Source: Halogeometricum pallidum JCM 14848 (lineage in GTDB: Archaea; Halobacteriota; Halobacteria; Halobacteriales; Haloferacaceae). Taken from it: a stretch of DNA of 64,000 nt. The stretch is from positions 1-64,000 of the forward strand of contig NZ_AOIV01000042.1 in assembly GCF_000337095.1 (NCBI RefSeq), written 5' to 3'. How positions within the stretch are numbered: position 1 is the first letter of the stretch; each line of letters starts with the position of its first letter. The notes beneath the pieces were generated by a model. It was not told where the DNA came from. It made no database searches and saw nothing but the letters and a program-made list of their open reading frames with translations. Of this stretch, positions 1 through 64,000 are shown piece by piece. A program made the position numbers and the translations under genes.

Positions 1-161
1 CCGGCGGCGACATCGGTCCCGCCGTCGCCGAGGCGGTGACCAACGCCGAGGGCGAACAGGTGTTCGTCTACGGCTTCGCGGCGTTCGTCGAGGCGGCCGA
101 GTCGGCCGTCGAGGCGACGGGCGGCGACTTCGACGCGGCGAGCGTCGAGAACTTCGGCTGA
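1..161 (+). CDS. FAD-dependent oxidoreductase, C-terminal fragment
   Basis: Only the last 52 codons are in the window, read from base 3 to the TGA at 159-161. The peptide begins GGDIGPAVAEA and ends ASVENFG. The GEQVFVYGFAAFVEAA stretch resembles the NAD(P)-binding end of haloarchaeal ferredoxin-NADP reductase-like flavoproteins. The start and cofactor domains lie outside the window, so the assignment is tentative. The next gene has its own promoter about 75 bp downstream. Confidence 0.5.
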   Translation, partial: GGDIGPAVAEAVTNAEGEQVFVYGFAAFVEAAESAVEATGGDFDAASVENFG

Positions 162-229
162 GTCGACGCCACGGCCGCGTCGATTCCACCTGCGCCCCGA
201 GGCGGCCCGCCGGCGGCCGGCACCCGAAT

Positions 230-240
230 CCTTAATCATT
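230..240 (+). promoter_or_regulatory. TATA box for mcmA1
   Basis: The AT-rich stretch CTTAATCATT lies about 25 bp before the ATG at 261 in otherwise GC-rich sequence. That spacing is typical of leaderless haloarchaeal transcripts and supports the ATG at 261 over the TTG at 240. Confidence 0.5.
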
Positions 241-260
241 TGCCCGGCAAAATCCGCGCT

Positions 261-1961
<1,701 letters not shown>

Positions 1962-2033
1962 CCCGCGGCCGATTCTCGTATTCGAGAAGCGCTCCCACAC
2001 ACGTAAGTAGGTGGCTGGATAGTCTCCCACGAG

Positions 2034-2294
2034 ATGCGCACTGACCCGTACGAGACGCTCCCCGACGAGTTGCGCCCCCCGTCGGCTCGGCGGTGGGCGA
2101 TGCGGACCGTCGGCGTCCTCCTCGTGGCCGTCGGCGCCGTCCTCCTCGTCGGCGCGGGCCTGTGGTGGACCGTCTCGCACACCGGACTCACCGTTCCCTC
2201 CACCGAGGGGGAACACCACCTCTCGCTGGCCCTCATGGGCGGCGTCTCACTCGCGCACGGGGCCATCGCCGTCGCCGTGGTCGACTCGCTTTAA
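2034..2294 (+). CDS. Small two-helix membrane protein
   Basis: This 86-aa protein has a polar, proline-rich N-terminus (MRTDPYETLPDEL) and a first membrane helix at about residues 24-48, rich in V, L, G and A. A short loop follows, then a second helix at about residues 65-84. There are no cysteines or obvious catalytic motifs. It lies between the mutase and the acetate transporter on the same strand. Coding bias matches its neighbours and start context is good, so it is probably expressed. No function is recognised; it resembles the many small haloarchaeal membrane proteins of unknown role. Confidence 0.6.
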   Translation: MRTDPYETLPDELRPPSARRWAMRTVGVLLVAVGAVLLVGAGLWWTVSHTGLTVPSTEGEHHLSLALMGGVSLAHGAIAVAVVDSL

Positions 2295-2355
2295 TAAACG
2301 GCTTGCCAGTACAGCCACGGACGCTACCCCGCTCTCGACCTATCCTTTCTGCGTT

Positions 2356-2439
2356 ATGTCTGTGAACGAAACCGACTCGGACGGGAGAGACGACTCGGCG
2401 GCGGGCCGAGGGCGACGGACGAGCGCGGAGGTCCGCTGA
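2356..2439 (+). CDS. Possible 27-aa leader peptide before the acetate transporter
   Basis: An ATG opens a 27-codon frame (MSVNETDSDGRDDSAAGR...) whose TGA ends one base before the ATG of the transporter at 2441. The peptide is acidic and then Arg-rich, with no fold signature. The near-abutting stop/start suggests translational coupling or a short upstream ORF. It could equally be chance in GC-rich DNA. Conservation across related genomes would decide. Confidence 0.3.
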   Translation: MSVNETDSDGRDDSAAGRGRRTSAEVR

Positions 2440-2440
2440 G

Positions 2441-3055
2441 ATGCCGCGGGATACCAAACTCGCGAATCCCGCGCCCCTCGGCCTCATCGGGTTCGCGCTC
2501 ACCACGTTCGTCATCGGACTCATCGAGTCCGGGTGGCTGACCTCCGAGGGCGCCATCCACACGCTCATTCCCCTCGCGATGGCGTACGGCGGGACGATTC
2601 AACTGTTCGCCGGACTGCTCGCGTTCCGGACGGGCAACACCTTCGAGACGACCGGATTCTGTACGTACGGCGCGTACTGGTGGTGGTGGGGCCTCACCGA
2701 ACTGTTCGCGGCCAACGGCGTCCTCGACCCGAGCGCCACCGCCAACGGCGTCGTACTCGTCGGGTTCGGCGTCATCACGACCTATCTCTGGTTCAGCACG
2801 TTCAACCTGAACTGGGCCCTCTGGTTCGTGTTCCTCACGCTGGCCCTGACGTTCTACTTCGTCGGCTTCGGCACGTGGCTCGGTCTCTCGTGGGGTAACG
2901 TCGTCGGCGGCTACCTCGCGCTGGTGACGTCGCTGGCGGCGGCGTACACCAGTTTCGCCGAGGTGACCAACTGGACGTTCGCCGACTCCAAGGTGCCCCT
3001 CGGCGGGACGCCGTTCGGCGGGTCGTCCGCGTCGTCGTCGTCGAACAGCGACTGA
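2441..3055 (+). CDS. Acetate uptake transporter, GPR1/FUN34/YaaH (SatP) family
   Basis: The 204-aa protein opens with the family signature NPAPLGLIGFALTTF near residues 8-22 and has six predicted membrane helices, matching the usual size of about 190-210 residues. SatP-like proteins carry acetate or succinate across the cytoplasmic membrane with protons. It lies immediately upstream of acetyl-CoA synthetase, which would activate the imported acetate, so the pair is probably an acetate assimilation unit. The C-terminus is a short Ser/Gly-rich tail ending SSSNSD. Ammonium or other monocarboxylates are alternative substrates known for the family. Confidence 0.85.
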   Translation: MPRDTKLANPAPLGLIGFALTTFVIGLIESGWLTSEGAIHTLIPLAMAYGGTIQLFAGLLAFRTGNTFETTGFCTYGAYWWWWGLTELFAANGVLDPSATANGVVLVGFGVITTYLWFSTFNLNWALWFVFLTLALTFYFVGFGTWLGLSWGNVVGGYLALVTSLAAAYTSFAEVTNWTFADSKVPLGGTPFGGSSASSSSNSD

Positions 3056-3207
3056 ACGGGGTGCGGTTCGACGGGTCTCCCGTCGTCCGAACTTCCGGCG
3101 GGCCTTCTCGCGGATACCGAACGCGCACGCCGTCGCTCGCCGGTCCGAATCGGCCGCAACAGCTTAGTCATCCCGCCGCCGTCGACCGATTATCCCGATT
3201 GTGCGTT

Positions 3208-3222
3208 CGCATAGATTTATCA
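3208..3222 (+). promoter_or_regulatory. TATA-like promoter element for acs
   Basis: ATAGATTTATC lies about 35 bp before the acs ATG at 3251, in a locally AT-rich stretch of the 195-bp gap after the transporter. It implies a short leader and separate initiation for acs. Confidence 0.4.
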
Positions 3223-3250
3223 TGGAGGATTCGGTAGCATAGCACGACCT

Positions 3251-5230
<1,980 letters not shown>

Positions 5231-5264
5231 AGCGGTCGGCGCCGCGGCTACCCTTCCGCTTCGC

Positions 5265-5507
5265 TCACCCTTCCCCGAGCCACTCGCGGACGCAGGACTC
5301 CTCGCGAAAGTAGCGGCGGGTCCGCTTCCCGCCCTCGTCGACGACCACGAGGAGGTGTTCCTCCGAGAGGACCATCTCGTCACCGCAGTTCGCGCACGGT
5401 TCGGTCCGCGTCCGTCCCGGACGCCACAGTCGGTGCGGGACGACGCGGACCACCGTCGCCTCCTCGTTCTTCCGCGGTGACTGGCCGGCGTACTCTGAGA
5501 GCGCCAT
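5265..5507 (-). CDS. Small zinc-finger-like protein (DUF7576 type)
   Basis: This 80-aa basic/acidic protein has CANCGDEM near residues 38-45 and a later SCVREWL at about 71-77, with an intervening EEHLLVVVDEGGKRTRRYF segment. The CxxC plus distal Cys pattern looks like a small haloarchaeal zinc finger, similar to those grouped as DUF7576. It is transcribed opposite to acs and the following acyl-CoA synthetase. Nucleic-acid or protein binding is plausible, but no function is known. Confidence 0.65.
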   Translation of the reverse strand: MALSEYAGQSPRKNEEATVVRVVPHRLWRPGRTRTEPCANCGDEMVLSEEHLLVVVDEGGKRTRRYFREESCVREWLGEG

Positions 5508-5626
5508 CGAGACCCCGTACGACGCGCCGCGTGAAGTTACTTACTTCGGACATATCACCAGGAGAATAGACGTGACCCGAACGGTCGGTACCGCTCGGGA
5601 GCGGTCGGGAGATTCGCGTCGACCCG

Positions 5627-5638
5627 CGTATTTTATCA
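5627..5638 (+). promoter_or_regulatory. TATA box of the acyl-CoA synthetase gene
   Basis: GTATTTTATC centred near 5633 is about 30 bp before the ATG at 5664. This gives a leaderless or near-leaderless transcript, typical for haloarchaea. Confidence 0.5.
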
Positions 5639-5663
5639 TTGACGTTGATGACCTACAGACGCA

Positions 5664-7277
5664 ATGGAGAAACCACTGCTCGTCACGGACTTTTTGGACC
5701 GTGCGCGGCGGCACTACGGCGACCGAGAGGCCGTCGTGGCGACGACCGGTGAGCGGTACACGTACGAGGAACTCGGCGAACGCGCCGACGGGTACTCGGC
5801 GGCCCTCGCGGCGCGCGGCGTCGTGAAGGGCGACAGGGTGGCCGTGCTGGACCCGAACACGCACTACCATCTGGAGGCGGCCTACGGGGCGATGCAACTC
5901 GGGGCGGTGCACACGCCGCTGAACTACCGACTCGTCCCCGCGGACTACGAGTACATCCTGAACGACGCCGGGGTGAAAGCCGTGTACGCCGACCACGCGT
6001 ACGCCGGGAAGATAGAGGCGGTGCGCGAGGACGTGCCGACGGAGACGTTCATCACGAACGACCCCGAGAAGGTCGAGGGCGAGTGGCTCTCGTTCGATGA
6101 ACTCGTCGCCGAGTCGACGGAGTACGACCGCCCGGAGATGGCCGAGGAGGACCTGATAACCATCAACTACACCTCGGGGACGACGGGCGACCCGAAGGGC
6201 GTCTGCCGGACCCACAGAACGGAGACGCTGCACGCCTATCTGGTCTCCGTCCACCAGAACATCTCCGACGACGACGTCTACCTGTGGACGCTTCCGATGT
6301 TCCACGTCAACGGCTGGGGGCATCTCTACGCCGTCACGGGCGCGGGCGCGAAGCACGTCTGTACCCGCGGCGTCGACGCCGAGTGGATATTCGACGCCAT
6401 CGGCGAGGAGGACGTCTCGTACCTGTGCGCCGCGCCGACGGTGCTCAACATGCTGATGGACTACTACGATAGGCAGGACGGCGTCGAGACGGCGGGCGAG
6501 GCGCCCGTCCGCGCGGCCACGGCGGGGGCGGCCCCGCCCGAGGCGACCATCCGCACCGTCGAGGACGAGTTCGGCTGGTATCTGATGCACGTCTACGGGG
6601 CGACGGAGACCGGACCCCTCATCACCACCTCCGACGCGCGCCGCTTCTTCGAGGACGACAGCGACGACCGCTTCGCCGTGAAGAAACAGCAGGGCATCGG
6701 CTACCTCGGCACGGACGTGCGCGTCGTCGACGAGGACGGCGAGGACGTGACGCCGGACGGGCAGACGGTCGGCGAGATAGTGGTGCGCGGCAACCAGGTG
6801 ATGGACCGCTACTGGAACAAGCCAGAGGAGACAGAAGAGGCGTTCACCGACCGCCTGGAGGGGTACTACCACATGGGCGACCTGGCCGTCGTCGACGAGA
6901 ACGGCTTCGTCACCATCCAGGACCGCAAGAAGGACATCATCATCTCGGGCGGCGAGAACATCTCCAGCATCGAGTTGGAGGACACCCTGTTCGACCACGA
7001 GGCGGTCGGCGACGTGGCCGTGATTCCGATGCCCTCCGAGGAGTGGGGCGAGTCGCCGAAGGCGTTCGTGGTGCCGGCCAGCGGCGACGCGGCGAACCCG
7101 GGCGTGACCGCCGAGGAACTCATCGAGTTCACGCGCGAACGCATCGCGACGTACAAGGTGCCGAAGGAGATCGCGTTCGTCGCCGAACTACCGAAGACGG
7201 CCACCGGGAAGATACAGAAGTACGAACTCCGCGAGGAGGAGTGGGCGGACGAAGACCGGATGGTCGGGCAGGGCTAG
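5664..7277 (+). CDS. Acyl-CoA synthetase (fatty-acid AMP ligase)
   Basis: The 537-aa ANL-superfamily enzyme has the P-loop YTSGTTGDPKGV at about residue 169 and YGATETGP at about residue 311. The hinge motif DRKKDIIISGGENIS and the C-terminal lysine context PKTATGKIQK follow. Its shape fits medium/long-chain or AlkK-like acyl-CoA ligases rather than Acs: it lacks the WWQTE tryptophan and is about 120 residues shorter. It would activate a fatty or other carboxylic acid for beta-oxidation. A dedicated TATA box precedes it. The exact chain length cannot be read from sequence. Confidence 0.85.
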   Translation: MEKPLLVTDFLDRARRHYGDREAVVATTGERYTYEELGERADGYSAALAARGVVKGDRVAVLDPNTHYHLEAAYGAMQLGAVHTPLNYRLVPADYEYILNDAGVKAVYADHAYAGKIEAVREDVPTETFITNDPEKVEGEWLSFDELVAESTEYDRPEMAEEDLITINYTSGTTGDPKGVCRTHRTETLHAYLVSVHQNISDDDVYLWTLPMFHVNGWGHLYAVTGAGAKHVCTRGVDAEWIFDAIGEEDVSYLCAAPTVLNMLMDYYDRQDGVETAGEAPVRAATAGAAPPEATIRTVEDEFGWYLMHVYGATETGPLITTSDARRFFEDDSDDRFAVKKQQGIGYLGTDVRVVDEDGEDVTPDGQTVGEIVVRGNQVMDRYWNKPEETEEAFTDRLEGYYHMGDLAVVDENGFVTIQDRKKDIIISGGENISSIELEDTLFDHEAVGDVAVIPMPSEEWGESPKAFVVPASGDAANPGVTAEELIEFTRERIATYKVPKEIAFVAELPKTATGKIQKYELREEEWADEDRMVGQG

Positions 7278-8029
7278 AGGTACGCGGCGTCCCACCGGGC
7301 CGCCTTCCGGCGGTTTCGACAGCTGTTACATTCGATGCGCTCCATCGTGTCCATCGCCAGGTCGAAGCTCTCGTCCTGTCCGCACATCCACCCGTAGCGC
7401 TCCGAGCGCTCCGCGTCCATGTAGACGGCGTAGAACGGCGCTCTGGACCCGCGGACGGCGTCGTCGTACGCCACGTACACCGTGGTCCCGTCCTCGGTGG
7501 TTCGTTCCTCGGTGAGCGCCGCCTCCCCCGTGTCGCCGAGGCGCTTGACGTACTCCACCTCCTCGAACTCCTCCCCGCCGATTCCGACGGCCCGTTCGCT
7601 CACTCTCTCGTACCCCTGTTCGGCGTAGAAGTTCGCGCCCGCCTCGTTGTCCGTCAGCACGCGGCCCTCGATGAGGTCGACCCCGCGGTCGCTGAGCACC
7701 TGTTCGACGCGCTTGAGCAGTTGCGTGCCGACTCCCTCGCCGCGGTGCTCCGGGAGGACGTGAAGCCAGTCTATCTCGCCGACGACGACGCGCCCCGTCG
7801 ATACGTACGCTTGGACGAAGCCGACCACTTCGCCGTCGTCGACGGCGACGACGAACACCGCCTCCTCGTCTTCGGCGGCGTCGTTCATCGTCTCGGCGTC
7901 GTACCACTCCTCCACCGCGTCCTCGATGGTCGCTTCCTCGATAGCGTGTCCGTAGGAGGCGACCATCGAACGGTCGGCGACCGACCGAATCTGCGCTGCG
8001 TCGTCCGTCGTGGCGTCTCGGAGATCCAT
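7274..8029 (-). CDS. GNAT acetyltransferase fused to a DUF5816-type domain
   Basis: The 251-aa product combines two modules. Residues 1-163 are a GNAT fold, with the CoA-binding loop HRGEGVG at 95-101 and a typical DNEAGANFYAEQGYE segment. Residues 175-251 match the haloarchaeal DUF5816 pattern, with a GWMCGQDESFDLAMDTMERIECNSC core and cysteines 216, 234 and 237, probably a zinc site. The ATG at 8029 is chosen because the longer frame to 8248 adds an Arg-rich, non-GNAT extension. It overlaps the end of the convergent acyl-CoA synthetase by 4 bp. The acceptor substrate is unknown. Confidence 0.8.
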   Translation of the reverse strand: MDLRDATTDDAAQIRSVADRSMVASYGHAIEEATIEDAVEEWYDAETMNDAAEDEEAVFVVAVDDGEVVGFVQAYVSTGRVVVGEIDWLHVLPEHRGEGVGTQLLKRVEQVLSDRGVDLIEGRVLTDNEAGANFYAEQGYERVSERAVGIGGEEFEEVEYVKRLGDTGEAALTEERTTEDGTTVYVAYDDAVRGSRAPFYAVYMDAERSERYGWMCGQDESFDLAMDTMERIECNSCRNRRKAARWDAAYL

Positions 8030-8396
8030 GCACACCGCTACACCGGCGGTCCACTTCACGTTCGTGGCTCGTGCTAGCATGTGTGACTGTCGTGCCGCCG
8101 CGGACGTTCCGCCCGTTCGGTCGAAGCCACGCCTGCCGATACCCTGTTGTAGCGTCCGTCCGTGGGTGGATTGTAACGCGTATGTGATTCGGCCGAGGTG
8201 CCGTTCTCGACGGCGCGAACGCCCCTCACCGCAGGAATCGACGGACACCGTCGTGTGAATACGACGACTCGCCTGCTAGAAGGGCCTCCCAGACGTTTCT
8301 TTGGTAAATATTATCATACCAGATATTCCGAACACCTTTAATTATAATAATCACACGGTAAGGACCATTATACAAAACAATTATTAACAACCATCC
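8030..8396. other. 367-bp divergent intergenic region with AT-rich promoter block
   Basis: No coding frame with normal haloarchaeal bias is seen here. The right third (about 8296-8396) is strikingly AT-rich and holds several TATA-like stretches, including CCATTATAC near 8366 and TTATTAAC near 8381. The first would place transcription at the ATG 8397, the second at the ATG 8409. It is the promoter of the binding-protein operon to the right; the left part should contain the GNAT promoter. Confidence 0.6.
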
Positions 8397-8408
8397 ATGC
8401 GTAGAGTC

Positions 8409-9818
8409 ATGGCACGAAATAACAAGTCTCTCAATCGGAGAGACGTGTTGAAGGCGGCGGGTGTGAGTACGGTCGGCATCGCTGGATTGGCGGGGTGTTC
8501 CGGCGGTGGCGGAGAACAGGGTGGCGGCGACGGCGGGACGGGGAGCGGTGAGGGGTCGGGTGGTGACGGTGGCGGTGGTGGCGGCAGCGAGGACTACCCG
8601 GCGCTCGGAAACTTTCCCATCGACGGCAACACGGCGACCTACGGGTTCAACGTCCCGCAGTCCGGACCGTACGCCTCCGAGGGGCAGGACGAACTCCGGG
8701 CCTATCAGCTGGCGGTCAAGCACCTCAACGAGGGCGGCGGCTGGGTCGACAGCCAGTTCGACGACCTGTCGGGCGACGGCGTTCTCGGCTATCAGATAGA
8801 CTACGTGGACGGGGACACGGCGACGGACGCAGACACCGCCCGACAGTCCGCTTCGCGGATGATTCAGCGCGACGGCGCCATCATGGTCTCGGGGGGGTCG
8901 TCCTCGGCGGTGGCCATCGCGGTGCAGGGGCTCTGTCAGAACGAGAACGTCTTGTTCATGGCGTGTCTGACCCACTCGAACGACACGACGGGGAAGGACT
9001 GTGCGCGCTACGGGTTCCGCGAGATGTTCAACGCCTACATGACCGGACAGGCGCTCGCCCCCGTGGTGAAAGAGGCCTACGGCGAGGGGCTGAAGTTCTA
9101 CCAACTGTACGCCGACTACAGTTGGGGGCAGACCCAGCAGGCGTCGATGAAGAAGTTCATGACCGAAGTCGCCGGCTGGGAGCAGGTCAAGAGCGTGGCG
9201 ACGCCGCTCGGGACGAGCGACTACCAGTCGTACCTCTCGGAGGCGGCCAACTCCGGGGCGGACGTGCTCATCCTGAACCACTACGGCCTCGACGGCGCGA
9301 ACTCCGTCCAGCAGGCCATCGACGCCGGCATCGACAGCGACATGGAAATTCTCGTCCCGCTGTACAACCGACCGATGGCCGAAGCCGCCGGCGGCGCCAT
9401 CGAGGGCATCTACGGCACCGTGGCGTGGGACTCACAGATAGACAACGAGCCGTCCAAGCAGTTCACGCAGGCGTTCCGAGACGAGTACGACCGGACGCCG
9501 TCCGGACCGGCGCAGTTGGCGTACGCCCAGACGCTCCAGTACTCCGCCGCCGCCGAGCGCGCGGGGACGTTCTACCCGCCGGAGGTCATCAAACAGCTCG
9601 AAGGCTACGAGTACAGCAACATCGGCATGGGGTCGGAAACGATGCGCGCCTGCGACCACCAGGCGCAGCGCGACGTCCCCGTCGTGCAGGGGCTGTCGGC
9701 GTCTGAACAGTCTCAGGGCCAGTACTTCAAGATAGTCAACATTACCAGCCGGGACGAACTCGGCTACGCCTGCGACGAAGGCCCCGCCGCGGAGTGCGAA
9801 CTCGGGCCCGCGAAGTAG
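8409..9818 (+). CDS. ABC transporter substrate-binding lipoprotein, Liv/Urt type
   Basis: The 469-aa precursor starts with a Tat signal (NRRDVLKAAG at residues 9-18) and a lipobox ending at Cys30 (GLAGC), then a Gly/Ser-rich linker to about residue 60. The rest is a periplasmic-binding type I fold of the branched-chain amino acid/urea/amide family. It would be exported folded and lipid-anchored outside the membrane. It heads an operon with two permeases and two ATPases. An in-frame ATG at 8397 is an alternative start. Ligand identity (amino acid, urea or short amide) cannot be read from sequence; no urease genes are near. Confidence 0.85.
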   Translation: MARNNKSLNRRDVLKAAGVSTVGIAGLAGCSGGGGEQGGGDGGTGSGEGSGGDGGGGGGSEDYPALGNFPIDGNTATYGFNVPQSGPYASEGQDELRAYQLAVKHLNEGGGWVDSQFDDLSGDGVLGYQIDYVDGDTATDADTARQSASRMIQRDGAIMVSGGSSSAVAIAVQGLCQNENVLFMACLTHSNDTTGKDCARYGFREMFNAYMTGQALAPVVKEAYGEGLKFYQLYADYSWGQTQQASMKKFMTEVAGWEQVKSVATPLGTSDYQSYLSEAANSGADVLILNHYGLDGANSVQQAIDAGIDSDMEILVPLYNRPMAEAAGGAIEGIYGTVAWDSQIDNEPSKQFTQAFRDEYDRTPSGPAQLAYAQTLQYSAAAERAGTFYPPEVIKQLEGYEYSNIGMGSETMRACDHQAQRDVPVVQGLSASEQSQGQYFKIVNITSRDELGYACDEGPAAECELGPAK

Positions 9819-9880
9819 TTACCTTCGCTCGTAACGATACCTTCATAATCTTTAGACCGAAATTCGAATCCGATACTGCC

Positions 9881-9946
9881 ATGACATCACACATCACAAC
9901 TCTAGCGACACGTCGGCCGGTTGCGGCGGCGGGGGCGCGGCCGTGA
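9881..9946 (+). CDS. Possible 21-aa peptide overlapping the permease start
   Basis: An ATG opens a 21-codon frame (MTSHITTLATRR...) whose TGA overlaps the GTG start of livH in a GTGA junction. The same overlap geometry couples every later gene of this operon. A short coupled leader is therefore conceivable, but the peptide has no recognised features and may be chance. Confidence 0.25.
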   Translation: MTSHITTLATRRPVAAAGARP

Positions 9947-10929
9947 GCATCCTCTCGGAACTGATGGTCATCCTGCTGAACGGGCTTCAGCAGGGGGCCA
10001 TCTACGTGCTCCTCGCCGTCGGCCTTTCCATCATCCTCGGGACGCTGAAGTTCGTCAACTTCGCGCACGGTGCGCTCTACCTCATCGGGACGTACGCCGG
10101 GCTATTCATCGCCCTCGACGTCACCCTCTCCTCGGGGAAACTCCAGGAGTGGGGCTACGCCGACATCGGTCTCGGCTGGGGCTTCCTCGCGGCGTTGATA
10201 CTGGTTCCGATGCTGGTATTCGCCATCGGCCTCCTGATGGAACGACTGCTCGCGCGGTCGTTCTACGACCGACCCGACACCGACCAGATTCTGGTCACCT
10301 TCGGGTTGGCCATCGTCGTCCAGGAGCTGTTCCGCGTCCTGTTCGGCAGCAACAGCCTCCCGTTCAACCAACCCGAGTACATCCTCTCGGTCATCCCCGT
10401 CTCCGGTCCGATGACGCTGCCCATCGTCGGGCAGTTCCCGCGCTGGCGGCTGTGGGTCATCGGTATCACCGCCGTCCTCGTGGGCCTCGTCTACCTGCTC
10501 GTCGAGCACACCGACTTCGGCCTCGTCGTCCGCGCGGGGACGCGCGACGCCGAGATGGTCCGCCTCCTCGGCATCAAGATATCGCGGCCGTACCTCGTTG
10601 TCTTCGGCATCGGCGCCGCCCTCGCGGGCGTCGCGGGCGTCGTCGGCGGCCCGCTGAACGTCGTCAACCCGACCGTCGGAATGGACATCCTCGTGCCCGC
10701 GTTCCTCACCGTCGTCATCGGCGGCGTCGGCACCATCGCGGGCGCGGTGGTCGGCGGCCTCGTCATCGGGCTGACGCAGGCGGCGCTCATCGGCCTCCCC
10801 GCGCTGACCATCGGATCGTTCACGCTGAACTTCTCGCCGTGGGCGCAGGTGGGGCTGTACGCCATCGCGGCGATCATCCTGCTCGTCCGACCGCAGGGCA
10901 TCCTCGGCGACGAGGAGGTGGCGCCGTGA
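9943..10929 (+). CDS. livH: ABC transporter inner-membrane permease, LivH type
   Basis: The 328-aa hydrophobic protein matches LivH/UrtB permeases. It has an N-terminal NGLQQGAIYVLLAVGLSIILGTLKFVN region typical of the family, about eight membrane helices, and the cytoplasmic coupling segment around residues 190-206 (TRDAEMVRLLGI). It starts with GTG. It would form the translocation channel with the LivM-like protein encoded next, whose GTG start overlaps this gene's TGA by 4 bases. The binding-protein gene is 125 bp upstream, so part of the operon may have differential expression. Confidence 0.88.
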   Translation: MSILSELMVILLNGLQQGAIYVLLAVGLSIILGTLKFVNFAHGALYLIGTYAGLFIALDVTLSSGKLQEWGYADIGLGWGFLAALILVPMLVFAIGLLMERLLARSFYDRPDTDQILVTFGLAIVVQELFRVLFGSNSLPFNQPEYILSVIPVSGPMTLPIVGQFPRWRLWVIGITAVLVGLVYLLVEHTDFGLVVRAGTRDAEMVRLLGIKISRPYLVVFGIGAALAGVAGVVGGPLNVVNPTVGMDILVPAFLTVVIGGVGTIAGAVVGGLVIGLTQAALIGLPALTIGSFTLNFSPWAQVGLYAIAAIILLVRPQGILGDEEVAP

Positions 10930-12068
10930 GCGACCCCAACACGACGAGCGACGGCGGCACCGTCGTCGCCGACGAGAGCCTCGTCTCGCGGTGGGAGCGG
11001 ATACGCGAACGCGAGGCGACGGTGGTCGGTCTCACCGCCATCGCCGTGGCGCTGTTCCCGTGGCTGTTCGCGCGCGCGCCCGTCGTCAGCGACGTCCTGC
11101 TCGGCTACCAGTCGCTGGCGACGCTCATCCTCATCTGGGGCATCTTCGCCGTCGGCTTCGACCTCCTCTTGGGCTACACCGGTCTGCTGTCGTTCGGCCA
11201 CGCGGCGTTCTGGGGCGGCGCGGCGTACGCGGCCGGCGTCGTCGCCAACAACGTCTCCGCCGACCCCATCGTGATGGTCGTCTCGGGGACGCTGTTCGCC
11301 GTCCTCTTGGCGTGGCTGCTCGGCTTCCTGTCGCTGCGTCGCGGCGGCATCTACTTCAGCATCCTCACGCTGGCGTTCGCGCAGATGCTCTACTACATGT
11401 CCGCCGCGCCGCTGGCGTTCCTCACCGGCGGGGAGAACGGCCTGACCGGCATCACCGTGACGCCGCTGTTCGGGCTGTTCCACCTCGAATCCGACCTCCC
11501 GACGTTCGCGGGCGAACTGCTCGGCACGTGGCTCTACCTGTTCGTCGGCGTCTTCGCCGTCCTCGCCGTCGCGGCGGCCTACCGCATCCTCAACTCGCCG
11601 TACGGGATGGTGTTCCGCGCCATCCGAGAGAACGAACAGCGCGCGGAGTTCGTCGGCCTCAACGTCTGGCGGTACAAGCTGATGGCGTTCATCATCTCCG
11701 GGGCGTTCGCCGGCGTCGCGGGCAGCCTGTTCACCATCCACGGCTCGTACGTCCCGCTCCAGTCGCTGTACTGGACGGAGTCGGGCGAAATCGTCATCAT
11801 GTCCGTGCTCGGCGGCACCGCCTCGCTGTTCGGTCCGATCATCGGCGCGGGTCTCTACCTCTACGTCGAGAACATCGTCAGCGGCGTCCAACAACTGACG
11901 GTTCCCTTCACCGACATCGTCCTCGTCAACGACTTCGGGACGTACTGGCACCTCCTGTTGGGCCTCGTGTTCGTCGTCGTCATCTGGGTCGCCCCCCGCG
12001 GCATCTGGGGGGCGATTTCGGACGTCCGCGAGTTCGTCTGGGACCGCGTCGGGGGTGACCGCCGATGA
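10926..12068 (+). CDS. livM: ABC transporter inner-membrane permease, LivM type
   Basis: The 380-aa permease begins at the GTG overlapping the livH stop. The family signature LLLGYTGLLSFGHAAFWG is at about residues 80-97. A coupling loop FRAIRENEQRAEFVGLN lies near residues 230-246, and there are about nine membrane helices. The hydrophilic N-terminal 35 residues are acidic and cytoplasmic. It pairs with LivH as the second half of the channel. Downstream, the ATPase ATG at 12065 overlaps the stop by four bases, so expression is translationally coupled. Confidence 0.88.
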   Translation: MSDPNTTSDGGTVVADESLVSRWERIREREATVVGLTAIAVALFPWLFARAPVVSDVLLGYQSLATLILIWGIFAVGFDLLLGYTGLLSFGHAAFWGGAAYAAGVVANNVSADPIVMVVSGTLFAVLLAWLLGFLSLRRGGIYFSILTLAFAQMLYYMSAAPLAFLTGGENGLTGITVTPLFGLFHLESDLPTFAGELLGTWLYLFVGVFAVLAVAAAYRILNSPYGMVFRAIRENEQRAEFVGLNVWRYKLMAFIISGAFAGVAGSLFTIHGSYVPLQSLYWTESGEIVIMSVLGGTASLFGPIIGAGLYLYVENIVSGVQQLTVPFTDIVLVNDFGTYWHLLLGLVFVVVIWVAPRGIWGAISDVREFVWDRVGGDRR

Positions 12069-12856
12069 GTTCCGGTTCCGAGTCGCGGTCGGACGCCCCG
12101 TCGCTCCTGGAGACGCGCGGCCTCGTCAAGGAGTTCGGCGGCCTCGTCGCCACCGACGACGTGAGTATCGACGTCAAGCGGGGCGAACGCGTCTCCGTCA
12201 TCGGCCCCAACGGCGCGGGCAAGTCGACACTCATCAACCTCATCACGCGTCGCCTCGACCCGACGGCCGGCGACATCGTGTTCAAGGGCGACTCCATCGT
12301 GAATCTGAAACCGCACCAGGTGGTCCAGCGCGGCATCTCGAAGTCGTTCCAGACCGCCTCCATCTTCCCGGACCTCACGGTGATGGAGAACGCGGAGATA
12401 GCCGCGCTCGCCGCGGAGAACGGCGAATTCGGCTTCAACTTCCTCACCCACCGCGACAAGCTCACGAGCGTCCACGAACTCGCCGAGAACACCCTCGAAT
12501 CCGTCGGCCTGCTCTCGCGCGCGGGGACGACGGCGGCCGACCTGCCGTACGGCGACAAGCGCCGCCTCGAAATCGGCATCGCGCTGGCGGCCGAACCCGA
12601 CCTCCTCCTGATGGACGAACCCACGGCGGGGATGTCCCCCGAGGAGACGCAGGCGACGGTCGACCTCATCGAGGAGGTCAAAGAGGAACTCGGGCTCACC
12701 TTCGTCCTCGTCGAACACGACATGGAGATCGTCTTCAGCGTCTCCGACCGCATCGTCGTGCTCAACCGGGGACGCGTCATCGCCGAGGGAACCCCCGACG
12801 AGATTCGGGGGAATCCGGACGTTCAGGAGGCCTATCTCGGAGGTGTCGAGCTGTGA
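12065..12856 (+). CDS. livG: ABC transporter ATPase, LivG type
   Basis: The 263-aa ATPase has Walker A GPNGAGKST at residues 47-55, Walker B LLLMDEPTAGMSPEE at about 180-194, and a switch histidine in VEHDMEIVF near residue 218. The signature loop is LPYGDKRRLEIGIAL, as in LivG/UrtD proteins, rather than LSGGQ. It supplies ATP hydrolysis for the importer. Overlaps with both neighbours are 4 bases, indicating one coupled operon. Confidence 0.9.
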   Translation: MSSGSESRSDAPSLLETRGLVKEFGGLVATDDVSIDVKRGERVSVIGPNGAGKSTLINLITRRLDPTAGDIVFKGDSIVNLKPHQVVQRGISKSFQTASIFPDLTVMENAEIAALAAENGEFGFNFLTHRDKLTSVHELAENTLESVGLLSRAGTTAADLPYGDKRRLEIGIALAAEPDLLLMDEPTAGMSPEETQATVDLIEEVKEELGLTFVLVEHDMEIVFSVSDRIVVLNRGRVIAEGTPDEIRGNPDVQEAYLGGVEL

Positions 12857-13596
12857 GTTTACTGGATCTCTCGAACGTCGACGCCTACTACGGCGAGAGC
12901 CACATCCTCCGCGACGTGACGATGTCCGTCGAGGAGGGCGAGATATGCGCGCTGCTCGGCCGCAACGGCGCGGGCAAGACGACGACGCTCCGCTCTATCG
13001 CCGGCGCGACGCCGCCGGAGGTCCGCGACGGCACGGTCACGTTCAAGGGACGCGACATCACCGGGACGCCCGCGGAGGACGTCTCGGCGGGCGGCATCTC
13101 GCTCGTCCCCGAGGAGCGACGCATCTTCCCGAACCTCACGGTCGCGGAGAACCTCCACCTCGCGGAGGTCGTGCGGAACAAATCCAACACGTGGGGGCGG
13201 TCGCTCTCGTTCGACCACGAGGGGATGTCCACCGAGGACGTGTACGCGCAGTTCCCCCGCCTCGACGAGCGACGGAGCCAACGGGCGGGGACGCTCTCGG
13301 GCGGCGAACAGCAGATGCTCGCCATCGCGCGCGCGTTGAAGCAGAGCACCGACCTGCTCCTCCTCGACGAACCGTACGAGGGGCTCGCGCCGAAGATAAT
13401 CGAGGACGTGGAGGAGGCGGTCCGTCAGATAAGCGAGGACGGGACGACCATCCTCCTCGTCGAACAGAACGCCGCGGCGGCCATCAAACTCGCCGACCGC
13501 GCCTACGTCATCGACCAAGGCGGCATCGTCTTCGACGGCACCGCCGACGAACTCCGCGCCGACGAGGCGACGCGCGAGCGGTATCTGGGGGTGTGA
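12853..13596 (+). CDS. livF: ABC transporter ATPase, LivF type
   Basis: The 247-aa ATPase starts at the GTG overlapping the livG stop. Walker A GRNGAGKTT is at residues 36-44, the signature LSGGEQQ at about 149, and Walker B LLLLDEPYEGLAPK follows. EPYEGLAP is the LivF/UrtE form of the D-loop region. It completes the heterodimeric ATPase pair of the importer. The following thioredoxin-like gene overlaps its stop by 4 bases. Confidence 0.9.
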   Translation: MSLLDLSNVDAYYGESHILRDVTMSVEEGEICALLGRNGAGKTTTLRSIAGATPPEVRDGTVTFKGRDITGTPAEDVSAGGISLVPEERRIFPNLTVAENLHLAEVVRNKSNTWGRSLSFDHEGMSTEDVYAQFPRLDERRSQRAGTLSGGEQQMLAIARALKQSTDLLLLDEPYEGLAPKIIEDVEEAVRQISEDGTTILLVEQNAAAAIKLADRAYVIDQGGIVFDGTADELRADEATRERYLGV

Positions 13597-14300
13597 CGGT
13601 GTCCGCAGACGCACCCGCGAACGGCCGCGCGGACCCCGAGGCGGCGCTGGACAGACTCATCGAACTCGGCGCCGTGACCGAAGACGACGACGGCGCCCTC
13701 TCGACGACGGCCGCCTTCGAGAACGACCGGCGAATCTACCGGGACACGTACGACTACATGGGTCGGGAGGGGGTGGCCGACACCGTCGCGGACCTGTTCG
13801 GCGTCGACCGGAGCGAGGCGTTCGACCTTCTCGACGCCGGCGAGGTGACCACCGAGGACGTGGTCGCCTACCTCGCGGTCCGGTCGTTCGCGGACGAACC
13901 GCTCGATACCGCAGAGCACGCGATGATGGCGGAACTGCTCGTCAGAATCGGCCCGGACACGCCCGTCCCGGAGGCCATCGAAGCGGTCGAGGACGACGCC
14001 TACGAGGCGTTCCTCGACGAGCATCCGGACGCGGTGGTGACCGTCTGGAAGCACCACTGCGACCCCTGCGAGGCGATGAAGCGGGAGATAGACGATATCC
14101 TTGCCGCCGTGCCCGACGGCGTCGCCGTCGTCGGCGTGGACGGCGACGAGGCTGGCGCGTTCCGCCGCGAGTTCGACGTCGGCGCCGCGCCCGCGGTGCT
14201 GTGTTTCCAAGACGGGACGCTGGAGGCGCTGGAAACCGGGAGAAAACGGCCGACGGAGTTGGCGACGCTGTTCGCGACCATCTACGGGGAGTCGGCGTAG
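13593..14300 (+). CDS. Thioredoxin-fold protein at the end of the Liv-type operon
   Basis: The 235-aa product has an alpha-helical N-terminal part (about residues 1-145) with no recognised family and a C-terminal thioredoxin-like domain. The CDPC active-site pair is at Cys156 and Cys159, and the cis-Pro region AAPAVLCF follows. The GTG at 13593 overlaps the livF stop as GTGA, matching the other junctions here; GTG 13599 is a close alternative. No signal peptide is seen, so it should be cytoplasmic. Its link to the transporter may be redox control or simple co-transcription. Confidence 0.7.
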   Translation: MTVSADAPANGRADPEAALDRLIELGAVTEDDDGALSTTAAFENDRRIYRDTYDYMGREGVADTVADLFGVDRSEAFDLLDAGEVTTEDVVAYLAVRSFADEPLDTAEHAMMAELLVRIGPDTPVPEAIEAVEDDAYEAFLDEHPDAVVTVWKHHCDPCEAMKREIDDILAAVPDGVAVVGVDGDEAGAFRREFDVGAAPAVLCFQDGTLEALETGRKRPTELATLFATIYGESA

Positions 14301-14333
14301 CCGGACCGACGGCGGGAACCCTTCTTTCGACGT

Positions 14334-14729
14334 TCAGTTCGCGACGCCGGTGACCATCACCGGTCGGGCCGCGCCGAGGATGACCGACTGCGTGACGCTG
14401 CCGAATAGCGCCTTCCCGGCGGGCGAACGCTTCCGCCCGCCCACGATGACGAGGTCGGCGTCGACGTCGTCGGCGGTCGAGACGATGACGTCGGCGGGGT
14501 CGCCGCTGGACTCCTCCACTTCGTACTCGATACCGGCAGCTTCGAGCATCTCGGACGCCTCTCGGACCGAGTGGACCTGCGTCGCCGACGCGCCGCTGGG
14601 GTTGTCGACGAAACTGTGGACGAGCGTCACCCGCTTCTCGCTCGACTCGCCCGGCAGGTTCACCACCTCTTCGACGCACCGGCGGGCGTGTTCCTCCTCT
14701 TCGTCGACGCCGACTACCACGTGATACAT
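14334..14729 (-). CDS. Universal stress protein, UspA family
   Basis: The 131-aa protein begins MYHVVVGVDEEEEHARR and ends with the nucleotide-binding motif region LVIVGGRKRSPAGKALFGSVTQSVILGAARPVMV, the G-2x-G-9x-G(S/T) pattern of ATP-binding Usps. It is slightly shorter than the usual 140-150 residues. The ATG at 14729 is used because the longer frame adds a basic, unrelated 35-residue extension. It is convergent with the importer operon and single-domain, so it is likely a homodimer in the cytoplasm. Confidence 0.85.
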   Translation of the reverse strand: MYHVVVGVDEEEEHARRCVEEVVNLPGESSEKRVTLVHSFVDNPSGASATQVHSVREASEMLEAAGIEYEVEESSGDPADVIVSTADDVDADLVIVGGRKRSPAGKALFGSVTQSVILGAARPVMVTGVAN

Positions 14730-14856
14730 AGTAACAAATGCCGCGTCGCGGAGCTTAGTCTTTTGGGGGACGGCGGCGGTGTTCGACGCTCGCACGCACG
14801 GAGAACGAGTTCTCGTCGCCGGTCGTGCGACCACCGTCGGTATTGTGCGGGGCCGG

Positions 14857-15150
14857 CTATACCGCCTCGTCGTCGAGGTTCCGAGAGACGTAGACGACGA
14901 GCACCAACGGAAGCCCCAATACGAGCGCGATGGTCAGCGCTCCGTAGGCGCCGAATCCGAGCGGCGTCGGCGGGAAGGGGACGAGAAACAGGAATCGGGG
15001 GGCGCGCAGGCCGTCGACGAAGACGCCGACGAGGAGGCCGGCCGCGCCGGCGACGGCGACGAGAGTGACGTAGAGGATACCGACCATCCGCGGACCGCGG
15101 AGTCCCGATTCGGCGTTCGCGTCGGCGTCCTCGACTGCGGAGTCGCTCAC
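14857..15150 (-). CDS. Small membrane protein beside the cytochrome oxidase genes
   Basis: This 97-aa protein has an acidic N-terminus (residues 1-18) followed by two strong hydrophobic segments at about 22-46 and 66-90, with a proline-rich LVPFPPTPLGFG loop between them. It ends YVSRNLDDEAV. It lies next to coxA and its small partners on the same strand as coxA, and similar small membrane proteins accompany cox genes in haloarchaea. A role in oxidase assembly is inference from context only. Confidence 0.6.
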   Translation of the reverse strand: MSDSAVEDADANAESGLRGPRMVGILYVTLVAVAGAAGLLVGVFVDGLRAPRFLFLVPFPPTPLGFGAYGALTIALVLGLPLVLVVYVSRNLDDEAV

Positions 15151-15268
15151 GTTCGGGTTCGGGCGGCCGGTGAGTTAGCCGTTCCGTTCTCCCCTCGTGC
15201 CCGAGCGACGGCGACTCCCGAAGACGCGCACCGACGACTCTTTGGGCGTGCGACCGTAACCGACGCGT

Positions 15269-15352
15269 ATGTCCGACAGAGACTTACTCGGCCTCCTGCT
15301 CGCCGCCGTGGCGGTGCTGATGGCCCTCACGGGCGTCCTTCTCGCCATCTGA
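15269..15352 (+). CDS. 27-aa single-helix membrane peptide near coxA
   Basis: The frame encodes MSDRDLLGLLLAAVAVLMAL and seven further residues, a polar five-residue head and one uninterrupted membrane helix. It has ATG start, TGA stop and good separation from neighbours. It lies between the cox-linked membrane protein and coxA on the opposite strand. The composition is not random for this GC content and looks like a genuine small membrane subunit, analogous to tiny oxidase subunits elsewhere. Function is unproven. Confidence 0.5.
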   Translation: MSDRDLLGLLLAAVAVLMALTGVLLAI

Positions 15353-15493
15353 GCGGACGCCTCGCGAGACGCCCTTTCTCCCGCCGAGCGACCGCGCTCG
15401 CGGTCGCGATTTGTCGGTCGCCGGCCGTCGCTATTGCTCGCCGCTCGTCAGGTCGCGTCGAAAGAAAAACCGCAGACCGCGAAGGCGAGGTCG

Positions 15494-17284
15494 CTAGTTC
15501 GCGTCGTCGTCCGTCTCGGTCGCGTCGGCCGCCTGTCCGCCGTCGGTGAGGGCCTCTTCCTCCTCCTCCTCGCCCCCGTCGGCGACGGCGGTCTTGAGCT
15601 TCCGGTCGTACCAGTTCCACTCGGCCGTGTAGAGGTTGTCCTCTTTGAGGTTCCACGGGTCGCCGTTCTCGACCTTGGGGCCTTCGAGCCACGACTGGAC
15701 GAAGTTCCAGACGAAGATGATCTGGCCGGCCAGGAGGATGACCGCACCGAGCGTCGCCACCTGATGGAGCGTGGCGAACTGGGGTAGGTACGTCGCGTAC
15801 CGCCGGGGCATTCCGCCGTAGCCCAGCAGGATCATGGCGAAGAACGTGACGTTCGTCCCGACCATCGAGAGCCAGAAGTGCGCCTTCCCGAGGGTGCGCT
15901 GGTACATTCGGCCCGTGTAGAGCGGGAACCAGTAGTACAGCCCCGCGAACCCGGCGAAGGCGATGGCGCCCATGACGATGTAGTGGAAGTGACCCACGAC
16001 GTAGTAGGTGTCGTGCAGCACCAGGTCGATGGGTACGGAGGCGAGGAACACGCCCGTGACGCCGCCGATGATGAAGTTCGAGACGAACCCGATGCAGTAC
16101 AGCATCGGCGTCGTCAGCCGAACTCTCCCGTTCCACATCGTCGTGATCCAGTTAAAGGTCTTGACGGCGCTCGGTATGGCGATGGCCAACGAGATGGCCA
16201 TGAACGAGGCGCGCAGGCGCGGGTCGATGCCCGTCGTGAACATGTGATGCGCCCAGACGCCGAACGACAGCACGCCGATGGCGAGCGTCGAGTAGACGAC
16301 GAACTTGAACCCGAACAGCCGGCGCCCCGAGAACCGTGGGAGGACGTAGCTGACGATACCCATCGGCGGCAGCACGAGGATGTACACTTCGGGGTGGCCG
16401 AAGAACCAGAACAGATGCTGCCAGAGGATGGGGTCACCGCCGTTGACGAAGAACGCCGTTCCGAGGTTCCGGTCGAACAGGAGCATGATGAGAGCGCTCC
16501 CGAGCAGGGGGAACGCGAACAGGATGAGCCCCGACTGCGTGAGGATGGTCCATGAGAAGATGTCGAGGTTCGCCCACGTGACCTCCTCGGCGCGTTCGGT
16601 GAAGATGGTCGCGATGAAGTTGATGGCCCCCATCGTCGCAGAGACGCCGGTGAGATGCAGACCGAGGAGCATCAGGTCGACGCCCGCGTTCGCCTGGTTC
16701 CCGTTCCCGAGGCCCGCCGACAGCGGCGTGTACATCGTCCACGCGGTCTGTGCGGGGATGATGTCCGGAATCGGGAAGAACCCCGCCCAGATGAGCAGCG
16801 CGCCAGGCGGTAGAAGCCAGAAGGCGATGGCGTTGATGCGCGGGAATGCCATGTCGTCGGCATCGATGAGAAGCGGGATGAGGTAGTTCGAGAACGCCGC
16901 GAGGATTGGCGTCCCGAACAGGAACAGCATCGTGATTCCGTGGCTGGTGAGAAGCGAGTTGTAGTACGTGTTCGAGATGAGCGTCATGCCGGGGTCGGCC
17001 AGTTCCACTCGCATCACCACCACCATCAGTCCGCCGACGGCGAACGCGATGAGTCCGTAGGTGCCGTACAGAAGTCCGATGTCTTTGTGGTCGACGGTGG
17101 TCAGCCACCGGATGAGTCCGGATGGCTTCTCTTCGGAGGTGTATCCCTCCTGCCCGTACGCTCCGCCACCCCCCGCGAGCGGGGTGTAGGTGCGCCAGTT
17201 TTCGACCCGCGCGAGCCACGCGGCGACGGCGACGAGGAAAACCCCCATCAGAACCGTCAGTGCTAGCTGTCCGTTAACCTGCAT
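15494..17284 (-). CDS. coxA: Cytochrome c oxidase-type terminal oxidase, subunit I
   Basis: The 596-aa heme-copper oxidase subunit has all metal ligands. H115 (in TSHGIT) and H434 bind the low-spin heme, H432 (GHFHY) the active-site heme, and H297 with H346/H347 bind CuB. The motif FFGHPEVY at 295-301 keeps the Glu typical of A1-type oxidases. It reduces oxygen and pumps protons in the cytoplasmic membrane. There is an extra N-terminal helix (about residues 5-24) and Gly-rich linker before the core, plus an acidic C-terminal tail. Subunit II is not in this window, so it must be encoded elsewhere. Confidence 0.93.
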   Translation of the reverse strand: MQVNGQLALTVLMGVFLVAVAAWLARVENWRTYTPLAGGGGAYGQEGYTSEEKPSGLIRWLTTVDHKDIGLLYGTYGLIAFAVGGLMVVVMRVELADPGMTLISNTYYNSLLTSHGITMLFLFGTPILAAFSNYLIPLLIDADDMAFPRINAIAFWLLPPGALLIWAGFFPIPDIIPAQTAWTMYTPLSAGLGNGNQANAGVDLMLLGLHLTGVSATMGAINFIATIFTERAEEVTWANLDIFSWTILTQSGLILFAFPLLGSALIMLLFDRNLGTAFFVNGGDPILWQHLFWFFGHPEVYILVLPPMGIVSYVLPRFSGRRLFGFKFVVYSTLAIGVLSFGVWAHHMFTTGIDPRLRASFMAISLAIAIPSAVKTFNWITTMWNGRVRLTTPMLYCIGFVSNFIIGGVTGVFLASVPIDLVLHDTYYVVGHFHYIVMGAIAFAGFAGLYYWFPLYTGRMYQRTLGKAHFWLSMVGTNVTFFAMILLGYGGMPRRYATYLPQFATLHQVATLGAVILLAGQIIFVWNFVQSWLEGPKVENGDPWNLKEDNLYTAEWNWYDRKLKTAVADGGEEEEEEALTDGGQAADATETDDDAN

Positions 17285-17374
17285 GGCTGTGACTCGGGAA
17301 CGGAGGGTAATGAAAGGTTCGGGAACGCTCCGCGGGGTACGAAAATCGAACGCCGGCCGGGCGCACGCGTCGTC

Positions 17375-17767
17375 TCAGTTTCGGGTCGTCTCGTCGTCGT
17401 TCTGCGTCGTCTCGCCGTCGCTGCTTTCCAACTCCGCGGGACTGTCGTCGTCGACCGCCGCCGCCTCGGCCTGCGACTCGTACTCGTGGAGTTCGGTCGG
17501 TTCGTCGACGGTCGCCTGCCCCTGCAGGAACACGGTCGAGCGCTTCTCGTCGCCCGCTATCGCCTTGCCCGACAGGTACGTCAAGACTGCGAGAGCCACG
17601 AACGGAACGAGCAGCAGTCCGTACTGTACCGCCATCGCGAGGAGGTCCCCCCGGCCGAACAGCGGGAAGACCGCGAACGCGACCATAAAGAAGGCGATGA
17701 TGAACAGCGGGATCATGTTGACCGTGAGGTCGAGGAGCGTCTCCCTGTCGAATATCTCGTTCGCCAT
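17375..17767 (-). CDS. DUF6684-like membrane protein of the cox cluster
   Basis: The 130-aa protein starts MANEIFDRETLLDLTVNMIP and has two membrane helices (about residues 17-37 and 46-66). A long acidic, Ser/Thr-rich tail follows, ending NDDETTRN. It is upstream of coxA on the same strand, separated by 90 bp. This is the usual position and form of the haloarchaeal DUF6684 family, probably an accessory or assembly protein of the oxidase. The ATG at 17767 is chosen over the longer Arg-rich frame. The biochemical role is unknown. Confidence 0.75.
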   Translation of the reverse strand: MANEIFDRETLLDLTVNMIPLFIIAFFMVAFAVFPLFGRGDLLAMAVQYGLLLVPFVALAVLTYLSGKAIAGDEKRSTVFLQGQATVDEPTELHEYESQAEAAAVDDDSPAELESSDGETTQNDDETTRN

Positions 17768-17823
17768 GGTCGCTCGTTTCGGGGCGGAATCAAATAGGTT
17801 GTTGGTTCGTCCGTCCGGCGCGC

Positions 17824-18189
17824 TCAGAGAGACGGTTCCTCCCGCGGACCGAACAGGTGGCCGGCGGCGCCCGCCAGCAGGAGGATGACGGCGGCGGCGA
17901 TGATGGCGTAGCCGCGCGTCTGGAGGTTCGCGGCCGCGAACGCGAACGCGGCGCCGAGGACGAGAAAGACGCCCCCGAGGACGGCGAGCGGACCCCACGG
18001 CGTCTCCGCGTAGCCGGACTCTTTGGTCATCCCGGCGACGCTCCCCGAGAACAGGAGGAGGCCGCCGACGGCGACGGGAAAGAGGTCGAACAGGATTCCG
18101 ATCTCGGAGACGGGGATGCCGAGTGCCACGAATATCGGCCACGGGCTTGCCGTCCGGTACTGGTCGGAAAGTCCCGGCGTATCGTCCAT
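17824..18189 (-). CDS. Four-helix membrane protein upstream of the cox genes
   Basis: The 121-aa protein MDDTPGLSDQYRTASPWPIF... has about four hydrophobic segments and a short polar C-terminus (GPREEPSL). It lies 56 bp upstream of the DUF6684-like gene in the same direction and resembles haloarchaeal cox-cluster membrane proteins (DUF7541 type). The ATG at 18189 begins the conserved-looking part; the longer frame to 18255 adds an unlikely extension. It is probably co-transcribed toward coxA. No catalytic residues are evident. Confidence 0.65.
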   Translation of the reverse strand: MDDTPGLSDQYRTASPWPIFVALGIPVSEIGILFDLFPVAVGGLLLFSGSVAGMTKESGYAETPWGPLAVLGGVFLVLGAAFAFAAANLQTRGYAIIAAAVILLLAGAAGHLFGPREEPSL

Positions 18190-18283
18190 ACGAACCGTTG
18201 GTGGTCCGTCGTACAAAGCGCTTCGGAAGGATTCGAGCGTCCCTCCCCCGGTCACGGAGCGATGAACCGATGCGAGAGAGCGG

Positions 18284-18484
18284 TCAGGGGACCGTGACGC
18301 CGTGCCGGGTGAGGAAATCGTTGACCGTCTTTATCTCGACTGGGCTCCCGATTATCTTACAGATGCCGTCGTTCGGGAACACGGTGACGGTGAACTCCCG
18401 TTCCAACTCCTCGCGAACGTCTTCCAGCGAAGCGCACGGAACGACGATTTGGGTGCTGTCCCGAAGGTTGGACGGGTCGGGCAT
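18284..18484 (-). CDS. VNG_1110C family small protein
   Basis: The 66-aa protein begins MPDPSNLRDSTQIVVPCA and ends with the motif IIGSPVEIKTVNDFLTRHGV. This matches the pattern of the haloarchaeal VNG_1110C family of small conserved proteins. The ATG at 18484 is chosen over the one at 18541 because the family begins at MPDP. It may be transcribed alone toward the cox genes. Function is unknown; the size and alternating strand pattern suggest a small alpha/beta fold. Confidence 0.75.
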   Translation of the reverse strand: MPDPSNLRDSTQIVVPCASLEDVREELEREFTVTVFPNDGICKIIGSPVEIKTVNDFLTRHGVTVP

Positions 18485-18608
18485 ACTCCTCACTGCGTCC
18501 CTCACGAGTTCGATTGATAACGGTATCGAAGTGCTTGTCACGGAACACGTCGCGGTCGGGCGGACGGAAGGAACAACTTTTTCGACGTACGTGGCCGAGG
18601 CTTAGGCG

Positions 18609-19721
18609 ATGGGACTGGAGGAGGAGATAGACGACCTCCGAGAGGAGATAACGAACACGCCGTACAACAAGGCGACCGAGTCGCACATCGGTCGGCTGAA
18701 GGCGAAGCTCTCGGAGAAGAAGGAGAAACTGGAGAACCAATCCTCCAGCGGTGGCGGCCACGGCTACGCCGTCGAGAAGACGGGCGACGTAACGGTGGCT
18801 CTCGTCGGATTCCCCAGCGTCGGCAAATCGACGCTCATCAACGCCCTCACGAACGCCGACAGCGAGGTCGGCGAGTACGAATTCACGACGCTGGACGTCA
18901 ACCCCGGCATGCTCCACTACAACGGCGCGAACATCCAGATTCTCGACGTGCCGGGCCTCATCGAGGGGGCCGCGAGCGGTCGCGGCGGCGGCAAGGAGGT
19001 GCTGTCGGTCGTCCGCACCGCCGACCTCGTGGTGTTCATGCTCTCGGTGTTCGAGATAGAGCGCTACGAGCGACTGCGCGAGGAACTGTACGAGAACAAG
19101 ATACGCCTCGACACGACGCCGCCCAGTCTCTCCATCTCCAAGAAGCACAAAGGCGGAATCCAGGTCACGGCGACCGACGACGTGTCCTTGGACGAGAACA
19201 CCATCAAGGAGGTGCTCCGCGAGTACGGCTACGTCAACGCCGACGTGACCATCCGCGGCGACCTGACCATCGACGAACTCATCGACGGCATCATGGACAA
19301 TCGGGAGTATCTGCCGTCGATGGTCACGGTGAACAAAGCGGACCTCATCGAGAAGGACTACCTCCCGACGGTGAAGGAGAACCTCCGCGAGTTCGGTATC
19401 GACCCCGACGAGGCCATCTTCATCAGCGCCGAGACGGAGAAAGGCCTCGAAGGGCTCAAAGAGACGATGTGGGAGCGGCTGGGTCTCATTCGCGTCTACA
19501 TGGACAAACCCGGCCGCGGCGTCGACTACGAGGAACCGCTCGTCCTCCAAGAGGGAGAGAACACCGTCGACGACGCCCTGCACAACCTCGGCGGCACCCT
19601 CGACGAGCGGTTCCGCTTCGCCCGCGTCACCGGCCCGAGCGCCAAGCACGACGAGCAGCAGGTCGGCCGCGACCACGAACTGATGGACGAGGACGTCCTC
19701 CGAGTCATCGCGCGGAAGTGA
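18609..19721 (+). CDS. DRG-family GTP-binding protein with TGS domain
   Basis: The 370-aa OBG/DRG-type GTPase has a helical N-terminal region (residues 1-45), P-loop GFPSVGKST at 67-75, switch II DVPGLIEGAASGRGGGKE near 118, and NKAD near 245. A C-terminal TGS domain starts at about residue 290 (IRVYMDKPG). DRG proteins associate with ribosomes and translation in archaea and eukaryotes. A T-rich promoter stretch precedes it. The next gene begins 6 bp downstream and may be co-transcribed. Confidence 0.93.
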   Translation: MGLEEEIDDLREEITNTPYNKATESHIGRLKAKLSEKKEKLENQSSSGGGHGYAVEKTGDVTVALVGFPSVGKSTLINALTNADSEVGEYEFTTLDVNPGMLHYNGANIQILDVPGLIEGAASGRGGGKEVLSVVRTADLVVFMLSVFEIERYERLREELYENKIRLDTTPPSLSISKKHKGGIQVTATDDVSLDENTIKEVLREYGYVNADVTIRGDLTIDELIDGIMDNREYLPSMVTVNKADLIEKDYLPTVKENLREFGIDPDEAIFISAETEKGLEGLKETMWERLGLIRVYMDKPGRGVDYEEPLVLQEGENTVDDALHNLGGTLDERFRFARVTGPSAKHDEQQVGRDHELMDEDVLRVIARK

Positions 19722-19727
19722 CACGCC

Positions 19728-20204
19728 GTGTCTAGTTCTCGGGGCGCGTCCCGACCCGTCCGGTCGGTCCCCCCGCTCACCGTTCCGTTCCTCCTCTGCC
19801 TCCTCGCCGTCCCGTGGTCGGTGCAGACGTTCGTCCGCGGCGGTTCGACGTACATCTTCCCGTGGGGCCTCCTCAACCTCGACCCGTTCGGCGTGACCAC
19901 CCTCTCCGATTTCCTGTTCGTCTACACCGCGGGCCTGCCCGACTACATCTACGCGTGGCCGCTCTCGGTCCTCCTCTATCTCTCCGCGCTCGGGGTCGCC
20001 GCCGTCGGCCCGGCCCTCGGTTACGAGGACGGACGGGTCGTCGCGGGTCTGCTGGCCGCCGCGAGCGTCGCGCAACTCTCCTTAGCGCGCGGATTCTCGG
20101 TGCAACCGGGTCGGACGGCGTGGCCGGTCGGGACGGCGCTTCTGCTCGCCGTCGCCGCGTACGTCTACCTCGGCGGGTCGAACGACGCATCAACCGAGCG
20201 CTAG
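19728..20204 (+). CDS. Four-helix membrane protein (TIGR04206-like)
   Basis: The 158-aa product starts at a GTG seven bases after the DRG stop. It has about four membrane helices (near 18-36, 58-70, 78-98 and 136-150) and conserved-looking aromatic loops such as GGSTYIFPWGLLNLDPF. The pattern resembles the haloarchaeal TIGR04206 family, whose function is unknown. The abutting position suggests it is made from the DRG transcript. It is convergent with the MATE exporter. Confidence 0.6.
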   Translation: MSSSRGASRPVRSVPPLTVPFLLCLLAVPWSVQTFVRGGSTYIFPWGLLNLDPFGVTTLSDFLFVYTAGLPDYIYAWPLSVLLYLSALGVAAVGPALGYEDGRVVAGLLAAASVAQLSLARGFSVQPGRTAWPVGTALLLAVAAYVYLGGSNDASTER

Positions 20205-21640
20205 TCGCTCGACGCGGCGTCCGGGCGGTACTGCTGGCTCACGGATTTCCACTTGCCCGTGGAGAACCGGTAGTAGTTGATGACCCCCGGAATCGTCGTC
20301 TCCGCGAGAAAGGAGAGGTACAGCAGTTCGATCTGATTCGTCTGCGCGGCGAGGTACGCCAGCGGAATCGAACAGCCGAACATGCCGAGCAGTTGGCTGA
20401 GGAAGGGGACGCGCGTGTCGCCGCTGGCGTCCAGCGGTCCGGCCGCGGCGCCCGAGACGCCCTGCATGAGGACCGCGACGCAGGCGGCGTAGACGAACGA
20501 TACCGCGATGGGAACCGCGGGCGACGACGGACTCTCGGCGAACTGGCGGACGATGGGTTCCGCGAACGCGGCGATCAGCGCGGCCGAGACGACGTACGTC
20601 GCCACGGAGTGGAGGACGATTTCGCGGCCGTACGCCTCCGCCGTCTCCTCGTCGTTCCGCCCGAGCGACTGGCCGACGAGGCTCGAGGAGGCGAGTCCGA
20701 AGCCCCACCCGGGCGTGTTCATGATGCCCCAGATACGCCGCGCAATGATGAACGCGGCCGTCACGTTCGGCCCGAGGGCGCTCACGAAAAAGAGCATCGG
20801 GAACTCGGCGACGGTCCAGACGAGCGACCGGCCGAAGACGGGCAGGCCGATTGAGACGATGTCGCTCATCGCATCGACGGCGGCGTAGCGGCCGAACGGG
20901 TCGATTTGGACGGGGAACGCGCCGACGCCAGGGAGGCCGCCCCGCGCGAGTCCGAGGGCGAACGCGGCCGTGACGACGACGTTCGAGAGCACGGTGCCGA
21001 CGGCCGCTCCCTCGACGCCCAGTCCGAGACCGAAGATAAGCGCGGCGTTGACGACGACGTTGATGGCCGCGCCGCCGGCGCGGAGCACCATGGCGATGTA
21101 GGCGTCGTCGGCGCCGACGAGCGTACGGCTCCCGACGAGGTTCAGGCCGGCGAACGGGACGCCGAGGCCGACGATTCGGAGGTAGCGCGCGCCGAGGGCT
21201 ATCGCCTCCGGGTTGTCTGTCAGCACGGAGATGAGCGGCTCCGAGAAGAACCAGAAGACCACCGTGACGGGCAGCGTCGCGAGGACCGTCAGGACGGCGC
21301 TCGACCGGACGGCGACGCCGAGGCCGTCGGAGCGACCGGCGCCGTAGCGCTGGGAGACGAGCGCCAGCGTCCCGGCCGCGACGCCGCCGCCGAGGGCGAA
21401 CGCGAGGCCCCAGTAGGGACCGGCGAACCCGACGCCGTTGATAGCGGCGACGCCGACGGCGCTACCGACCATCGCCACGTCGACGGCGTTCTTCGACATG
21501 CGGGCGATACCGGTGACGACGCGGGGCCACGCGAGTTCGGCGGTTCTGACCGCTCTGTCGCGGTCGACCAGACCGAAGTGGGCGAGGAGGAGACCGACCG
21601 AGAGGATGCAGCGTCTGACTGGGTTGGGGACGATTGACAC
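20201..21640 (-). CDS. MATE-family multidrug/cation exporter
   Basis: The 479-aa protein has about twelve membrane helices in two homologous halves. MATE-like stretches include RIVGLGVPFAGLNLVG and the pattern YWGLAFALGGGVAAGTLALVSQRYGAG early in the protein. Such exporters use Na+ or H+ gradients to expel drugs or metabolites. The GTG at 21640 (VSIVPNPVRR) is chosen as start because homologous haloarchaeal proteins begin at this point. The longer frame to 21733 has an Arg-rich extension. It overlaps the end of the convergent gene by 4 bp. Confidence 0.85.
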   Translation of the reverse strand: MSIVPNPVRRCILSVGLLLAHFGLVDRDRAVRTAELAWPRVVTGIARMSKNAVDVAMVGSAVGVAAINGVGFAGPYWGLAFALGGGVAAGTLALVSQRYGAGRSDGLGVAVRSSAVLTVLATLPVTVVFWFFSEPLISVLTDNPEAIALGARYLRIVGLGVPFAGLNLVGSRTLVGADDAYIAMVLRAGGAAINVVVNAALIFGLGLGVEGAAVGTVLSNVVVTAAFALGLARGGLPGVGAFPVQIDPFGRYAAVDAMSDIVSIGLPVFGRSLVWTVAEFPMLFFVSALGPNVTAAFIIARRIWGIMNTPGWGFGLASSSLVGQSLGRNDEETAEAYGREIVLHSVATYVVSAALIAAFAEPIVRQFAESPSSPAVPIAVSFVYAACVAVLMQGVSGAAAGPLDASGDTRVPFLSQLLGMFGCSIPLAYLAAQTNQIELLYLSFLAETTIPGVINYYRFSTGKWKSVSQQYRPDAASSD

Positions 21641-21792
21641 GGGAACGGGGACACCTATTTCGATTCGATACCCTCCCTTCCGAGTCGACCGTCTTGTGCG
21701 TGTCGAAACGAGGTGTCGTTCGCGCGCCGTCACCGTCGAGAGGGCCTTCCGCGTTCGGTACGCTTTTCGACGCGCCGACCCACCACCCGCAC

Positions 21793-22557
21793 ATGTCCGA
21801 CGTACTCGACCACGTGATGATGCGCGTCGAAGACCTCGATGAGTCGCTGGAGTGGTACACCACGCACCTCGACTACGAGGAGAAGGGTCGCTGGGAGGCC
21901 GATAGCTTCACGAACGTCTTCCTCGGTCCGGAGGACGCCGGCGAGGACGACGCGCTGCTCGAACTGACGTACAACCACGACGACCGAACGTACGAGATGG
22001 GCGACGCGTGGGGGCACATCGCCGTGCGCGTCCCCGAGGACGAACTCCAGTCCTCGTACGACCAACTGATGGAGGAGGGAGTCGAGGACTACCGCGACCC
22101 CGAGTCGAACGACAACCGCTACGCGTTCGTCAAGGACCCCGACGGCCACGAGATAGAGATCGTCAAGCGCGACCACGGCGCGAAGTGGAGTCTCGACCAC
22201 ACGATGATCCGCGTCGAGGACGCCGACGAGGCCCTCGGCTTCTGGACCCGCAAGTTCGAGTACGAGCACACGAGTCGCTGGGAGTCCGACTCCTTCGCGA
22301 ACTACTTCATGGCGCCGTCGGACGCCTCCGAGGACGCGATGACCGTCGAACTCACCTACAACTACGGCGGTCAGACGTACGACCTGGGCGACGCCTGGGG
22401 CCACCTCGCCGTGCGCACCGACGACCTGGACGAGGCCTGGGAGACGCTGATGGAACGCGAGGCAGAGGACTACCGCGACCCCGAGTCCTGCGACAACCGC
22501 TACGCGTTCACGAAGGACCAGGACGGCCACGAGATAGAGATCGTCACGGACGACTGA
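21793..22557 (+). CDS. Tandem glyoxalase-fold (VOC) protein
   Basis: The 254-aa protein consists of two clear internal repeats of about 125 residues. Repeat 1 starts LDHVMMRVEDLDESLEWYTTHL and repeat 2 LDHTMIRVEDADEALGFW. Each ends DGHEIEIV, supplying the usual His/Glu metal-site residues of the VOC fold. This is the lactoylglutathione-lyase-like architecture in a single chain. Haloarchaea use other thiols, so a glyoxalase role with a non-glutathione thiol is only a possibility. The ATG at 21793 begins the first domain directly. A T-rich stretch at 22573-22577 may end transcription. Confidence 0.8.
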   Translation: MSDVLDHVMMRVEDLDESLEWYTTHLDYEEKGRWEADSFTNVFLGPEDAGEDDALLELTYNHDDRTYEMGDAWGHIAVRVPEDELQSSYDQLMEEGVEDYRDPESNDNRYAFVKDPDGHEIEIVKRDHGAKWSLDHTMIRVEDADEALGFWTRKFEYEHTSRWESDSFANYFMAPSDASEDAMTVELTYNYGGQTYDLGDAWGHLAVRTDDLDEAWETLMEREAEDYRDPESCDNRYAFTKDQDGHEIEIVTDD

Positions 22558-22570
22558 GAACGCCGCAAGC

Positions 22571-22582
22571 CCGTTTTTCTTC
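22571..22582 (+). terminator. T-rich terminator candidate after the VOC gene
   Basis: CCGTTTTTCTTC lies 14 bp after the VOC stop codon. U-tracts of this kind terminate archaeal transcription, without a needed hairpin. Confidence 0.4.
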
Positions 22583-22699
22583 GAGCGAAGGCGACAACTC
22601 CCCCGAGCCGGGCGTTTGTTATCGAATGTGATAGTTATGCCAACGTCGGACGACCGACGACGATAACCGGGTACTACGGTCGCTAACGACTGTATCGGT

Positions 22700-22856
22700 C
22701 CGTCCACAAATACAGGAAAGAAAGACATTTATTAGGAACGATAATTGGTGCAACTGCGCTACGGCGCGGTCGAGACTGTTCGAGAACACCCCGAGTAGGG
22801 GTTGAGAGGTATCTCTGTGAGTCTCCTCGCCCGCGGCCGCGAGCGCAAACTCAAAA
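22700..22856 (+). promoter_or_regulatory. AT-rich upstream region of the surface protein gene
   Basis: The gap 22558-22856 contains no gene. It holds an AT-rich block near 22712-22746 with TTTATTAGG, a candidate TATA box about 125 bp before the ATG. This implies a fairly long leader, as is common for haloarchaeal surface glycoproteins. Nothing else is recognised in the gap. Confidence 0.4.
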
Positions 22857-24512
22857 ATGAAAGGTAAATCAGAACGGTTCCGTGCTGTCACGTTCGCCCT
22901 ACTGGTGGCTCTCTCGACTGTCGCCGGCACCGTCGCGTTCACGGGGACTGCCGCCGCGGACGCGTCCGAAATCGACCTCGGGGCGGGGAACGGAACGCAG
23001 GTAACTGTTGAAGCGGGTTCTGACGTCGTGATTAACGCGACCGTTCAGGACAACAATTCTGAATCGAATGATAACTATGCAGTTTGGATCGACAAAGATG
23101 GAGACAGTGTTTGGGACATTGGGGAGCCGAACACAACGTACAACATGGGATCAAGTGAGATATCTGAAATACTACTCGTAAATTTCAATCTCTCGACATT
23201 ATCTGCTAATACATACAATGTATCTGCTGTAGAAACAGCAGACCCCATTACGGAAGGGCTCTCAGCCAACAAAACCGTCGAAGACCAACTGAAAGTCGTC
23301 CCGGGTGTCGCACCAGAACTTCGGTCAGCGGTACGGTACGACAACGGTACCGACGCCGAGGTCGAACTCGCCTTCGACGAGAACGTCTCGGTCGTTCGGA
23401 CGCTGAACGTCTCGACCGTCGGCGGCGACGCGAACCTCACGGAGTCCGTCAGCGTCTCCGAGGGACGCGTCGTCGCAACGCTGAACGGCGCTTACGCGGA
23501 CGACCTGCGGGTCACGTACGACGTTGTCGACGAGGTCGGAAACGGGTACGCGGCGGACCCGACGGCGGCGGTCCAGTCGGCCGCCGTGACGACGCGCGTC
23601 GGCGACGACGACACCGTCTACGAGGGGTCGACGCTCGCCGTCCTGACGGATCGGACGAACGCGAGCGTTGACGTCGCGAACGACTCGGTTAATTGGTCCG
23701 AGTCGACGGGCGCGAACAGCAAGGTGTTCCTCCTCGATACCGGGACGCTCAACCGCGGTGCGTACGACGTCGTCTACGGCGGCGATGGGGACCGGAACGC
23801 CACGTTCGACGTCGAGAGCCTCGGTCTCGCGGTCGGCGTGGACGACGCGACAGTCACGAACGACGACGGCGCAGTCATCGCGGGGACCGTCTCGGCGGAC
23901 GCGGGCGGGCGGTCGGTTGCGGTCGAACTTCGGGATGCGGGCGAAAACATGGTGGCGACCGACGTCGCCCTCCTCGACGGCCGGGGTGAGTACGACTACG
24001 CGTTCGACGCGGCCGGTCTCGCGACCGGCGACTACGCGGTCGTCGCGGTCGACGACGCGTCCGGTGCGAAGAGTCGGAGCGGTCCGGTTGCCGTCTCGAG
24101 ACCGCCGAGCGACGACGGCGACGGCGATTCGGAGTACGGCGACTACCGCGACCCGACGCCGACCGAGACGGCGACACCGTCGTCGACGGAACGACCGACC
24201 GCCGATGCGGGTCCGATTACGGAGTCGTCGGGCGGGACGGCCGCGAACGACGCGTCAGATGTCGGGAGTGTGGCGGAAAACAAGACGACCGCTGACGAGG
24301 CATCCGGCGCGGCGGAGAGGACGCGGTCCGTGACGGCGAGCGTTGCTACGGACGCGGCGACCTCCCCTGCGGTGACATCCGCCACGCCGTCCGAATCCGG
24401 TGTGGGCACGGCGACCGGTACCGAAGTACCCGGATTCGGGGTCGGCGCTGCCGCCGCAGCGCTGTTCCTCGGCGCGTCGCTCGCGGCTCTCGCGGTTCGA
24501 CGCAACTGCTAG
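22857..24512 (+). CDS. Secreted PGF-CTERM surface protein
   Basis: The 551-aa protein has a Sec-type signal (about residues 8-35, ending GTAAADA) and a beta-rich ectodomain with many NxS/T sites. A Thr/Ser/Pro-rich stalk (about residues 425-520) follows, then a C-terminal PGF-CTERM tripartite signal: PGFGVGAAAA, hydrophobic helix, RRNC. It should be processed and lipid-anchored by archaeosortase A, encoded just downstream. Codons for about residues 50-145 are much more AT-rich than the rest, suggesting a transferred or recombined segment. No enzymatic domain is seen. It could be an S-layer-associated or adhesion protein. Confidence 0.8.
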   Translation: MKGKSERFRAVTFALLVALSTVAGTVAFTGTAAADASEIDLGAGNGTQVTVEAGSDVVINATVQDNNSESNDNYAVWIDKDGDSVWDIGEPNTTYNMGSSEISEILLVNFNLSTLSANTYNVSAVETADPITEGLSANKTVEDQLKVVPGVAPELRSAVRYDNGTDAEVELAFDENVSVVRTLNVSTVGGDANLTESVSVSEGRVVATLNGAYADDLRVTYDVVDEVGNGYAADPTAAVQSAAVTTRVGDDDTVYEGSTLAVLTDRTNASVDVANDSVNWSESTGANSKVFLLDTGTLNRGAYDVVYGGDGDRNATFDVESLGLAVGVDDATVTNDDGAVIAGTVSADAGGRSVAVELRDAGENMVATDVALLDGRGEYDYAFDAAGLATGDYAVVAVDDASGAKSRSGPVAVSRPPSDDGDGDSEYGDYRDPTPTETATPSSTERPTADAGPITESSGGTAANDASDVGSVAENKTTADEASGAAERTRSVTASVATDAATSPAVTSATPSESGVGTATGTEVPGFGVGAAAAALFLGASLAALAVRRNC

Positions 24513-24724
24513 TTCTGCGAGTCTCAGGGCGGGTCGTCGCGTCACCGACGCGGTGATCGTCTTCAGTCGCGCTAACCGCGACGACTGCATCGACCGCGTT
24601 CGACCGAGACCCGTTGCACTTCTGATCTGAACCGCTACGACGCTTTTCTCGGTACTCCGGCGCCTCGATTTGACGGACGCACGGAACGACAAGGAATTTA
24701 GTCCGGTACGCCCATCTATCGTCT

Positions 24725-25660
24725 ATGCCCGGACTGCTCTCTGATCTCCTCGCGTGGGTGTCCATCCTCACCTTCGTCGCCGGCGCCCTCCTGTACCGCC
24801 GAAACGACCGCCTGGCGCGGTACGTGTCCGCCGCCGCGTGGGGCCTCTTCGCCGTCTTCTGGCTGCAGTTAGTCCCGCACTTCGCCTTCGAGCACAAGAG
24901 CTACATCGAGGGATTCCTCTCCTTAGCCGCCGTTCCGGCGTGTCTCTACGCCGGGTACCTGCTGTACTCGGGACGCGACAGCCTGTTCGTCCTCTCGAAG
25001 GCCGTCGCCGCCATGGGGGTCATCTACCTCCCGTTCGAGACGATTCCCGCGTTCACCCTCCTCGGACTGGCCGTCCCAGCGCCGAGGGGTGTCCTCATGG
25101 AGACCGTCGCCGCTCAGACCCAGTTCCTCGTGAACGCCCTCGGCTACTACCCCGAGATGACGACCGGCGACCTCGGCTACCACAACATGTTCGTGTTCAT
25201 GGAGGGTACCCACCGCATCACCGTCTCGGTCGTCCTCGCCTGCACGGGACTCGGCAGCATGGCCATTTTCGGCGGTCTCATCGCCGCCGTCGACGCTCCC
25301 ATCAGACGCAAGGTTCGGGCGCTCGCCATCGCCGTCCCCATCATCTACGCGCTGAACCTCGCGCGGACGACGTTCATCACCATCGCGTTCGGCGAGCAGT
25401 ACATGCAGTTTTTCGTCGACGAGATTCTCCTGCTGTTCGGGTCGAGCGACCCGTACATGGTGTCCTTTTTCATCTCCGACCGCATCATCAGTCAGTTCCT
25501 CGCCGTCCTCGCACTCGTGGGTATCACCTACCTCGTCGTCCAGGAGGTGCCGGAACTGCTCACCATCATCGAGGACGTCCTCTACATGGTCACCGGCGAC
25601 GAGTACGACCTCCGCGAGGCGTTGGACTTAGAGGAACCCGGTCGCGGCGAAAGCGTCTGA
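24725..25660 (+). CDS. artA: Archaeosortase A
   Basis: The 311-aa multi-helix membrane protease/transpeptidase-like enzyme has the exosortase-type catalytic set: Cys173 in ACTGLGSM, Arg214 in LNLARTTF and Arg253 in SDRIIS. These match the positions reported as essential in Haloferax volcanii ArtA. It recognises PGF-CTERM proteins and replaces the C-terminal helix with a lipid anchor. Two likely substrates are in this window, one adjacent (22857-24512) and one at 42532. A convergent diphthine synthase gene follows after 12 bp, a neighbourhood also seen in Haloferax. Confidence 0.95.
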   Translation: MPGLLSDLLAWVSILTFVAGALLYRRNDRLARYVSAAAWGLFAVFWLQLVPHFAFEHKSYIEGFLSLAAVPACLYAGYLLYSGRDSLFVLSKAVAAMGVIYLPFETIPAFTLLGLAVPAPRGVLMETVAAQTQFLVNALGYYPEMTTGDLGYHNMFVFMEGTHRITVSVVLACTGLGSMAIFGGLIAAVDAPIRRKVRALAIAVPIIYALNLARTTFITIAFGEQYMQFFVDEILLLFGSSDPYMVSFFISDRIISQFLAVLALVGITYLVVQEVPELLTIIEDVLYMVTGDEYDLREALDLEEPGRGESV

Positions 25661-25672
25661 GCGCGCGTTCCG

Positions 25673-26452
25673 CTACGCCTCGTTCTCCTCGACGATGTCG
25701 TCCGGCGCGCCGCCGAGCGCTCTGAGCGCGTCGGCCTCGACGTGGTGGACGTCGCCGGGAATCACGAGCATGTGGAGGGGGTCGCCGAAGTCGCGTTCGG
25801 CGAGGGCGGACAACCGGTCCGCGGCGACGAGTGGCGACTCGCTACCCGCCCGCGCGACGACGACGCCCAACACGTCTTCCCAGCCCTCGGCGAGCATCTC
25901 GGCCGCGTAATCGCCGGTCATGTACTCCTCGCGGTCGGCCTTTATGTCGAGATAGACCAGCGTGTGCAGGCCGCGTTCGCGGTTCGCCTCGATGGAGTCG
26001 GTGACGCTCTTCGGGACGCCGTCCGCGCCGTGGGCGTACGGGAACGGCAGCGTCACCGCCTTCCCGAACCGGTAGTTCTGGAGTCCGGTCAGGCCGCTGG
26101 CGGCCGACTGGGCGGTCACGCCGTGGATCAGTCGCGTCTCGATACCGCGTTCGACGGCCCGGAGTCGCAGGTCGACGTGCGTCGTGGATATCATCGTGTC
26201 GCCGGCGGTGAGAAACGCCACGTGCCCGTCTTCGGCGGCGTCGAGGATGTCCTCGGGATTTTGTTCGACGCCCGCGCGGTCCCGCACCTCGACGTCGATA
26301 CCGTGGTACGATTCGAGGTCCTCGACCGTCGCGCCGACGAGGTGGCTGGTGTAGAACTCCGCGAACGCGCGGTCCGCGTCGGCGAGGGCGTCGCGCCCCT
26401 CGACGGTTATCGACCGCTCGTCGTACAGACCGAGTCCGATGAAGGTGAGCAT
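25673..26452 (-). CDS. dph5: Diphthine synthase
   Basis: The 259-aa tetrapyrrole methylase-family protein begins MLTFIGLGLYDERSITVEG and has GDTMISTTHVDLRLRA and HGVTAQSAASGLTGLQNYRFGK stretches diagnostic of DphB/Dph5. It transfers several methyl groups from SAM to the modified histidine of elongation factor 2 during diphthamide synthesis. Length is normal. It converges on artA with a 12-bp gap. Confidence 0.94.
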   Translation of the reverse strand: MLTFIGLGLYDERSITVEGRDALADADRAFAEFYTSHLVGATVEDLESYHGIDVEVRDRAGVEQNPEDILDAAEDGHVAFLTAGDTMISTTHVDLRLRAVERGIETRLIHGVTAQSAASGLTGLQNYRFGKAVTLPFPYAHGADGVPKSVTDSIEANRERGLHTLVYLDIKADREEYMTGDYAAEMLAEGWEDVLGVVVARAGSESPLVAADRLSALAERDFGDPLHMLVIPGDVHHVEADALRALGGAPDDIVEENEA

Positions 26453-26647
26453 ACCACTCCTCGGCCGGCCCGCCCGATAAGTGCCGTGTCCTGCCGCGAC
26501 GGATGGGGCGCGGGCTACGAGCCCCGCCTATCGCGCGTTTTTGACCCGGCCGAAGCGTTTACCAAAGTAAGACAGGTACTACCACGCACGGTCGGAAGAT
26601 CCATCGCGTCGGAGACGACGGACCGACGATGGGATGCGGTGACACAA

Positions 26648-26926
26648 ATGCCCGGAAAAACCTCACGCGCCGGTACGGCGGAACGCTCGCTCGGAGAGCC
26701 CTCCCGAGAGAACGTGCTGTACGAGATTATCACCCTCGTCGCCGAGGTGAAGGAGGATGACCCCCTGTCGCTTCGACCCGTCTCGGAGGTGGTTGACCCC
26801 GAATCCCTCGAAACGCTCCTCACGGAGCCGAAAACGGACGTTGATATCGCCTTCCCGTACGAGGACGGATACGTGCGGGTGGACGAGTCGACTGTCCAGT
26901 TCGAGTACGACTACGATTTGCCGTGA
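26648..26926 (+). CDS. HalOD1 output-domain protein
   Basis: The 92-aa protein has the haloarchaeal HalOD1 pattern: SVLYEIITLVAEV-like helix (here ENVLYEIITLVAEVKEDDP), LRPVSEVVDPESLETLL, and a C-terminal strand pair ending VQFEYDY. HalOD1 modules are stand-alone or attached to regulators and are presumed signalling outputs. The ATG at 26648 avoids a long unsupported extension. It is the last core-like gene before the accessory region. Confidence 0.8.
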   Translation: MPGKTSRAGTAERSLGEPSRENVLYEIITLVAEVKEDDPLSLRPVSEVVDPESLETLLTEPKTDVDIAFPYEDGYVRVDESTVQFEYDYDLP

Positions 26927-27181
26927 GTCGTTTCGTGCCCGCCTTCGATCGGATACTCGGAGCGACGCCTCGATAGAACTCGCGCGAAGCCACTGGATTT
27001 TATTCTGCATGGCCGCTGTGAGAACCGGAGAAACGGAGTATAGTGACTGGTCCAAATTCACTTGATTAGCATTAGCACTTTCATCTGCACTAACTGAGGT
27101 CTCCCCCTGGTGCTCTTTTCACCTTTTAGAGGGTTGACTCGGTCGCCATGAGTCATTTCGTAGTCTTAATCGTGTGAGGAG
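26927..27181. other. Boundary region before the island, no gene seen
   Basis: Composition drops from GC-rich to mixed here, with AT-rich stretches near 26996-27010 and 27061-27085. No convincing coding frame, att-like copy or inverted repeat was found. This is where core sequence gives way to accessory DNA. Confidence 0.4.
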
Positions 27182-27694
27182 CTATGCATCGGAATCAGAG
27201 TTCGCTGGCCCATACTGTGACTCTGCTTCGTCTATCATCTCTGTCACTTTTTCTTTCAATTCCTTAGCGTAGGCGGAGGCCACGACAGAATCGTCAGTGG
27301 AGAACACTGAATCAGGACTTCGGTTAGCAAAACCGTATTCGGTTGCGGGATATGCGCCACTCCAGATATTCGCTACTGCAAAAGCTCGACAAGCAGCATC
27401 CCCGTACGATGAGCCCAAATTGTTGTCTATGGCTTTGACGCAGTCAGAGATGTACTCCTCATTGAGCTGAAAATCGTGGGTCGGCTTGTAATATACCCCT
27501 GATAGCTCTAATATTGACTTTGCGTACAGTTCTATTGCTCTTTGACATTTCTGTAGCTCGCCCCCTGTCGAAATGACGATTTGAAAATCTGATTCCGTGG
27601 AATTCCTGATTGATTCGTCGACCTGGGCCAGTCGCTTGTTCGCGTCAAAAAGACGACGATTTGCAGATGCGATTGAATCACTACTGATTGTCAT
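27182..27694 (-). CDS. HEPN-like protein in low-GC DNA
   Basis: The 170-aa mostly helical protein resembles HEPN domains, with a GGELQKCQRAIELYAKSILEL helix (residues 44-64), a THDFQLNEEYI segment and a second helix pair at the end. The canonical RxxxxxH nuclease motif of toxic HEPNs is not evident, so catalysis is doubtful. Its DNA is clearly lower in GC than neighbours, suggesting transfer. It lies 285 bp outside the left att copy, so it is not part of the present element. No nucleotidyltransferase partner is adjacent. Confidence 0.55.
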   Translation of the reverse strand: MTISSDSIASANRRLFDANKRLAQVDESIRNSTESDFQIVISTGGELQKCQRAIELYAKSILELSGVYYKPTHDFQLNEEYISDCVKAIDNNLGSSYGDAACRAFAVANIWSGAYPATEYGFANRSPDSVFSTDDSVVASAYAKELKEKVTEMIDEAESQYGPANSDSDA

Positions 27695-27978
27695 ATACTA
27701 CTTAACTCTTGTCGGAGACGGTTCAATAGTATTGTCATGTGTTATCTTGCACCGATTATACGTTCGACTGCGTTGAATTCTCGTCAAAAATGACAGGAAT
27801 ACTGTGTAAATTAAACTAACATACATACGTCGACGGGGTACGTCGGTCACCGCAACCAATTGAACGAGAGACTTACCGGCAAAGTACGCAGTCAGAGCGC
27901 AACAAATCAGGCCGATAATCGACCGAATACTTATGGTACAGAGGTGCTGTGTAGAAATTAGCGGTATGCGCGAAGCGC

Positions 27979-27992
27979 AAGCCGGTGGAGGG
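27979..27992 (+). repeat. Left attachment core (14-bp direct repeat)
   Basis: The sequence AAGCCGGTGGAGGG is identical to the copy at the tRNA-Thr 3' end (35966-35979). Flanking bases differ on both sides, so the match is exactly 14 bp. It is the displaced tRNA 3' end expected after integration. Confidence 0.85.
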
Positions 27993-28003
27993 CGGATAAC
28001 CTA

Positions 28004-28016
28004 AGGTTTACATCCC
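28004..28016 (+). repeat. Left arm-type inverted site
   Basis: AGGTTTACATCCC lies 11 bp inside the left core and 28 bp before the integrase ATG. Its exact reverse complement is at 35945-35957, 8 bp inside the right core. It may bind integrase or a shared regulator of int and rep. Confidence 0.7.
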
Positions 28017-28044
28017 CATAAGTTATCTGTGCGTTCAGAGCACT

Positions 28045-29292
28045 ATGGGAGTGAAGCCCAAACAAGAAGTCGACCGTCTCCGTGATCGGGTCACGACTTC
28101 CGACGAAATCTCGTCGGACGATCAGGAACGCCTGATCGCCTTTAGCGATCAGATGTACCTCTTGAAGTCTGAGTACGGGCTCCACCGGCACGTGAAGCTC
28201 CTCCGTCACTGCACTCGCATGGCCGAGGAGGTAGGTGGCCTTACGGACGCTCTGGAGAGTCGCAACGCTGCGGAGAACCTCGTGGGATGGATCAACCGAA
28301 ACTACGACAACGAGGAGACTAATCGCGACTACCGCGTTGCGCTCCGAATGTTCGCAAAGCGCGTCACGGAAGACGACGAGATTCCGCCGAGTATCGAGTG
28401 GGTGCCCGCCGACACGAGTCGCAACTACGATCCGAAGCCGTCCCCCGGCGAAATGCTCCGCTGGGAGGGAGATATCCTCCCCATGATCGACGCCACGATG
28501 AACGCCCGAGATGCCGCGTTCATCGCGGTTGCTTGGGACTCGGGTGCACGCAGTGGGGAGCTCCGAGAACTCCGTGTTGGAGACGTAACCGACCACAAGC
28601 ACGGACTCCAGATCACCGTCGACGGAAAGACGGGGCAGAGAACTATCACCCTCATCCCCAGCGTCCCCTACCTCCAGCGCTGGCTTCAGGACCATCCACG
28701 AAAAGGCGACTCGGGGGCTCCCCTGTGGTGCAAGCTCCAATCCGGTGAGGAGATGTCCTATCAGATGTTCCGGAAACTCCTCATTGAAGCCGCTGACAGA
28801 GCTGGCGTTACCAAACCGGTCACGATCACGAACTTCCGGAAGTCGTCGGCGTCCTTCCTCGCTAGCCAGAACGTGAATCAGGCCCGCATTGAGGATCACC
28901 ACGGATGGACTCGTGGGAGTAGCGTGGCTTCTCGCTACATTGCCATCTTCGGCGGAGAGAGTGACCGTGCACTCGCGCGTGCTCACGGTCTCGACGTTGA
29001 AGACGAAACTCCCGACCCCATCGCTCCGAACGAATGCCCCCGTTGCCAGCGGGAAACTCCCCGTCACGAGGAATTTTGCGTCTGGTGCGGACAGGCCCTC
29101 GAACCTGGTGCGGTCGAGACGGTCAAAGAGCGAGAGCGGGAGGTACGGGAAGCGGTGTTCCACCTGGTCGAGGAGGACCCCGGAATCCTCACAGAACGAG
29201 AGCGCATTAGTGACCTTATGACTCTCGCAGACGAATACCCCGGACTCTTCGACGATGCCGAGAGGTTTGTCGCCGCTCTGAATGACGGCTGA
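28045..29292 (+). CDS. int: Tyrosine integrase with C-terminal zinc ribbon
   Basis: The 415-aa recombinase has an N-terminal core-binding region (about 1-125) and a catalytic domain with Arg169 (SGARSGELREL), Lys195 (DGKTGQR), Arg265 (TNFRK), His286 (DHHGW) and Tyr298 (SRYIA). The usual HxxR histidine position is Thr262, a form I associate with haloarchaeal SNJ2-type integrases. A zinc ribbon (Cys331, 334, 345, 348) and a helical tail follow. It should integrate and excise the element at tRNA-Thr. It sits next to the left att core. The convergent 66-aa gene begins 2 bp after its stop. Confidence 0.92.
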   Translation: MGVKPKQEVDRLRDRVTTSDEISSDDQERLIAFSDQMYLLKSEYGLHRHVKLLRHCTRMAEEVGGLTDALESRNAAENLVGWINRNYDNEETNRDYRVALRMFAKRVTEDDEIPPSIEWVPADTSRNYDPKPSPGEMLRWEGDILPMIDATMNARDAAFIAVAWDSGARSGELRELRVGDVTDHKHGLQITVDGKTGQRTITLIPSVPYLQRWLQDHPRKGDSGAPLWCKLQSGEEMSYQMFRKLLIEAADRAGVTKPVTITNFRKSSASFLASQNVNQARIEDHHGWTRGSSVASRYIAIFGGESDRALARAHGLDVEDETPDPIAPNECPRCQRETPRHEEFCVWCGQALEPGAVETVKEREREVREAVFHLVEEDPGILTERERISDLMTLADEYPGLFDDAERFVAALNDG

Positions 29293-29294
29293 GC

Positions 29295-29495
29295 TCATAG
29301 ATCGAGCTTCCCCTCCAAGGAGTCGATTTCACGTTTTACCTCCTCGCGGTCGCGTTCGTCTCCGCCTCGGAGGAGCACGGCCAAGGCCAGCCCTCGGACC
29401 GTCTCATCCTCTCCATGTTTGAGTACGTACGCGAGCTCCTCTCGGTGATTTTCGACGTAGCTCCGTAGCTCACGAGGAACTCCGTCCTCAGCCAT
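29295..29495 (-). CDS. Small charged helical protein of the element
   Basis: The 66-aa protein (MAEDGVPRELRSYVENHREE...) is rich in Glu, Arg and Leu and predicted wholly helical. The pattern around VRGLALAVLLRGGDERDREEVKREI suggests a small helical bundle. It is tail-to-tail with the integrase, two bases apart. It could be an accessory factor, as SNJ2-type systems use small partner proteins, though those are co-transcribed with int while this one is on the opposite strand. No family recognised. Confidence 0.55.
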   Translation of the reverse strand: MAEDGVPRELRSYVENHREELAYVLKHGEDETVRGLALAVLLRGGDERDREEVKREIDSLEGKLDL

Positions 29496-29643
29496 TGGTC
29501 TGCTCCACTGTGCCCCTGATCTGTAGGTGGGTCGTATGCATCGGTTCGCGTTCTTTGATTTCGACGCGACAGGCCCGATGAAGCAGAGGTGTGAACTATC
29601 AAAACGACTAAATCGCAGGGAACAGTACTCCCTACCACTCAGG

Positions 29644-29667
29644 CGCAGGCAGTTCTCCCTGCTTGCG
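29644..29667 (+). repeat. Stem-loop, 9-bp stem
   Basis: CGCAGGCAG pairs with CTGCTTGCG across a six-base loop, with one G-T (G-U in RNA) pair. It lies 12 bp before a larger hairpin. Confidence 0.6.
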
Positions 29668-29679
29668 TCGGGTTTTCCA

Positions 29680-29728
29680 CCGCCGGTATGGAGCGTGGTA
29701 CGCTGGCACGTTCACCGCTCCCCGGCGG
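29680..29728 (+). repeat. Large bulged stem-loop
   Basis: CCGCCGG (29680-29686) pairs with CCGGCGG (29722-29728), and GGAGCG (29690-29695) with CGCTCC (29716-29721). A three-base TAT bulge sits on one side and a 20-base loop at the top. The 13 pairs are all Watson-Crick, which is unlikely by chance in a non-coding gap. Confidence 0.65.
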
Positions 29729-29833
29729 GCTGTCTCGTTGGTTAGAGTTCTCTACTCCTTACGTCGCCAAAAGAGACGCATGCTACAAGTAGATACCGGG
29801 AAAATCGACAGACAGCGGCGTGTTGGGTGTGAT

Positions 29834-30022
29834 TTTGTGCACACGAGAAAAATAGCAGACGGAGGTACGATCAGCGCTTTGGAGAGTTATTTTCTCTCCG
29901 CTGCTGGTCGAAATTGCACACGAGGTTTATACCAGAATGTCAATTCCTCCTTTCTTACGACTATTTTAGAGAGGAATCGACAGACTGCGTGGGGACAAAA
30001 GTTCCCTGCTCGTGTGCACAAA
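29834..30022. repeat. Three copies of a TGCACACGAG site
   Basis: TTTGTGCACACGAG at 29834-29847 has an exact inverted copy at 30009-30022, and a shorter direct copy TGCACACGAG at 29915-29924. The middle copy abuts GTTTATACC, a TATA-like sequence; the last overlaps the beginning of the wHTH frame. They may be iterons or operators for that wHTH protein. Confidence 0.6.
29881..29899. repeat. Small perfect hairpin
   Basis: GGAGAG and CTCTCC flank a seven-base T-rich loop, between the first two TGCACACGAG sites. It may act as a terminator or as part of an origin. Confidence 0.4.
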
Positions 30023-30053
30023 GCTATTCGCGCGATTGTCAGGGGTAGTGGCT

Positions 30054-30260
30054 GTGCCTTCTGAGTCCGACTTCGAGGAAGTCGTGCGGATACTTCGGAG
30101 TCAGGGTGGTAGCGCATGGCAACAATCTGTTGTCAGTCAGATTCCCTGGTCGGATACGAAGGTTAGTCGAGTGGTTTCAGATATGGACAGATCAGGCCAA
30201 CTCTACAAACTTCGACTTGGGAGGGAGAACCTGCTCAGCTTAGAGCGTATAGACCTGTAG
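30054..30260 (+). CDS. Small winged-helix DNA-binding protein (MarR-like)
   Basis: The 68-aa protein from GTG 30054 is a single wHTH: VVRILRSQGGSAWQQSVVSQIPWSDTKVSRVVSDM with a recognition helix around SDTKVSRVVS and a wing ending LGRENLLSL. It resembles the haloarchaeal DUF7343 wHTH type. An earlier GTG at 30012 is possible but lies in a repeat. A TATA-like CTATTTTAGA is at 29961-29970. It probably regulates genes of the element, perhaps through the nearby repeated sites. Confidence 0.7.
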   Translation: MPSESDFEEVVRILRSQGGSAWQQSVVSQIPWSDTKVSRVVSDMDRSGQLYKLRLGRENLLSLERIDL

Positions 30261-30473
30261 CTCACACCGGTTCGTCTTCTCCCTATAGATAATGAATCTA
30301 TAGATTGAGAGAACAGTGCGTGAGTTGCGATTAGGTGCCCCTGAGTGTGGCGGTCGCTGCATGCTCCATCTTGTACGGAAGGGAAAGCTATCGTACAGGA
30401 AAAAGAGGCGTATTTGCTATCGTAGAGTAATCGAAAATGGCTCGAAAGAGCTACGGTTCTCATCGACGCAAGC

Positions 30474-31436
30474 CTAATCCTCGGATTCGGCCTCATGTTG
30501 CCGCAGGAACTCCATCACCTCATCGTACGTGATGATTTTTCCACTGGCCGCTGGCTCCCTATACGCGTCAAATCCGAGGAGGTCTCTCCACGCCGCAGCC
30601 GGGTCAACATCTGGCGGATCCTCTGAGACGGTAATCGCGTGTTCAAGGATTGACCGGGCAGTGTTTGCAGGCCCTGCTCCATTGTATCCCCAGGTCAAGT
30701 CGTCCTCGGACGAAGGGGTATAAGCAACGTGTGGGATAGGCTCTCCGTCGAAGATCACTTCATTCACGGTGTACTCATGCCCGTCATCCGTCACCTCGGT
30801 GTGATGGTGTAGGACTCCTATGTAGGCCCCCATTTGATCGAGGAAGTCTACATGCGGCACGATATCGTAGCCCTGGGGACACTGTTTGGGCTCAATCTCC
30901 ATCTCCTCTATGAGGCTGTTTTCTCGCATGTACTGCTCACCACGATACGCGAGCCCCTTGATTTGGACCTGGTACTCCTCCTGAGCTCGAGTACACAGAT
31001 TATTGAAATGCCACTCATCAAGCCGACAGTAGGCATAATAGAACGGCGCGGCATCGCGGTCGTGGAAGCCCCTGATATCAAACTCTCCAGTGCTGGAGTC
31101 TTCCAACTCGGCAACCATATCGAGGAATATCTCAACTTGTTCCTCCTGCGGCGGTACGGGGTCCTTAGGATGCTCAAGACGATCAAGGAGGCGCATGATC
31201 CATCCGATCCCCGTGAGCTCGGCGCCGGAGGAGAGGCGGACCTCGCGACGGTCGTGTTTCGAATTGCCGGGTTGCTCGCGGCATGTTGGACAGTACGCCG
31301 GAACGGTATAGCCTGCGACCGAGATGTAGTCCCCGTACATGGCCCTATACTCGGTATATTCGACGGTTGAGGTGTAGTCGCGGTTGCACTCTTGGCACTG
31401 TGACTGGTATCGGTATGGTGTCTCTTTTCGAGTCAT
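30474..31436 (-). CDS. Zinc-finger protein with a DUF6166-like C-terminal domain
   Basis: The 320-aa protein has an N-terminal zinc-ribbon-like finger (Cys14, 17, 49, 52). A middle helical part is unrecognised. A C-terminal domain (about residues 220-290) contains YIGVLHHHTE and WGYNGAGPANTARSILEHA, which resembles the DUF6166 signature of phage and plasmid proteins. The ATG at 31436 is chosen because the longer frame crosses a palindrome and stop-poor leader. It follows the RHH gene on the same strand. Function unknown; its place suggests element maintenance or host take-over. Confidence 0.6.
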   Translation of the reverse strand: MTRKETPYRYQSQCQECNRDYTSTVEYTEYRAMYGDYISVAGYTVPAYCPTCREQPGNSKHDRREVRLSSGAELTGIGWIMRLLDRLEHPKDPVPPQEEQVEIFLDMVAELEDSSTGEFDIRGFHDRDAAPFYYAYCRLDEWHFNNLCTRAQEEYQVQIKGLAYRGEQYMRENSLIEEMEIEPKQCPQGYDIVPHVDFLDQMGAYIGVLHHHTEVTDDGHEYTVNEVIFDGEPIPHVAYTPSSEDDLTWGYNGAGPANTARSILEHAITVSEDPPDVDPAAAWRDLLGFDAYREPAASGKIITYDEVMEFLRQHEAESED

Positions 31437-31501
31437 GCGCTTTCCTCCTCGTCGACGTAGGGACGGGGGGATCACATAAGCACTCCATCTGTGAGCCGCA
31501 C

Positions 31502-31513
31502 TAAGTATACTTA
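31502..31513. promoter_or_regulatory. Perfect 12-bp palindrome TAAGTATACTTA
   Basis: The palindrome lies in the 159-bp gap between the RHH gene stop and the zinc-finger gene start, about 66 bp before the latter's ATG. It could be an operator for the RHH protein or wHTH protein, or a TATA element on the minus strand. Confidence 0.45.
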
Positions 31514-31595
31514 ACGGACCGGGTGTCAAGATGGGCACAGCCATCGTGGGACGTCGGTTCAACACTGACCCCCGGTGATTCCGCTCTTACTCTGT

Positions 31596-31859
31596 CTATC
31601 GCCATTGACTCTCTATCGCGGTTCTGTAGCGGAGACCGAGTACTGATGTATTGAATCTCTGTACCGTCGACGGTGGGAGCTCCTCACGTAGTTTTCGGAT
31701 GTTCTCCTCCGATTCGATGAGGTGGGTTAGCGCGGCATCGATCACGTCGGAGGTCGGTGGGTTATCGTTTGGTCCGCTTGCAACGATCTCCTCTGCTTTC
31801 TCCAAGAGTCGCTGGCGCTCATCACTGAGGCGAATTGTTGTCCGTTTCGTGCTCCCCAT
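31596..31859 (-). CDS. Ribbon-helix-helix regulator (DUF7386-like)
   Basis: The 87-aa protein starts STKRTTIRLSDERQRLLEKAEEI, a typical RHH beta-strand and first helix, followed by TSDVIDAALTHLIESEENIRKL. The pattern matches haloarchaeal plasmid/virus RHH proteins I know as DUF7386. It likely dimerises and represses element genes. A strong TATA sequence (TACTATATAAACAAAC on the minus strand, 31923-31938) precedes it by about 65 bp. It is probably co-regulated with the zinc-finger gene downstream. Confidence 0.75.
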   Translation of the reverse strand: MGSTKRTTIRLSDERQRLLEKAEEIVASGPNDNPPTSDVIDAALTHLIESEENIRKLREELPPSTVQRFNTSVLGLRYRTAIESQWR

Positions 31860-31920
31860 AAGTACTGATGTATGCCCCCACCTTCGAAAGCGTTGCGCTC
31901 AGGGTACTCAAAGCGAGTTT

Positions 31921-31940
31921 GTTTATATAGTACCAGCCAA
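31921..31940 (-). promoter_or_regulatory. Strong TATA promoter for the RHH gene
   Basis: On the minus strand CTATATAAACAAAC is a near-ideal archaeal TATA box, about 65 bp before the ATG at 31859, implying a leader of about 40 nt. It is the clearest promoter in the element. Confidence 0.6.
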
Positions 31941-32076
31941 TCCGGGCAAAGCACTCTCGATTACTGTCTCTCCACTACCCGAATCTATGCACATCGGACC
32001 CGCCACTGCATACGGAAACGTGCATACATCGGGTCCACTGAATACATTGGCGTCTGACCCCGTGGGAAAGTGCGAG

Positions 32077-32427
32077 CTACTGTACCTGCGGATAGATTCG
32101 GAAATTATCCAGATAGCGGTCTTTGATGATGTCGTGTAGTTCCCGCCCAATCTCTGCGTCCTCCACGTCTTCAACCTTCACGTATCCGATACGGCTGTTT
32201 CCTGACACTGTGACCTTGTATATTCTATTTCGGTAGGACACCTTCGCACCTATTCCTCGTGTAAACCACCCTTCGTCTCTCAGATCCTCCACTTGGTCAT
32301 CTTCGAATATATCTGATATTCCCTCGAAATCCGCTCTTTTTATGGGTCGGTCTTGGTCAGTTTGTGGGTTGTACATCTTCACTTCACTAATCTCTTCTAT
32401 TACAGGCTCTGGTTTTTCGTCACTCAT
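32077..32427 (-). CDS. Unrecognised cargo protein B
   Basis: The 116-aa protein starts MSDEKPEPVIEEISEVKMYN. It has an acidic N-terminal half and a C-terminal beta-rich part (AKVSYRNRIYKVTVSGNSRIGYVKVED) and ends FRIYPQVQ. The DNA is low in GC compared with the chromosome. Its ATG overlaps the end of the upstream gene by 8 bases, so the two are translationally coupled and may act as a complex. No family recognised. Confidence 0.65.
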   Translation of the reverse strand: MSDEKPEPVIEEISEVKMYNPQTDQDRPIKRADFEGISDIFEDDQVEDLRDEGWFTRGIGAKVSYRNRIYKVTVSGNSRIGYVKVEDVEDAEIGRELHDIIKDRYLDNFRIYPQVQ

Positions 32428-33097
32428 TCTGTTCCTCCGCTGAATCGGTATCCGCACGCTCAAAAGAGTCTATAAACGAACGGACTCTGGATTCTGCCTC
32501 TTGTTCAACTAGGTTTAGATTCCCTGTCGTTGCTACGTCCAGAATCGTCTTTTCGTTGATTACTGATTTCGCCTTCTGCACTCTTGCTGGCATGGTTGTC
32601 TCTACGATGATCAACCGCCTTTCCGGATCAAATTTCAGCGGAATCCTTTTCTGATTTGGTATATCTTCAATTTCTAGGTTCTCCGTTATCTCAATATCGG
32701 TGGTGAAATAGTAGTAAGAAGCGCTAACACGTCCATCATCACGTCTACGATACTGAAACCCTTCTCTGCGATTGACCTCGTCTCCTGCCAAATTTGATTT
32801 GAGAGTGTCTGTGATCAGGTCCTGTGACAGCTCTTCTGGTTCGAGTATGTCGAGATACGCCTCAGAAATCTCCTCGATATCTCCTTCCACGTATTGGCGA
32901 CAAACCCGGAGAAACTCCTCGAATGAGTTATCGTCCCACTCTTGCGAACCATATTCTTCCTGCACCTGTTGCCAGCGGCCGAATTCGCCCTGTGTCCCGG
33001 TCAGTTCTCGGTGGATACGATTCATCGTTGTCAGAGTTGAATTCGGTTTAACGTAATCACCGACAATCGTCATAGCGCGAGAACCATAGCCACTCAT
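32420..33097 (-). CDS. Unrecognised cargo protein A
   Basis: The 225-aa protein (MSGYGSRAMTIVGDYVKPNS...) is mixed alpha/beta. The N-terminal half is helical with EFGRWQQVQEEYGSQEW. The middle has strands (GRVSASYYYFTTDIEI, then RLIIVETTMPARVQKAKSVI), and a charged helical tail follows. No catalytic motif, zinc site or membrane segment is obvious. It is the first gene of a two-gene low-GC operon and diverges from the membrane protein gene across a 49-bp gap. It could be a sensor or effector of a defence-like module, but this is only inference from position. Confidence 0.65.
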   Translation of the reverse strand: MSGYGSRAMTIVGDYVKPNSTLTTMNRIHRELTGTQGEFGRWQQVQEEYGSQEWDDNSFEEFLRVCRQYVEGDIEEISEAYLDILEPEELSQDLITDTLKSNLAGDEVNRREGFQYRRRDDGRVSASYYYFTTDIEITENLEIEDIPNQKRIPLKFDPERRLIIVETTMPARVQKAKSVINEKTILDVATTGNLNLVEQEAESRVRSFIDSFERADTDSAEEQNE

Positions 33098-33146
33098 TGA
33101 TCTACCTGATAATATGCTAAAACTTAAATCCGATCAATGAATCCTG

Positions 33147-34031
33147 ATGGATGGCTTGATATCGGATTTGATTCGTCGCGGGGAATCGTCCGAAGAAGCA
33201 GATCAAATTCTCGTCAAACTACGACAGATTCCGTCGAAAGAAGACCGAACCAGAGTAGAAAATCTACAGCTTGCTGTAACTACCGTCATAATATCTGTCT
33301 ACCTAAGCAGTGTATCTGCTGGCAACCCAATATTTCCACAGGGATATCCACTTAGGTTGGTTACGGTTGTGCCCTCTCTATTCCTGATCGGCAAGCTGAC
33401 TTTAGCTACACTGAGGCCCTTTTACGACAATATTTGGCTTAAGAGAGTAGATTTCGTGCTACTGCCGTTCTTATTTGCGGGCAGTTTTCTCGGTAGTGGT
33501 GGGCTCTTATTCGCCACTCTTGTAGAAATTCCCACACCGGTGTTAGGGGTTATATTGAGCCAAATCTCTGAGTTCGTCAGAGCATATTTATACAAAGACA
33601 GATTGATCAACCTCTACACTCTACTCATAATCGTATCGAGTGGATGGTACGCTTGGAGAAGTGGCAAATCAATGTCCGTTATCGAATCCGGAGTCCCGGA
33701 AGTGCGGTTCACGTTTACAAGCGGAAGTAGCGACAGCTCTCTACCTCTCCGGATTGAGAACCCTACTGCAAATCAAATCGATCCGACTAACGTCGAAATA
33801 GAGATCTGGACCGAATCTGGCATAGAGGTGACTGACATTGATGGTGCCAGAAGGGTAAATGACAGGGTTTGGCAGCCATATATGCCTATTCAGCCTGATG
33901 CTGGTATGACACTGGAGATGCAAATTCAGCGTACCGAAGGTCGATCTGAGATTTCTGAATCTTCGGCAACTGTTGAGGTCCGCTTAGACGGTCTTGTACA
34001 GCAGAGGCACCGGGTCCTCCTGGAGGGGTGA
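33147..34031 (+). CDS. Unrecognised cargo membrane protein with soluble C-terminal domain
   Basis: The 294-aa protein has a cytoplasmic-looking charged N-terminus (1-40) and about four hydrophobic segments (near 43-62, 68-90, 103-128 and 155-172). The C-terminal 120-residue domain is beta-rich, with RIENPTANQIDPTNVEIEIW resembling CARDB/immunoglobulin-like repeats. It is transcribed divergently from the two-gene cargo operon, sharing a 49-bp intergenic region and the same low GC. The combination of a membrane protein with partner soluble proteins is seen in defence and toxin systems, but no specific family is recognised. Confidence 0.7.
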   Translation: MDGLISDLIRRGESSEEADQILVKLRQIPSKEDRTRVENLQLAVTTVIISVYLSSVSAGNPIFPQGYPLRLVTVVPSLFLIGKLTLATLRPFYDNIWLKRVDFVLLPFLFAGSFLGSGGLLFATLVEIPTPVLGVILSQISEFVRAYLYKDRLINLYTLLIIVSSGWYAWRSGKSMSVIESGVPEVRFTFTSGSSDSSLPLRIENPTANQIDPTNVEIEIWTESGIEVTDIDGARRVNDRVWQPYMPIQPDAGMTLEMQIQRTEGRSEISESSATVEVRLDGLVQQRHRVLLEG

Positions 34032-34069
34032 GGGTGTTTTGGATTCGTGCCCTTAGGCACACCTCTAAC

Positions 34070-34100
34070 AGAGAATCCGAGCCTTGCGGTCGGATTCTCT
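34070..34100. terminator. Perfect 11-bp hairpin between convergent genes
   Basis: AGAGAATCCGA (34070-34080) and TCGGATTCTCT (34090-34100) flank a nine-base loop, in the 198-bp gap between the convergent membrane-protein and rep genes. A second small palindrome, GTGCC/GGCAC, is at 34047-34060. Bidirectional terminator or protein-binding site are the likely roles. Confidence 0.5.
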
Positions 34101-34229
34101 CGACGGTGACTGACGAGTAGCGTCGGAACACCGAACTCAGCCCCAAACGTACTCACAAAACCAAGGAACACCCGCAGAAAATGCCGGTATTTGACCTACT
34201 CGGTAGTGTTGCCACTCAGCAGTCGTGCT

Positions 34230-35897
34230 CTATCTGAGAGTTTCCCACACCCTCCCACCGACCGTTTTGGTGACTAGATCTGCATCGAGAGACCGAAGCG
34301 AATGCGCTGTCTCTCGGTAGTGGTACCGGTATCGACCACACCGGTACTTAGCTGGATCACGGTTCGCCCGTTCCCACAGATCTAGACCCTCCCGGAGCAG
34401 ACGGCGAACCTCCTCACGGTGATCCTCCGCTTCGAGCTCTCCAAAGCGGAGTGTTACTCCGTCACCTCGCTCTTCGAAGTTGATGTCGTGCTTTGCAGCC
34501 CACGCGATGAACGCGGAGGTACGCTCGTCAATTCCTCGTTGCGCGGCTTCGACCGCCTTTGCAGCGGCTTCCGTCGCTCGCCGGGTTGCACTCCGGGCTT
34601 CCTCTACGGCATCATGGACTAGCTCCGCAATGTACGTTGACTGTAGGCTCACCTGACCGTACTCACGACTCACGAGATCGTCTATCCGATCGAGTGCGCG
34701 CCGAACGCTATCGGGATGGCGACCGTACTCCTCCGCAATATCGGTCGGTGACACTTTGCCACCGTCCGAAACCAGCTGCTCCAAACTCTCCCATTCGACC
34801 GGACTCAGACCATCGGATATGTGCTTGATCACGACGCTCTCCTGCGTCTGACGGATTCGCGTCGTGTTGAGATCGATGATGTCGCGGTCTCGCTCGCTTT
34901 CGGAAGCCGTGAAGTAAGCATCCGAGACGTAGGTGTTCCCTCCGGTCCGAATATCGAGACCGGCGTTTGCTAATGTACTGAGTACGGTCTCGTCGAGCTC
35001 CCGATCAAGTCGGTGGAGTTCTTCGGCGGAGACTCCGATCTTACCGTCCCATCGATTGACCTGATAGGACGCTCCGACCTTCGGGTGGCTTAGCGGGTGA
35101 TCGTCGGGAAACGCCTGTGCCTCCCGTGCGTAGTAGTGCTTGATCTCCTTCGGGAGTTCGTGAGAAGGCAGCGCCTCCTGGATACGCTTCTGTCCGAGTG
35201 TGACGGTGTGGTAGTAACCTGGGAGGGATTCTCCTCGTCCAGCCTGATCGTTCTGTACCACCTTTCGGTACCCACTCCGGTCGTTTTCGAGGAGATGGCC
35301 GAGCTGAGCGATAGGACCGCTCCTCGCATGGATGGGTCCACTGACATCCCGTTGAAGTCGGACGTACCTCTCGGCATCCTGTACGTTACTGTACGGATGA
35401 GGCTCCGTGAAGTACTCCGGTTGCACGTCGACCGCGCCGAAGCCGCGGCGAATGAGGAATTGGTAGTCAGTAAACTCGATGTTCGCTCCGGTCACGCGGA
35501 GATTGACACCCTCCCCGAAACCCTCCGGAACGGGAATCTCCTTACCACCCTTTGACCGCATTCCGGGCCAACGCGGAGCGAGGTGGACGTTGAACTTCCG
35601 CTGTCCCACCTCGTCATCGAGACTCCGAACATTCAGACGGTACTCACGAATCGTGTCGATCTCGAAGCGCGTCCCTTCGGGAGTCTGCTCTCCCGGATGT
35701 TTGATACCGCTCTCCTGGTACGACAGACGGCTCTGCCACTCTTCGCCGTTGTAGGTGAATGTCCCCGTCGCGGAGCCTCCGCCACGTTTCACGCGCCTAT
35801 CAGCGGCGAAGAACGGAAACAGCCCTCGCTCGTTGAATAGGAAGTTTGCAGCGAACTCGTGGGGTGCGGTCTCGACGAAGACCGTCACGCGCACCAC
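34230..35897 (-). CDS. Putative replication protein (DUF7845-like) with internal HTH
   Basis: The 555-aa protein starts at GTG 35897 (VVRVTVFVETAPHEFAANFL) and resembles a large protein family of haloarchaeal plasmids and pleolipovirus-like elements that I recall as DUF7845. A beta-rich N-terminal half is followed by a winged-helix segment (SPTDIAEEYGRHPDSVRRALDRI, about 375-397). An Ala-rich helix and a Cys/Tyr-rich C-terminus follow. Its position at the element end opposite int, and its size, suggest replication initiation, but no enzymatic motif (polymerase, helicase or HUH) is visible. An inverted-repeat operator lies just upstream. Confidence 0.6.
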   Translation of the reverse strand: MVRVTVFVETAPHEFAANFLFNERGLFPFFAADRRVKRGGGSATGTFTYNGEEWQSRLSYQESGIKHPGEQTPEGTRFEIDTIREYRLNVRSLDDEVGQRKFNVHLAPRWPGMRSKGGKEIPVPEGFGEGVNLRVTGANIEFTDYQFLIRRGFGAVDVQPEYFTEPHPYSNVQDAERYVRLQRDVSGPIHARSGPIAQLGHLLENDRSGYRKVVQNDQAGRGESLPGYYHTVTLGQKRIQEALPSHELPKEIKHYYAREAQAFPDDHPLSHPKVGASYQVNRWDGKIGVSAEELHRLDRELDETVLSTLANAGLDIRTGGNTYVSDAYFTASESERDRDIIDLNTTRIRQTQESVVIKHISDGLSPVEWESLEQLVSDGGKVSPTDIAEEYGRHPDSVRRALDRIDDLVSREYGQVSLQSTYIAELVHDAVEEARSATRRATEAAAKAVEAAQRGIDERTSAFIAWAAKHDINFEERGDGVTLRFGELEAEDHREEVRRLLREGLDLWERANRDPAKYRCGRYRYHYRETAHSLRSLDADLVTKTVGGRVWETLR

Positions 35898-35926
35898 CCC
35901 CGAACAGGGTCGCGGTCAAATCCCGC

Positions 35927-35944
35927 ACAGAGTAATGTCTCTGT
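35927..35944. promoter_or_regulatory. Operator-like inverted repeat upstream of rep
   Basis: ACAGAG and CTCTGT flank a six-base spacer, directly abutting the 13-bp arm site at 35945-35957 and about 30 bp before the rep start codon. It is absent from the integrase side, so may be specific to rep control. Confidence 0.5.
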
Positions 35945-35957
35945 GGGATGTAAACCT
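35945..35957 (-). repeat. Right arm-type inverted site
   Basis: GGGATGTAAACCT is the exact reverse complement of the site at 28004-28016. It lies 8 bp inside the right att core and 48 bp upstream of rep. In a circular form the two sites would flank the attP core in inverted orientation. Confidence 0.7.
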
Positions 35958-35965
35958 GAAGTAGA

Positions 35966-35979
35966 AAGCCGGTGGAGGG
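35966..35979 (+). repeat. Right attachment core in the tRNA-Thr 3' end
   Basis: This AAGCCGGTGGAGGG copy includes the discriminator base, the acceptor 3' strand and part of the T stem of tRNA-Thr plus one flanking base. Because the core restores the tRNA 3' end, integration leaves the gene functional. Confidence 0.85.
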
Positions 35980-36039
35980 ATTTGAACCCTCGGCCTATTC
36001 CTTACGAAGGAATCGCTCTGCCAGCTGAGCTACACCGGC
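35967..36039 (-). tRNA. tRNA-Thr (anticodon CGU)
   Basis: On the minus strand a 73-nt cloverleaf runs from GCCGGTG (5' acceptor strand) to CACCGGC plus discriminator U. D-arm residues TAGCTCAGC, an anticodon stem-loop with loop TTCGTAA (anticodon CGU), and the T-loop GGTTCAAATCC are all present. No intron is seen and CCA is not encoded. It is the integration target of the element to its left; its 3' 13 nt are duplicated at 27979-27992. Confidence 0.95.
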
Positions 36040-36097
36040 GCGGGGTGCTGTCGAACGCATCCTACCGTATTCGCATGACGAAGAAAAGGCTTCCGAA

Positions 36098-37081
36098 TCA
36101 GCGCGCGGTGAGTGTCACGTCGAGGCAGACGTTGTACTCGTGGGGCGCGTACGACCGCACGACTCGCTCGGTGTCTACCCGCACGTCGTACGCCGGTTCC
36201 GCGGCCTCGCGGACGGACTCGATTCCCGGTCCGAACGGGTCGTCCTCGTGCTGGATGTCGTAGTAGTGGAGGACGCACTCCTCGCTCGCGAGGCGGACGG
36301 CGGCGTCGAGGAAGTCGTCGGCGCTGTGCGGGAGGTTCATCACGAGTCGGTCCGCCCAGTTCTCGTACTCGTCGGCCACCTCGCGCACGTCGCCCTCGAC
36401 GGCGGTCAGACGGTCCGCGACGCCGTTTCGGTGGGCGTTCTCGTGGAGATAGTCGACGGCGGCGGCGTTCAGGTCACAGCCGATAACCTCCGCGCCGTGC
36501 CCGGCCATGGGGACGGCGAACGGGCCGACGCCGGCGAACATATCGAAGGCGCGTTCGCCCTCCCGGACCTGCTCGACGACGCGGTGCCGTTCGGTCGCCA
36601 AGCGGGGGGAGAAATACACCTCGGCGATGTCGAGGAGGAACTCGTAGCCGTACTCCCGATGGACCGTCTCCGTCGAATCTCCGATCAGTACGTCCCACTC
36701 GCGGACGCGGAGTTCGCCTTTCACCTTCGAGGCGCGGTTGACAACCGTCTCGGCCCGGAGGTCAGACTCCGCGATGGCGTCGGCGATTCTCCGGGCGCGG
36801 TCGGGGTCGTCCTCGTCGAGGATGACCACGTCGCCGAGTCGCTCGTACGTCGGGTCGAAGCCGAGGACGTCGGCGGGCATCGTCTGTGTCTCGCGGGCCT
36901 CCGCGTCGAACTCGACCACGTCGAACTCCGCGCGGACGGCCGCGGCGTCGGTCACGGGGATGTACAGCGACCCCTCGCGGACGGTTATCTCGTAGGTCCG
37001 GTCCACGAGGTCGCGTTCGGCGAGGGCGCGCCGCGTCGCCTCCCCCTCACTCGTGGGGACGCGGACGCAGGGGACGTTCAT
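36098..37081 (-). CDS. trm5: tRNA (guanine37-N1)-methyltransferase, Trm5 type
   Basis: The 327-aa protein has an N-terminal D1-like region and a class I SAM-binding fold with DMFAGVGPFAVPMA near residue 175. The catalytic NLPHSADDFL motif is near residue 258, as in archaeal Trm5. It methylates G37 next to the anticodon to prevent frameshifting. The ATG at 37081 (MNVPCVRVP) is used, since the longer frame is unlike the family. It is 58 bp from tRNA-Thr and divergent from yqeC. Confidence 0.92.
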   Translation of the reverse strand: MNVPCVRVPTSEGEATRRALAERDLVDRTYEITVREGSLYIPVTDAAAVRAEFDVVEFDAEARETQTMPADVLGFDPTYERLGDVVILDEDDPDRARRIADAIAESDLRAETVVNRASKVKGELRVREWDVLIGDSTETVHREYGYEFLLDIAEVYFSPRLATERHRVVEQVREGERAFDMFAGVGPFAVPMAGHGAEVIGCDLNAAAVDYLHENAHRNGVADRLTAVEGDVREVADEYENWADRLVMNLPHSADDFLDAAVRLASEECVLHYYDIQHEDDPFGPGIESVREAAEPAYDVRVDTERVVRSYAPHEYNVCLDVTLTAR

Positions 37082-37223
37082 GTCCGATGCTGACCGCGCG
37101 GGCGAGTAAGCATGACGCTTCGCCGCCTCCGGGCGACTCGACCGAGCCGGCGCCCGCCCGCGCCACCCGAACACGAACGGGAGGGCCGTGGCGTTGAAAC
37201 CGGCGCCACCCGTCACCCCGACT

Positions 37224-37967
37224 ATGCCACCCACGCTCTCGGACGCCCTCGGCGTCGATGGCGACTCCGTATTCGTCGCCGTCGGCGCGGGCGGGAAGAA
37301 GACGCTCATCTACGCTCTCGCCGACGAACTCTCCGACGCCGTCGTCACCGCGACGGTCAAGATGCCGAAGTTCGGCGGGCACGTCGAACGGACGGTCCTC
37401 ACCGACGACCCCGTCTCGGCCGCGCGGGAGGCGACGGAGCGACCCCTCGGACTCGCCCGCGACGGCGACCGGAGCGACCGGTATCTCGGTTACGACCCGG
37501 AAGTCGTGGACGACCTCGCCGCGTCGGGGGCGACGCCCCTGCTGGTGAAAGGCGACGGCGCGCGGACTCGGCTTCTCAAAGCGCCGAAGGAGGGCGAACC
37601 GCCGATTCCGAACGCCGCCACGGTGGTCGCCCCCCTCGCCTCCGTCCGCGTCGTCGGCCAACCGCTCACGGAGGAGGCGGTCCACCGACCCAAGCGCGTC
37701 GCCGAACTCACGGACGTGGCCGCGGGCAACGAGATACGCCCGAAGCACGTCGCGGACGTCCTCGCACACCCCGACGGCGGCCTGAAGAACGTCCCCGACG
37801 GCGCCGACGCCGTCCCCGTCGTGAACATGGCCGACACGGAGGAGACGGTCGAGACGGCGCGTGAAATCGCAGCGGGAGTCCTCGAACGAGCGCGCTCCGT
37901 CCCGCGCGTCCTCGTGACGCGACTCATCCACGACGACCCTGTCGTCGACGTGCTAGAACGCGACTGA
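37224..37967 (+). CDS. yqeC: YqeC-family protein (selenium/molybdenum cofactor linked)
   Basis: The 247-aa protein has the YqeC nucleotide-loop pattern VAVGAGGKKTLIYALADEL near residues 16-34 and VTATVKMPKFGGHVE after it. YqeC proteins occur with molybdenum hydroxylase maturation and selenium-dependent systems. The adjacent mobA-like gene, convergent and only 1 bp apart, supports a molybdenum cofactor context. The ATG at 37224 starts the conserved part. The precise reaction is not established. Confidence 0.8.
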   Translation: MPPTLSDALGVDGDSVFVAVGAGGKKTLIYALADELSDAVVTATVKMPKFGGHVERTVLTDDPVSAAREATERPLGLARDGDRSDRYLGYDPEVVDDLAASGATPLLVKGDGARTRLLKAPKEGEPPIPNAATVVAPLASVRVVGQPLTEEAVHRPKRVAELTDVAAGNEIRPKHVADVLAHPDGGLKNVPDGADAVPVVNMADTEETVETAREIAAGVLERARSVPRVLVTRLIHDDPVVDVLERD

Positions 37968-37968
37968 G

Positions 37969-38598
37969 TCAGGACGACTCGAACCGCCGCGCCGCCGCGC
38001 GCAACTCCGCCCGAGTGTTCAGATTCTCGAACGTCTCCGGCGTCGCGTGCGCCCGCACCTCCTCCTCGGTCACCGTCACCCAGTCGTCCAGTTGGTCGAG
38101 GGCGTCGACGACTCGCGACTCTCCCTGGTTCAGGGTTCGTTCGCACGCCGAGACCATCGCGTCGGCACGATAGACCGCCTGCGTCGTCTGGTACCACTCG
38201 TCCGGTCGCGGCACCGCGGCGTCGCGACCGTCCGCCCGCGAGAAGAGATACGCGACGAACGCGGGGTCGACGAACGGCATGTCGCAGGCGACGACGGCGG
38301 CGTGCGTCGCGTCGACGGCGGCGAGTCCCGCGGCGATGCCGGCCGCCGGCCCGCGGTCCGGGACGGGGTCGGTGGCGACGGAGACGGGGACGCCGCAGCC
38401 ATCGACGGCCGCGCGGAGCGCCTCCGCCTGCTCGTCCCGGCAGTTCAGGACCAGTCGGTCACAGACCGTCGCCAGTCGGTCCGCGACGCGGCGGACGAGG
38501 GGCGTCCCCGCGAGGTCGGCCAGCGCCTTGTCGCCGTCGCCGAAACGGGTCGAGTACCCGCCGCAGAGGACGACGCCCTCGCGGGAGCCATCGGTCAT
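37969..38598 (-). CDS. mobA: Molybdenum cofactor guanylyltransferase (MobA type)
   Basis: The 209-aa NTP-transferase has the signature VLCGGYSTRFGDGDKALADLAG near residues 9-30 and the metal-binding VVACDMPFVDP near residue 105. MobA couples GMP to molybdopterin. The glycine loop GGYSTRFG and KAL lysine are conserved. It is convergent with yqeC. Related cytidylyltransferases are possible but the sequence is closest to MobA. Confidence 0.88.
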   Translation of the reverse strand: MTDGSREGVVLCGGYSTRFGDGDKALADLAGTPLVRRVADRLATVCDRLVLNCRDEQAEALRAAVDGCGVPVSVATDPVPDRGPAAGIAAGLAAVDATHAAVVACDMPFVDPAFVAYLFSRADGRDAAVPRPDEWYQTTQAVYRADAMVSACERTLNQGESRVVDALDQLDDWVTVTEEEVRAHATPETFENLNTRAELRAAARRFESS

Positions 38599-38712
38599 AC
38601 CTTCCTGTCGACGGGCGGGCACCAAAAAGCGGTCGCGTCGGGCGTCGGTTCGGCCGTCGAGACGGCGACGGCGGAGAGAAGGCGACTCGTCACCGGGCGA
38701 CCGAGTTTCGGC

Positions 38713-39759
38713 TTAGGCCTCGACGCCGGACTCGCCGCCGCCGACGAACGGCGTCGCGTCCCACGCTTCGAGCAGTTCCTGATAGCGGTTGCGGATGGTC
38801 ACTTCCGAGATGTCCGTGACTCCGCTGACCTGGTGTTGGGTCACGTCTTCGTTCGTCAACTGCGCGGCGGCGTAGAGCGCGGCGGCCGCGAGGCCGACGG
38901 GCGATTTGCCCGAGTGGACGTTCTCGCGCTTCGCGTTCTCCAGCAGTTCCCGCGCGGTACGTTCGGTCTCCTTCGGCACCTCCACGTCCGAGGCGAACCG
39001 CGGGAGGTACTCGACCGGGTCGGCGGGCTTGATTTCGAGCGAGAGTTCGCGGACGATGTAGCGGTAGGCCCGTTCGAACTCGTCCTCGTCGACGCGGGAG
39101 ACGCGGGCCACCTCGTCAAGCGAGCGCGGCACCTGCGCCATCCGCGCGGCCGCGTGCAGCGAGGCCGTCGCGATGCCCTCGATGGAGCGGCCGGGCAGCA
39201 GGTCGTCCTCGAGCGCGCGGCGGTAGATGACCGACGACGTCTCGCGGACGTTGTCCGGGAGGCCGAGCGCCGAGGCCATGCGGTCTATCTCGCCGAGCGC
39301 CTGCTTCAGGTTGCGCTCCTTGGAGTCGCGGGTGCGGAACCGCTCGTTCCACGTGCGGAGCCGCTTCATCTTCTGACGCTGGTTCGAGGACAGGGAGTTG
39401 CCGTAGGCGTCTTTGTCCTGCCAGCCGATGTTCGTCGACAGCCCCTTGTCGTGCATCATGTTCGTCGTCGGCGCGCCGACGCGGGACTTCTGGTCCTTCT
39501 CCTTCGAGTCGAACGCTCGCCACTCGGGACCGCGGTCGACGGCGTCCTCATCGACGACGAGGCCGCAGTTCTCACACACCGTCTCGCCGCGTCCCTCGTC
39601 GGTGGCGAGATCGGTCGAACCGCACTCGGGGCAGCGAAACGTCTCCTCGTCCGGTCGCTCGCGTTCGTCCTCCGTCTCGTCGCGTGTGTTCTCCGTTCGT
39701 CGCTCCTGGGAGTCGGTCGGGACGCGCTGACGCGCGCGCTCGGTGACGGAGTCACTCAT
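38713..39759 (-). CDS. tfb: Transcription initiation factor IIB (TFB)
   Basis: The 348-aa general transcription factor has an N-terminal zinc ribbon (Cys43, 46, 62, 65), the B-reader/linker region RVGAPTTNMMHDKGLSTNI, and two cyclin-fold repeats ending ITIRNRYQELL-like sequence. A charged N-terminal extension of about 40 residues is typical of haloarchaeal TFB paralogues. It recruits RNA polymerase to TBP-bound promoters. Haloarchaea encode several TFBs, so this one is not necessarily the only one. A strongly AT-rich promoter region lies about 100-130 bp upstream. Confidence 0.95.
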   Translation of the reverse strand: MSDSVTERARQRVPTDSQERRTENTRDETEDERERPDEETFRCPECGSTDLATDEGRGETVCENCGLVVDEDAVDRGPEWRAFDSKEKDQKSRVGAPTTNMMHDKGLSTNIGWQDKDAYGNSLSSNQRQKMKRLRTWNERFRTRDSKERNLKQALGEIDRMASALGLPDNVRETSSVIYRRALEDDLLPGRSIEGIATASLHAAARMAQVPRSLDEVARVSRVDEDEFERAYRYIVRELSLEIKPADPVEYLPRFASDVEVPKETERTARELLENAKRENVHSGKSPVGLAAAALYAAAQLTNEDVTQHQVSGVTDISEVTIRNRYQELLEAWDATPFVGGGESGVEA

Positions 39760-40065
39760 TAGTAGGTCGCAGGTCGGGGAGAACGGGGGTCCCGACCCTC
39801 ACTCGTATTCACGTAACGGCCGCGCGCACAAAAATGCGTCGGCACCGACAGGACATTATTCTCATTAATTAACTCGGGCAAGTATAATCAAGGCGACGAA
39901 CGGCCGTCGGCGGCGGTCGCACGCCGGTGAGAGGGGGTGCAGCGGTCGGTTCTGGTGGTGGCGGCACGGAAGTCGAGGACGTCGGCGACGCCCGCCGGTT
40001 CTCCCGCGCCCGCTCGCGAGACGCTCCGCGTCGTGACCCCGGGTCGCGGCGAACGCGTCCCGCCC
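39760..40065. promoter_or_regulatory. TFB upstream region
   Basis: This 306-bp gap has no gene. On the minus strand it contains the AT-rich run TTAATTAATGAGAATAATG (39854-39872 region) and a nearby TGATTATAC, likely the TFB core promoter with a leader of about 90-100 nt. The right part is GC-rich and lies after the btuD stop. Confidence 0.5.
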
Positions 40066-41451
40066 TCACCGTGAGAAGGGGGAGTCGACGGACGCCCCGT
40101 CCGACGCCGGCGTCGACTCGCCGTTTCTCCGCTCGCCGTCTTCGCCCGCGTCGCGGGACGTCCCGTCTCCGCCGTCCCCGCGGCCGCCGAGTCGGTTCGA
40201 GACGGCGGCGAGCACGTCCTTCGAGGAGACGACGACGCCGCGTTCGCGGAGCGTCCGGTACGCCTCCTCGCCCGCCTCGCCCGCGTAGTTGCGTTCGGCG
40301 AACGGTCGCTCCTCGACGAGGACGAGGCGTTCGGCGCCCGCGGCGGCCCGGAGGTTGGCGAGGTTGCCCATTCCCACCTCCACGTCGGCGACGACGACGC
40401 AGTCCGCGGCGGCGACGCGTTCGGCCACGCTCGCTTCCGCCTCGTCGTCGACGGGGGAGAACGGGTCGACGGTCACCGCCTCTATCCCCAGACTCCGCGC
40501 CGTCTCGGTGTCCGTGTCCCCCTCGTTCAACGCGCCGACGGAGACGTCGTACCCCGCCGCCGAGAGGAGGTAGAGGTGGCGCGCGGCGGTACCGCCCCCG
40601 CCGACGACGTGGACGCGGCCGCGCGACTCGCCGCCGGCGCTGACGCTGCGGTCCGGCAGGGCGGTGACGTACACCGACCCCGTGACCGGGTGGCGCGCGA
40701 CGACGGCGTTCGCGCCGAAGGCGTCCTCCAGATGCGCCTCGGTGAGCACCGACTCCGGCGGGCCGGTAGCGACGACGCGGCCGCCGGAGAGCAAGAGGAG
40801 TTCGTCGCAGTAGTGGGCGGCGAGGTTCAGGTCGTGGATGGCGGCGACGGCCGTCTTCCCCTCCCCAACCAGTTCCCGCACCAGCTCGAGGGTCCTGACC
40901 TGGTGGTTGATGTCGAGGCTGGCGGTCGGTTCGTCGAGGAGGAGGAGGGGCGTCTCCTGCGCCAACGCGCGGGCGATGAGCACCCGTTGGCGCTCGCCGC
41001 CCGAGAGGTCGCTCACCGTCCGGTCGGCGAACTCGGTCGTCCGCGTGCGTTCGAGGGCGCGTTCGACCGCCGACTCGTCGCCGCCGCGCCACCCGCCGAG
41101 TCTGGACCGGTGGGGCGTTCGTCCCATGCGGACGGTCTGGCGCACGTCGAAATCGAAGGTGAGCGAGGTGTTCTGCGGGACGGTGGCGACGAGGCGACTC
41201 GTCGCCTTCGAGGAGAGCGCGTGGACGTTCTCGCCGTCGACTTCGACGCGCCCGCGCGAGGGAGTGAGCGACCCGTTGACGGTCTTGAGAAGCGTCGTCT
41301 TCCCCGCGCCGTTCGGCCCGATGAGGCCGACGAACGTCCCCCGGTCGACGGCGAGGTCGATACCGTCCAGAATCGCGTTCCCCCCGAGTTCGACCGAGAG
41401 GTCCGTCGCCCGAATCAGCGGCTCTGCGTGCTCTCGCTCTCCCCGACTCAC
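40066..41451 (-). CDS. btuD: Cobalamin-type ABC importer ATPase with extra C-terminal domain
   Basis: The 461-aa protein has a normal importer ATPase (residues 10-255): Walker [10 protein letters not shown] at 45-53, signature LSGGERQR and Walker [15 protein letters not shown]-terminal extension of about 200 residues is an alpha/beta, Rossmann-like domain beginning [18 protein letters not shown] and ending in a polar tail. Such long BtuD proteins are known in haloarchaea. It starts at the GTG overlapping the permease stop (GTGA) and powers uptake of cobalamin or a similar corrinoid or chelate. The extra domain's role is unknown. Confidence 0.85.
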
Positions 41452-42467
41452 AGCCGATGCACCTCCCGCGTGCGGAGCAGATAGAGGAAGAAGGGGGCGC
41501 CGATGGCGGCGGTGACGATGCCGACGGGCACCTCCGCCGCGCCGGACCGGGCGAGCGTGTCGGTGGCGACGAGGAACGACGCGCCGGCGAGGGCGCTGGT
41601 CGGCAGGAGGATTCGGTGGTCCGGGCCGACGAGCAGGCGCATCGCGTGTGGAACGATGAGGCCGACGAAGCCGATGACGCCGGAGACGGCGACGGCCGAC
41701 GCGGTGACGACGCTCGACACCGCGAGCAGGATTCGCTTCGTCCGCTCGACTTCGATTCCGAGGCTGTGGGCGTCCGCCTCGCCGAGGAGGAGGACGTTCA
41801 TGTCGGAGGCGTAGAACAGCAGGACGACGAAGAGGGGCGGGAGGACGGCGGCGACGACGCTCACCTCGCGCCACGTCGTCCCGCTCAAATGCCCCATCAG
41901 CCAGAAGACGACGCGCTGGAGGCTCCAGCCGCTCTTGAGCATCATAAAGGAGATGACGGCGCCGAGGAACGTCTGGACGGCGACGCCCGCGAGGAGCAGC
42001 GTCGCGGTCGGCGTGCGCCCGTCGCGCGTGGCGAGGAGGTAGACGCCGAACCCCGTCAGAACCGAGGTGACGAACGCCGCGCCCTGCAGTTGGAGACCGA
42101 ACGGGAGGACGAACGGGAAGACGATGCTGGCGACAGCGCCGACGGCCGCGCCCGAGGAGATGCCGATGATGGAGGGGTCCGCCATCGGGTTGCGGAAGAA
42201 CCCCTGCATCACCACGCCCGCGGTCGCGAGCGCGAACCCGACGAGCGCCGCCAGCAGGATGCGCGGCAGGCGGACGTCGACGACGATGATGCGGACGGTC
42301 CGCTCGACGGCGTACCCGATCGAGGGGACCAACGCCCCGAGCACCGCCTTCGCCACCGTCGCGGGCGGGATGGCGACCGGTCCGACGCCGGCGCTCCCGA
42401 GGACGACGGCGACGAGGAGGACGCACAGTCCCCCGCACCACGCGAGGGCCCGCGTTCGAACGGTCAT
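41448..42467 (-). CDS. btuC: Cobalamin-type ABC importer permease (FecCD/BtuC family)
   Basis: The 339-aa permease has about ten membrane helices and the family features [33 protein letters not shown] and [20 protein letters not shown]. It forms the homodimeric channel for BtuD. The ATG at 42467 is used; the longer frame crosses the divergent promoter. The binding-protein gene is divergent, 64 bp away, so the three are controlled from one short bidirectional region. Confidence 0.9.
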
Positions 42468-42531
42468 GTGGGTATGCAATCGCAGTTGGTTTAGGTAAAT
42501 ACTTGTTGCGATAGGGCGCACGCCGGAGTAC
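42468..42531. promoter_or_regulatory. Bidirectional btuCD / btuF promoter
   Basis: The 64-bp divergent gap contains TTAGGTAAATACTTG, serving as a TATA element about 30-40 bp before each start. No obvious long palindrome or riboswitch fold is visible in so short a space. Confidence 0.45.
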
Positions 42532-43683
42532 ATGCGACTCAGGACACTCTCGCTCGTGACGCTCCTTCTCGTTGCGGCCGCCGCGCCTATCTCGGGCGCC
42601 GCGGCGGCCGGGGCGAGCGCGGTCGAACAGCAGTCGACGACCACGCAGGCCGAGGCCTGCTCGTTCCCGTACTCGGCGACGGACGCCACGGGGACGGAGG
42701 TGACGCTCGAATCGGACCCCGAACGCGTCGTGACGCTGAACCCCAGCGCCGCGCAGACGATGTGGGAAATCGGCGCGCGGGACGAAGTCGTCGGCGTCTC
42801 CCAGTACGCCGCCTACCTCGACGGCGCCTCCGAGAAGGCGAACGTCTCGGGGGCCAACGGCGCGAACGTCGAGAAGGTGCTCGCGGCGAACCCCGACCTC
42901 GTCCTCGTCCCGAGTTCCTCCTACGGCGCCTCGAAAGAGCGCGTCGACCAACTCCGCGCGCAGGGCGTCCCCGTGTTCGTCTTCGGAGAGGGCACCTCCC
43001 TCGCGTACGTCGCCAACAAGACCGAACAGATCGGTCGGCTCACCGGTAACTGCGAGGCCGGACGGGCGACCGCCGACGACATCCGCGAGTCCGTCAGCCA
43101 GATGCGCGAGGTCCTCGCCGGCGCGGAGAAGCCGGTCGGTCTCAACTACTTCTACGGCTACACCTCCGGGTCGGAGACGTTCATCGGCGACGTGATGACC
43201 ACCGCCGGCCTGCGCAACGGCGCGGCGGAGGCGAACATCACTGGATTCGCGCAGATCAACGACGAGACGGTCGTGGAGATGAACCCCGAGTACGTCGTCG
43301 CGCCCGAGGAGTCGCCCGTCCCGGCGAACGAGGCGTGGAACAGCACGACGGCGATTCGGGAGAACAACGTCATCCGTGTGGACACGAACTACCTCCAACA
43401 GCCCGCGCCGCGCTCTGTCGACGCCGCCGAGACCATCATGCAGGCGGTCCACCCCGAGGCGTACGAGGAGTACCGGGCGATGCAGGCGGAGAACGGGACG
43501 GCGACCGGTGAGTCGACGACGGCCGCCGAGACGACGACCACCGTGGTCGTCGACGACACGCCTCCGGAGACGGGGGCCGAGACCGGAACCGGGACCGAGA
43601 CGGACGCGGACTCGCCCGGATTCGGCGTCCTCGCCGGCCTCGTCGCCCTCGTCGGCGCCGCGATGCTGGCGGCGCGCCGGTAG
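42532..43683 (+). CDS. btuF: Cobalamin-type binding protein anchored by PGF-CTERM
   Basis: The 383-aa protein has a Sec signal (about 1-26) and a TroA-like type II binding fold ([23 protein letters not shown]...). A Thr-rich stalk follows, and a PGF-CTERM tail ([20 protein letters not shown], then ARR). It should be exported, cut by archaeosortase A and lipid-attached at the C-terminus, not the N-terminus as in lipobox proteins. It delivers ligand to BtuCD, encoded divergently. Cobalamin is favoured by the BtuD type; iron-siderophore or heme is an alternative. Confidence 0.85.
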
Positions 43684-43818
43684 CGACGCTCCGTCTCTCC
43701 TCGCTCGCGGCGTCGCCCGTCGGGCGCGACTGAGGCCGACGCCCGCGACCGGAGAACCGGAATCGAACGATAATCGCGGACCACAACCGTATTACGGGCG
43801 CGTCGCGGTCGTTCGACT

Positions 43819-44100
43819 ATGGCTGTGGAGAACGTCATCTGGCCTCGCTACCTCGACGCGGAGATGTCGCGTTCGGCGGGCCGTCGTGTGCCGCTCGACG
43901 ACGCCGTCGTGGAACCGACGATAGACGAGATAGCCGAGGCGGTCCAGCAGATCGGCTACGACGCCGTCATCGAACGCGACGTGAGACACCCCCGGGAGTG
44001 GGAGACGCGCGGCCGCGTCGTCGTCAAGGGCGCCGAGGACTCGACGAAGAACGACCTCGTGCAGGCCGTCGCCGCCTACGTCGGCATCCTGCGGGACTGA
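43819..44100 (+). CDS. srp19: Signal recognition particle 19 kDa protein
   Basis: The 93-aa protein begins [21 protein letters not shown] and has [39 protein letters not shown], the archaeal SRP19 pattern. It binds 7S RNA and helps Ffh (SRP54) bind. Length is normal for archaea. Gar1 follows after 5 bp, so both are probably one transcript. Confidence 0.93.
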
Positions 44101-44105
44101 TAGCG

Positions 44106-44333
44106 ATGCAGCGAGTCGGCACCGTCTCCCGGACCGCCCAGAACCTCGCCATCGCCCGCTGCGAGGGGGCGGAGCACCCCGACATCGGTCGGGAAGTCGT
44201 CGACGAATCGCTCTCGACGGTCGGTCGCGTCGTCGACGTGTTCGGACCGGTCGAGCGCCCGTACGTGGCCGTGACGACCGACGACCGCATCGCGCCTGCG
44301 ACGCTCGTCGGGAAGAAGCTGTACGCGCGATAA
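44106..44333 (+). CDS. gar1: H/ACA snoRNP protein Gar1
   Basis: The 75-aa protein is a small beta-barrel: MQRVGTVSRTAQNLAIARCEG... and VGRVVDVFGPVERPYVAV, matching archaeal Gar1. It joins Cbf5, Nop10 and L7Ae in pseudouridylation complexes guided by H/ACA RNAs. It lies directly after srp19 and is normal in length. Confidence 0.9.
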   Translation: MQRVGTVSRTAQNLAIARCEGAEHPDIGREVVDESLSTVGRVVDVFGPVERPYVAVTTDDRIAPATLVGKKLYAR

Positions 44334-44378
44334 CGCGAGAACACAATCCCCATAGCCCCCGACGCGAAACGCACGGAC

Positions 44379-45380
44379 ATGCGCAAACGCGTCGCCTTCG
44401 CGGTCGGTCTCGCCGCACTCGTCTTCCTCCTCGTCCAGTTGGGGGCGCTGGCGCTGGTCCCCACGTTCTACGACGCGGGCTACCAGACCGTCGAGGACCC
44501 GACGGACCCGACGAACAGCCTCGCCTACCTCGCCGCCATCCTCGTCGCCACCGGCGTGATGCTCGCGGCGTTCAAGTACGACTTCGACTGGGCGGTCCGC
44601 GCGCTCGTCGTCGTCACCAGCGGGATGCTCTCGTGGTACGTCTTCTCGGTGTTCCTCCCCGGAGCGGTCGCCGTCGCGGCCGCGGCGGGCGTCTCGGGCG
44701 CCCTGCTCGCGTACCCCGAGTGGTACGTCATCGACGCCGCGGGCGTCCTCATGGGCGCCGGCGCGGCCGCCCTGTTCGGTATCAGCTTCGGGCTCCTGCC
44801 CGCCGTCGTCCTCCTCGTCGCCCTCGCCGTCTACGACGCCGTCAGCGTCTACGGCACCAAGCACATGCTGGACCTCGCGGAGGGCGTGATGGACCTGCGC
44901 ATCCCCGTCGTCCTGGTCATCCCGACGACGCTGTCGTACTCGCTGCTCGACGACGACTTCTCCGGCGCGAACGACGTCCACGAAGACGGGGACGGAGGCG
45001 ACGCCGGCGCGAACGCGGACGGCGGCCGCGGCGCCGGCGCCGACATCGACGAGGACCTGACCGACGACGGCGACGTGCGCGATGCGTTCTTCATCGGACT
45101 CGGCGACGCCGTGATGCCGACCGTGATGGTCGCCAGCGGGGCGTTCTTCCTGCCGCGGTCGCTCGCCCCGTCGCTCGGCGTCTCGTTCCTCCCGGCGCTG
45201 ACGCTCCCCGCCCTGACGGCGATGATAGGGACGTTCGCCGGCCTGTTCGCGCTGCTGTGGCTGGTGTTGAAGGGGCGCGCCCACGCCGGCCTCCCCCTCC
45301 TGAACGGCGGCACCATCGGCGGCTACCTCGTCGGCGCCCTCCTCTCGGGCGTGCCGCTGCTGACGGCGCTCGGCCTCTAA
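44379..45380 (+). CDS. Presenilin-family intramembrane aspartyl protease
   Basis: The 333-aa membrane protein has about nine helices with the two catalytic aspartates in the YD motif (AVYDAVSVYGTKHML, about residue 153) and the GxGD motif (GLGDAVMPT, about 245). The PAL-type loop reads GLPLLNGG, a haloarchaeal variant. A Gly/Asp-rich loop of about 50 residues separates the catalytic helices. It should cleave membrane peptides inside the bilayer. Substrates are unknown. It follows srp19-gar1 but is probably expressed separately. Confidence 0.88.
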   Translation: MRKRVAFAVGLAALVFLLVQLGALALVPTFYDAGYQTVEDPTDPTNSLAYLAAILVATGVMLAAFKYDFDWAVRALVVVTSGMLSWYVFSVFLPGAVAVAAAAGVSGALLAYPEWYVIDAAGVLMGAGAAALFGISFGLLPAVVLLVALAVYDAVSVYGTKHMLDLAEGVMDLRIPVVLVIPTTLSYSLLDDDFSGANDVHEDGDGGDAGANADGGRGAGADIDEDLTDDGDVRDAFFIGLGDAVMPTVMVASGAFFLPRSLAPSLGVSFLPALTLPALTAMIGTFAGLFALLWLVLKGRAHAGLPLLNGGTIGGYLVGALLSGVPLLTALGL

Positions 45381-45881
45381 TTACTCCGTCTCGCCCGCCC
45401 CGTGGCGGACGAACACGGCCATCCCCGACTCGAAGTCGTCCATCGCCTCGGCGGAGAGTTCCGCGCGGCCGACGCCGACCACCTCGTCCTCGGAGACGAC
45501 GACGGCCACCTCGTCGCCCGGTCGGACCGCCGGGTCGACGCCCGTGACGAACTTCGCGAAGGCGTTCTTGCCGTCGCGGACGAACGGTTCGCTCTCCTCG
45601 CCGACGGCGACGCGGTTCGCCGGCGCCGGGAACGCCTCGGTCAGTCGCCGCCCGCCCTCGACGCCGAGGGTGAACCGGCCGTCCGTCCCGTAGGAGACGA
45701 CGCGGCCCTCGTCGTCGAGCACCTGCCGCGGCCGACCGCTGGTCGACCGCCGAACGGTCAGGTCGTCGTCGGGGAACAGCGCCCGCCCCGCCCCCGCGCC
45801 GAACTGGTAGTCGGCGACGGTCCGGAGGTCCGACAGCGTCGCGTCGCCGCCGTCGCCGCTCCCGTCGGTGTCGTCGCTCAT
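45381..45881 (-). CDS. PUA-domain protein
   Basis: The 166-aa protein has an acidic N-terminus and a C-terminal PUA-like RNA-binding domain with NAFAKFVTGVDPAVRPGDEVAVV and VGVGRAELSAEAM. PUA domains of this form occur in archaeal tRNA-guanine transglycosylases and in stand-alone companions. The ATG at 45881 is chosen over the longer frame. Its stop abuts the presenilin stop in convergent orientation. The specific RNA is unknown. Confidence 0.8.
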   Translation of the reverse strand: MSDDTDGSGDGGDATLSDLRTVADYQFGAGAGRALFPDDDLTVRRSTSGRPRQVLDDEGRVVSYGTDGRFTLGVEGGRRLTEAFPAPANRVAVGEESEPFVRDGKNAFAKFVTGVDPAVRPGDEVAVVVSEDEVVGVGRAELSAEAMDDFESGMAVFVRHGAGETE

Positions 45882-46001
45882 GCCCGCCCCTTTCGGTCGG
45901 TCCGTGAAGTCACTCGCGGTCCGCGGCGGCCGGTTGCGAACTGCTATCACGCTCGGTTCACGAAGAAAGGGATAAGTAACGGACGGTACTCGGAGACGAG
46001 T

Positions 46002-46181
46002 ATGTCGACGGACGTGCGGCAAGTCGCGCTCGGAACCTCGCTGCTGTTGGCCAGCAGCGCCCTCTTCTTGGAGACGGGCATCGACGGCCGCGTCTCGGCC
46101 CTCCTCGTCGGAATCGGCGTCTGCGCCTTCGGCCTCGCCGTCGTCCGCCTCCTCGGCGGCACCGACGGCCGGGCCGCCTGA
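46002..46181 (+). CDS. Small two-helix membrane protein
   Basis: The 59-aa protein (MSTDVRQVALGTSLLLASSA...) has two hydrophobic segments separated by a short DGR-containing turn. A TATA-like GGATAAGTAA lies about 30 bp upstream, so the transcript would be nearly leaderless. No family recognised. Confidence 0.6.
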   Translation: MSTDVRQVALGTSLLLASSALFLETGIDGRVSALLVGIGVCAFGLAVVRLLGGTDGRAA

Positions 46182-46298
46182 ACGCCGACCGGCCGAGCGC
46201 GGACTCCCCGAGGCGGGTCGGTTCCCCGCCCAATCGAGCGACGGAACCGGCGCGGGAGACGTGTGATTTTAACAAGGTGTCTGACAAACCCTGCGTTC

Positions 46299-47324
46299 AT
46301 GTCCGCTCTCCAATCGCTTCGAACCGCGTTCGGGTCGCTCGCGAGCAACCCCGTGTTGTTCCTCGCCGGCCTCGCGTACGCCGTGGTCGTGCTCCCGCAG
46401 TCGGTGCTCCCGCTGGCCGGGATGCAACTCGCCGGGACGGCGCTCCAGTTTCTCACGTTCTTCGTCACGCCGTTCCTCATCGCCGGCATCATCGGCATGG
46501 CAGCGGAGGCGACGGCCGGCGGCGACACGTCGCTGTCGACACTCACCCGCGTCGGGAAGGACCGGTACGTTCCCCTGCTCATCGCCAAGTTCGTCCAGAT
46601 AGGCGTCTACATCGCGTACGCCATCGCCGCTGGCATCGCCGCGCTCATCGTGGCCGCCATCGGATTCGCCGCCGGTGTGCCGCTCCTGGCCGTCCTCGCC
46701 CTCGCGCTGTTCTTCCTCGGGGCTTTGATTCTCCAGTTCTTCATCCAGTTCTTCCCCGTCGCCGTCTCCCTCGGCGACGCGGACGCCATCGACAGCTTCC
46801 GCGTGAGCCTCCGACTGGTCCGGGAGAACCTCCTCAGCACGCTTGGTTACACCGTCCTCACGTTCCTCGTCTCCGCCGCCGTCTCCCTCGTCACCGCCGG
46901 CCCCATCTACTACCAGCAGTTCCAGACGCTGAGTCAGTTACAGGACATGCCGCAGGGCGGCGCCGGCACCGGCGTCGGGCCCGGCGGGATGCCGACCGGA
47001 ATGGAGATGTTCCAGTTCTCCACGCAGGAGATTCTCCTCCTCTCGGTCATCTCGCTGGCGTCGATGATGCTCGTGTTCACCTTCCGGCAGACGTACGCGA
47101 CGGCGTTCTACCGGGACCACGTTCCGCCGCTCGGACCGGAAAACCCCGAGTCCGCGACGGGCGTGGCCGGCACGCCCGGAACGACCGACGCCACTGACGA
47201 GGGCGGCTGGTCCGCCGACCGAGTAGACGAGACGACCGAAGACGGCTGGTCGGAAGAGCGGGACGGCGACGCGGACCGCTCCGTCCGCCGGTCCGAGAAC
47301 GACCGCTCTGACGACCGGTTCTGA
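46299..47324 (+). CDS. Multi-helix membrane protein (DUF7847-like)
   Basis: The 341-aa protein has about six membrane helices over residues 15-275 and a hydrophilic acidic/Arg-rich C-terminal tail (about 285-341). The pattern LRTAFGSLASNPVLFLAGLAYAVVVLPQS and the internal repeat-like helices resemble haloarchaeal DUF7847 proteins. The ATG at 46299 is chosen; the in-frame upstream ATG 46263 lies within the TATA-like GATTTTAAC. A transport or membrane-organising role is conjecture. Confidence 0.65.
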   Translation: MSALQSLRTAFGSLASNPVLFLAGLAYAVVVLPQSVLPLAGMQLAGTALQFLTFFVTPFLIAGIIGMAAEATAGGDTSLSTLTRVGKDRYVPLLIAKFVQIGVYIAYAIAAGIAALIVAAIGFAAGVPLLAVLALALFFLGALILQFFIQFFPVAVSLGDADAIDSFRVSLRLVRENLLSTLGYTVLTFLVSAAVSLVTAGPIYYQQFQTLSQLQDMPQGGAGTGVGPGGMPTGMEMFQFSTQEILLLSVISLASMMLVFTFRQTYATAFYRDHVPPLGPENPESATGVAGTPGTTDATDEGGWSADRVDETTEDGWSEERDGDADRSVRRSENDRSDDRF

Positions 47325-47330
47325 CCCGGT

Positions 47331-47828
47331 CTACAGCAGGAACGTGTCCTGTCGGTCGGACATGTTGATGAAGTTGTCCGCCGCCTCGACGAGTTCGTCG
47401 GCCGTCGATTCCTTGAACGCGATGACTTCGACGCGCACGCCCTCGTGTCGGAGGTGCGAGCAGAGGCGGGAGAAGTCGCCGTCGCCGGTGCAGAGGACGA
47501 CGGTGTCGACGTGGTTCGCCAGCGTCACCGCGTCGAGGCTCATTCCCACGTCCCAGTCGGCCTTCTTCGACCCGTCGCCGAACGTCTTTATGTCGCGTAT
47601 CTTCGTCTCGAAGCCGATGTCGACGAGGGCGTCGAAGAACGTCTCCTCGTCGGGCGAGTCCGCCCGGACGACGTAGGCGATAGCGCGCGTCAGATTCCGG
47701 TCGGCGACGCTCTTGTCCAACAGCGACGAGTAGTCGATGTTCCGTGAGTAGAGACTCTGTGCGGAGTGATAGAGGTTCTGCGCGTCAGCCAGAACGGCGA
47801 CGCGCTGCCCCGGGTGGATGTCGGTCAT
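47331..47828 (-). CDS. NYN/LabA-type PIN-fold protein
   Basis: The 165-aa protein has the NYN/DUF88 acidic residues in VLADAQNLYH (near residue 11), DWDVGMSLDAV (near 92) and CTGDGDFSRL (near 115). This is the Mg2+-binding set of PIN-like RNases. It probably cleaves RNA or acts in RNA turnover in the cytoplasm. ATG 47828 is chosen because the family starts near the first strand. It is convergent with the DUF7847-like gene. Confidence 0.85.
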   Translation of the reverse strand: MTDIHPGQRVAVLADAQNLYHSAQSLYSRNIDYSSLLDKSVADRNLTRAIAYVVRADSPDEETFFDALVDIGFETKIRDIKTFGDGSKKADWDVGMSLDAVTLANHVDTVVLCTGDGDFSRLCSHLRHEGVRVEVIAFKESTADELVEAADNFINMSDRQDTFLL

Positions 47829-48173
47829 AGTACAATCCCGGGCGTGGTTCCTTATCAATGGGGGTGTCTGACCCCTCGTACGCGGACTCCTTCCCGCGAG
47901 GGAGCGTCGTGACGCGTCGGAGCGACCCGCGCGCGGCGGTTCTTGCGAGCGACGTAAGCTATATGCCCGCGTAGCGCCGTCCGTCGAACGTGACGAACAC
48001 CACGTCGTCCCCGTCCGCCGTTCGCCGGCCGGTAGCGACGCGTGGCGCTCTTTTGAAACCGAAAAAACGCGCGCCCTGACGCTCTAGGCGGGAGTGGCGA
48101 CCCGTCTCTGGCGACCCCTGGACCGACGCGGTGCGCAGGTAACCGACCGACTCACAGACACGACACACAGCAC
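47829..48173. other. 345-bp intergenic region before the lysine operon
   Basis: The gap should contain the NYN promoter (minus) and the dapA promoter (plus). A TATA-like AAGCTATATG is near 47956 and a T/A-run around 48050-48066. A 69-codon minus frame is present but has doubtful coding character. No RNA gene is recognised. Confidence 0.4.
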
Positions 48174-49097
48174 ATGACAGACTTCGACCTGACAGGGGTG
48201 TTCCCGGCGATGACGACGCCGTTCGCCCCGGACGAACGAATCGACCACGAGACGCTCGCCGAGAACGCCAGACGACTCGAACGCGCCGGCGTCGACGGAC
48301 TGGTTCCCGTCGGCTCCACGGGGGAGAGCGCGACGCTCACCCACGACGAACACGTCGAGGTGGTGGAGACGGTGGTGGACACCGTCGACGTGCCCGTCAT
48401 CGCGGGCGCGGGCTCGAACTCCACCCGCGAGGCGCTCGAACTCTCGCGGCGGTCCGTCGACGTCGGCGCCGACGGCCTGCTTCTCATCTCGCCGTACTAC
48501 AACAAGCCCGAGCAGGCGGGCTTCGTCGAGCACTACCGCACCATCGCCGACGCCGTCGACGTGCCCCAAATCGTCTACAACGTCCCGTCGCGCACCGGGC
48601 GAAACATCGAACCCGGGACGGTCGAACTGCTCGCCGGTCACGAGAACATCGCGGGCTACAAGGCCGCAAGCGGCGACCTCGGCCAGATATCGGAGGTCGT
48701 CGAGCGGACGCGCGACGAGGAGTTCTCGGTGCTCTCGGGCGACGACGCCCTCACCCTCCCCGTCATGTCCGTCGGCGGCGACGGCACCATCTCGGTCACC
48801 GCCAACGTCGAACCCGAGCGAACCGTCGCCATGGTCGAGGCCGCCGCCGCGGACGATTACGCCCGCGCCCGCGAACTCCACCACGAACTCGCCCCGCTCA
48901 ACCGTCACCTGTTCGTCGAGACGAACCCCATCCCGGTGAAGGCCGCCACGGAGATTCGCGGCTACGGACCCGGTAGGCTTCGCTCGCCCCTCACGGACCT
49001 CTCGCCGGAGCACCGGGAGACGCTCGACTCGCTCCTCGCGGACCTCGAAGAGAGCCGCGCGGAGTCGCTTGGCTTGGAAGCCGCGGAGGGCGCGTAG
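48174..49097 (+). CDS. dapA: 4-hydroxy-tetrahydrodipicolinate synthase
   Basis: The 307-aa TIM-barrel aldolase has GSTGESATL (substrate loop) near residue 43, YNVPSRTG with the catalytic Tyr near 124, and the Schiff-base Lys in AGYKAASGD near 158. It condenses pyruvate with aspartate semialdehyde, the first committed step of lysine synthesis. It opens a tightly packed dapA-dapB-dapD-lysA-dapF-dapE operon; dapB starts at the base after its stop codon. Confidence 0.93.
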   Translation: MTDFDLTGVFPAMTTPFAPDERIDHETLAENARRLERAGVDGLVPVGSTGESATLTHDEHVEVVETVVDTVDVPVIAGAGSNSTREALELSRRSVDVGADGLLLISPYYNKPEQAGFVEHYRTIADAVDVPQIVYNVPSRTGRNIEPGTVELLAGHENIAGYKAASGDLGQISEVVERTRDEEFSVLSGDDALTLPVMSVGGDGTISVTANVEPERTVAMVEAAAADDYARARELHHELAPLNRHLFVETNPIPVKAATEIRGYGPGRLRSPLTDLSPEHRETLDSLLADLEESRAESLGLEAAEGA

Positions 49098-49868
49098 ATG
49101 GGCGATACCGTCCGCGTCGCCGTCACGGGCGCAGCGGGTCGGATGGGCCGCGAACTGCTCGACGTGGCCGCCGACCGCGACGACGTCGAAGTGGTTCTCG
49201 CCGTCAACCGGAGTCCGGTCGACCCGGTGGCGGGCGTCGACGTGCGCGAGGCCGGCGACCTGTCCGGTCACCTCGGTGAGACCGACCCCGACGTGCTGGT
49301 GGATTTCACCGGTCCCGACTCCAGCGTCGACTACGTCGCCGCCTGCACCGAGATGGGCGTCGCCGTCGTCGTCGGCACCACCGGCTTCGACGAGGACGGC
49401 CGGGCCGCGTTGGACGACGCCGCCGAATCGGTTCCCCTCCTGCACGCGACGAACTTCTCGCGCGGCATCGCCGCCCTGCGGCGGGCCGTCCGAGAGGCCG
49501 TCGCCGCTCTCCCCGACTACGACGTGGAACTGACCGAGACGCACCACAACGGCAAGCGCGACGCCCCCTCGGGCACCGCGAACACGCTGTTGGACGACAT
49601 CGACGACGTGCGCGGGGAGGCCGGACGCGTGTACGGTCGCGAGGGCGACCAGCCCCGGAGCGAGGGCGAAATCGGCGTCCACGCCCGCCGCGCCGGGGGC
49701 GTGACCGGGGAGCACGAGGTGCTCCTCGCGGACGACCACCAGACGCTTAGCCTGACGCACCGCGCGGGTTCCCGCGGCGTGTTCGCCGCGGGCGCCCTCG
49801 ACGCCGCCGTCTGGCTCTCCGGACGGGACGCCGGCCGCTACGACTTCGAGGAGGTACTCGACGCATGA
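49098..49868 (+). CDS. dapB: 4-hydroxy-tetrahydrodipicolinate reductase
   Basis: The 256-aa reductase has the nucleotide-binding VTGAAGRMGREL near residues 8-19 and the diagnostic ETHHNGKRDAPSGTA near 147-161, with catalytic His and Lys. It uses NAD(P)H to form tetrahydrodipicolinate. It overlaps dapD by four bases (ATGA), indicating translational coupling. Confidence 0.94.
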   Translation: MGDTVRVAVTGAAGRMGRELLDVAADRDDVEVVLAVNRSPVDPVAGVDVREAGDLSGHLGETDPDVLVDFTGPDSSVDYVAACTEMGVAVVVGTTGFDEDGRAALDDAAESVPLLHATNFSRGIAALRRAVREAVAALPDYDVELTETHHNGKRDAPSGTANTLLDDIDDVRGEAGRVYGREGDQPRSEGEIGVHARRAGGVTGEHEVLLADDHQTLSLTHRAGSRGVFAAGALDAAVWLSGRDAGRYDFEEVLDA

Positions 49869-50710
49869 GCATCCAGACCGAGATAGACGACCTGTGGCAG
49901 CGCTACGAAGACGATGAACTCTCCGCCGACACCGCCGGCTCCGAGACGCTGGCGACGCTCGACGCGTTCCTCGTCGCCCTCGAACAGGGCGAGGAGCGCG
50001 CGGCCGAACCCGTGGGCGGGTCCGGCCCCGACGGCTGGACCGTCAATGAATGGGTCAAGCGGGGAATTCTGCTGAACTTCGGCCTGCGCGAGACGACCGC
50101 CCGGAAGTACGGCGGCGTGCGCTACTACGACGTGCTCCCCCTCCGCGACACCACCGACCTCGGCCAGCGCGGAACGCGGAACACGCCGGACGGGACGACC
50201 ATCCGCCGGGGGGCCTACCTCGGCTCCGACTGCATCATGATGTCGCCCTCGTTCGTCAACGTCGGCGCGCACGTCGACGACGGCACCCTCGTCGACTCCT
50301 GCGACACCGTCGGCTCCTGCGCGCAACTCGGCAAGAACGTCAAACTCGGCGCGAACACGCTGATCGGCGGCGTGCTCGAACCCGTCGAGGACGCGCCCGT
50401 CATCGTCGAGGACGGCGTGTCCCTCGGCGCGGGCTGTCGCGTCACCTCCGGCTTCCACGTCGGCGAGAACACCGTCGTCGGCGAGAACACGCTGCTGTCG
50501 CCGCGCATCCCGGTGTACGACCTCGTGGAGGACGAGGTGCTGTACGGCCACCTGCCCCCGGAGCGCCGCGCGTTCACGCGCTACGTCGAGTCCTCGCTCG
50601 GCGACCACGACCTGTTCGCCGGCGGCGCGTACAAACCCGCCGTCGTCGCCCTCGACATCGAGGAGGACACCCTCGACAACACGCGGCGCGAGGAGGCGCT
50701 TCGGGAATGA
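49865..50710 (+). CDS. dapD: Tetrahydrodipicolinate N-succinyltransferase
   Basis: The 281-aa hexapeptide-repeat transferase has a left-handed beta-helix (MMSPSFVNVGAHVDDGTLVDSC...) and RRGAYLGSDCIMM. It uses succinyl-CoA to acylate tetrahydrodipicolinate, which places this organism on the succinylase branch. It overlaps both neighbours by four bases. The matching aminotransferase (dapC) is not in the operon. Confidence 0.92.
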   Translation: MSIQTEIDDLWQRYEDDELSADTAGSETLATLDAFLVALEQGEERAAEPVGGSGPDGWTVNEWVKRGILLNFGLRETTARKYGGVRYYDVLPLRDTTDLGQRGTRNTPDGTTIRRGAYLGSDCIMMSPSFVNVGAHVDDGTLVDSCDTVGSCAQLGKNVKLGANTLIGGVLEPVEDAPVIVEDGVSLGAGCRVTSGFHVGENTVVGENTLLSPRIPVYDLVEDEVLYGHLPPERRAFTRYVESSLGDHDLFAGGAYKPAVVALDIEEDTLDNTRREEALRE

Positions 50711-51960
50711 CGGTCGCCGGGGGCGACGCCGAGAACCCGTCGGTCCGGCGCCTCTCCGAGTGGGACGCCGACCGACTCCGCGGCCTCGCCGAGGAGTACG
50801 GCACGCCCCTCTACGTGATGGACCGCGACCGGGTCCGACAGAACTGCGCGCGCCTCCGCGAGGCGTTCCCCGACGCCGAGGTCCGCTACGCCGTGAAGGC
50901 CCACACCGGGCGGTCCGTCCTGGAGGCGGTCCGCGAATCCGGCTTCGCCGCCGAGTGCGCCTCCGCGGGCGAGGTCGAACGCGCCCTCGCCGCCGGGTAC
51001 GAGGGCCGGGAGGTGCAGTACACGGCGGTGAACCCGCCCGCGAGAGACCTCGACCACGTCGTCGACCGCTGGCGCGAGCACCCCGAGATGACAATCACCG
51101 TCGGCGCCGCCGACACCGTCGACCGCCTCCGCGAACGGGGGTTCGACGGCCGCCTCTGCATCCGCGCGAACCCGGGCGTCGGCGCGGGCCACCACGAGAA
51201 GGTCCGCACGGGCGCGAACGCGAAGTTCGGCGTCCCCTACGACGAGGTGGCCGACCTCGCGGCGTCCGTCGCCGAGGCGTTCGAACTCGTCGGCCTGCAC
51301 GCCCACGCCGGGAGCGGAATCTCCGGCGAGGACCTCTCGAACCACCGCGAACTCGTCGAGCGGATGGGCACCCTCGCCCGCGAGGTGGAGTCGCGCGTCG
51401 GCCCCCTGGAGTTCGTCGACGTCGGAGGCGGGTTCGGCGTTCCGTATCGAGAGGAGGAACCGCCCCTGGACTTGGCGGACGTAGCCGACGCGACGCGAGA
51501 GGCCCTCGGCGACGTGTCGGGAACGCTCGCGGTCGAACCCGGACGGTACGTCGTCGCGGACGCGGGCGTCCTCCTCGCGCGGGTTAACACCGTGAAGGAG
51601 GCGGCCGACGCCACCGTCGTCGGCGTCGACGCCGGGATGACGACTCTACTCCGCCCGGCGATGTACGACGCCTACCACGAGATTCGTAATCTATCAGCCG
51701 ACGAGAGTGATGAGGCGATATCTGCCACCGTCGCGGGTCCTATCTGTGAGTCCGCCGACGTACTGTGTGAGAACCGGTCCCTTGCGAACCCTCGGCGGGG
51801 GGCGTACCTCGCCGTCGGAAACGCGGGGGCTTACGGATACGAGATGGCGAGCACCTACAATTCGCGGCCCAGACCGGCCGAAGTCGCGCTCGACGGCGGG
51901 GACGCCCGCCTCGTGCGACGGCGCGAGACCCTGACTGACCTCACGGAGCTAGAACAATGA
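50707..51960 (+). CDS. lysA: Diaminopimelate decarboxylase
   Basis: The 417-aa PLP enzyme of fold type III has YAVKAHTGRSVL with the PLP lysine near residue 62, HAHAGSGIS near 200, the phosphate-binding GGGFG and EPGRYVVADAGVLL. It decarboxylates meso-diaminopimelate to lysine. The ATG at 50707 overlaps the dapD stop. Although the last enzyme of the pathway, it is in the middle of the operon. Confidence 0.93.
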   Translation: MTVAGGDAENPSVRRLSEWDADRLRGLAEEYGTPLYVMDRDRVRQNCARLREAFPDAEVRYAVKAHTGRSVLEAVRESGFAAECASAGEVERALAAGYEGREVQYTAVNPPARDLDHVVDRWREHPEMTITVGAADTVDRLRERGFDGRLCIRANPGVGAGHHEKVRTGANAKFGVPYDEVADLAASVAEAFELVGLHAHAGSGISGEDLSNHRELVERMGTLAREVESRVGPLEFVDVGGGFGVPYREEEPPLDLADVADATREALGDVSGTLAVEPGRYVVADAGVLLARVNTVKEAADATVVGVDAGMTTLLRPAMYDAYHEIRNLSADESDEAISATVAGPICESADVLCENRSLANPRRGAYLAVGNAGAYGYEMASTYNSRPRPAEVALDGGDARLVRRRETLTDLTELEQ

Positions 51961-52865
51961 GCGTACTCGAAGAGCAGATACCTGTAGCAAAGTACCACGG
52001 AACCGGAAACGACTTCATCGTCGTCGACGCGGACGAGTCGGTCCCCGACCGACCCGCGTTCGCGAAGACGCACTGCAGCAGAGAGTCCGGCGTCGACGGC
52101 GCGAGCGTCGACGTCGACGGCGCCGATACCGTCGATGCCGACGACTCGGGTCGGCGCGGCGCGGACGGCGTCCTCTTTCTCGCGCTCGAAGGCCGCTACT
52201 CGCCGCCGCGCGTCGTGATGACGCTCGTCCAACCGGACGGCTCCGTCGCGGCGATGTGCGGCAACGGCGCGCGCTGCGCCGCCGCGTGGGCCGCCGAGCG
52301 CACCGGTAGCGACGAACTGATGATAGACACGCCCGCCGGCACCCGCCGCGCCACCGTCGACGGCGGCCGGGTGACCATCGAGATGGGCGTCCCCTCCTTT
52401 CACCCCCGCGACGTCCCCCTCGCCGGCGACGAGGAACTGATCGAGGCGGACGTCGAGGGACTGACCGTCACCGCCGTGAACACCGGCGTCCCGCACGCAG
52501 TGGCGTTCGTCGACGACGTGGACGACGTGGACCTCGACGCCGTCGCGCCCGCCGTCCGCCACGCCGACGCGTTCCCGCAGGGGGCGAACGTCACCGTCGC
52601 CTCCCAAAGCGACGACGGGACGTTCCGACAGCGCACCTTCGAACGCGGCGTCGAGGGCGAGACGCGTTCGTGCGGCACGGGTGCCGTCGCCGTCGTCGCC
52701 GCCGCCAAGCGCCTCGGCCGCGTTGGGGGCGACGACTCCGTCGTCGTCTCGCCGCCGGGCGGCGACCTCGAAATCACCGTCCCGGACGTCGGACCGGCGA
52801 CGCTGGCCGGCCCCGCCGCCTACGAGTTCGAGACCGAACTCGACGTGACCGTCCGCTCGCGGTAG
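51957..52865 (+). CDS. dapF: Diaminopimelate epimerase
   Basis: The 302-aa epimerase has both catalytic cysteines: AAMCGNGARC near residue 98 and RSCGTGAVAV near 239. It interconverts LL- and meso-diaminopimelate. It contains an Asp/Gly-rich insertion (about residues 45-65) after the first strand, a feature typical of haloarchaeal adaptation. It overlaps lysA by four bases and dapE begins immediately after its stop. Confidence 0.93.
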   Translation: MSVLEEQIPVAKYHGTGNDFIVVDADESVPDRPAFAKTHCSRESGVDGASVDVDGADTVDADDSGRRGADGVLFLALEGRYSPPRVVMTLVQPDGSVAAMCGNGARCAAAWAAERTGSDELMIDTPAGTRRATVDGGRVTIEMGVPSFHPRDVPLAGDEELIEADVEGLTVTAVNTGVPHAVAFVDDVDDVDLDAVAPAVRHADAFPQGANVTVASQSDDGTFRQRTFERGVEGETRSCGTGAVAVVAAAKRLGRVGGDDSVVVSPPGGDLEITVPDVGPATLAGPAAYEFETELDVTVRSR

Positions 52866-54017
52866 ATGGCCGGGTCCGACTCGGACGCCGACGCCGACGG
52901 AGCGACGACTGCGAGGACGACGGCCGACTTCGACCCGATAGCGTTCCTCGAAGCCGCCGTCCCACTCGCCTCGAACGAACGCGTCGAAGAGATGCGCGGG
53001 TTCCTCCTCGAGACGCTCGAAGCCAACGGCGTCGAGGCGACGGTGGACGACGCGGGCAACACGCTCGCCTCGAAGGGCGCCGACGACCCGGAGACGCACC
53101 TCGCGTTCAACACGCACATCGACACCGTCTCGCCGCACGTCCCCTTCGAGCGCTCCGACGACGGGGACCGAATTCTCGGTCGCGGGTCCTGCGACGCCAA
53201 GGGACCGCTCGCCGCCCTCCTCGCCGCGTTCTTCGCCGCCGACCCGGCCGAAGACGCCCGCGTGACGCTGGCCGTCACGCCCGACGAGGAGGTGCTGTCG
53301 ACGGGCGCGGCGGCGCTCGATTTGGACGCGGACCTGTACGTGGTCGGGGAACCGACCGGGCTGGACGTCTGCACCGCCGCCAAGGGACGGTTTCAGGGCA
53401 CGCTGACGCTCTCCGGGGTGGCCTCCCACGCCGCCGAACCCGACGCCGGCGTCAACGCGGTGTTCACCCTCGAACCGGTACTCGCGGCGATTCGGGCCTT
53501 CGACGACGGCCGCGACGAACACCCGCAGTTGGGCGCTGCGACCCTCACGCCCACCGTCGTCGAGGGCGGCGACTCGACGAATCAGGTGCCCGCGGCGTGC
53601 CGCCTCGTGCTCGACCGGCGGAGCGTCCCGCCTGAGACGGCCGAGGGGTTCCGGTCGTCGCTCGAATCGACCGTTCGGGCGGCCGTCCCCGACGAGGTGG
53701 GCGTCGAGTTCGCCCTCACGGAGCGTCAGACGCCGTTCCTGGAGGCGTTCGCCACCGACGAGGACCACGACCTGGTCTCGACGCTCGCCGCGGCCTCCCG
53801 GCGCGCGGGCGGGTCCGGCGCCGTCCGACCGTTCGCGGCGGCGACGGAGGCGTCGTACTTCTCGCCGGCGCCCGTCGTCGTCTTCGGGCCCGGCGTCCTC
53901 GCCGACGACGAGGGGGCGGTGGCTCACGCCGACCGCGAGTACGTGCGCGTCGCGGATGTTCGCCGCGCCGCCGAAGCGCTGACCGACGCCGCGAGCGAAC
54001 TCGTCGGTGCCGAGTAG
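52866..54017 (+). CDS. dapE: M20-family deacylase, probable succinyl-diaminopimelate desuccinylase
   Basis: The 383-aa metallopeptidase-like hydrolase has metal-ligand motifs NTHIDTVSPH near residue 82, GSCDAKGPLAA near 109, PDEEVLS near 140 and GEPTGLDV near 162. In this operon it would remove succinate from succinyl-DAP. M20 relatives include ArgE and LysK, so specificity rests on context. It is the last gene, followed by a 56-bp gap before rnp3. Confidence 0.85.
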   Translation: MAGSDSDADADGATTARTTADFDPIAFLEAAVPLASNERVEEMRGFLLETLEANGVEATVDDAGNTLASKGADDPETHLAFNTHIDTVSPHVPFERSDDGDRILGRGSCDAKGPLAALLAAFFAADPAEDARVTLAVTPDEEVLSTGAAALDLDADLYVVGEPTGLDVCTAAKGRFQGTLTLSGVASHAAEPDAGVNAVFTLEPVLAAIRAFDDGRDEHPQLGAATLTPTVVEGGDSTNQVPAACRLVLDRRSVPPETAEGFRSSLESTVRAAVPDEVGVEFALTERQTPFLEAFATDEDHDLVSTLAAASRRAGGSGAVRPFAAATEASYFSPAPVVVFGPGVLADDEGAVAHADREYVRVADVRRAAEALTDAASELVGAE

Positions 54018-54073
54018 ACGTTGTTCTTCCTCGAAGCGTAACTGCCATATCCGTCGACGGAGTCGAGTCCCGT

Positions 54074-54766
54074 ATGTACGAGGCGGTCCACGCCCACCCC
54101 GACGGCGACAGCACCGCGGCGCGGTTCGCCGAGACGGCCGCGCGGCAGGGGTACGACGGCGTGGTCGTCCGCGCCGACGACGCCCGACCGGACTACGAGG
54201 GTCTGGAAGAGGCCGACTGCGACGTGGTCGACGGCGTCGAAATCGTCGCCGACGGACCGGACCGGGCCAGCGGCGCGGTGGGGAACTTCCGACCCGACCG
54301 GACGGTCGTCGTCGTCCGCGGCGGTACGAATCAGCTGAACCGGTTCGCCGTCGAACAGGACCGCGTGGACGTGCTCTCCCGGCCGTTCGCGGGCGACGGC
54401 GACGTAAATCACGTGCTGGCGAAGGCCGCAAAGCGGAACGGCGTCCGCATCGAGTTCGACCTCGCCCCCGCCCTCCGGGCGACCGGCGGGCACCGCGTCC
54501 GCCACCTCGACGACCTGCGGAAACTGAAGCGCATCCTCGACCACTACGAGACCCCGTACGTCGTCAGCGCGAACCCGCGGTCGCACCTCGAACTCCGCGC
54601 CCCGCGCGAACTCGCGGCGGTGGGCGAGGAGATCGGTCTCGGCGCCGAGTGGGTCCGCGGGGGCCTCGCCGAGTGGGGGCGGGTCGCCGCCCGCAACCGC
54701 GAGCGACTGTCCGAGTCGTTCATAGCCCCGGGCGTCAAACGGGGTCGGTATGAAGAAGACGATTGA
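54074..54766 (+). CDS. rnp3: Ribonuclease P protein component 3 (Rpp30)
   Basis: The 230-aa TIM-barrel-like protein begins MYEAVHAHPDGDSTAARFAE and has VVVRGGTNQLNRFAVEQDRVDVLSRP plus NPRSHLELRAPRELAAVG, diagnostic of archaeal Rnp3. It supports tRNA 5' processing with the RNase P RNA. The next gene overlaps it by 17 bases. The cluster rnp3, methyltransferase, rnp2, psmA is the usual haloarchaeal order. Confidence 0.93.
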   Translation: MYEAVHAHPDGDSTAARFAETAARQGYDGVVVRADDARPDYEGLEEADCDVVDGVEIVADGPDRASGAVGNFRPDRTVVVVRGGTNQLNRFAVEQDRVDVLSRPFAGDGDVNHVLAKAAKRNGVRIEFDLAPALRATGGHRVRHLDDLRKLKRILDHYETPYVVSANPRSHLELRAPRELAAVGEEIGLGAEWVRGGLAEWGRVAARNRERLSESFIAPGVKRGRYEEDD

Positions 54767-55433
54767 GGAACACGCCGACCGCTTTTCGGCCGCCGCCGCA
54801 GATTACGACGACGACCAGGACTCCGAGGAGTACCGCGCCTGCGCGAACCTCGTGGTCGAACACGCCGCGCCGACCGAGGAGGACGTGGTCTTGGACCTCG
54901 GCACCGGCACGGGCGCCATCGCCCTCCGACTCGCCGAGACGGCGAAGCGCGTCGTCGGCCGCGACATCAGCGAGGGGATGCTCGAACGGGCCAGAGAGAA
55001 GGCCGAGAAGATGGGTATCGAGAACGTGGAGTTCGGCGAGGGCCGCTTCCGCGACCCGAACTACGACGGCGACGTCGATATCGTCACCACGAACTTCGCG
55101 ATGCACCACCTCTCCGACGAGGAGAAACGCGAGGCCATCGCGGTCATCGCGGACCTCGACCCCGACCGGTTCGTCCTCGGCGACGTGATGTTCTTCGGCG
55201 AACCGAACCCCGAAGAGCCCTTCTACAGCCCCGAGGTCGACGACCCGGCGACGGTGGGAGAACTCGCGGACGCCCTCACCGACGAGGGGTTCGTCCTCAC
55301 CGCCGTTGAACGCGTCCACGACCAGGTCGGCGTCCTCGTGGCCGAACGGTTCGGCGACGTTGTCGAGCGAAGCTCGACAGCCCACCAGATGCAATCTGGT
55401 GACGCGGGCGACCGAATCCCCGTCGAGGAATGA
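54750..55433 (+). CDS. Class I SAM-dependent methyltransferase
   Basis: The 227-aa protein has SAM motif I VLDLGTGTGAIALRLAE near residues 46-62 and a post-I GRDISEGMLERARE. It resembles small-molecule or UbiE-like methyltransferases. A C-terminal extension after residue 200 (SSTAHQMQSGD...) is polar. Its position between rnp3 and rnp2 suggests an RNA-related function, but nothing in the sequence proves the substrate. It overlaps rnp3 by 17 bases. Confidence 0.85.
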   Translation: MKKTIEEHADRFSAAAADYDDDQDSEEYRACANLVVEHAAPTEEDVVLDLGTGTGAIALRLAETAKRVVGRDISEGMLERAREKAEKMGIENVEFGEGRFRDPNYDGDVDIVTTNFAMHHLSDEEKREAIAVIADLDPDRFVLGDVMFFGEPNPEEPFYSPEVDDPATVGELADALTDEGFVLTAVERVHDQVGVLVAERFGDVVERSSTAHQMQSGDAGDRIPVEE

Positions 55434-55434
55434 G

Positions 55435-55914
55435 ATGAAACATCTCCCGAAGCATCTCCAACCGCGGTGGCGCTATCTCGCCGTCGAGGTGGAGTCACAC
55501 CCCGACGCCCGCATCGACAGGGGCGACTTCCAGCGCGAACTGTGGTACGCCGCGCAGAACCTCTACGGCGACGCCGGGAGCGCCGCGTCCGACCTAACCG
55601 TACTCTCGTTCGCGTTCGCGGACGGCGACGGGGAGACGGTGGTCCGGGCGTATCGCGGGCGGGAGGGACGGGCCCGAGCGGCGCTGGCCTGCATCTCCGA
55701 GGTGAACGGTTCGCCCGTCGGCGTACGAGTCGCCGGCGTCTCCGGGACGGTGCGTGCCTGTGAAGAAAGGTATTTAGGACGCCGGGCCGGAAACTCAGGA
55801 CAGAGAGACGTCGCGTTCGAGAACGAGTCGCGGTCCGCCGTCGTCCGTGGTTCACGGGTCGACGTTCGCGGGGCGGGCGGCTTCGTCGGCGCGACGCAAC
55901 TCGATTTCGAGTGA
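55435..55914 (+). CDS. rnp2: Ribonuclease P protein component 2 (Pop5)
   Basis: The 159-aa protein begins MKHLPKHLQPRWRYLAVEVESHP and contains DFQRELWYAAQNLYGDAGSA and FADGDGETVVRAYRG, matching archaeal Rnp2/Pop5. It pairs with Rnp3 in RNase P. The ATG at 55435 follows the methyltransferase stop by one base; psmA starts 6 bp after its stop. Confidence 0.9.
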   Translation: MKHLPKHLQPRWRYLAVEVESHPDARIDRGDFQRELWYAAQNLYGDAGSAASDLTVLSFAFADGDGETVVRAYRGREGRARAALACISEVNGSPVGVRVAGVSGTVRACEERYLGRRAGNSGQRDVAFENESRSAVVRGSRVDVRGAGGFVGATQLDFE

Positions 55915-55920
55915 TAACTT

Positions 55921-56703
55921 ATGCAGGGACAAGCCCAACAACAGGCATACGACCGCGGGATCACCATCTTCTCGCCCGACGGTCGTCTCTACCAAGTAGA
56001 GTACGCGCGTGAAGCAGTCAAACGAGGCACGGCGAGCATCGGCGTCCGCACCTCCGAGGGCGTCGTCCTCGCCGCCGACAAGCGTTCGCGCTCGCCGCTC
56101 ATGGAACCGACGAGCGTCGAGAAAATCCACAAAGCCGACGAGCATATCGGCATCGCCTCGGCCGGCCACGTCGCCGACGCGCGCCAGCTCATCGATTTCG
56201 CCCGGCGGCAGGCGCAGGTCAACCGCCTCCGCTACGGCGAACCCATCGGCATCGAGACGCTGACGAAGGAGGTCACGGACCACATCCAGCAGTACACGCA
56301 GGTCGGCGGCGCCCGCCCGTTCGGAGTCGCCCTCCTCATCGGCGGCATCGAGAACGGCACGCCGCGCCTGTACGAGACGGACCCGTCGGGGACGCCGTAC
56401 GAGTGGAAGGCCGTCTCCATCGGCGCCGACCGCGGGGACCTTCAGGACTACCTCGAAGAGAACTACCGCGAGGACCTCACGCTCGACGAGGGCATCGGCC
56501 TCGCCCTCCGCGCCATCGCCTCGACGAACGACGACGAACTCGACGCCGGCGGCGTCGACGTGGGTACGGTCTCCGGGGAGACGGAGACGTTCGTCGAACT
56601 GGAGAACGACGAGATAGCCGACTACATCGCCGACAACGACCTCGAACCCAGCGAGGACGACGAGGACGAAGACGAGGGCGACGGCGACGAGACGGCCGAA
56701 TAA
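55921..56703 (+). CDS. psmA: Proteasome alpha subunit
   Basis: The 260-aa protein starts MQGQAQQQAYDRGITIFSPD and has the alpha-subunit N-terminal helix YQVEYAREAVKRGT. An acidic C-terminal tail (EDDEDEDEGDGDE) follows and is typical of haloarchaeal PsmA. It forms the outer rings of the 20S proteasome, gating entry. It is the last gene of the RNase P cluster here. Confidence 0.95.
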   Translation: MQGQAQQQAYDRGITIFSPDGRLYQVEYAREAVKRGTASIGVRTSEGVVLAADKRSRSPLMEPTSVEKIHKADEHIGIASAGHVADARQLIDFARRQAQVNRLRYGEPIGIETLTKEVTDHIQQYTQVGGARPFGVALLIGGIENGTPRLYETDPSGTPYEWKAVSIGADRGDLQDYLEENYREDLTLDEGIGLALRAIASTNDDELDAGGVDVGTVSGETETFVELENDEIADYIADNDLEPSEDDEDEDEGDGDETAE

Positions 56704-56852
56704 GGTAGCGCGACCGGAAGCGACCGCCCCGCATCCCACGGTTCGAATCTTCTCGCTTTTCCCCGACGCCGTCAGGTCCTCCCGCCGCTCTCTGTATCGT
56801 TTCCGGGCGAGCGATGCAACTCCGGGTCAGTAAAAGACGGCGAGAACGCGCC

Positions 56853-57206
56853 TCAGTAGTCTTCGTACGCGAGGTTCATCAGCCACTGCGAGAACGCGTT
56901 GCTGTTGGGGTTGACCTCCTCCTCGCCGATGAACGGCGACAGCATGTCGCCCGCCATCAGCATCGCGAACTCGAGGTCCCGGGCGGTGGGTTCGAGGTAG
57001 TAGGTGTTGTGCCCGTTGTACACCGTCTCCTCGCGTTCGATGAGGTCGAGTTCGAACAGACGCTCGGCGATTCGGCTCCCCTTCCGGGAGGTGATGTCCA
57101 GTTCCTTCCAGAAGTCGCTCTGATGGATGCCGCCGCTCTCCCGGATGAGTTCGAGTCCCGCGCGTTCGTCCTCCGAGAGGTCGGCCTCGGCCTCGCCTAC
57201 GCTCAT
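56853..57206 (-). CDS. Winged-helix regulator
   Basis: The 117-aa protein has a wHTH at residues 8-60: LSEDERAGLELIRESGGIHQSDFWKELDITSRKGSRIAERLFELDLIERE. A C-terminal helical part ends SQWLMNLAYEDY. The helix-turn-helix pattern matches MarR/Lrp-like archaeal regulators. It is a single-domain protein with no ligand-binding domain. The ATG at 57206 is chosen over the longer frame. Targets are unknown. Confidence 0.78.
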   Translation of the reverse strand: MSVGEAEADLSEDERAGLELIRESGGIHQSDFWKELDITSRKGSRIAERLFELDLIEREETVYNGHNTYYLEPTARDLEFAMLMAGDMLSPFIGEEEVNPNSNAFSQWLMNLAYEDY

Positions 57207-57231
57207 GTACGTTGGGTCGCCCGCGTCCCGT

Positions 57232-57978
57232 TTAAACCTGACTTTCGACCCGCTCGTACGCCGTCTCGCAGGGCGGCCCGGGGGCGAAGGCGTACTCGGC
57301 GCCGCCGTCGGCCCACAGGGTGACGAGCGACGACGAGCGAGTGCCGTAGCGACCCTCGGGGTCGTGGACGCAGACGCCGTACTCGTGGTCGCGCAGCACC
57401 GACGCCGCCCGGTCGCGCCACTCCTCGGGCGACTCCGCGCGCGGCTCGAGGGCCTCGCGGACGCGCCGGGCGTTGTCGGCCTGCTCCCGACCGACCTCGG
57501 GTCGCTCTGTCGGTTCGAAGACGTCGCCGTCGTACCCGACGTTGACGACGACGTGGACGCCCGGGTCGAGCGACGTCGTCCGCAGGGCCCCGTCCCACTC
57601 GAAGACGAAGGCGTCGTCGGCGTCGGCGACGACGAGGTTGAACCCATCGTAGACGTCCGCCTCCACCGCCGATTCGACCATTTCGCGGGCGGCGGCGGCG
57701 CTCTCGGCGCGGAGGGCGTCGACGACGAGTTGCCCCCGGGAGCGTTCGCCGCCGCCCTCGACGTCGACCCAGCGGTTGGTGATGCCGACGAAAACGCCGC
57801 GGTCGTTGTAGCCGACCCACGTCCCGCCGGCGTCGCTGTCGCGCGGGGCGACGAACGCCGGGTCGCCGTCGACGACGCCCGGCGGTTCGGAGGGTCGGTC
57901 CAGCGCCTCGTCGCGGTTGGCCGCGACGACGACGGGCGCCGCGTCGAACGCCTGCCACGCGATGGTCAGGGTGCACAC
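57232..57978 (-). CDS. NRDE-family protein (TANGO2 type)
   Basis: The 248-aa protein starts MCTLTIAWQAFDAAPVVVAA and has the family tetrad NRDE near residues 21-24, then GGTWVGYNDRGVFVGITN. The N-terminal Cys could become a catalytic nucleophile, as in Ntn-type folds. Function is uncertain in archaea; TANGO2 homologues have been linked to heme handling. It is 25 bp upstream of the wHTH gene on the same strand. Confidence 0.85.
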   Translation of the reverse strand: MCTLTIAWQAFDAAPVVVAANRDEALDRPSEPPGVVDGDPAFVAPRDSDAGGTWVGYNDRGVFVGITNRWVDVEGGGERSRGQLVVDALRAESAAAAREMVESAVEADVYDGFNLVVADADDAFVFEWDGALRTTSLDPGVHVVVNVGYDGDVFEPTERPEVGREQADNARRVREALEPRAESPEEWRDRAASVLRDHEYGVCVHDPEGRYGTRSSSLVTLWADGGAEYAFAPGPPCETAYERVESQV

Positions 57979-58184
57979 GACTCTCGTCTAGGGGCGGCGG
58001 CGAGAAAACGGTTCGGCGCTCATACTGTTTTGCCGGGAGAACGACCGTTTGGTGGGTTGCAGTGAACACGTTGGAAGCTCCCTTCCAATCCCACCCGCGG
58101 CGGTCGGTCGATTCGCTACCGCGTGTCCGAGCGTTGTCGTCGATACGACGAGTCTCAGCGGTTTGGCGGCCGAGCGTTCAACGT

Positions 58185-60674
58185 CTACTCCTCGAACCGC
58201 TCGGGGTTCCGCGTCGCCAGCGCCACGTTCACGGCGGTGACGTTCTCCGGCACGTCGTGGACGCGGACGATGTCGGCGCCGCGGTCCGCGGCGACGGCCG
58301 ACGCCGCGGCGGTGGCGACGGGGTTGTCGCCCGCCTCCGCGTCCACGAGTTCGAACATCGACTTGTGCGAGTGGCCGAACAGGAGCGGACAGCCCAGTGC
58401 GTCGAACTCGCCCAACCGATCGAGTATCTCGAAGTTCTCCGCCTTCGATTTGCCGAAGCCGATTCCGGGGTCGACGATAACGTTTTCGCGCGGGACGCCC
58501 GCCTTCTCGGCCAGGAGGATGCGCTCTCCGAGTTCGTCTATCACGTCGTCGACCACGTCGTCGTAGTCGACGTCCTTTCCGGGCACGACGGGGGCGTCGA
58601 TGCTGTGCATCACGATGACGGGCACGTCGCGTTCGGCGGCGAGAAATCGCATCTGCGGGTCTTCGAGGCCGGTCACGTCGTTGAGCACGTCCGCGCCCGC
58701 GTCGAGGGCCGCCTCGCCGACGGCCGCCTTCCGCGTGTCCACGGAGAGGAGCGCGTCCACGTCGGCCAACGCCTCGATGACGGGGACGATGCGGCGAATC
58801 TCCTCGTCGACGGGCACCGCCTCCGCCCCGGGCCGGGTGGACTCCCCGCCCACGTCGATGATGTCCGCCCCCGCCTCGACCATCGCCTCGGCGCGTTCGA
58901 GGGCGGCGGTCGTGTCGTAGAACTCGCCGCCGTCGTGGAAGCTGTCCGGCGTGACGTTCAGGATGCCCATCACCGCCGTGCCGTCCGCCCACGGGTAGCC
59001 GTCCGCGCCGTCGCTCTCCGTCTCGAAGTCGAGTCCGACCCGCTCTCGCACGTCCGCGGCGACGCCGGCCAACCCGTACGGCGCGTCGGCGAGTCGCTCG
59101 GTCAGCCGTTCGAACTCCGGAAGCGTCCCCGCCAGCACCGCCTCGGCGAGTTCGCCGTCCCCGGGGTCGGCCGAGGTGACGCAGTCGCCGCCGGCTTCGA
59201 GCATCGCCGTCTTCACCGCGCGCGCCTGTCGGCGCTGGAGAGGGAGAGTGACGGCGCGGTGGATAGCGTCGTCGCGCGTCTCGGCGGCCGTCGCGGCGTC
59301 GACGTGCGCGCGTTCCAGCAGGCGGTCCGCGTCCGACCGGTCGCGGACGGTCCTCGGCGTGACGACGCGCGTCCACGTCGCGCGCGCCTCGGCGACGAGG
59401 AACAGCGACCCGAGGGCGAGCACGCAGTCGCCAGCGTCGGCGCGTTCGCGGGCCGACGCGAGCGCGGAGGCCACGTCGTCGCCGACGGTCACCTCCCCGA
59501 CGCCGGCGTCCTCGAACACGCGGGCGAGCACCTCGGGGTCCTCCGAGCGGGGGTTGTTCGGCCGGCAGGTGACGACGGAGTCGGGATCGGGGAGGGCGTC
59601 CACCATCTCGCGGTGGTCCTTGTCGTGCATCGCGCCGAAGACGAGATGCAGGTCCTCGACGTCGAAGTCCTCGAGGACGGTGGCGACGGACTCGCAGGCG
59701 CCGGGGTTGTGCGCGCCGTCGAGGACGACGTAGGGGTCCGTCTCCATCACCTCGAAGCGGCCGGGCCAGTGGGCGGTCCGCAGGCCGCGTTCGAGCGTCG
59801 CGGCGTCGAGTTCGGTTCCGACTCCGAGTTCGTCGGCGATCTGTCGGGCGAGGACGCAGGCGATGCCGGCGTTCTCCGCCTGGTAGGCGCCGAGCAGCGG
59901 CACCCGTCCGTCGACGCGCCAGCCGTCGCCGACGACGCTGACCGCGGACTCCTGGTGGTTCACGCGGCCCTCCGAGCGGACGGTCACGTCCGCGTCGTTC
60001 GGCGTCGCCCCGCCCGTCCCCGCCGCGCCGACGGTGACGACGCTTCCGACTTGCTCGCGGATGGTCGAGAGCGCCGCCCCCGTCGCGCCCGTCACGAGCG
60101 GCCGGTTCGCGGGGGCGACGGCGGCCTTCTTCTCGGCTATCTCCTCGACGGTGTCGCCGAGGACGGCAGTGTGTTCGAGCGAGACGTTCGTCACCGCGGC
60201 GGCGACGGGGTCGACGACGCTCGTCGCGTCGAGTTTTCCGCCCATGCCGACTTCGAGCACGGCCACGTCCACGTTCGCCTCCGCGAAGTACCACACCGAC
60301 AGCGCCGTCATCACCTCGAAGAACGTGAGCGGGTCGCCGTCGGCGGCCCGTCCGACCAGCCACGGCTTCGCGCGTTCGACGAACTCGCACACCGACGCCT
60401 CGGGAATCTTCCGTCCGTCGACCCAGATTCGCTCGCGGAGCGTCTCGAAGTGCGGCGACGTGTAGAGGCCCGCGCTCAGTCCGGCCTCCCGGAGGACCGA
60501 CTCGGTCATCCGGGCCGTGCTCCCCTTGCCGTTCGACCCCGCCACCTGCACGAACGTCACGTCCTCGTGGGGGTCGTCGAACTCGGCCAGGAGCGCCCGA
60601 ACCGACGCCGTCCCCGGTTTGACCTGGAACCGGCGGAGGTCGAAGAGGAAGCGTACCGCCTCGTGGTACTGCAT
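58185..60674 (-). CDS. folCP: FolC-FolP fusion: folylpolyglutamate synthase and dihydropteroate synthase
   Basis: The 829-aa protein joins a FolC domain (P-loop AGSNGKGST near 45-53, PYVVLDGAHNPGA later) to a C-terminal DHPS domain beginning near residue 565 (GILNVTPDSFHDGG), with DIIDVGGESTRPGA and GHSHKSMFE. It makes dihydropteroate and adds glutamate in folate synthesis. The fusion is established in Haloferax volcanii. Domain order is FolC then FolP. It starts at ATG 60674. Confidence 0.95.
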   Translation of the reverse strand: MQYHEAVRFLFDLRRFQVKPGTASVRALLAEFDDPHEDVTFVQVAGSNGKGSTARMTESVLREAGLSAGLYTSPHFETLRERIWVDGRKIPEASVCEFVERAKPWLVGRAADGDPLTFFEVMTALSVWYFAEANVDVAVLEVGMGGKLDATSVVDPVAAAVTNVSLEHTAVLGDTVEEIAEKKAAVAPANRPLVTGATGAALSTIREQVGSVVTVGAAGTGGATPNDADVTVRSEGRVNHQESAVSVVGDGWRVDGRVPLLGAYQAENAGIACVLARQIADELGVGTELDAATLERGLRTAHWPGRFEVMETDPYVVLDGAHNPGACESVATVLEDFDVEDLHLVFGAMHDKDHREMVDALPDPDSVVTCRPNNPRSEDPEVLARVFEDAGVGEVTVGDDVASALASARERADAGDCVLALGSLFLVAEARATWTRVVTPRTVRDRSDADRLLERAHVDAATAAETRDDAIHRAVTLPLQRRQARAVKTAMLEAGGDCVTSADPGDGELAEAVLAGTLPEFERLTERLADAPYGLAGVAADVRERVGLDFETESDGADGYPWADGTAVMGILNVTPDSFHDGGEFYDTTAALERAEAMVEAGADIIDVGGESTRPGAEAVPVDEEIRRIVPVIEALADVDALLSVDTRKAAVGEAALDAGADVLNDVTGLEDPQMRFLAAERDVPVIVMHSIDAPVVPGKDVDYDDVVDDVIDELGERILLAEKAGVPRENVIVDPGIGFGKSKAENFEILDRLGEFDALGCPLLFGHSHKSMFELVDAEAGDNPVATAAASAVAADRGADIVRVHDVPENVTAVNVALATRNPERFEE

Positions 60675-60741
60675 ACGCGAAGGTCACGAGCGTCGCGCTT
60701 AGGAGTGTCGAACCGGCTCACTTCTGCGGGAAACTTCGGAC

Positions 60742-60754
60742 GGATATTAATTAC
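60742..60754 (+). promoter_or_regulatory. TATA box of the uspA-like gene
   Basis: GATATTAATTA centred near 60749 is about 28 bp before the ATG at 60778, a leaderless arrangement. Confidence 0.55.
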
Positions 60755-60777
60755 CGAGGGTGACTAAGTGCCGGTCG

Positions 60778-61215
60778 ATGTACGACTCGATTCTGGTTCC
60801 GACGGACGGCAGCGAGGGGACGGCGACGGCGCTCGAACACGCGCTCGAAGTCGCTTCCCTCTCGGGAGCGACAGTTCGCGCCCTCTCGGTGGTCGACCGA
60901 CGCCTCTACCTCGCGGCGAGCGACGACCAGAAGGACGAACTGCAGGAGTCGCTGCACGAGGACGCCGTCGCCGCCGTCGACGACGTGGCCGAGACGGCCC
61001 GCGAGGCGGACGTGGAGTGCACCACCGCCGTCCGCGACGGCGTCCCCTACAAATGCATCCTCGACTACGCCGAGGAGGCGGACGTCGACCTCGTGGTGAT
61101 GGGGACGCACGGGCGCACCGGACGCGACAAACTGGCGAGTCTGGGGAGCGTCACCGAACGCGTCGTCGAGAACACCGACCGACCCATCCTCGTGGTGAGC
61201 ATCGGGGAGAAGTAA
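60778..61215 (+). CDS. Universal stress protein, UspA family
   Basis: The 145-aa single-domain Usp begins MYDSILVPTDGSEGTATALE and ends DLVVMGTHGRTGRDKLASLGSVTERVVENTDRPILVV, with the ATP-binding G-2x-G-9x-G(S/T) pattern. It has a strong promoter and is probably a soluble dimer. The ATG at 60778 follows a clear TATA box; an upstream ATG is rejected. Confidence 0.9.
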   Translation: MYDSILVPTDGSEGTATALEHALEVASLSGATVRALSVVDRRLYLAASDDQKDELQESLHEDAVAAVDDVAETAREADVECTTAVRDGVPYKCILDYAEEADVDLVVMGTHGRTGRDKLASLGSVTERVVENTDRPILVVSIGEK

Positions 61216-61338
61216 CTCGGAAGGCACGCCGCCGAAACACGCGTCGCCGCCTCGAACCGCGGTTCAGCGGTGTCTGAGAGCGTGCGAGACGGCCGCCCGA
61301 GTGCGGTTCGGGGCGCTTCGACTCGCCGACGTTCGCCC

Positions 61339-62916
61339 CTAGTCGTGACGGAACGTCCGCCGACCGGTGAAAACCATCGCGACGCCGCGTTCGTCACAGG
61401 CGGCGATGACGTCCTCGTCGTTCACCGAGCCGCCGGGTTGGATGACGGCCTCGACGCCCGCGTCGGCGGCCTCCTCGATGCCGTCCGGGAACGGGAAGAA
61501 CGCGTCGGAGGCCATCACGGTCCCCTCGGGGCCCTTGCCCTCGGCGTGCTCCTCGGCCTTCATCGCGGCGAGGCGGACGGCGTCGACGCGGGAGACCTGT
61601 CCCATGCCGACGCCCACGGTTTCGGTGCCGTCGGCGAGCAGGATGCCGTTGGACTTCACGTGCTTGAGCACCTTCCACGCGAACAGCATCGTCTCCAGTT
61701 GCTCGTCGGTGGGTTCGGTCTCGGTGACGACCTCCAAATCGTCCTCCGTCGGCGCCCACAGGTCGCGCTCCTGCACGAGTCGGCCGCCGACGAGCGGTTT
61801 CTCGGTCAGGCGGTCCGTGCGCTCGCCGAGTTCGCCCACGTCCAAGACGCGGAGGTTCTGCTTCTCGGTCAGCACGTCGAGGGCGGCGTCGGTGTAGCCG
61901 GGGGCGACGACGACTTCCTTGAACGAGTCGACGACGAGTTCGGCTGTCTCCGCGTCGCACTCGCGGTTGAGGGCGACGATGCCGCCGAAGGCGCTCATCG
62001 CGTCCGTCGAGAGGGCGTCGGCGTACGCCTCGGCCAGCGAGTCCGCGGTGGCGCACCCGGCCGGATTGGCGTGCTTGATGACCGCCGCGGCGGGTTCTTC
62101 GAACTCCTTTATCAGATTGAGGGCGCCGTCGGCGTCGTTGTAGTTGTTGTACGACAGCGTCTTCGCGCCCTCGTTCAGTTGGTCGGCGCGGACGACGGAG
62201 GCCTCCTCGCAGGCGTCGTCGGCGTAGACGGCGGCGTCCTGATGGGGGTTCTCCCCGTAGCGGAGTTCGGCCGCCTTGTCGTCGGAGACGAGTCGACGCT
62301 CGGGGAAGTCGCCGCCGCGGTCGCCGTCGACGGTCACCGTCCCGTCCTCGACGCCGACGCGCCCCTCGGCGAACCAGCGGACCGCACGCGGGTACGCCGT
62401 GAACTCGCCCTCGCGAAGAACGCGCTCTTTGAGCGAGTTCTCGTCGTCGTCCTCGTAGACGGGGACGGCCTCCTGCGTGACGATGGGGCCGGCGTCGACC
62501 TCCTCGGTGACGACGTGGACCGTACAGCCGGTGGTGCGGACGCCGGCGTCGAGCACCTGCTCGTGGGCGTCCATGCCGGGGAAGGAGGGGAGCAGGGAGG
62601 GGTGGACGTTGAGCGTCGTCGGCGTGCGCTCGACGAACTCCTCGGTGAGGATGCGCATGTAGCCGTCGAGGCAGACGAGGTCGAAGTCGTACCCCGAGAG
62701 ACACTCGACGATGCGGCGCTCGTGGGACTCGCGGGACTCCTCGGCGTCGCGTTCGACGACTTCCGTCGGGATACCCCGCTCGGAGGCGGCGTCGAGGACG
62801 GGCGCGCCCTCCTCGTTCGCGAGGACGACGGCGAGTTCCGCCCCGCCGGGCGCTCGGTCGTCGATGTGCAGGAGGTTCCGCCCGCGGTTGCTCGCCAGAC
62901 CGGCGATCTTGGTCAT
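61339..62916 (-). CDS. purNH: PurN-PurH fusion: GAR and AICAR formyltransferases
   Basis: The 525-aa protein has an N-terminal GAR formyltransferase (MTKIAGLASNRGRNL..., with NVHPSLLPSFPG and the catalytic-site loop). The C-terminal AICAR formyltransferase domain begins near residue 210 (ELRYGENPHQDAAVY, with SYNNYNDADGALNLI). The IMP cyclohydrolase domain of bacterial PurH is absent, consistent with archaeal PurO taking that step. Both formyl transfers of purine synthesis are thus in one chain. It diverges from purB. Confidence 0.92.
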   Translation of the reverse strand: MTKIAGLASNRGRNLLHIDDRAPGGAELAVVLANEEGAPVLDAASERGIPTEVVERDAEESRESHERRIVECLSGYDFDLVCLDGYMRILTEEFVERTPTTLNVHPSLLPSFPGMDAHEQVLDAGVRTTGCTVHVVTEEVDAGPIVTQEAVPVYEDDDENSLKERVLREGEFTAYPRAVRWFAEGRVGVEDGTVTVDGDRGGDFPERRLVSDDKAAELRYGENPHQDAAVYADDACEEASVVRADQLNEGAKTLSYNNYNDADGALNLIKEFEEPAAAVIKHANPAGCATADSLAEAYADALSTDAMSAFGGIVALNRECDAETAELVVDSFKEVVVAPGYTDAALDVLTEKQNLRVLDVGELGERTDRLTEKPLVGGRLVQERDLWAPTEDDLEVVTETEPTDEQLETMLFAWKVLKHVKSNGILLADGTETVGVGMGQVSRVDAVRLAAMKAEEHAEGKGPEGTVMASDAFFPFPDGIEEAADAGVEAVIQPGGSVNDEDVIAACDERGVAMVFTGRRTFRHD

Positions 62917-63084
62917 GTGAGAGGTGCCTCGCGCCGGGAGAAAAACAGTTGCGGTCTTCAGCGCCGAAGTGTACACGTTCGAGCATACAAAGAGCGCTGT
63001 GAGCGCGCGGAGGCCGGTAATGTATGCACGAGAGTGGGATAGTCCATCGACACGCTTTTGCGTCGCCCGGAGGCATCCTCGCGC

Positions 63085-64000
63085 ATGGACGACCTCTCCC
63101 GCTCGGACCCGCTCGCCGCCGTGTCGCCGCTCGACGGCCGGTACGCCGGTCGAACCGAACCGCTCGTTCCGTACGCCAGCGAGGCGGCTCTCATGCGCGC
63201 CCGCGTCCGCGTCGAGGCCGAGTACCTGCTGGCGCTCTCGGACCTCGACGCGACGCCGCTGTCGCTCTCGCAGTCCGAACGGGAGACGGTTCGGGCGCTC
63301 TACGAGGAGTTCGACGGCGAGGACGCCCGCCTCGTGAAGCGCCTCGAAACCGAGGGCGCCGCGGGCTACGCTGCGACGAATCACGACGTGAAGGCCGTCG
63401 AGTACTTCGTCCGGACGGAGACGGACGACCGCGTCCACCCGTGGATTCACTTCGGACTCACGAGCGAGGACGTGAACAACCTCGCGCAGCGACTGCTCGT
63501 CAAACCGGCCGTCGAAGGGGTGCTCGTCCCGGCCATCGAGGAGATTCGGGACGAACTCGCCGCACTCGCGCGGGAACACCGCGCGACGCCGATGCTCGCG
63601 CGGACGCACGGTCAGCCCGCGACGCCGACGACCTTCGGGAAGGAGATGGCCGTCTACGCCGCGCGCCTCGGGACGCAACTCGGGCGCGTGAAGGAGGCGG
63701 TCGAGGGTCTCTCGGGCAAACTCGCCGGTGCGTCGGGGACCTACGCGGCGCACGTCGCCGCCTACCCCGAGGTGGACTGGCGGGCGTTCTCCCGGGAGTT
63801 CGTCGCCGGTCTCGGCCTCGAACACACCGCGTTGACGACGCAGGTGAACCCCTGCGACGATTTAGCGGCCGTCTTCGACGCCCTCCGCGGCGTCGACAAC
63901 GTCCTCCTCGATTTGGACCGCGACGTGTGGCTGTACGTCTCCCAGCGCTACCTCGGACAGGAGGCCGCCGCGGGCGAGACGGGGTCGTCGACGATGCCGC
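63085..64000 (+). CDS. purB: Adenylosuccinate lyase, N-terminal part
   Basis: The first 305 codons are present and the gene runs off the window. The sequence has DDLSRSDPLAAVSPLDGRYAG, HPWIHFGLTSEDVNN, and LARTHGQPATPTTFGKEM with the catalytic His region. The SS/MP signature loop GSSTMP occurs right at the window edge. It splits SAICAR and adenylosuccinate in purine synthesis, fitting the divergent purNH gene. A promoter probably lies in the 168-bp gap around 62970-63000. Confidence 0.94.
   Translation, partial: MDDLSRSDPLAAVSPLDGRYAGRTEPLVPYASEAALMRARVRVEAEYLLALSDLDATPLSLSQSERETVRALYEEFDGEDARLVKRLETEGAAGYAATNHDVKAVEYFVRTETDDRVHPWIHFGLTSEDVNNLAQRLLVKPAVEGVLVPAIEEIRDELAALAREHRATPMLARTHGQPATPTTFGKEMAVYAARLGTQLGRVKEAVEGLSGKLAGASGTYAAHVAAYPEVDWRAFSREFVAGLGLEHTALTTQVNPCDDLAAVFDALRGVDNVLLDLDRDVWLYVSQRYLGQEAAAGETGSSTMP

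Follow-up and report, generated by a model that had tools for sequence, protein, structure and literature searches.

A structured non-coding gap and a predicted Rep-Arvir origin in a tRNA-Thr integrative element of Halogeometricum pallidum

Introduction

What do two neighbouring stem-loops do in a non-coding stretch of haloarchaeal DNA? We address this question for a pair of hairpins, HP1 and HP2, in Halogeometricum pallidum JCM 14848. The DNA analysed, hereafter the window, is the 64,000-nucleotide stretch from position 1 to 64,000 of contig NZ_AOIV01000042.1, and all coordinates without a contig or locus name refer to it. An earlier note, made from the letters of the window, held that the second hairpin, with its two separate complementary blocks, is hard to explain by chance and proposed that the pair may form a replication origin, an antisense or regulatory RNA, or an anti-defence RNA.

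Results

The hairpins lie in a tRNA-integrated tyrosine-recombinase element: the 3' end of a tRNA is repeated directly at both of its ends, and one end carries the integrase. The 14-bp attachment (att) repeat, AAGCCGGTGGAGGG, is the 3' end of tRNA-Thr(CGT) and is present twice, 7,987 bp apart, with the left copy at 27979-27992 and the right copy, at the 3' end of the tRNA, at 35966-35979. From left to right, the element encodes a tyrosine integrase (PF00589, E 1.9e-14; 28045-29292, + strand), a 66-aa ORF that lies tail to tail with it (o66; 29295-29495, - strand), a DUF7343 winged-helix-like protein of 82 aa that is a candidate autoregulator (E 8.5e-21; 30012-30260, + strand), DUF6166, DUF7386, two proteins of PHROG families of unknown function, a 294-aa protein and DUF7845, with the hairpin gap between o66 and the DUF7343 gene. 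With a cut-off of E 1e-40, 145 of the 392 genomes of the order have a match to the integrase, and with one of E 1e-4, 40 of the 392 have a match to o66; both counts include the genome studied here. When eight proteins, seven of them from the element, were submitted to PADLOC, the sole match was the DUF7845 protein (E 0.013). The halovirus Humcor1 has the same succession of attP, integrase and short opposite-strand ORF, and its integrase DNA is 69% identical over 173 bases to that of the element; unlike the element, it is a tailed virus.

The gap that holds the hairpins (29496-30011, 516 nt), flanked by o66 on the - strand and the DUF7343 gene on the + strand, is the longest non-coding gap of the element. 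HP1 (29642-29669, + strand) has an 11-pair stem, in which 29642-29652 pairs with 29659-29669 around the 6-nt loop TTCTCC, and includes two G-T wobbles, at 29643/29668 and 29648/29663. HP2 (29680-29728, + strand) has an outer stem of seven pairs (29680-29686 with 29722-29728), a 3-nt TAT bulge and an inner stem of six pairs (29690-29695 with 29716-29721). The two stem-loops reported earlier are thus real and had been placed to within a few bases, the 9-bp stem given at 29644-29667 being the core of HP1.

Both hairpins fold more stably than shuffled sequence. None of 200 shuffles folded as well as HP1 (z -4.05) and two of 200 as well as HP2 (z -2.69), and for the 116-nt stretch with both, folded as + strand RNA, none of 200 dinucleotide shuffles was as good (z -3.05). 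With DNA parameters the same stretch gave z -2.76 on each strand, with one of 200 shuffles as good in each case. All 11 pairs of HP1 are kept on the + strand only, as the two wobbles become A-C mismatches on the - strand. This does not settle the strand, given that the whole gap beats its shuffles on both strands, with the lower z on the - strand (-4.87; + strand -3.64, 0 of 100 shuffles as good). Three coding stretches of the element gave + strand z of -1.24, +0.71 and -0.02, two of its other short gaps -3.31 (30261-30473) and +0.83 (31860-32076), and the gap with the predicted origin described below -2.99.

One explanation of such folds is that HP1 and HP2 have no function of their own and are chance structure in a freely drifting non-coding gap. 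Of whole-gap shuffles, 21% equalled the longest stem of the gap (11 pairs, wobbles included) and 2% its best 34-nt fold; none of 300 equalled its best 100-nt fold, which argues against chance. In a scan of the whole window in 1,598 stretches, the HP1/HP2 stretch (at 29641) ranked 26th, and since 25 others fold better relative to their shuffles, a hairpin pair of this kind is to be expected from a 64-kb search. The hairpins are therefore real and locally unusual, yet not unusual for a search of this size; the earlier phrase "hard to explain by chance" stands for the immediate surroundings and was too strong for the window.

Two further hairpins share the gap: HP3 (29868-29910), read from the fold, and HP4 (29933-29987), with 17-nt arms that are 82% complementary. 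In two coarse scans the HP3/HP4 stretches had z below that of HP1/HP2 (-5.11 for 29923-30012 and -6.65 for 29859-29958), and in the 1,598-stretch scan they scored slightly higher, that is, weaker.

We considered whether a coding frame crosses HP1 and HP2, and rejected it. Two open frames lie over the hairpins, one of 72 and one of 133 aa. Their second-position GC, 0.51 and 0.53 respectively, is higher than the 0.32-0.45 of the genes of the element, and neither has a Pfam match above cut-off; the 72-aa frame had no match in the plasmid collection and the 133-aa frame none among the related loci compared. A 100-aa frame beside the hairpins (29336-29638) is partly matched by the sister element of genome G420 (E 2.5e-5), in the stretch where the frame overlaps o66. 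By second-position GC, Pfam and the two collections, then, these frames show no sign of coding, in keeping with the earlier assignment of the region as non-coding.

The right part of the gap carries what appears to be the control region of the DUF7343 gene. A perfect TATA box, TTTATA (29926-29931, + strand), is its candidate promoter and is flanked by three GTGCACACGAG boxes, at 29837-29847 (+ strand), at 29915-29924 (+ strand, 10 of 11 bases), directly before the TATA box, and at 30009-30019 (- strand). Both exact copies of the 11-mer in this genome are the ones found here, and the boxes look like a candidate operator for the DUF7343 protein. Two - strand sequences, TATAAA at 29931 and TTGATA at 29602, each one mismatch from the consensus used, could start transcripts towards o66, the first running over the hairpins and the second omitting them. 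Ahead of HP1 on the + strand, a reading of the gap sequence found no good TATA box. The gap also holds a repeat, AATCGACAGACWGCG, at 29803-29817 and 29975-29989, which had 24 matches in 146 genomes of the order, three of them in this genome, against none for the reversed word as a rough control. We set it aside as a clue to function, the contexts read having no longer consensus in common.

Searches for relatives of HP1 and HP2 gave no convincing homologue in the genomes, plasmids, phages and related loci compared. Rfam 15 had no match at gathering score in the gap, nor any at E up to 5 in 29290-30480. When the 391 other genomes of the order were searched with positions 29500-30020, nine had a match, and none of the matches went beyond short runs of 20-33 bases (E 0.01 or better), which fits a freely drifting gap without function; six of the ten places fall on the word ATCGAC[AC]GAC. 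No match covered the gap in the plasmid collection, the phage collection or the related loci compared. Among DUF7343 relatives, of which 80 loci were kept out of 156, the sole match over HP1/HP2 was at one locus, L140 (62% over 105 bases, E 0.007). We take it as chance, because a 310-aa open frame encloses it and the same settings gave 337 to 2,328 matches for seven other stretches taken from the window. None of the 80 loci encodes a second protein of the element (E 1e-3), the DUF7343 and 225-aa proteins had no relative in the viral contigs searched, and DUF7343 had none in the phage collection.

These searches also bear on the proposal of an RNA that acts in trans, as an antisense or an anti-defence RNA. 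Beyond the fold itself we found nothing in its favour; apart from the query's match to itself, every listed match to the hairpins in the genome studied here spans 25 bases or fewer, and the missing Rfam match and + strand promoter count against it as well. We regard such an RNA as highly unlikely, and none of the analyses lent support to the anti-defence role put forward earlier.

The element encodes a replication initiator, and this gives the origin hypothesis a concrete test. The DUF7845 protein (PF25227; 34230-35897, - strand) scores 397.2 bits against a Pfam cut-off of 27 (E 8e-119). A 2026 paper equates DUF7845 with Rep-Arvir, the protein that initiates rolling-circle replication in the archaeal virus SNJ2, and places the SNJ2 origin downstream of rep, as a conserved hairpin preceded by an inverted repeat (PMC13107129). 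In the full-text literature, as far as our searches covered it, DUF7845 and Rep-Arvir are little treated, the type having been characterised only in 2026. Among the family's 167 genomes, 29, this one included, have a match to the Rep with a cut-off of E 1e-80.

For comparison we took the DNA downstream of rep from ten reference viruses and plasmids and set it against that of the element. On the - strand of the element, a conserved motif, GAGTGGCAACACT, lies just past the rep stop (34205-34217), followed by an inverted repeat with 11-bp arms (34070-34100), a candidate Rep binding site, and, adjoining it, a nick-site hairpin, GTGCCTAAGGGCAC (34047-34060), 170 nt past the stop. The nick hairpin, or its GTGGC/GCCAC form, is present in all ten references, 171-185 nt past the rep stop. 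The GTGGC/GCCAC form, in five of the ten, amounts to a natural double change in the stem; in SNJ2, one of these five, the last pair is unmatched. The 10-mer GAGTGGCAAC of the first motif is common to five references at that place, with variants in the others. The element thus has in common with SNJ2 and betapleolipovirus replicons the Rep family (DUF7845, PF25227), the motif past the rep stop, the inverted repeat and the nick hairpin GTG[GC]CTAAGG[GC]CAC at +170 to +183 nt (PMC13107129); of its other proteins, only DUF7386 was matched, in two of the ten records. From the distance of the nick hairpin, the inverted repeat and the motif after the stop, 34047-34217 appears to be the Rep-Arvir origin of the element. 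A second copy of the nick motif, GTGGCTAAGGCCA, lies on another contig of the same genome (C34, 33197-33209) and possibly belongs to a further replicon or provirus.

HP1 and HP2 have neither the place nor the sequence of an SNJ2-type origin. They lie about 4.5 kb from the rep stop, against about 210 nt for the origin, and are without the nick motif, GTG[GC]CTAAGG[GC]CA, whose single copy in the window is at 34048-34060 on the - strand. In favour of a leading-strand origin, the element encodes a Rep and its longest non-coding gap holds the two hairpins in tandem. Given that matching origin parts are found 4.3 kb away, at 34047-34100, with the nick hairpin 170 nt past the rep stop where the ten references have it at 171-185 nt, we do not take the hairpins for the Rep-Arvir origin. 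The replication origin proposed earlier is thus unsupported for the leading strand, and we consider it the least probable of the readings, with very little chance of being correct.

The closest whole element examined, in genome G420, uses the same tRNA-Thr with a 13-base repeat and is 67%, 77% and 68% identical to the present element in integrase, o66 and Rep, respectively. Its gap is also full of hairpins, which cannot be aligned with the gap studied here, and the HP1 and HP2 stems are not kept. A leuA-Halobacteria cis-regulatory RNA (RF03001) was seen in the stretch of the same genome examined (L285:3399-3451). Three further elements beside tRNA-Thr (L264, L262 and L263) and that of G420 resemble the present one in the integrase family, the DUF7845 Rep, the att repeats (checked in three of the four) and a structured gap near the integrase; they differ from it in cargo, and their gap sequences have no match to HP1/HP2. 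As to cargo in stretches with this integrase family, tests of seven proteins showed that L262 carries a type I restriction system, L213 a DrmMI/type IIG-like protein and L218 BrxC.

Gap structure was found in all five Rep-Arvir elements folded. On the + strand, z was -3.64 in the present element, -4.2 in G420, -2.2 in L264, -2.54 in L262 and -4.05 in L263 (100 shuffles each, at most two of 100 as good); on the - strand (50 shuffles each) it was -4.87, -4.37, -0.86, -4.09 and -3.54, in the same order. The gap limits were set by eye, with that of L262 holding a mechanical 114-aa ORF and that of L263 placed by analogy. The stretch after the gap, in two of the five, gave z of -0.07 and +0.12. A structured gap therefore holds for these five elements, on at least one strand.

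In the wider family we found no such rule. Where a relative of o66 is present (20 loci), structure in the 450 nt adjoining o66 did not exceed that in the following 450 nt (means -1.84 and -1.78; p 0.42). In 26 o66 loci, windows with z below -3 were found in 16 of 286 cases near o66 and in 9 of 364 elsewhere (p 0.03, a comparison chosen after looking), and in 45 loci without an o66 match in 17 of 489 against 8 of 621 (p 0.01). We rejected an excess linked to o66, given the equal excess in loci without it and the null result of the paired 20-locus test. Two loci whose o66 match is far from the integrase (L018 and L019) were left out of the o66 comparisons, as were near-duplicates in the 20-locus sets. 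Nine proteins encoded first after the gap in related loci have no Pfam family in common.

The absence of the HP1 and HP2 stems from the G420 sister, like the short matches and the rank of 26th, is consistent with chance structure; the excess of + strand pairing in all five Rep-Arvir elements (z -2.2 to -4.2) speaks against it. We regard a hairpin pair without function as a serious possibility, although a somewhat doubtful one.

Signs of compensatory change were found in related integrase loci. Seven loci (L058, L059, L063, L064, L070, L072 and L075, four of them nearly identical) have in common a hairpin beyond the integrase and o66, in which 99% of cells are paired and five of 17 pairs changed on both sides. 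The 14 doubly changed cells compare with a shuffled mean of 5.9, while two of the five covariation measures were within the shuffles: 99 of 500 shuffles were as high in the number of pairs changed on both sides, and 184 of 500 in further pair types. The hairpin is crossed by an open frame; the dN/dS of this frame is 0.64, 1.1 and 1.0 between groups, and 0.39 and 1.75 within groups, and as the values between groups are near 1 the frame is probably not coding. In another pair of related loci, a stem was also kept through double changes. An Rfam scan of L058, L063 and L064 gave one weak match below cut-off, in L064, to an animal microRNA family and outside the hairpin.

HP1 and HP2 could not be linked to this family. 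The covariance model of the seven loci (R1) recovers its own seven members in a set of 80 loci, and in 243 genomes it found five of the seven plus three weak matches (E 0.001, 0.009 and 0.056); against the present element its best E was 0.91, away from HP1/HP2. We tried HP2 as a member by the pattern AGC-N-TGGT-R-N-GCT and rejected it, the pattern being post hoc and also matching L021, and R1 missing the window. In two of the seven covarying loci, 16-kb stretches (L213 and L216) have no DUF7845 match, so the hairpins of such loci need not depend on Rep-Arvir.

Discussion

We suspect that HP1 and HP2 belong to a structured non-coding segment that controls the Rep-Arvir integrative element in cis, and are not its leading-strand origin. 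We put this reading forward tentatively, as a possible one. In its favour we count the site in the longest gap, the divergent flanking genes, the gap structure in five elements and the covarying stems of related loci; against it we count the lack of a homologue, the sister without the stems, the miss of model R1, the null 20-locus test and the - strand z of -0.86 in L264. In this scenario, the segment would act on its divergent neighbours, o66 to the left and DUF7343 to the right. It would most likely be a structured leader or a short transcript, probably RNA, whose folding may tune expression of the integration module. The regulatory RNA put forward earlier is possible for HP1 and HP2. A leftward - strand transcript from the TATAAA at 29931 could cross the hairpins on its way to o66. 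The sequence of the gap would turn over fast, so that related elements may keep a structured gap and not the HP1 and HP2 stems. A control role is better supported on the DUF7343 side, with its predicted TATA box and GTGCACACGAG boxes, than for HP1 and HP2 themselves.

The main functional rival to control in cis is a lagging-strand, or single-strand, origin, in which the displaced strand of rolling-circle replication would fold at HP1/HP2 and prime synthesis of the second strand. Lagging-strand origins take the form of long non-coding hairpins and vary from plasmid to plasmid, which agrees with what we found here, and they usually sit shortly before the nick site, which does not. The element encodes a Rep-Arvir initiator with its origin motifs, and both DNA strands of the HP1/HP2 stretch fold equally well (z -2.76 each), as this explanation would have it. 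By a hand count from the coordinates, however, about 55% of the circle separates the nick from the hairpins along the rep-sense strand, and two of the covarying loci (L213 and L216) are without a DUF7845 match. The passages of the SNJ2 paper that were searched name no lagging-strand origin (PMC13107129). Taken together, we judge this explanation to be unlikely.

With control in cis as the preferred reading, it is tempting to generalize. Haloarchaeal integration modules, made up of an integrase and a short ORF tail to tail with it, may carry a class of RNAs or DNA elements that are structured, diverge quickly and control integration and excision. Compensatory change would preserve their stems inside each lineage, while from one lineage to another the stems would be replaced, and HP1/HP2 would be the version of this element. 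This broader idea is speculative, and we would give it only a small chance of being right as it stands.

The element is an integrative replicon of a known kind, and a new member of it, with a structured gap, a predicted origin and likely operator boxes. Limited searches of the full-text literature found no description of this element, or of structured gaps beside haloarchaeal integrases. An anonymous hairpin pair has thereby become part of a placed mobile element with a recently characterised type of Rep, a predicted origin and likely operator boxes.

There is a wider interest in how such elements leave their host chromosome. Characterised archaeal integrases are described, in the part of a review that treats them, as working in both directions without a directionality factor (PMC8371274). 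Restriction and other defence genes are found in related elements, so the way excision and replication are controlled matters for the spread of defence genes among haloarchaea, and structured gaps beside such integrases would be a testable lead for how excision is controlled.
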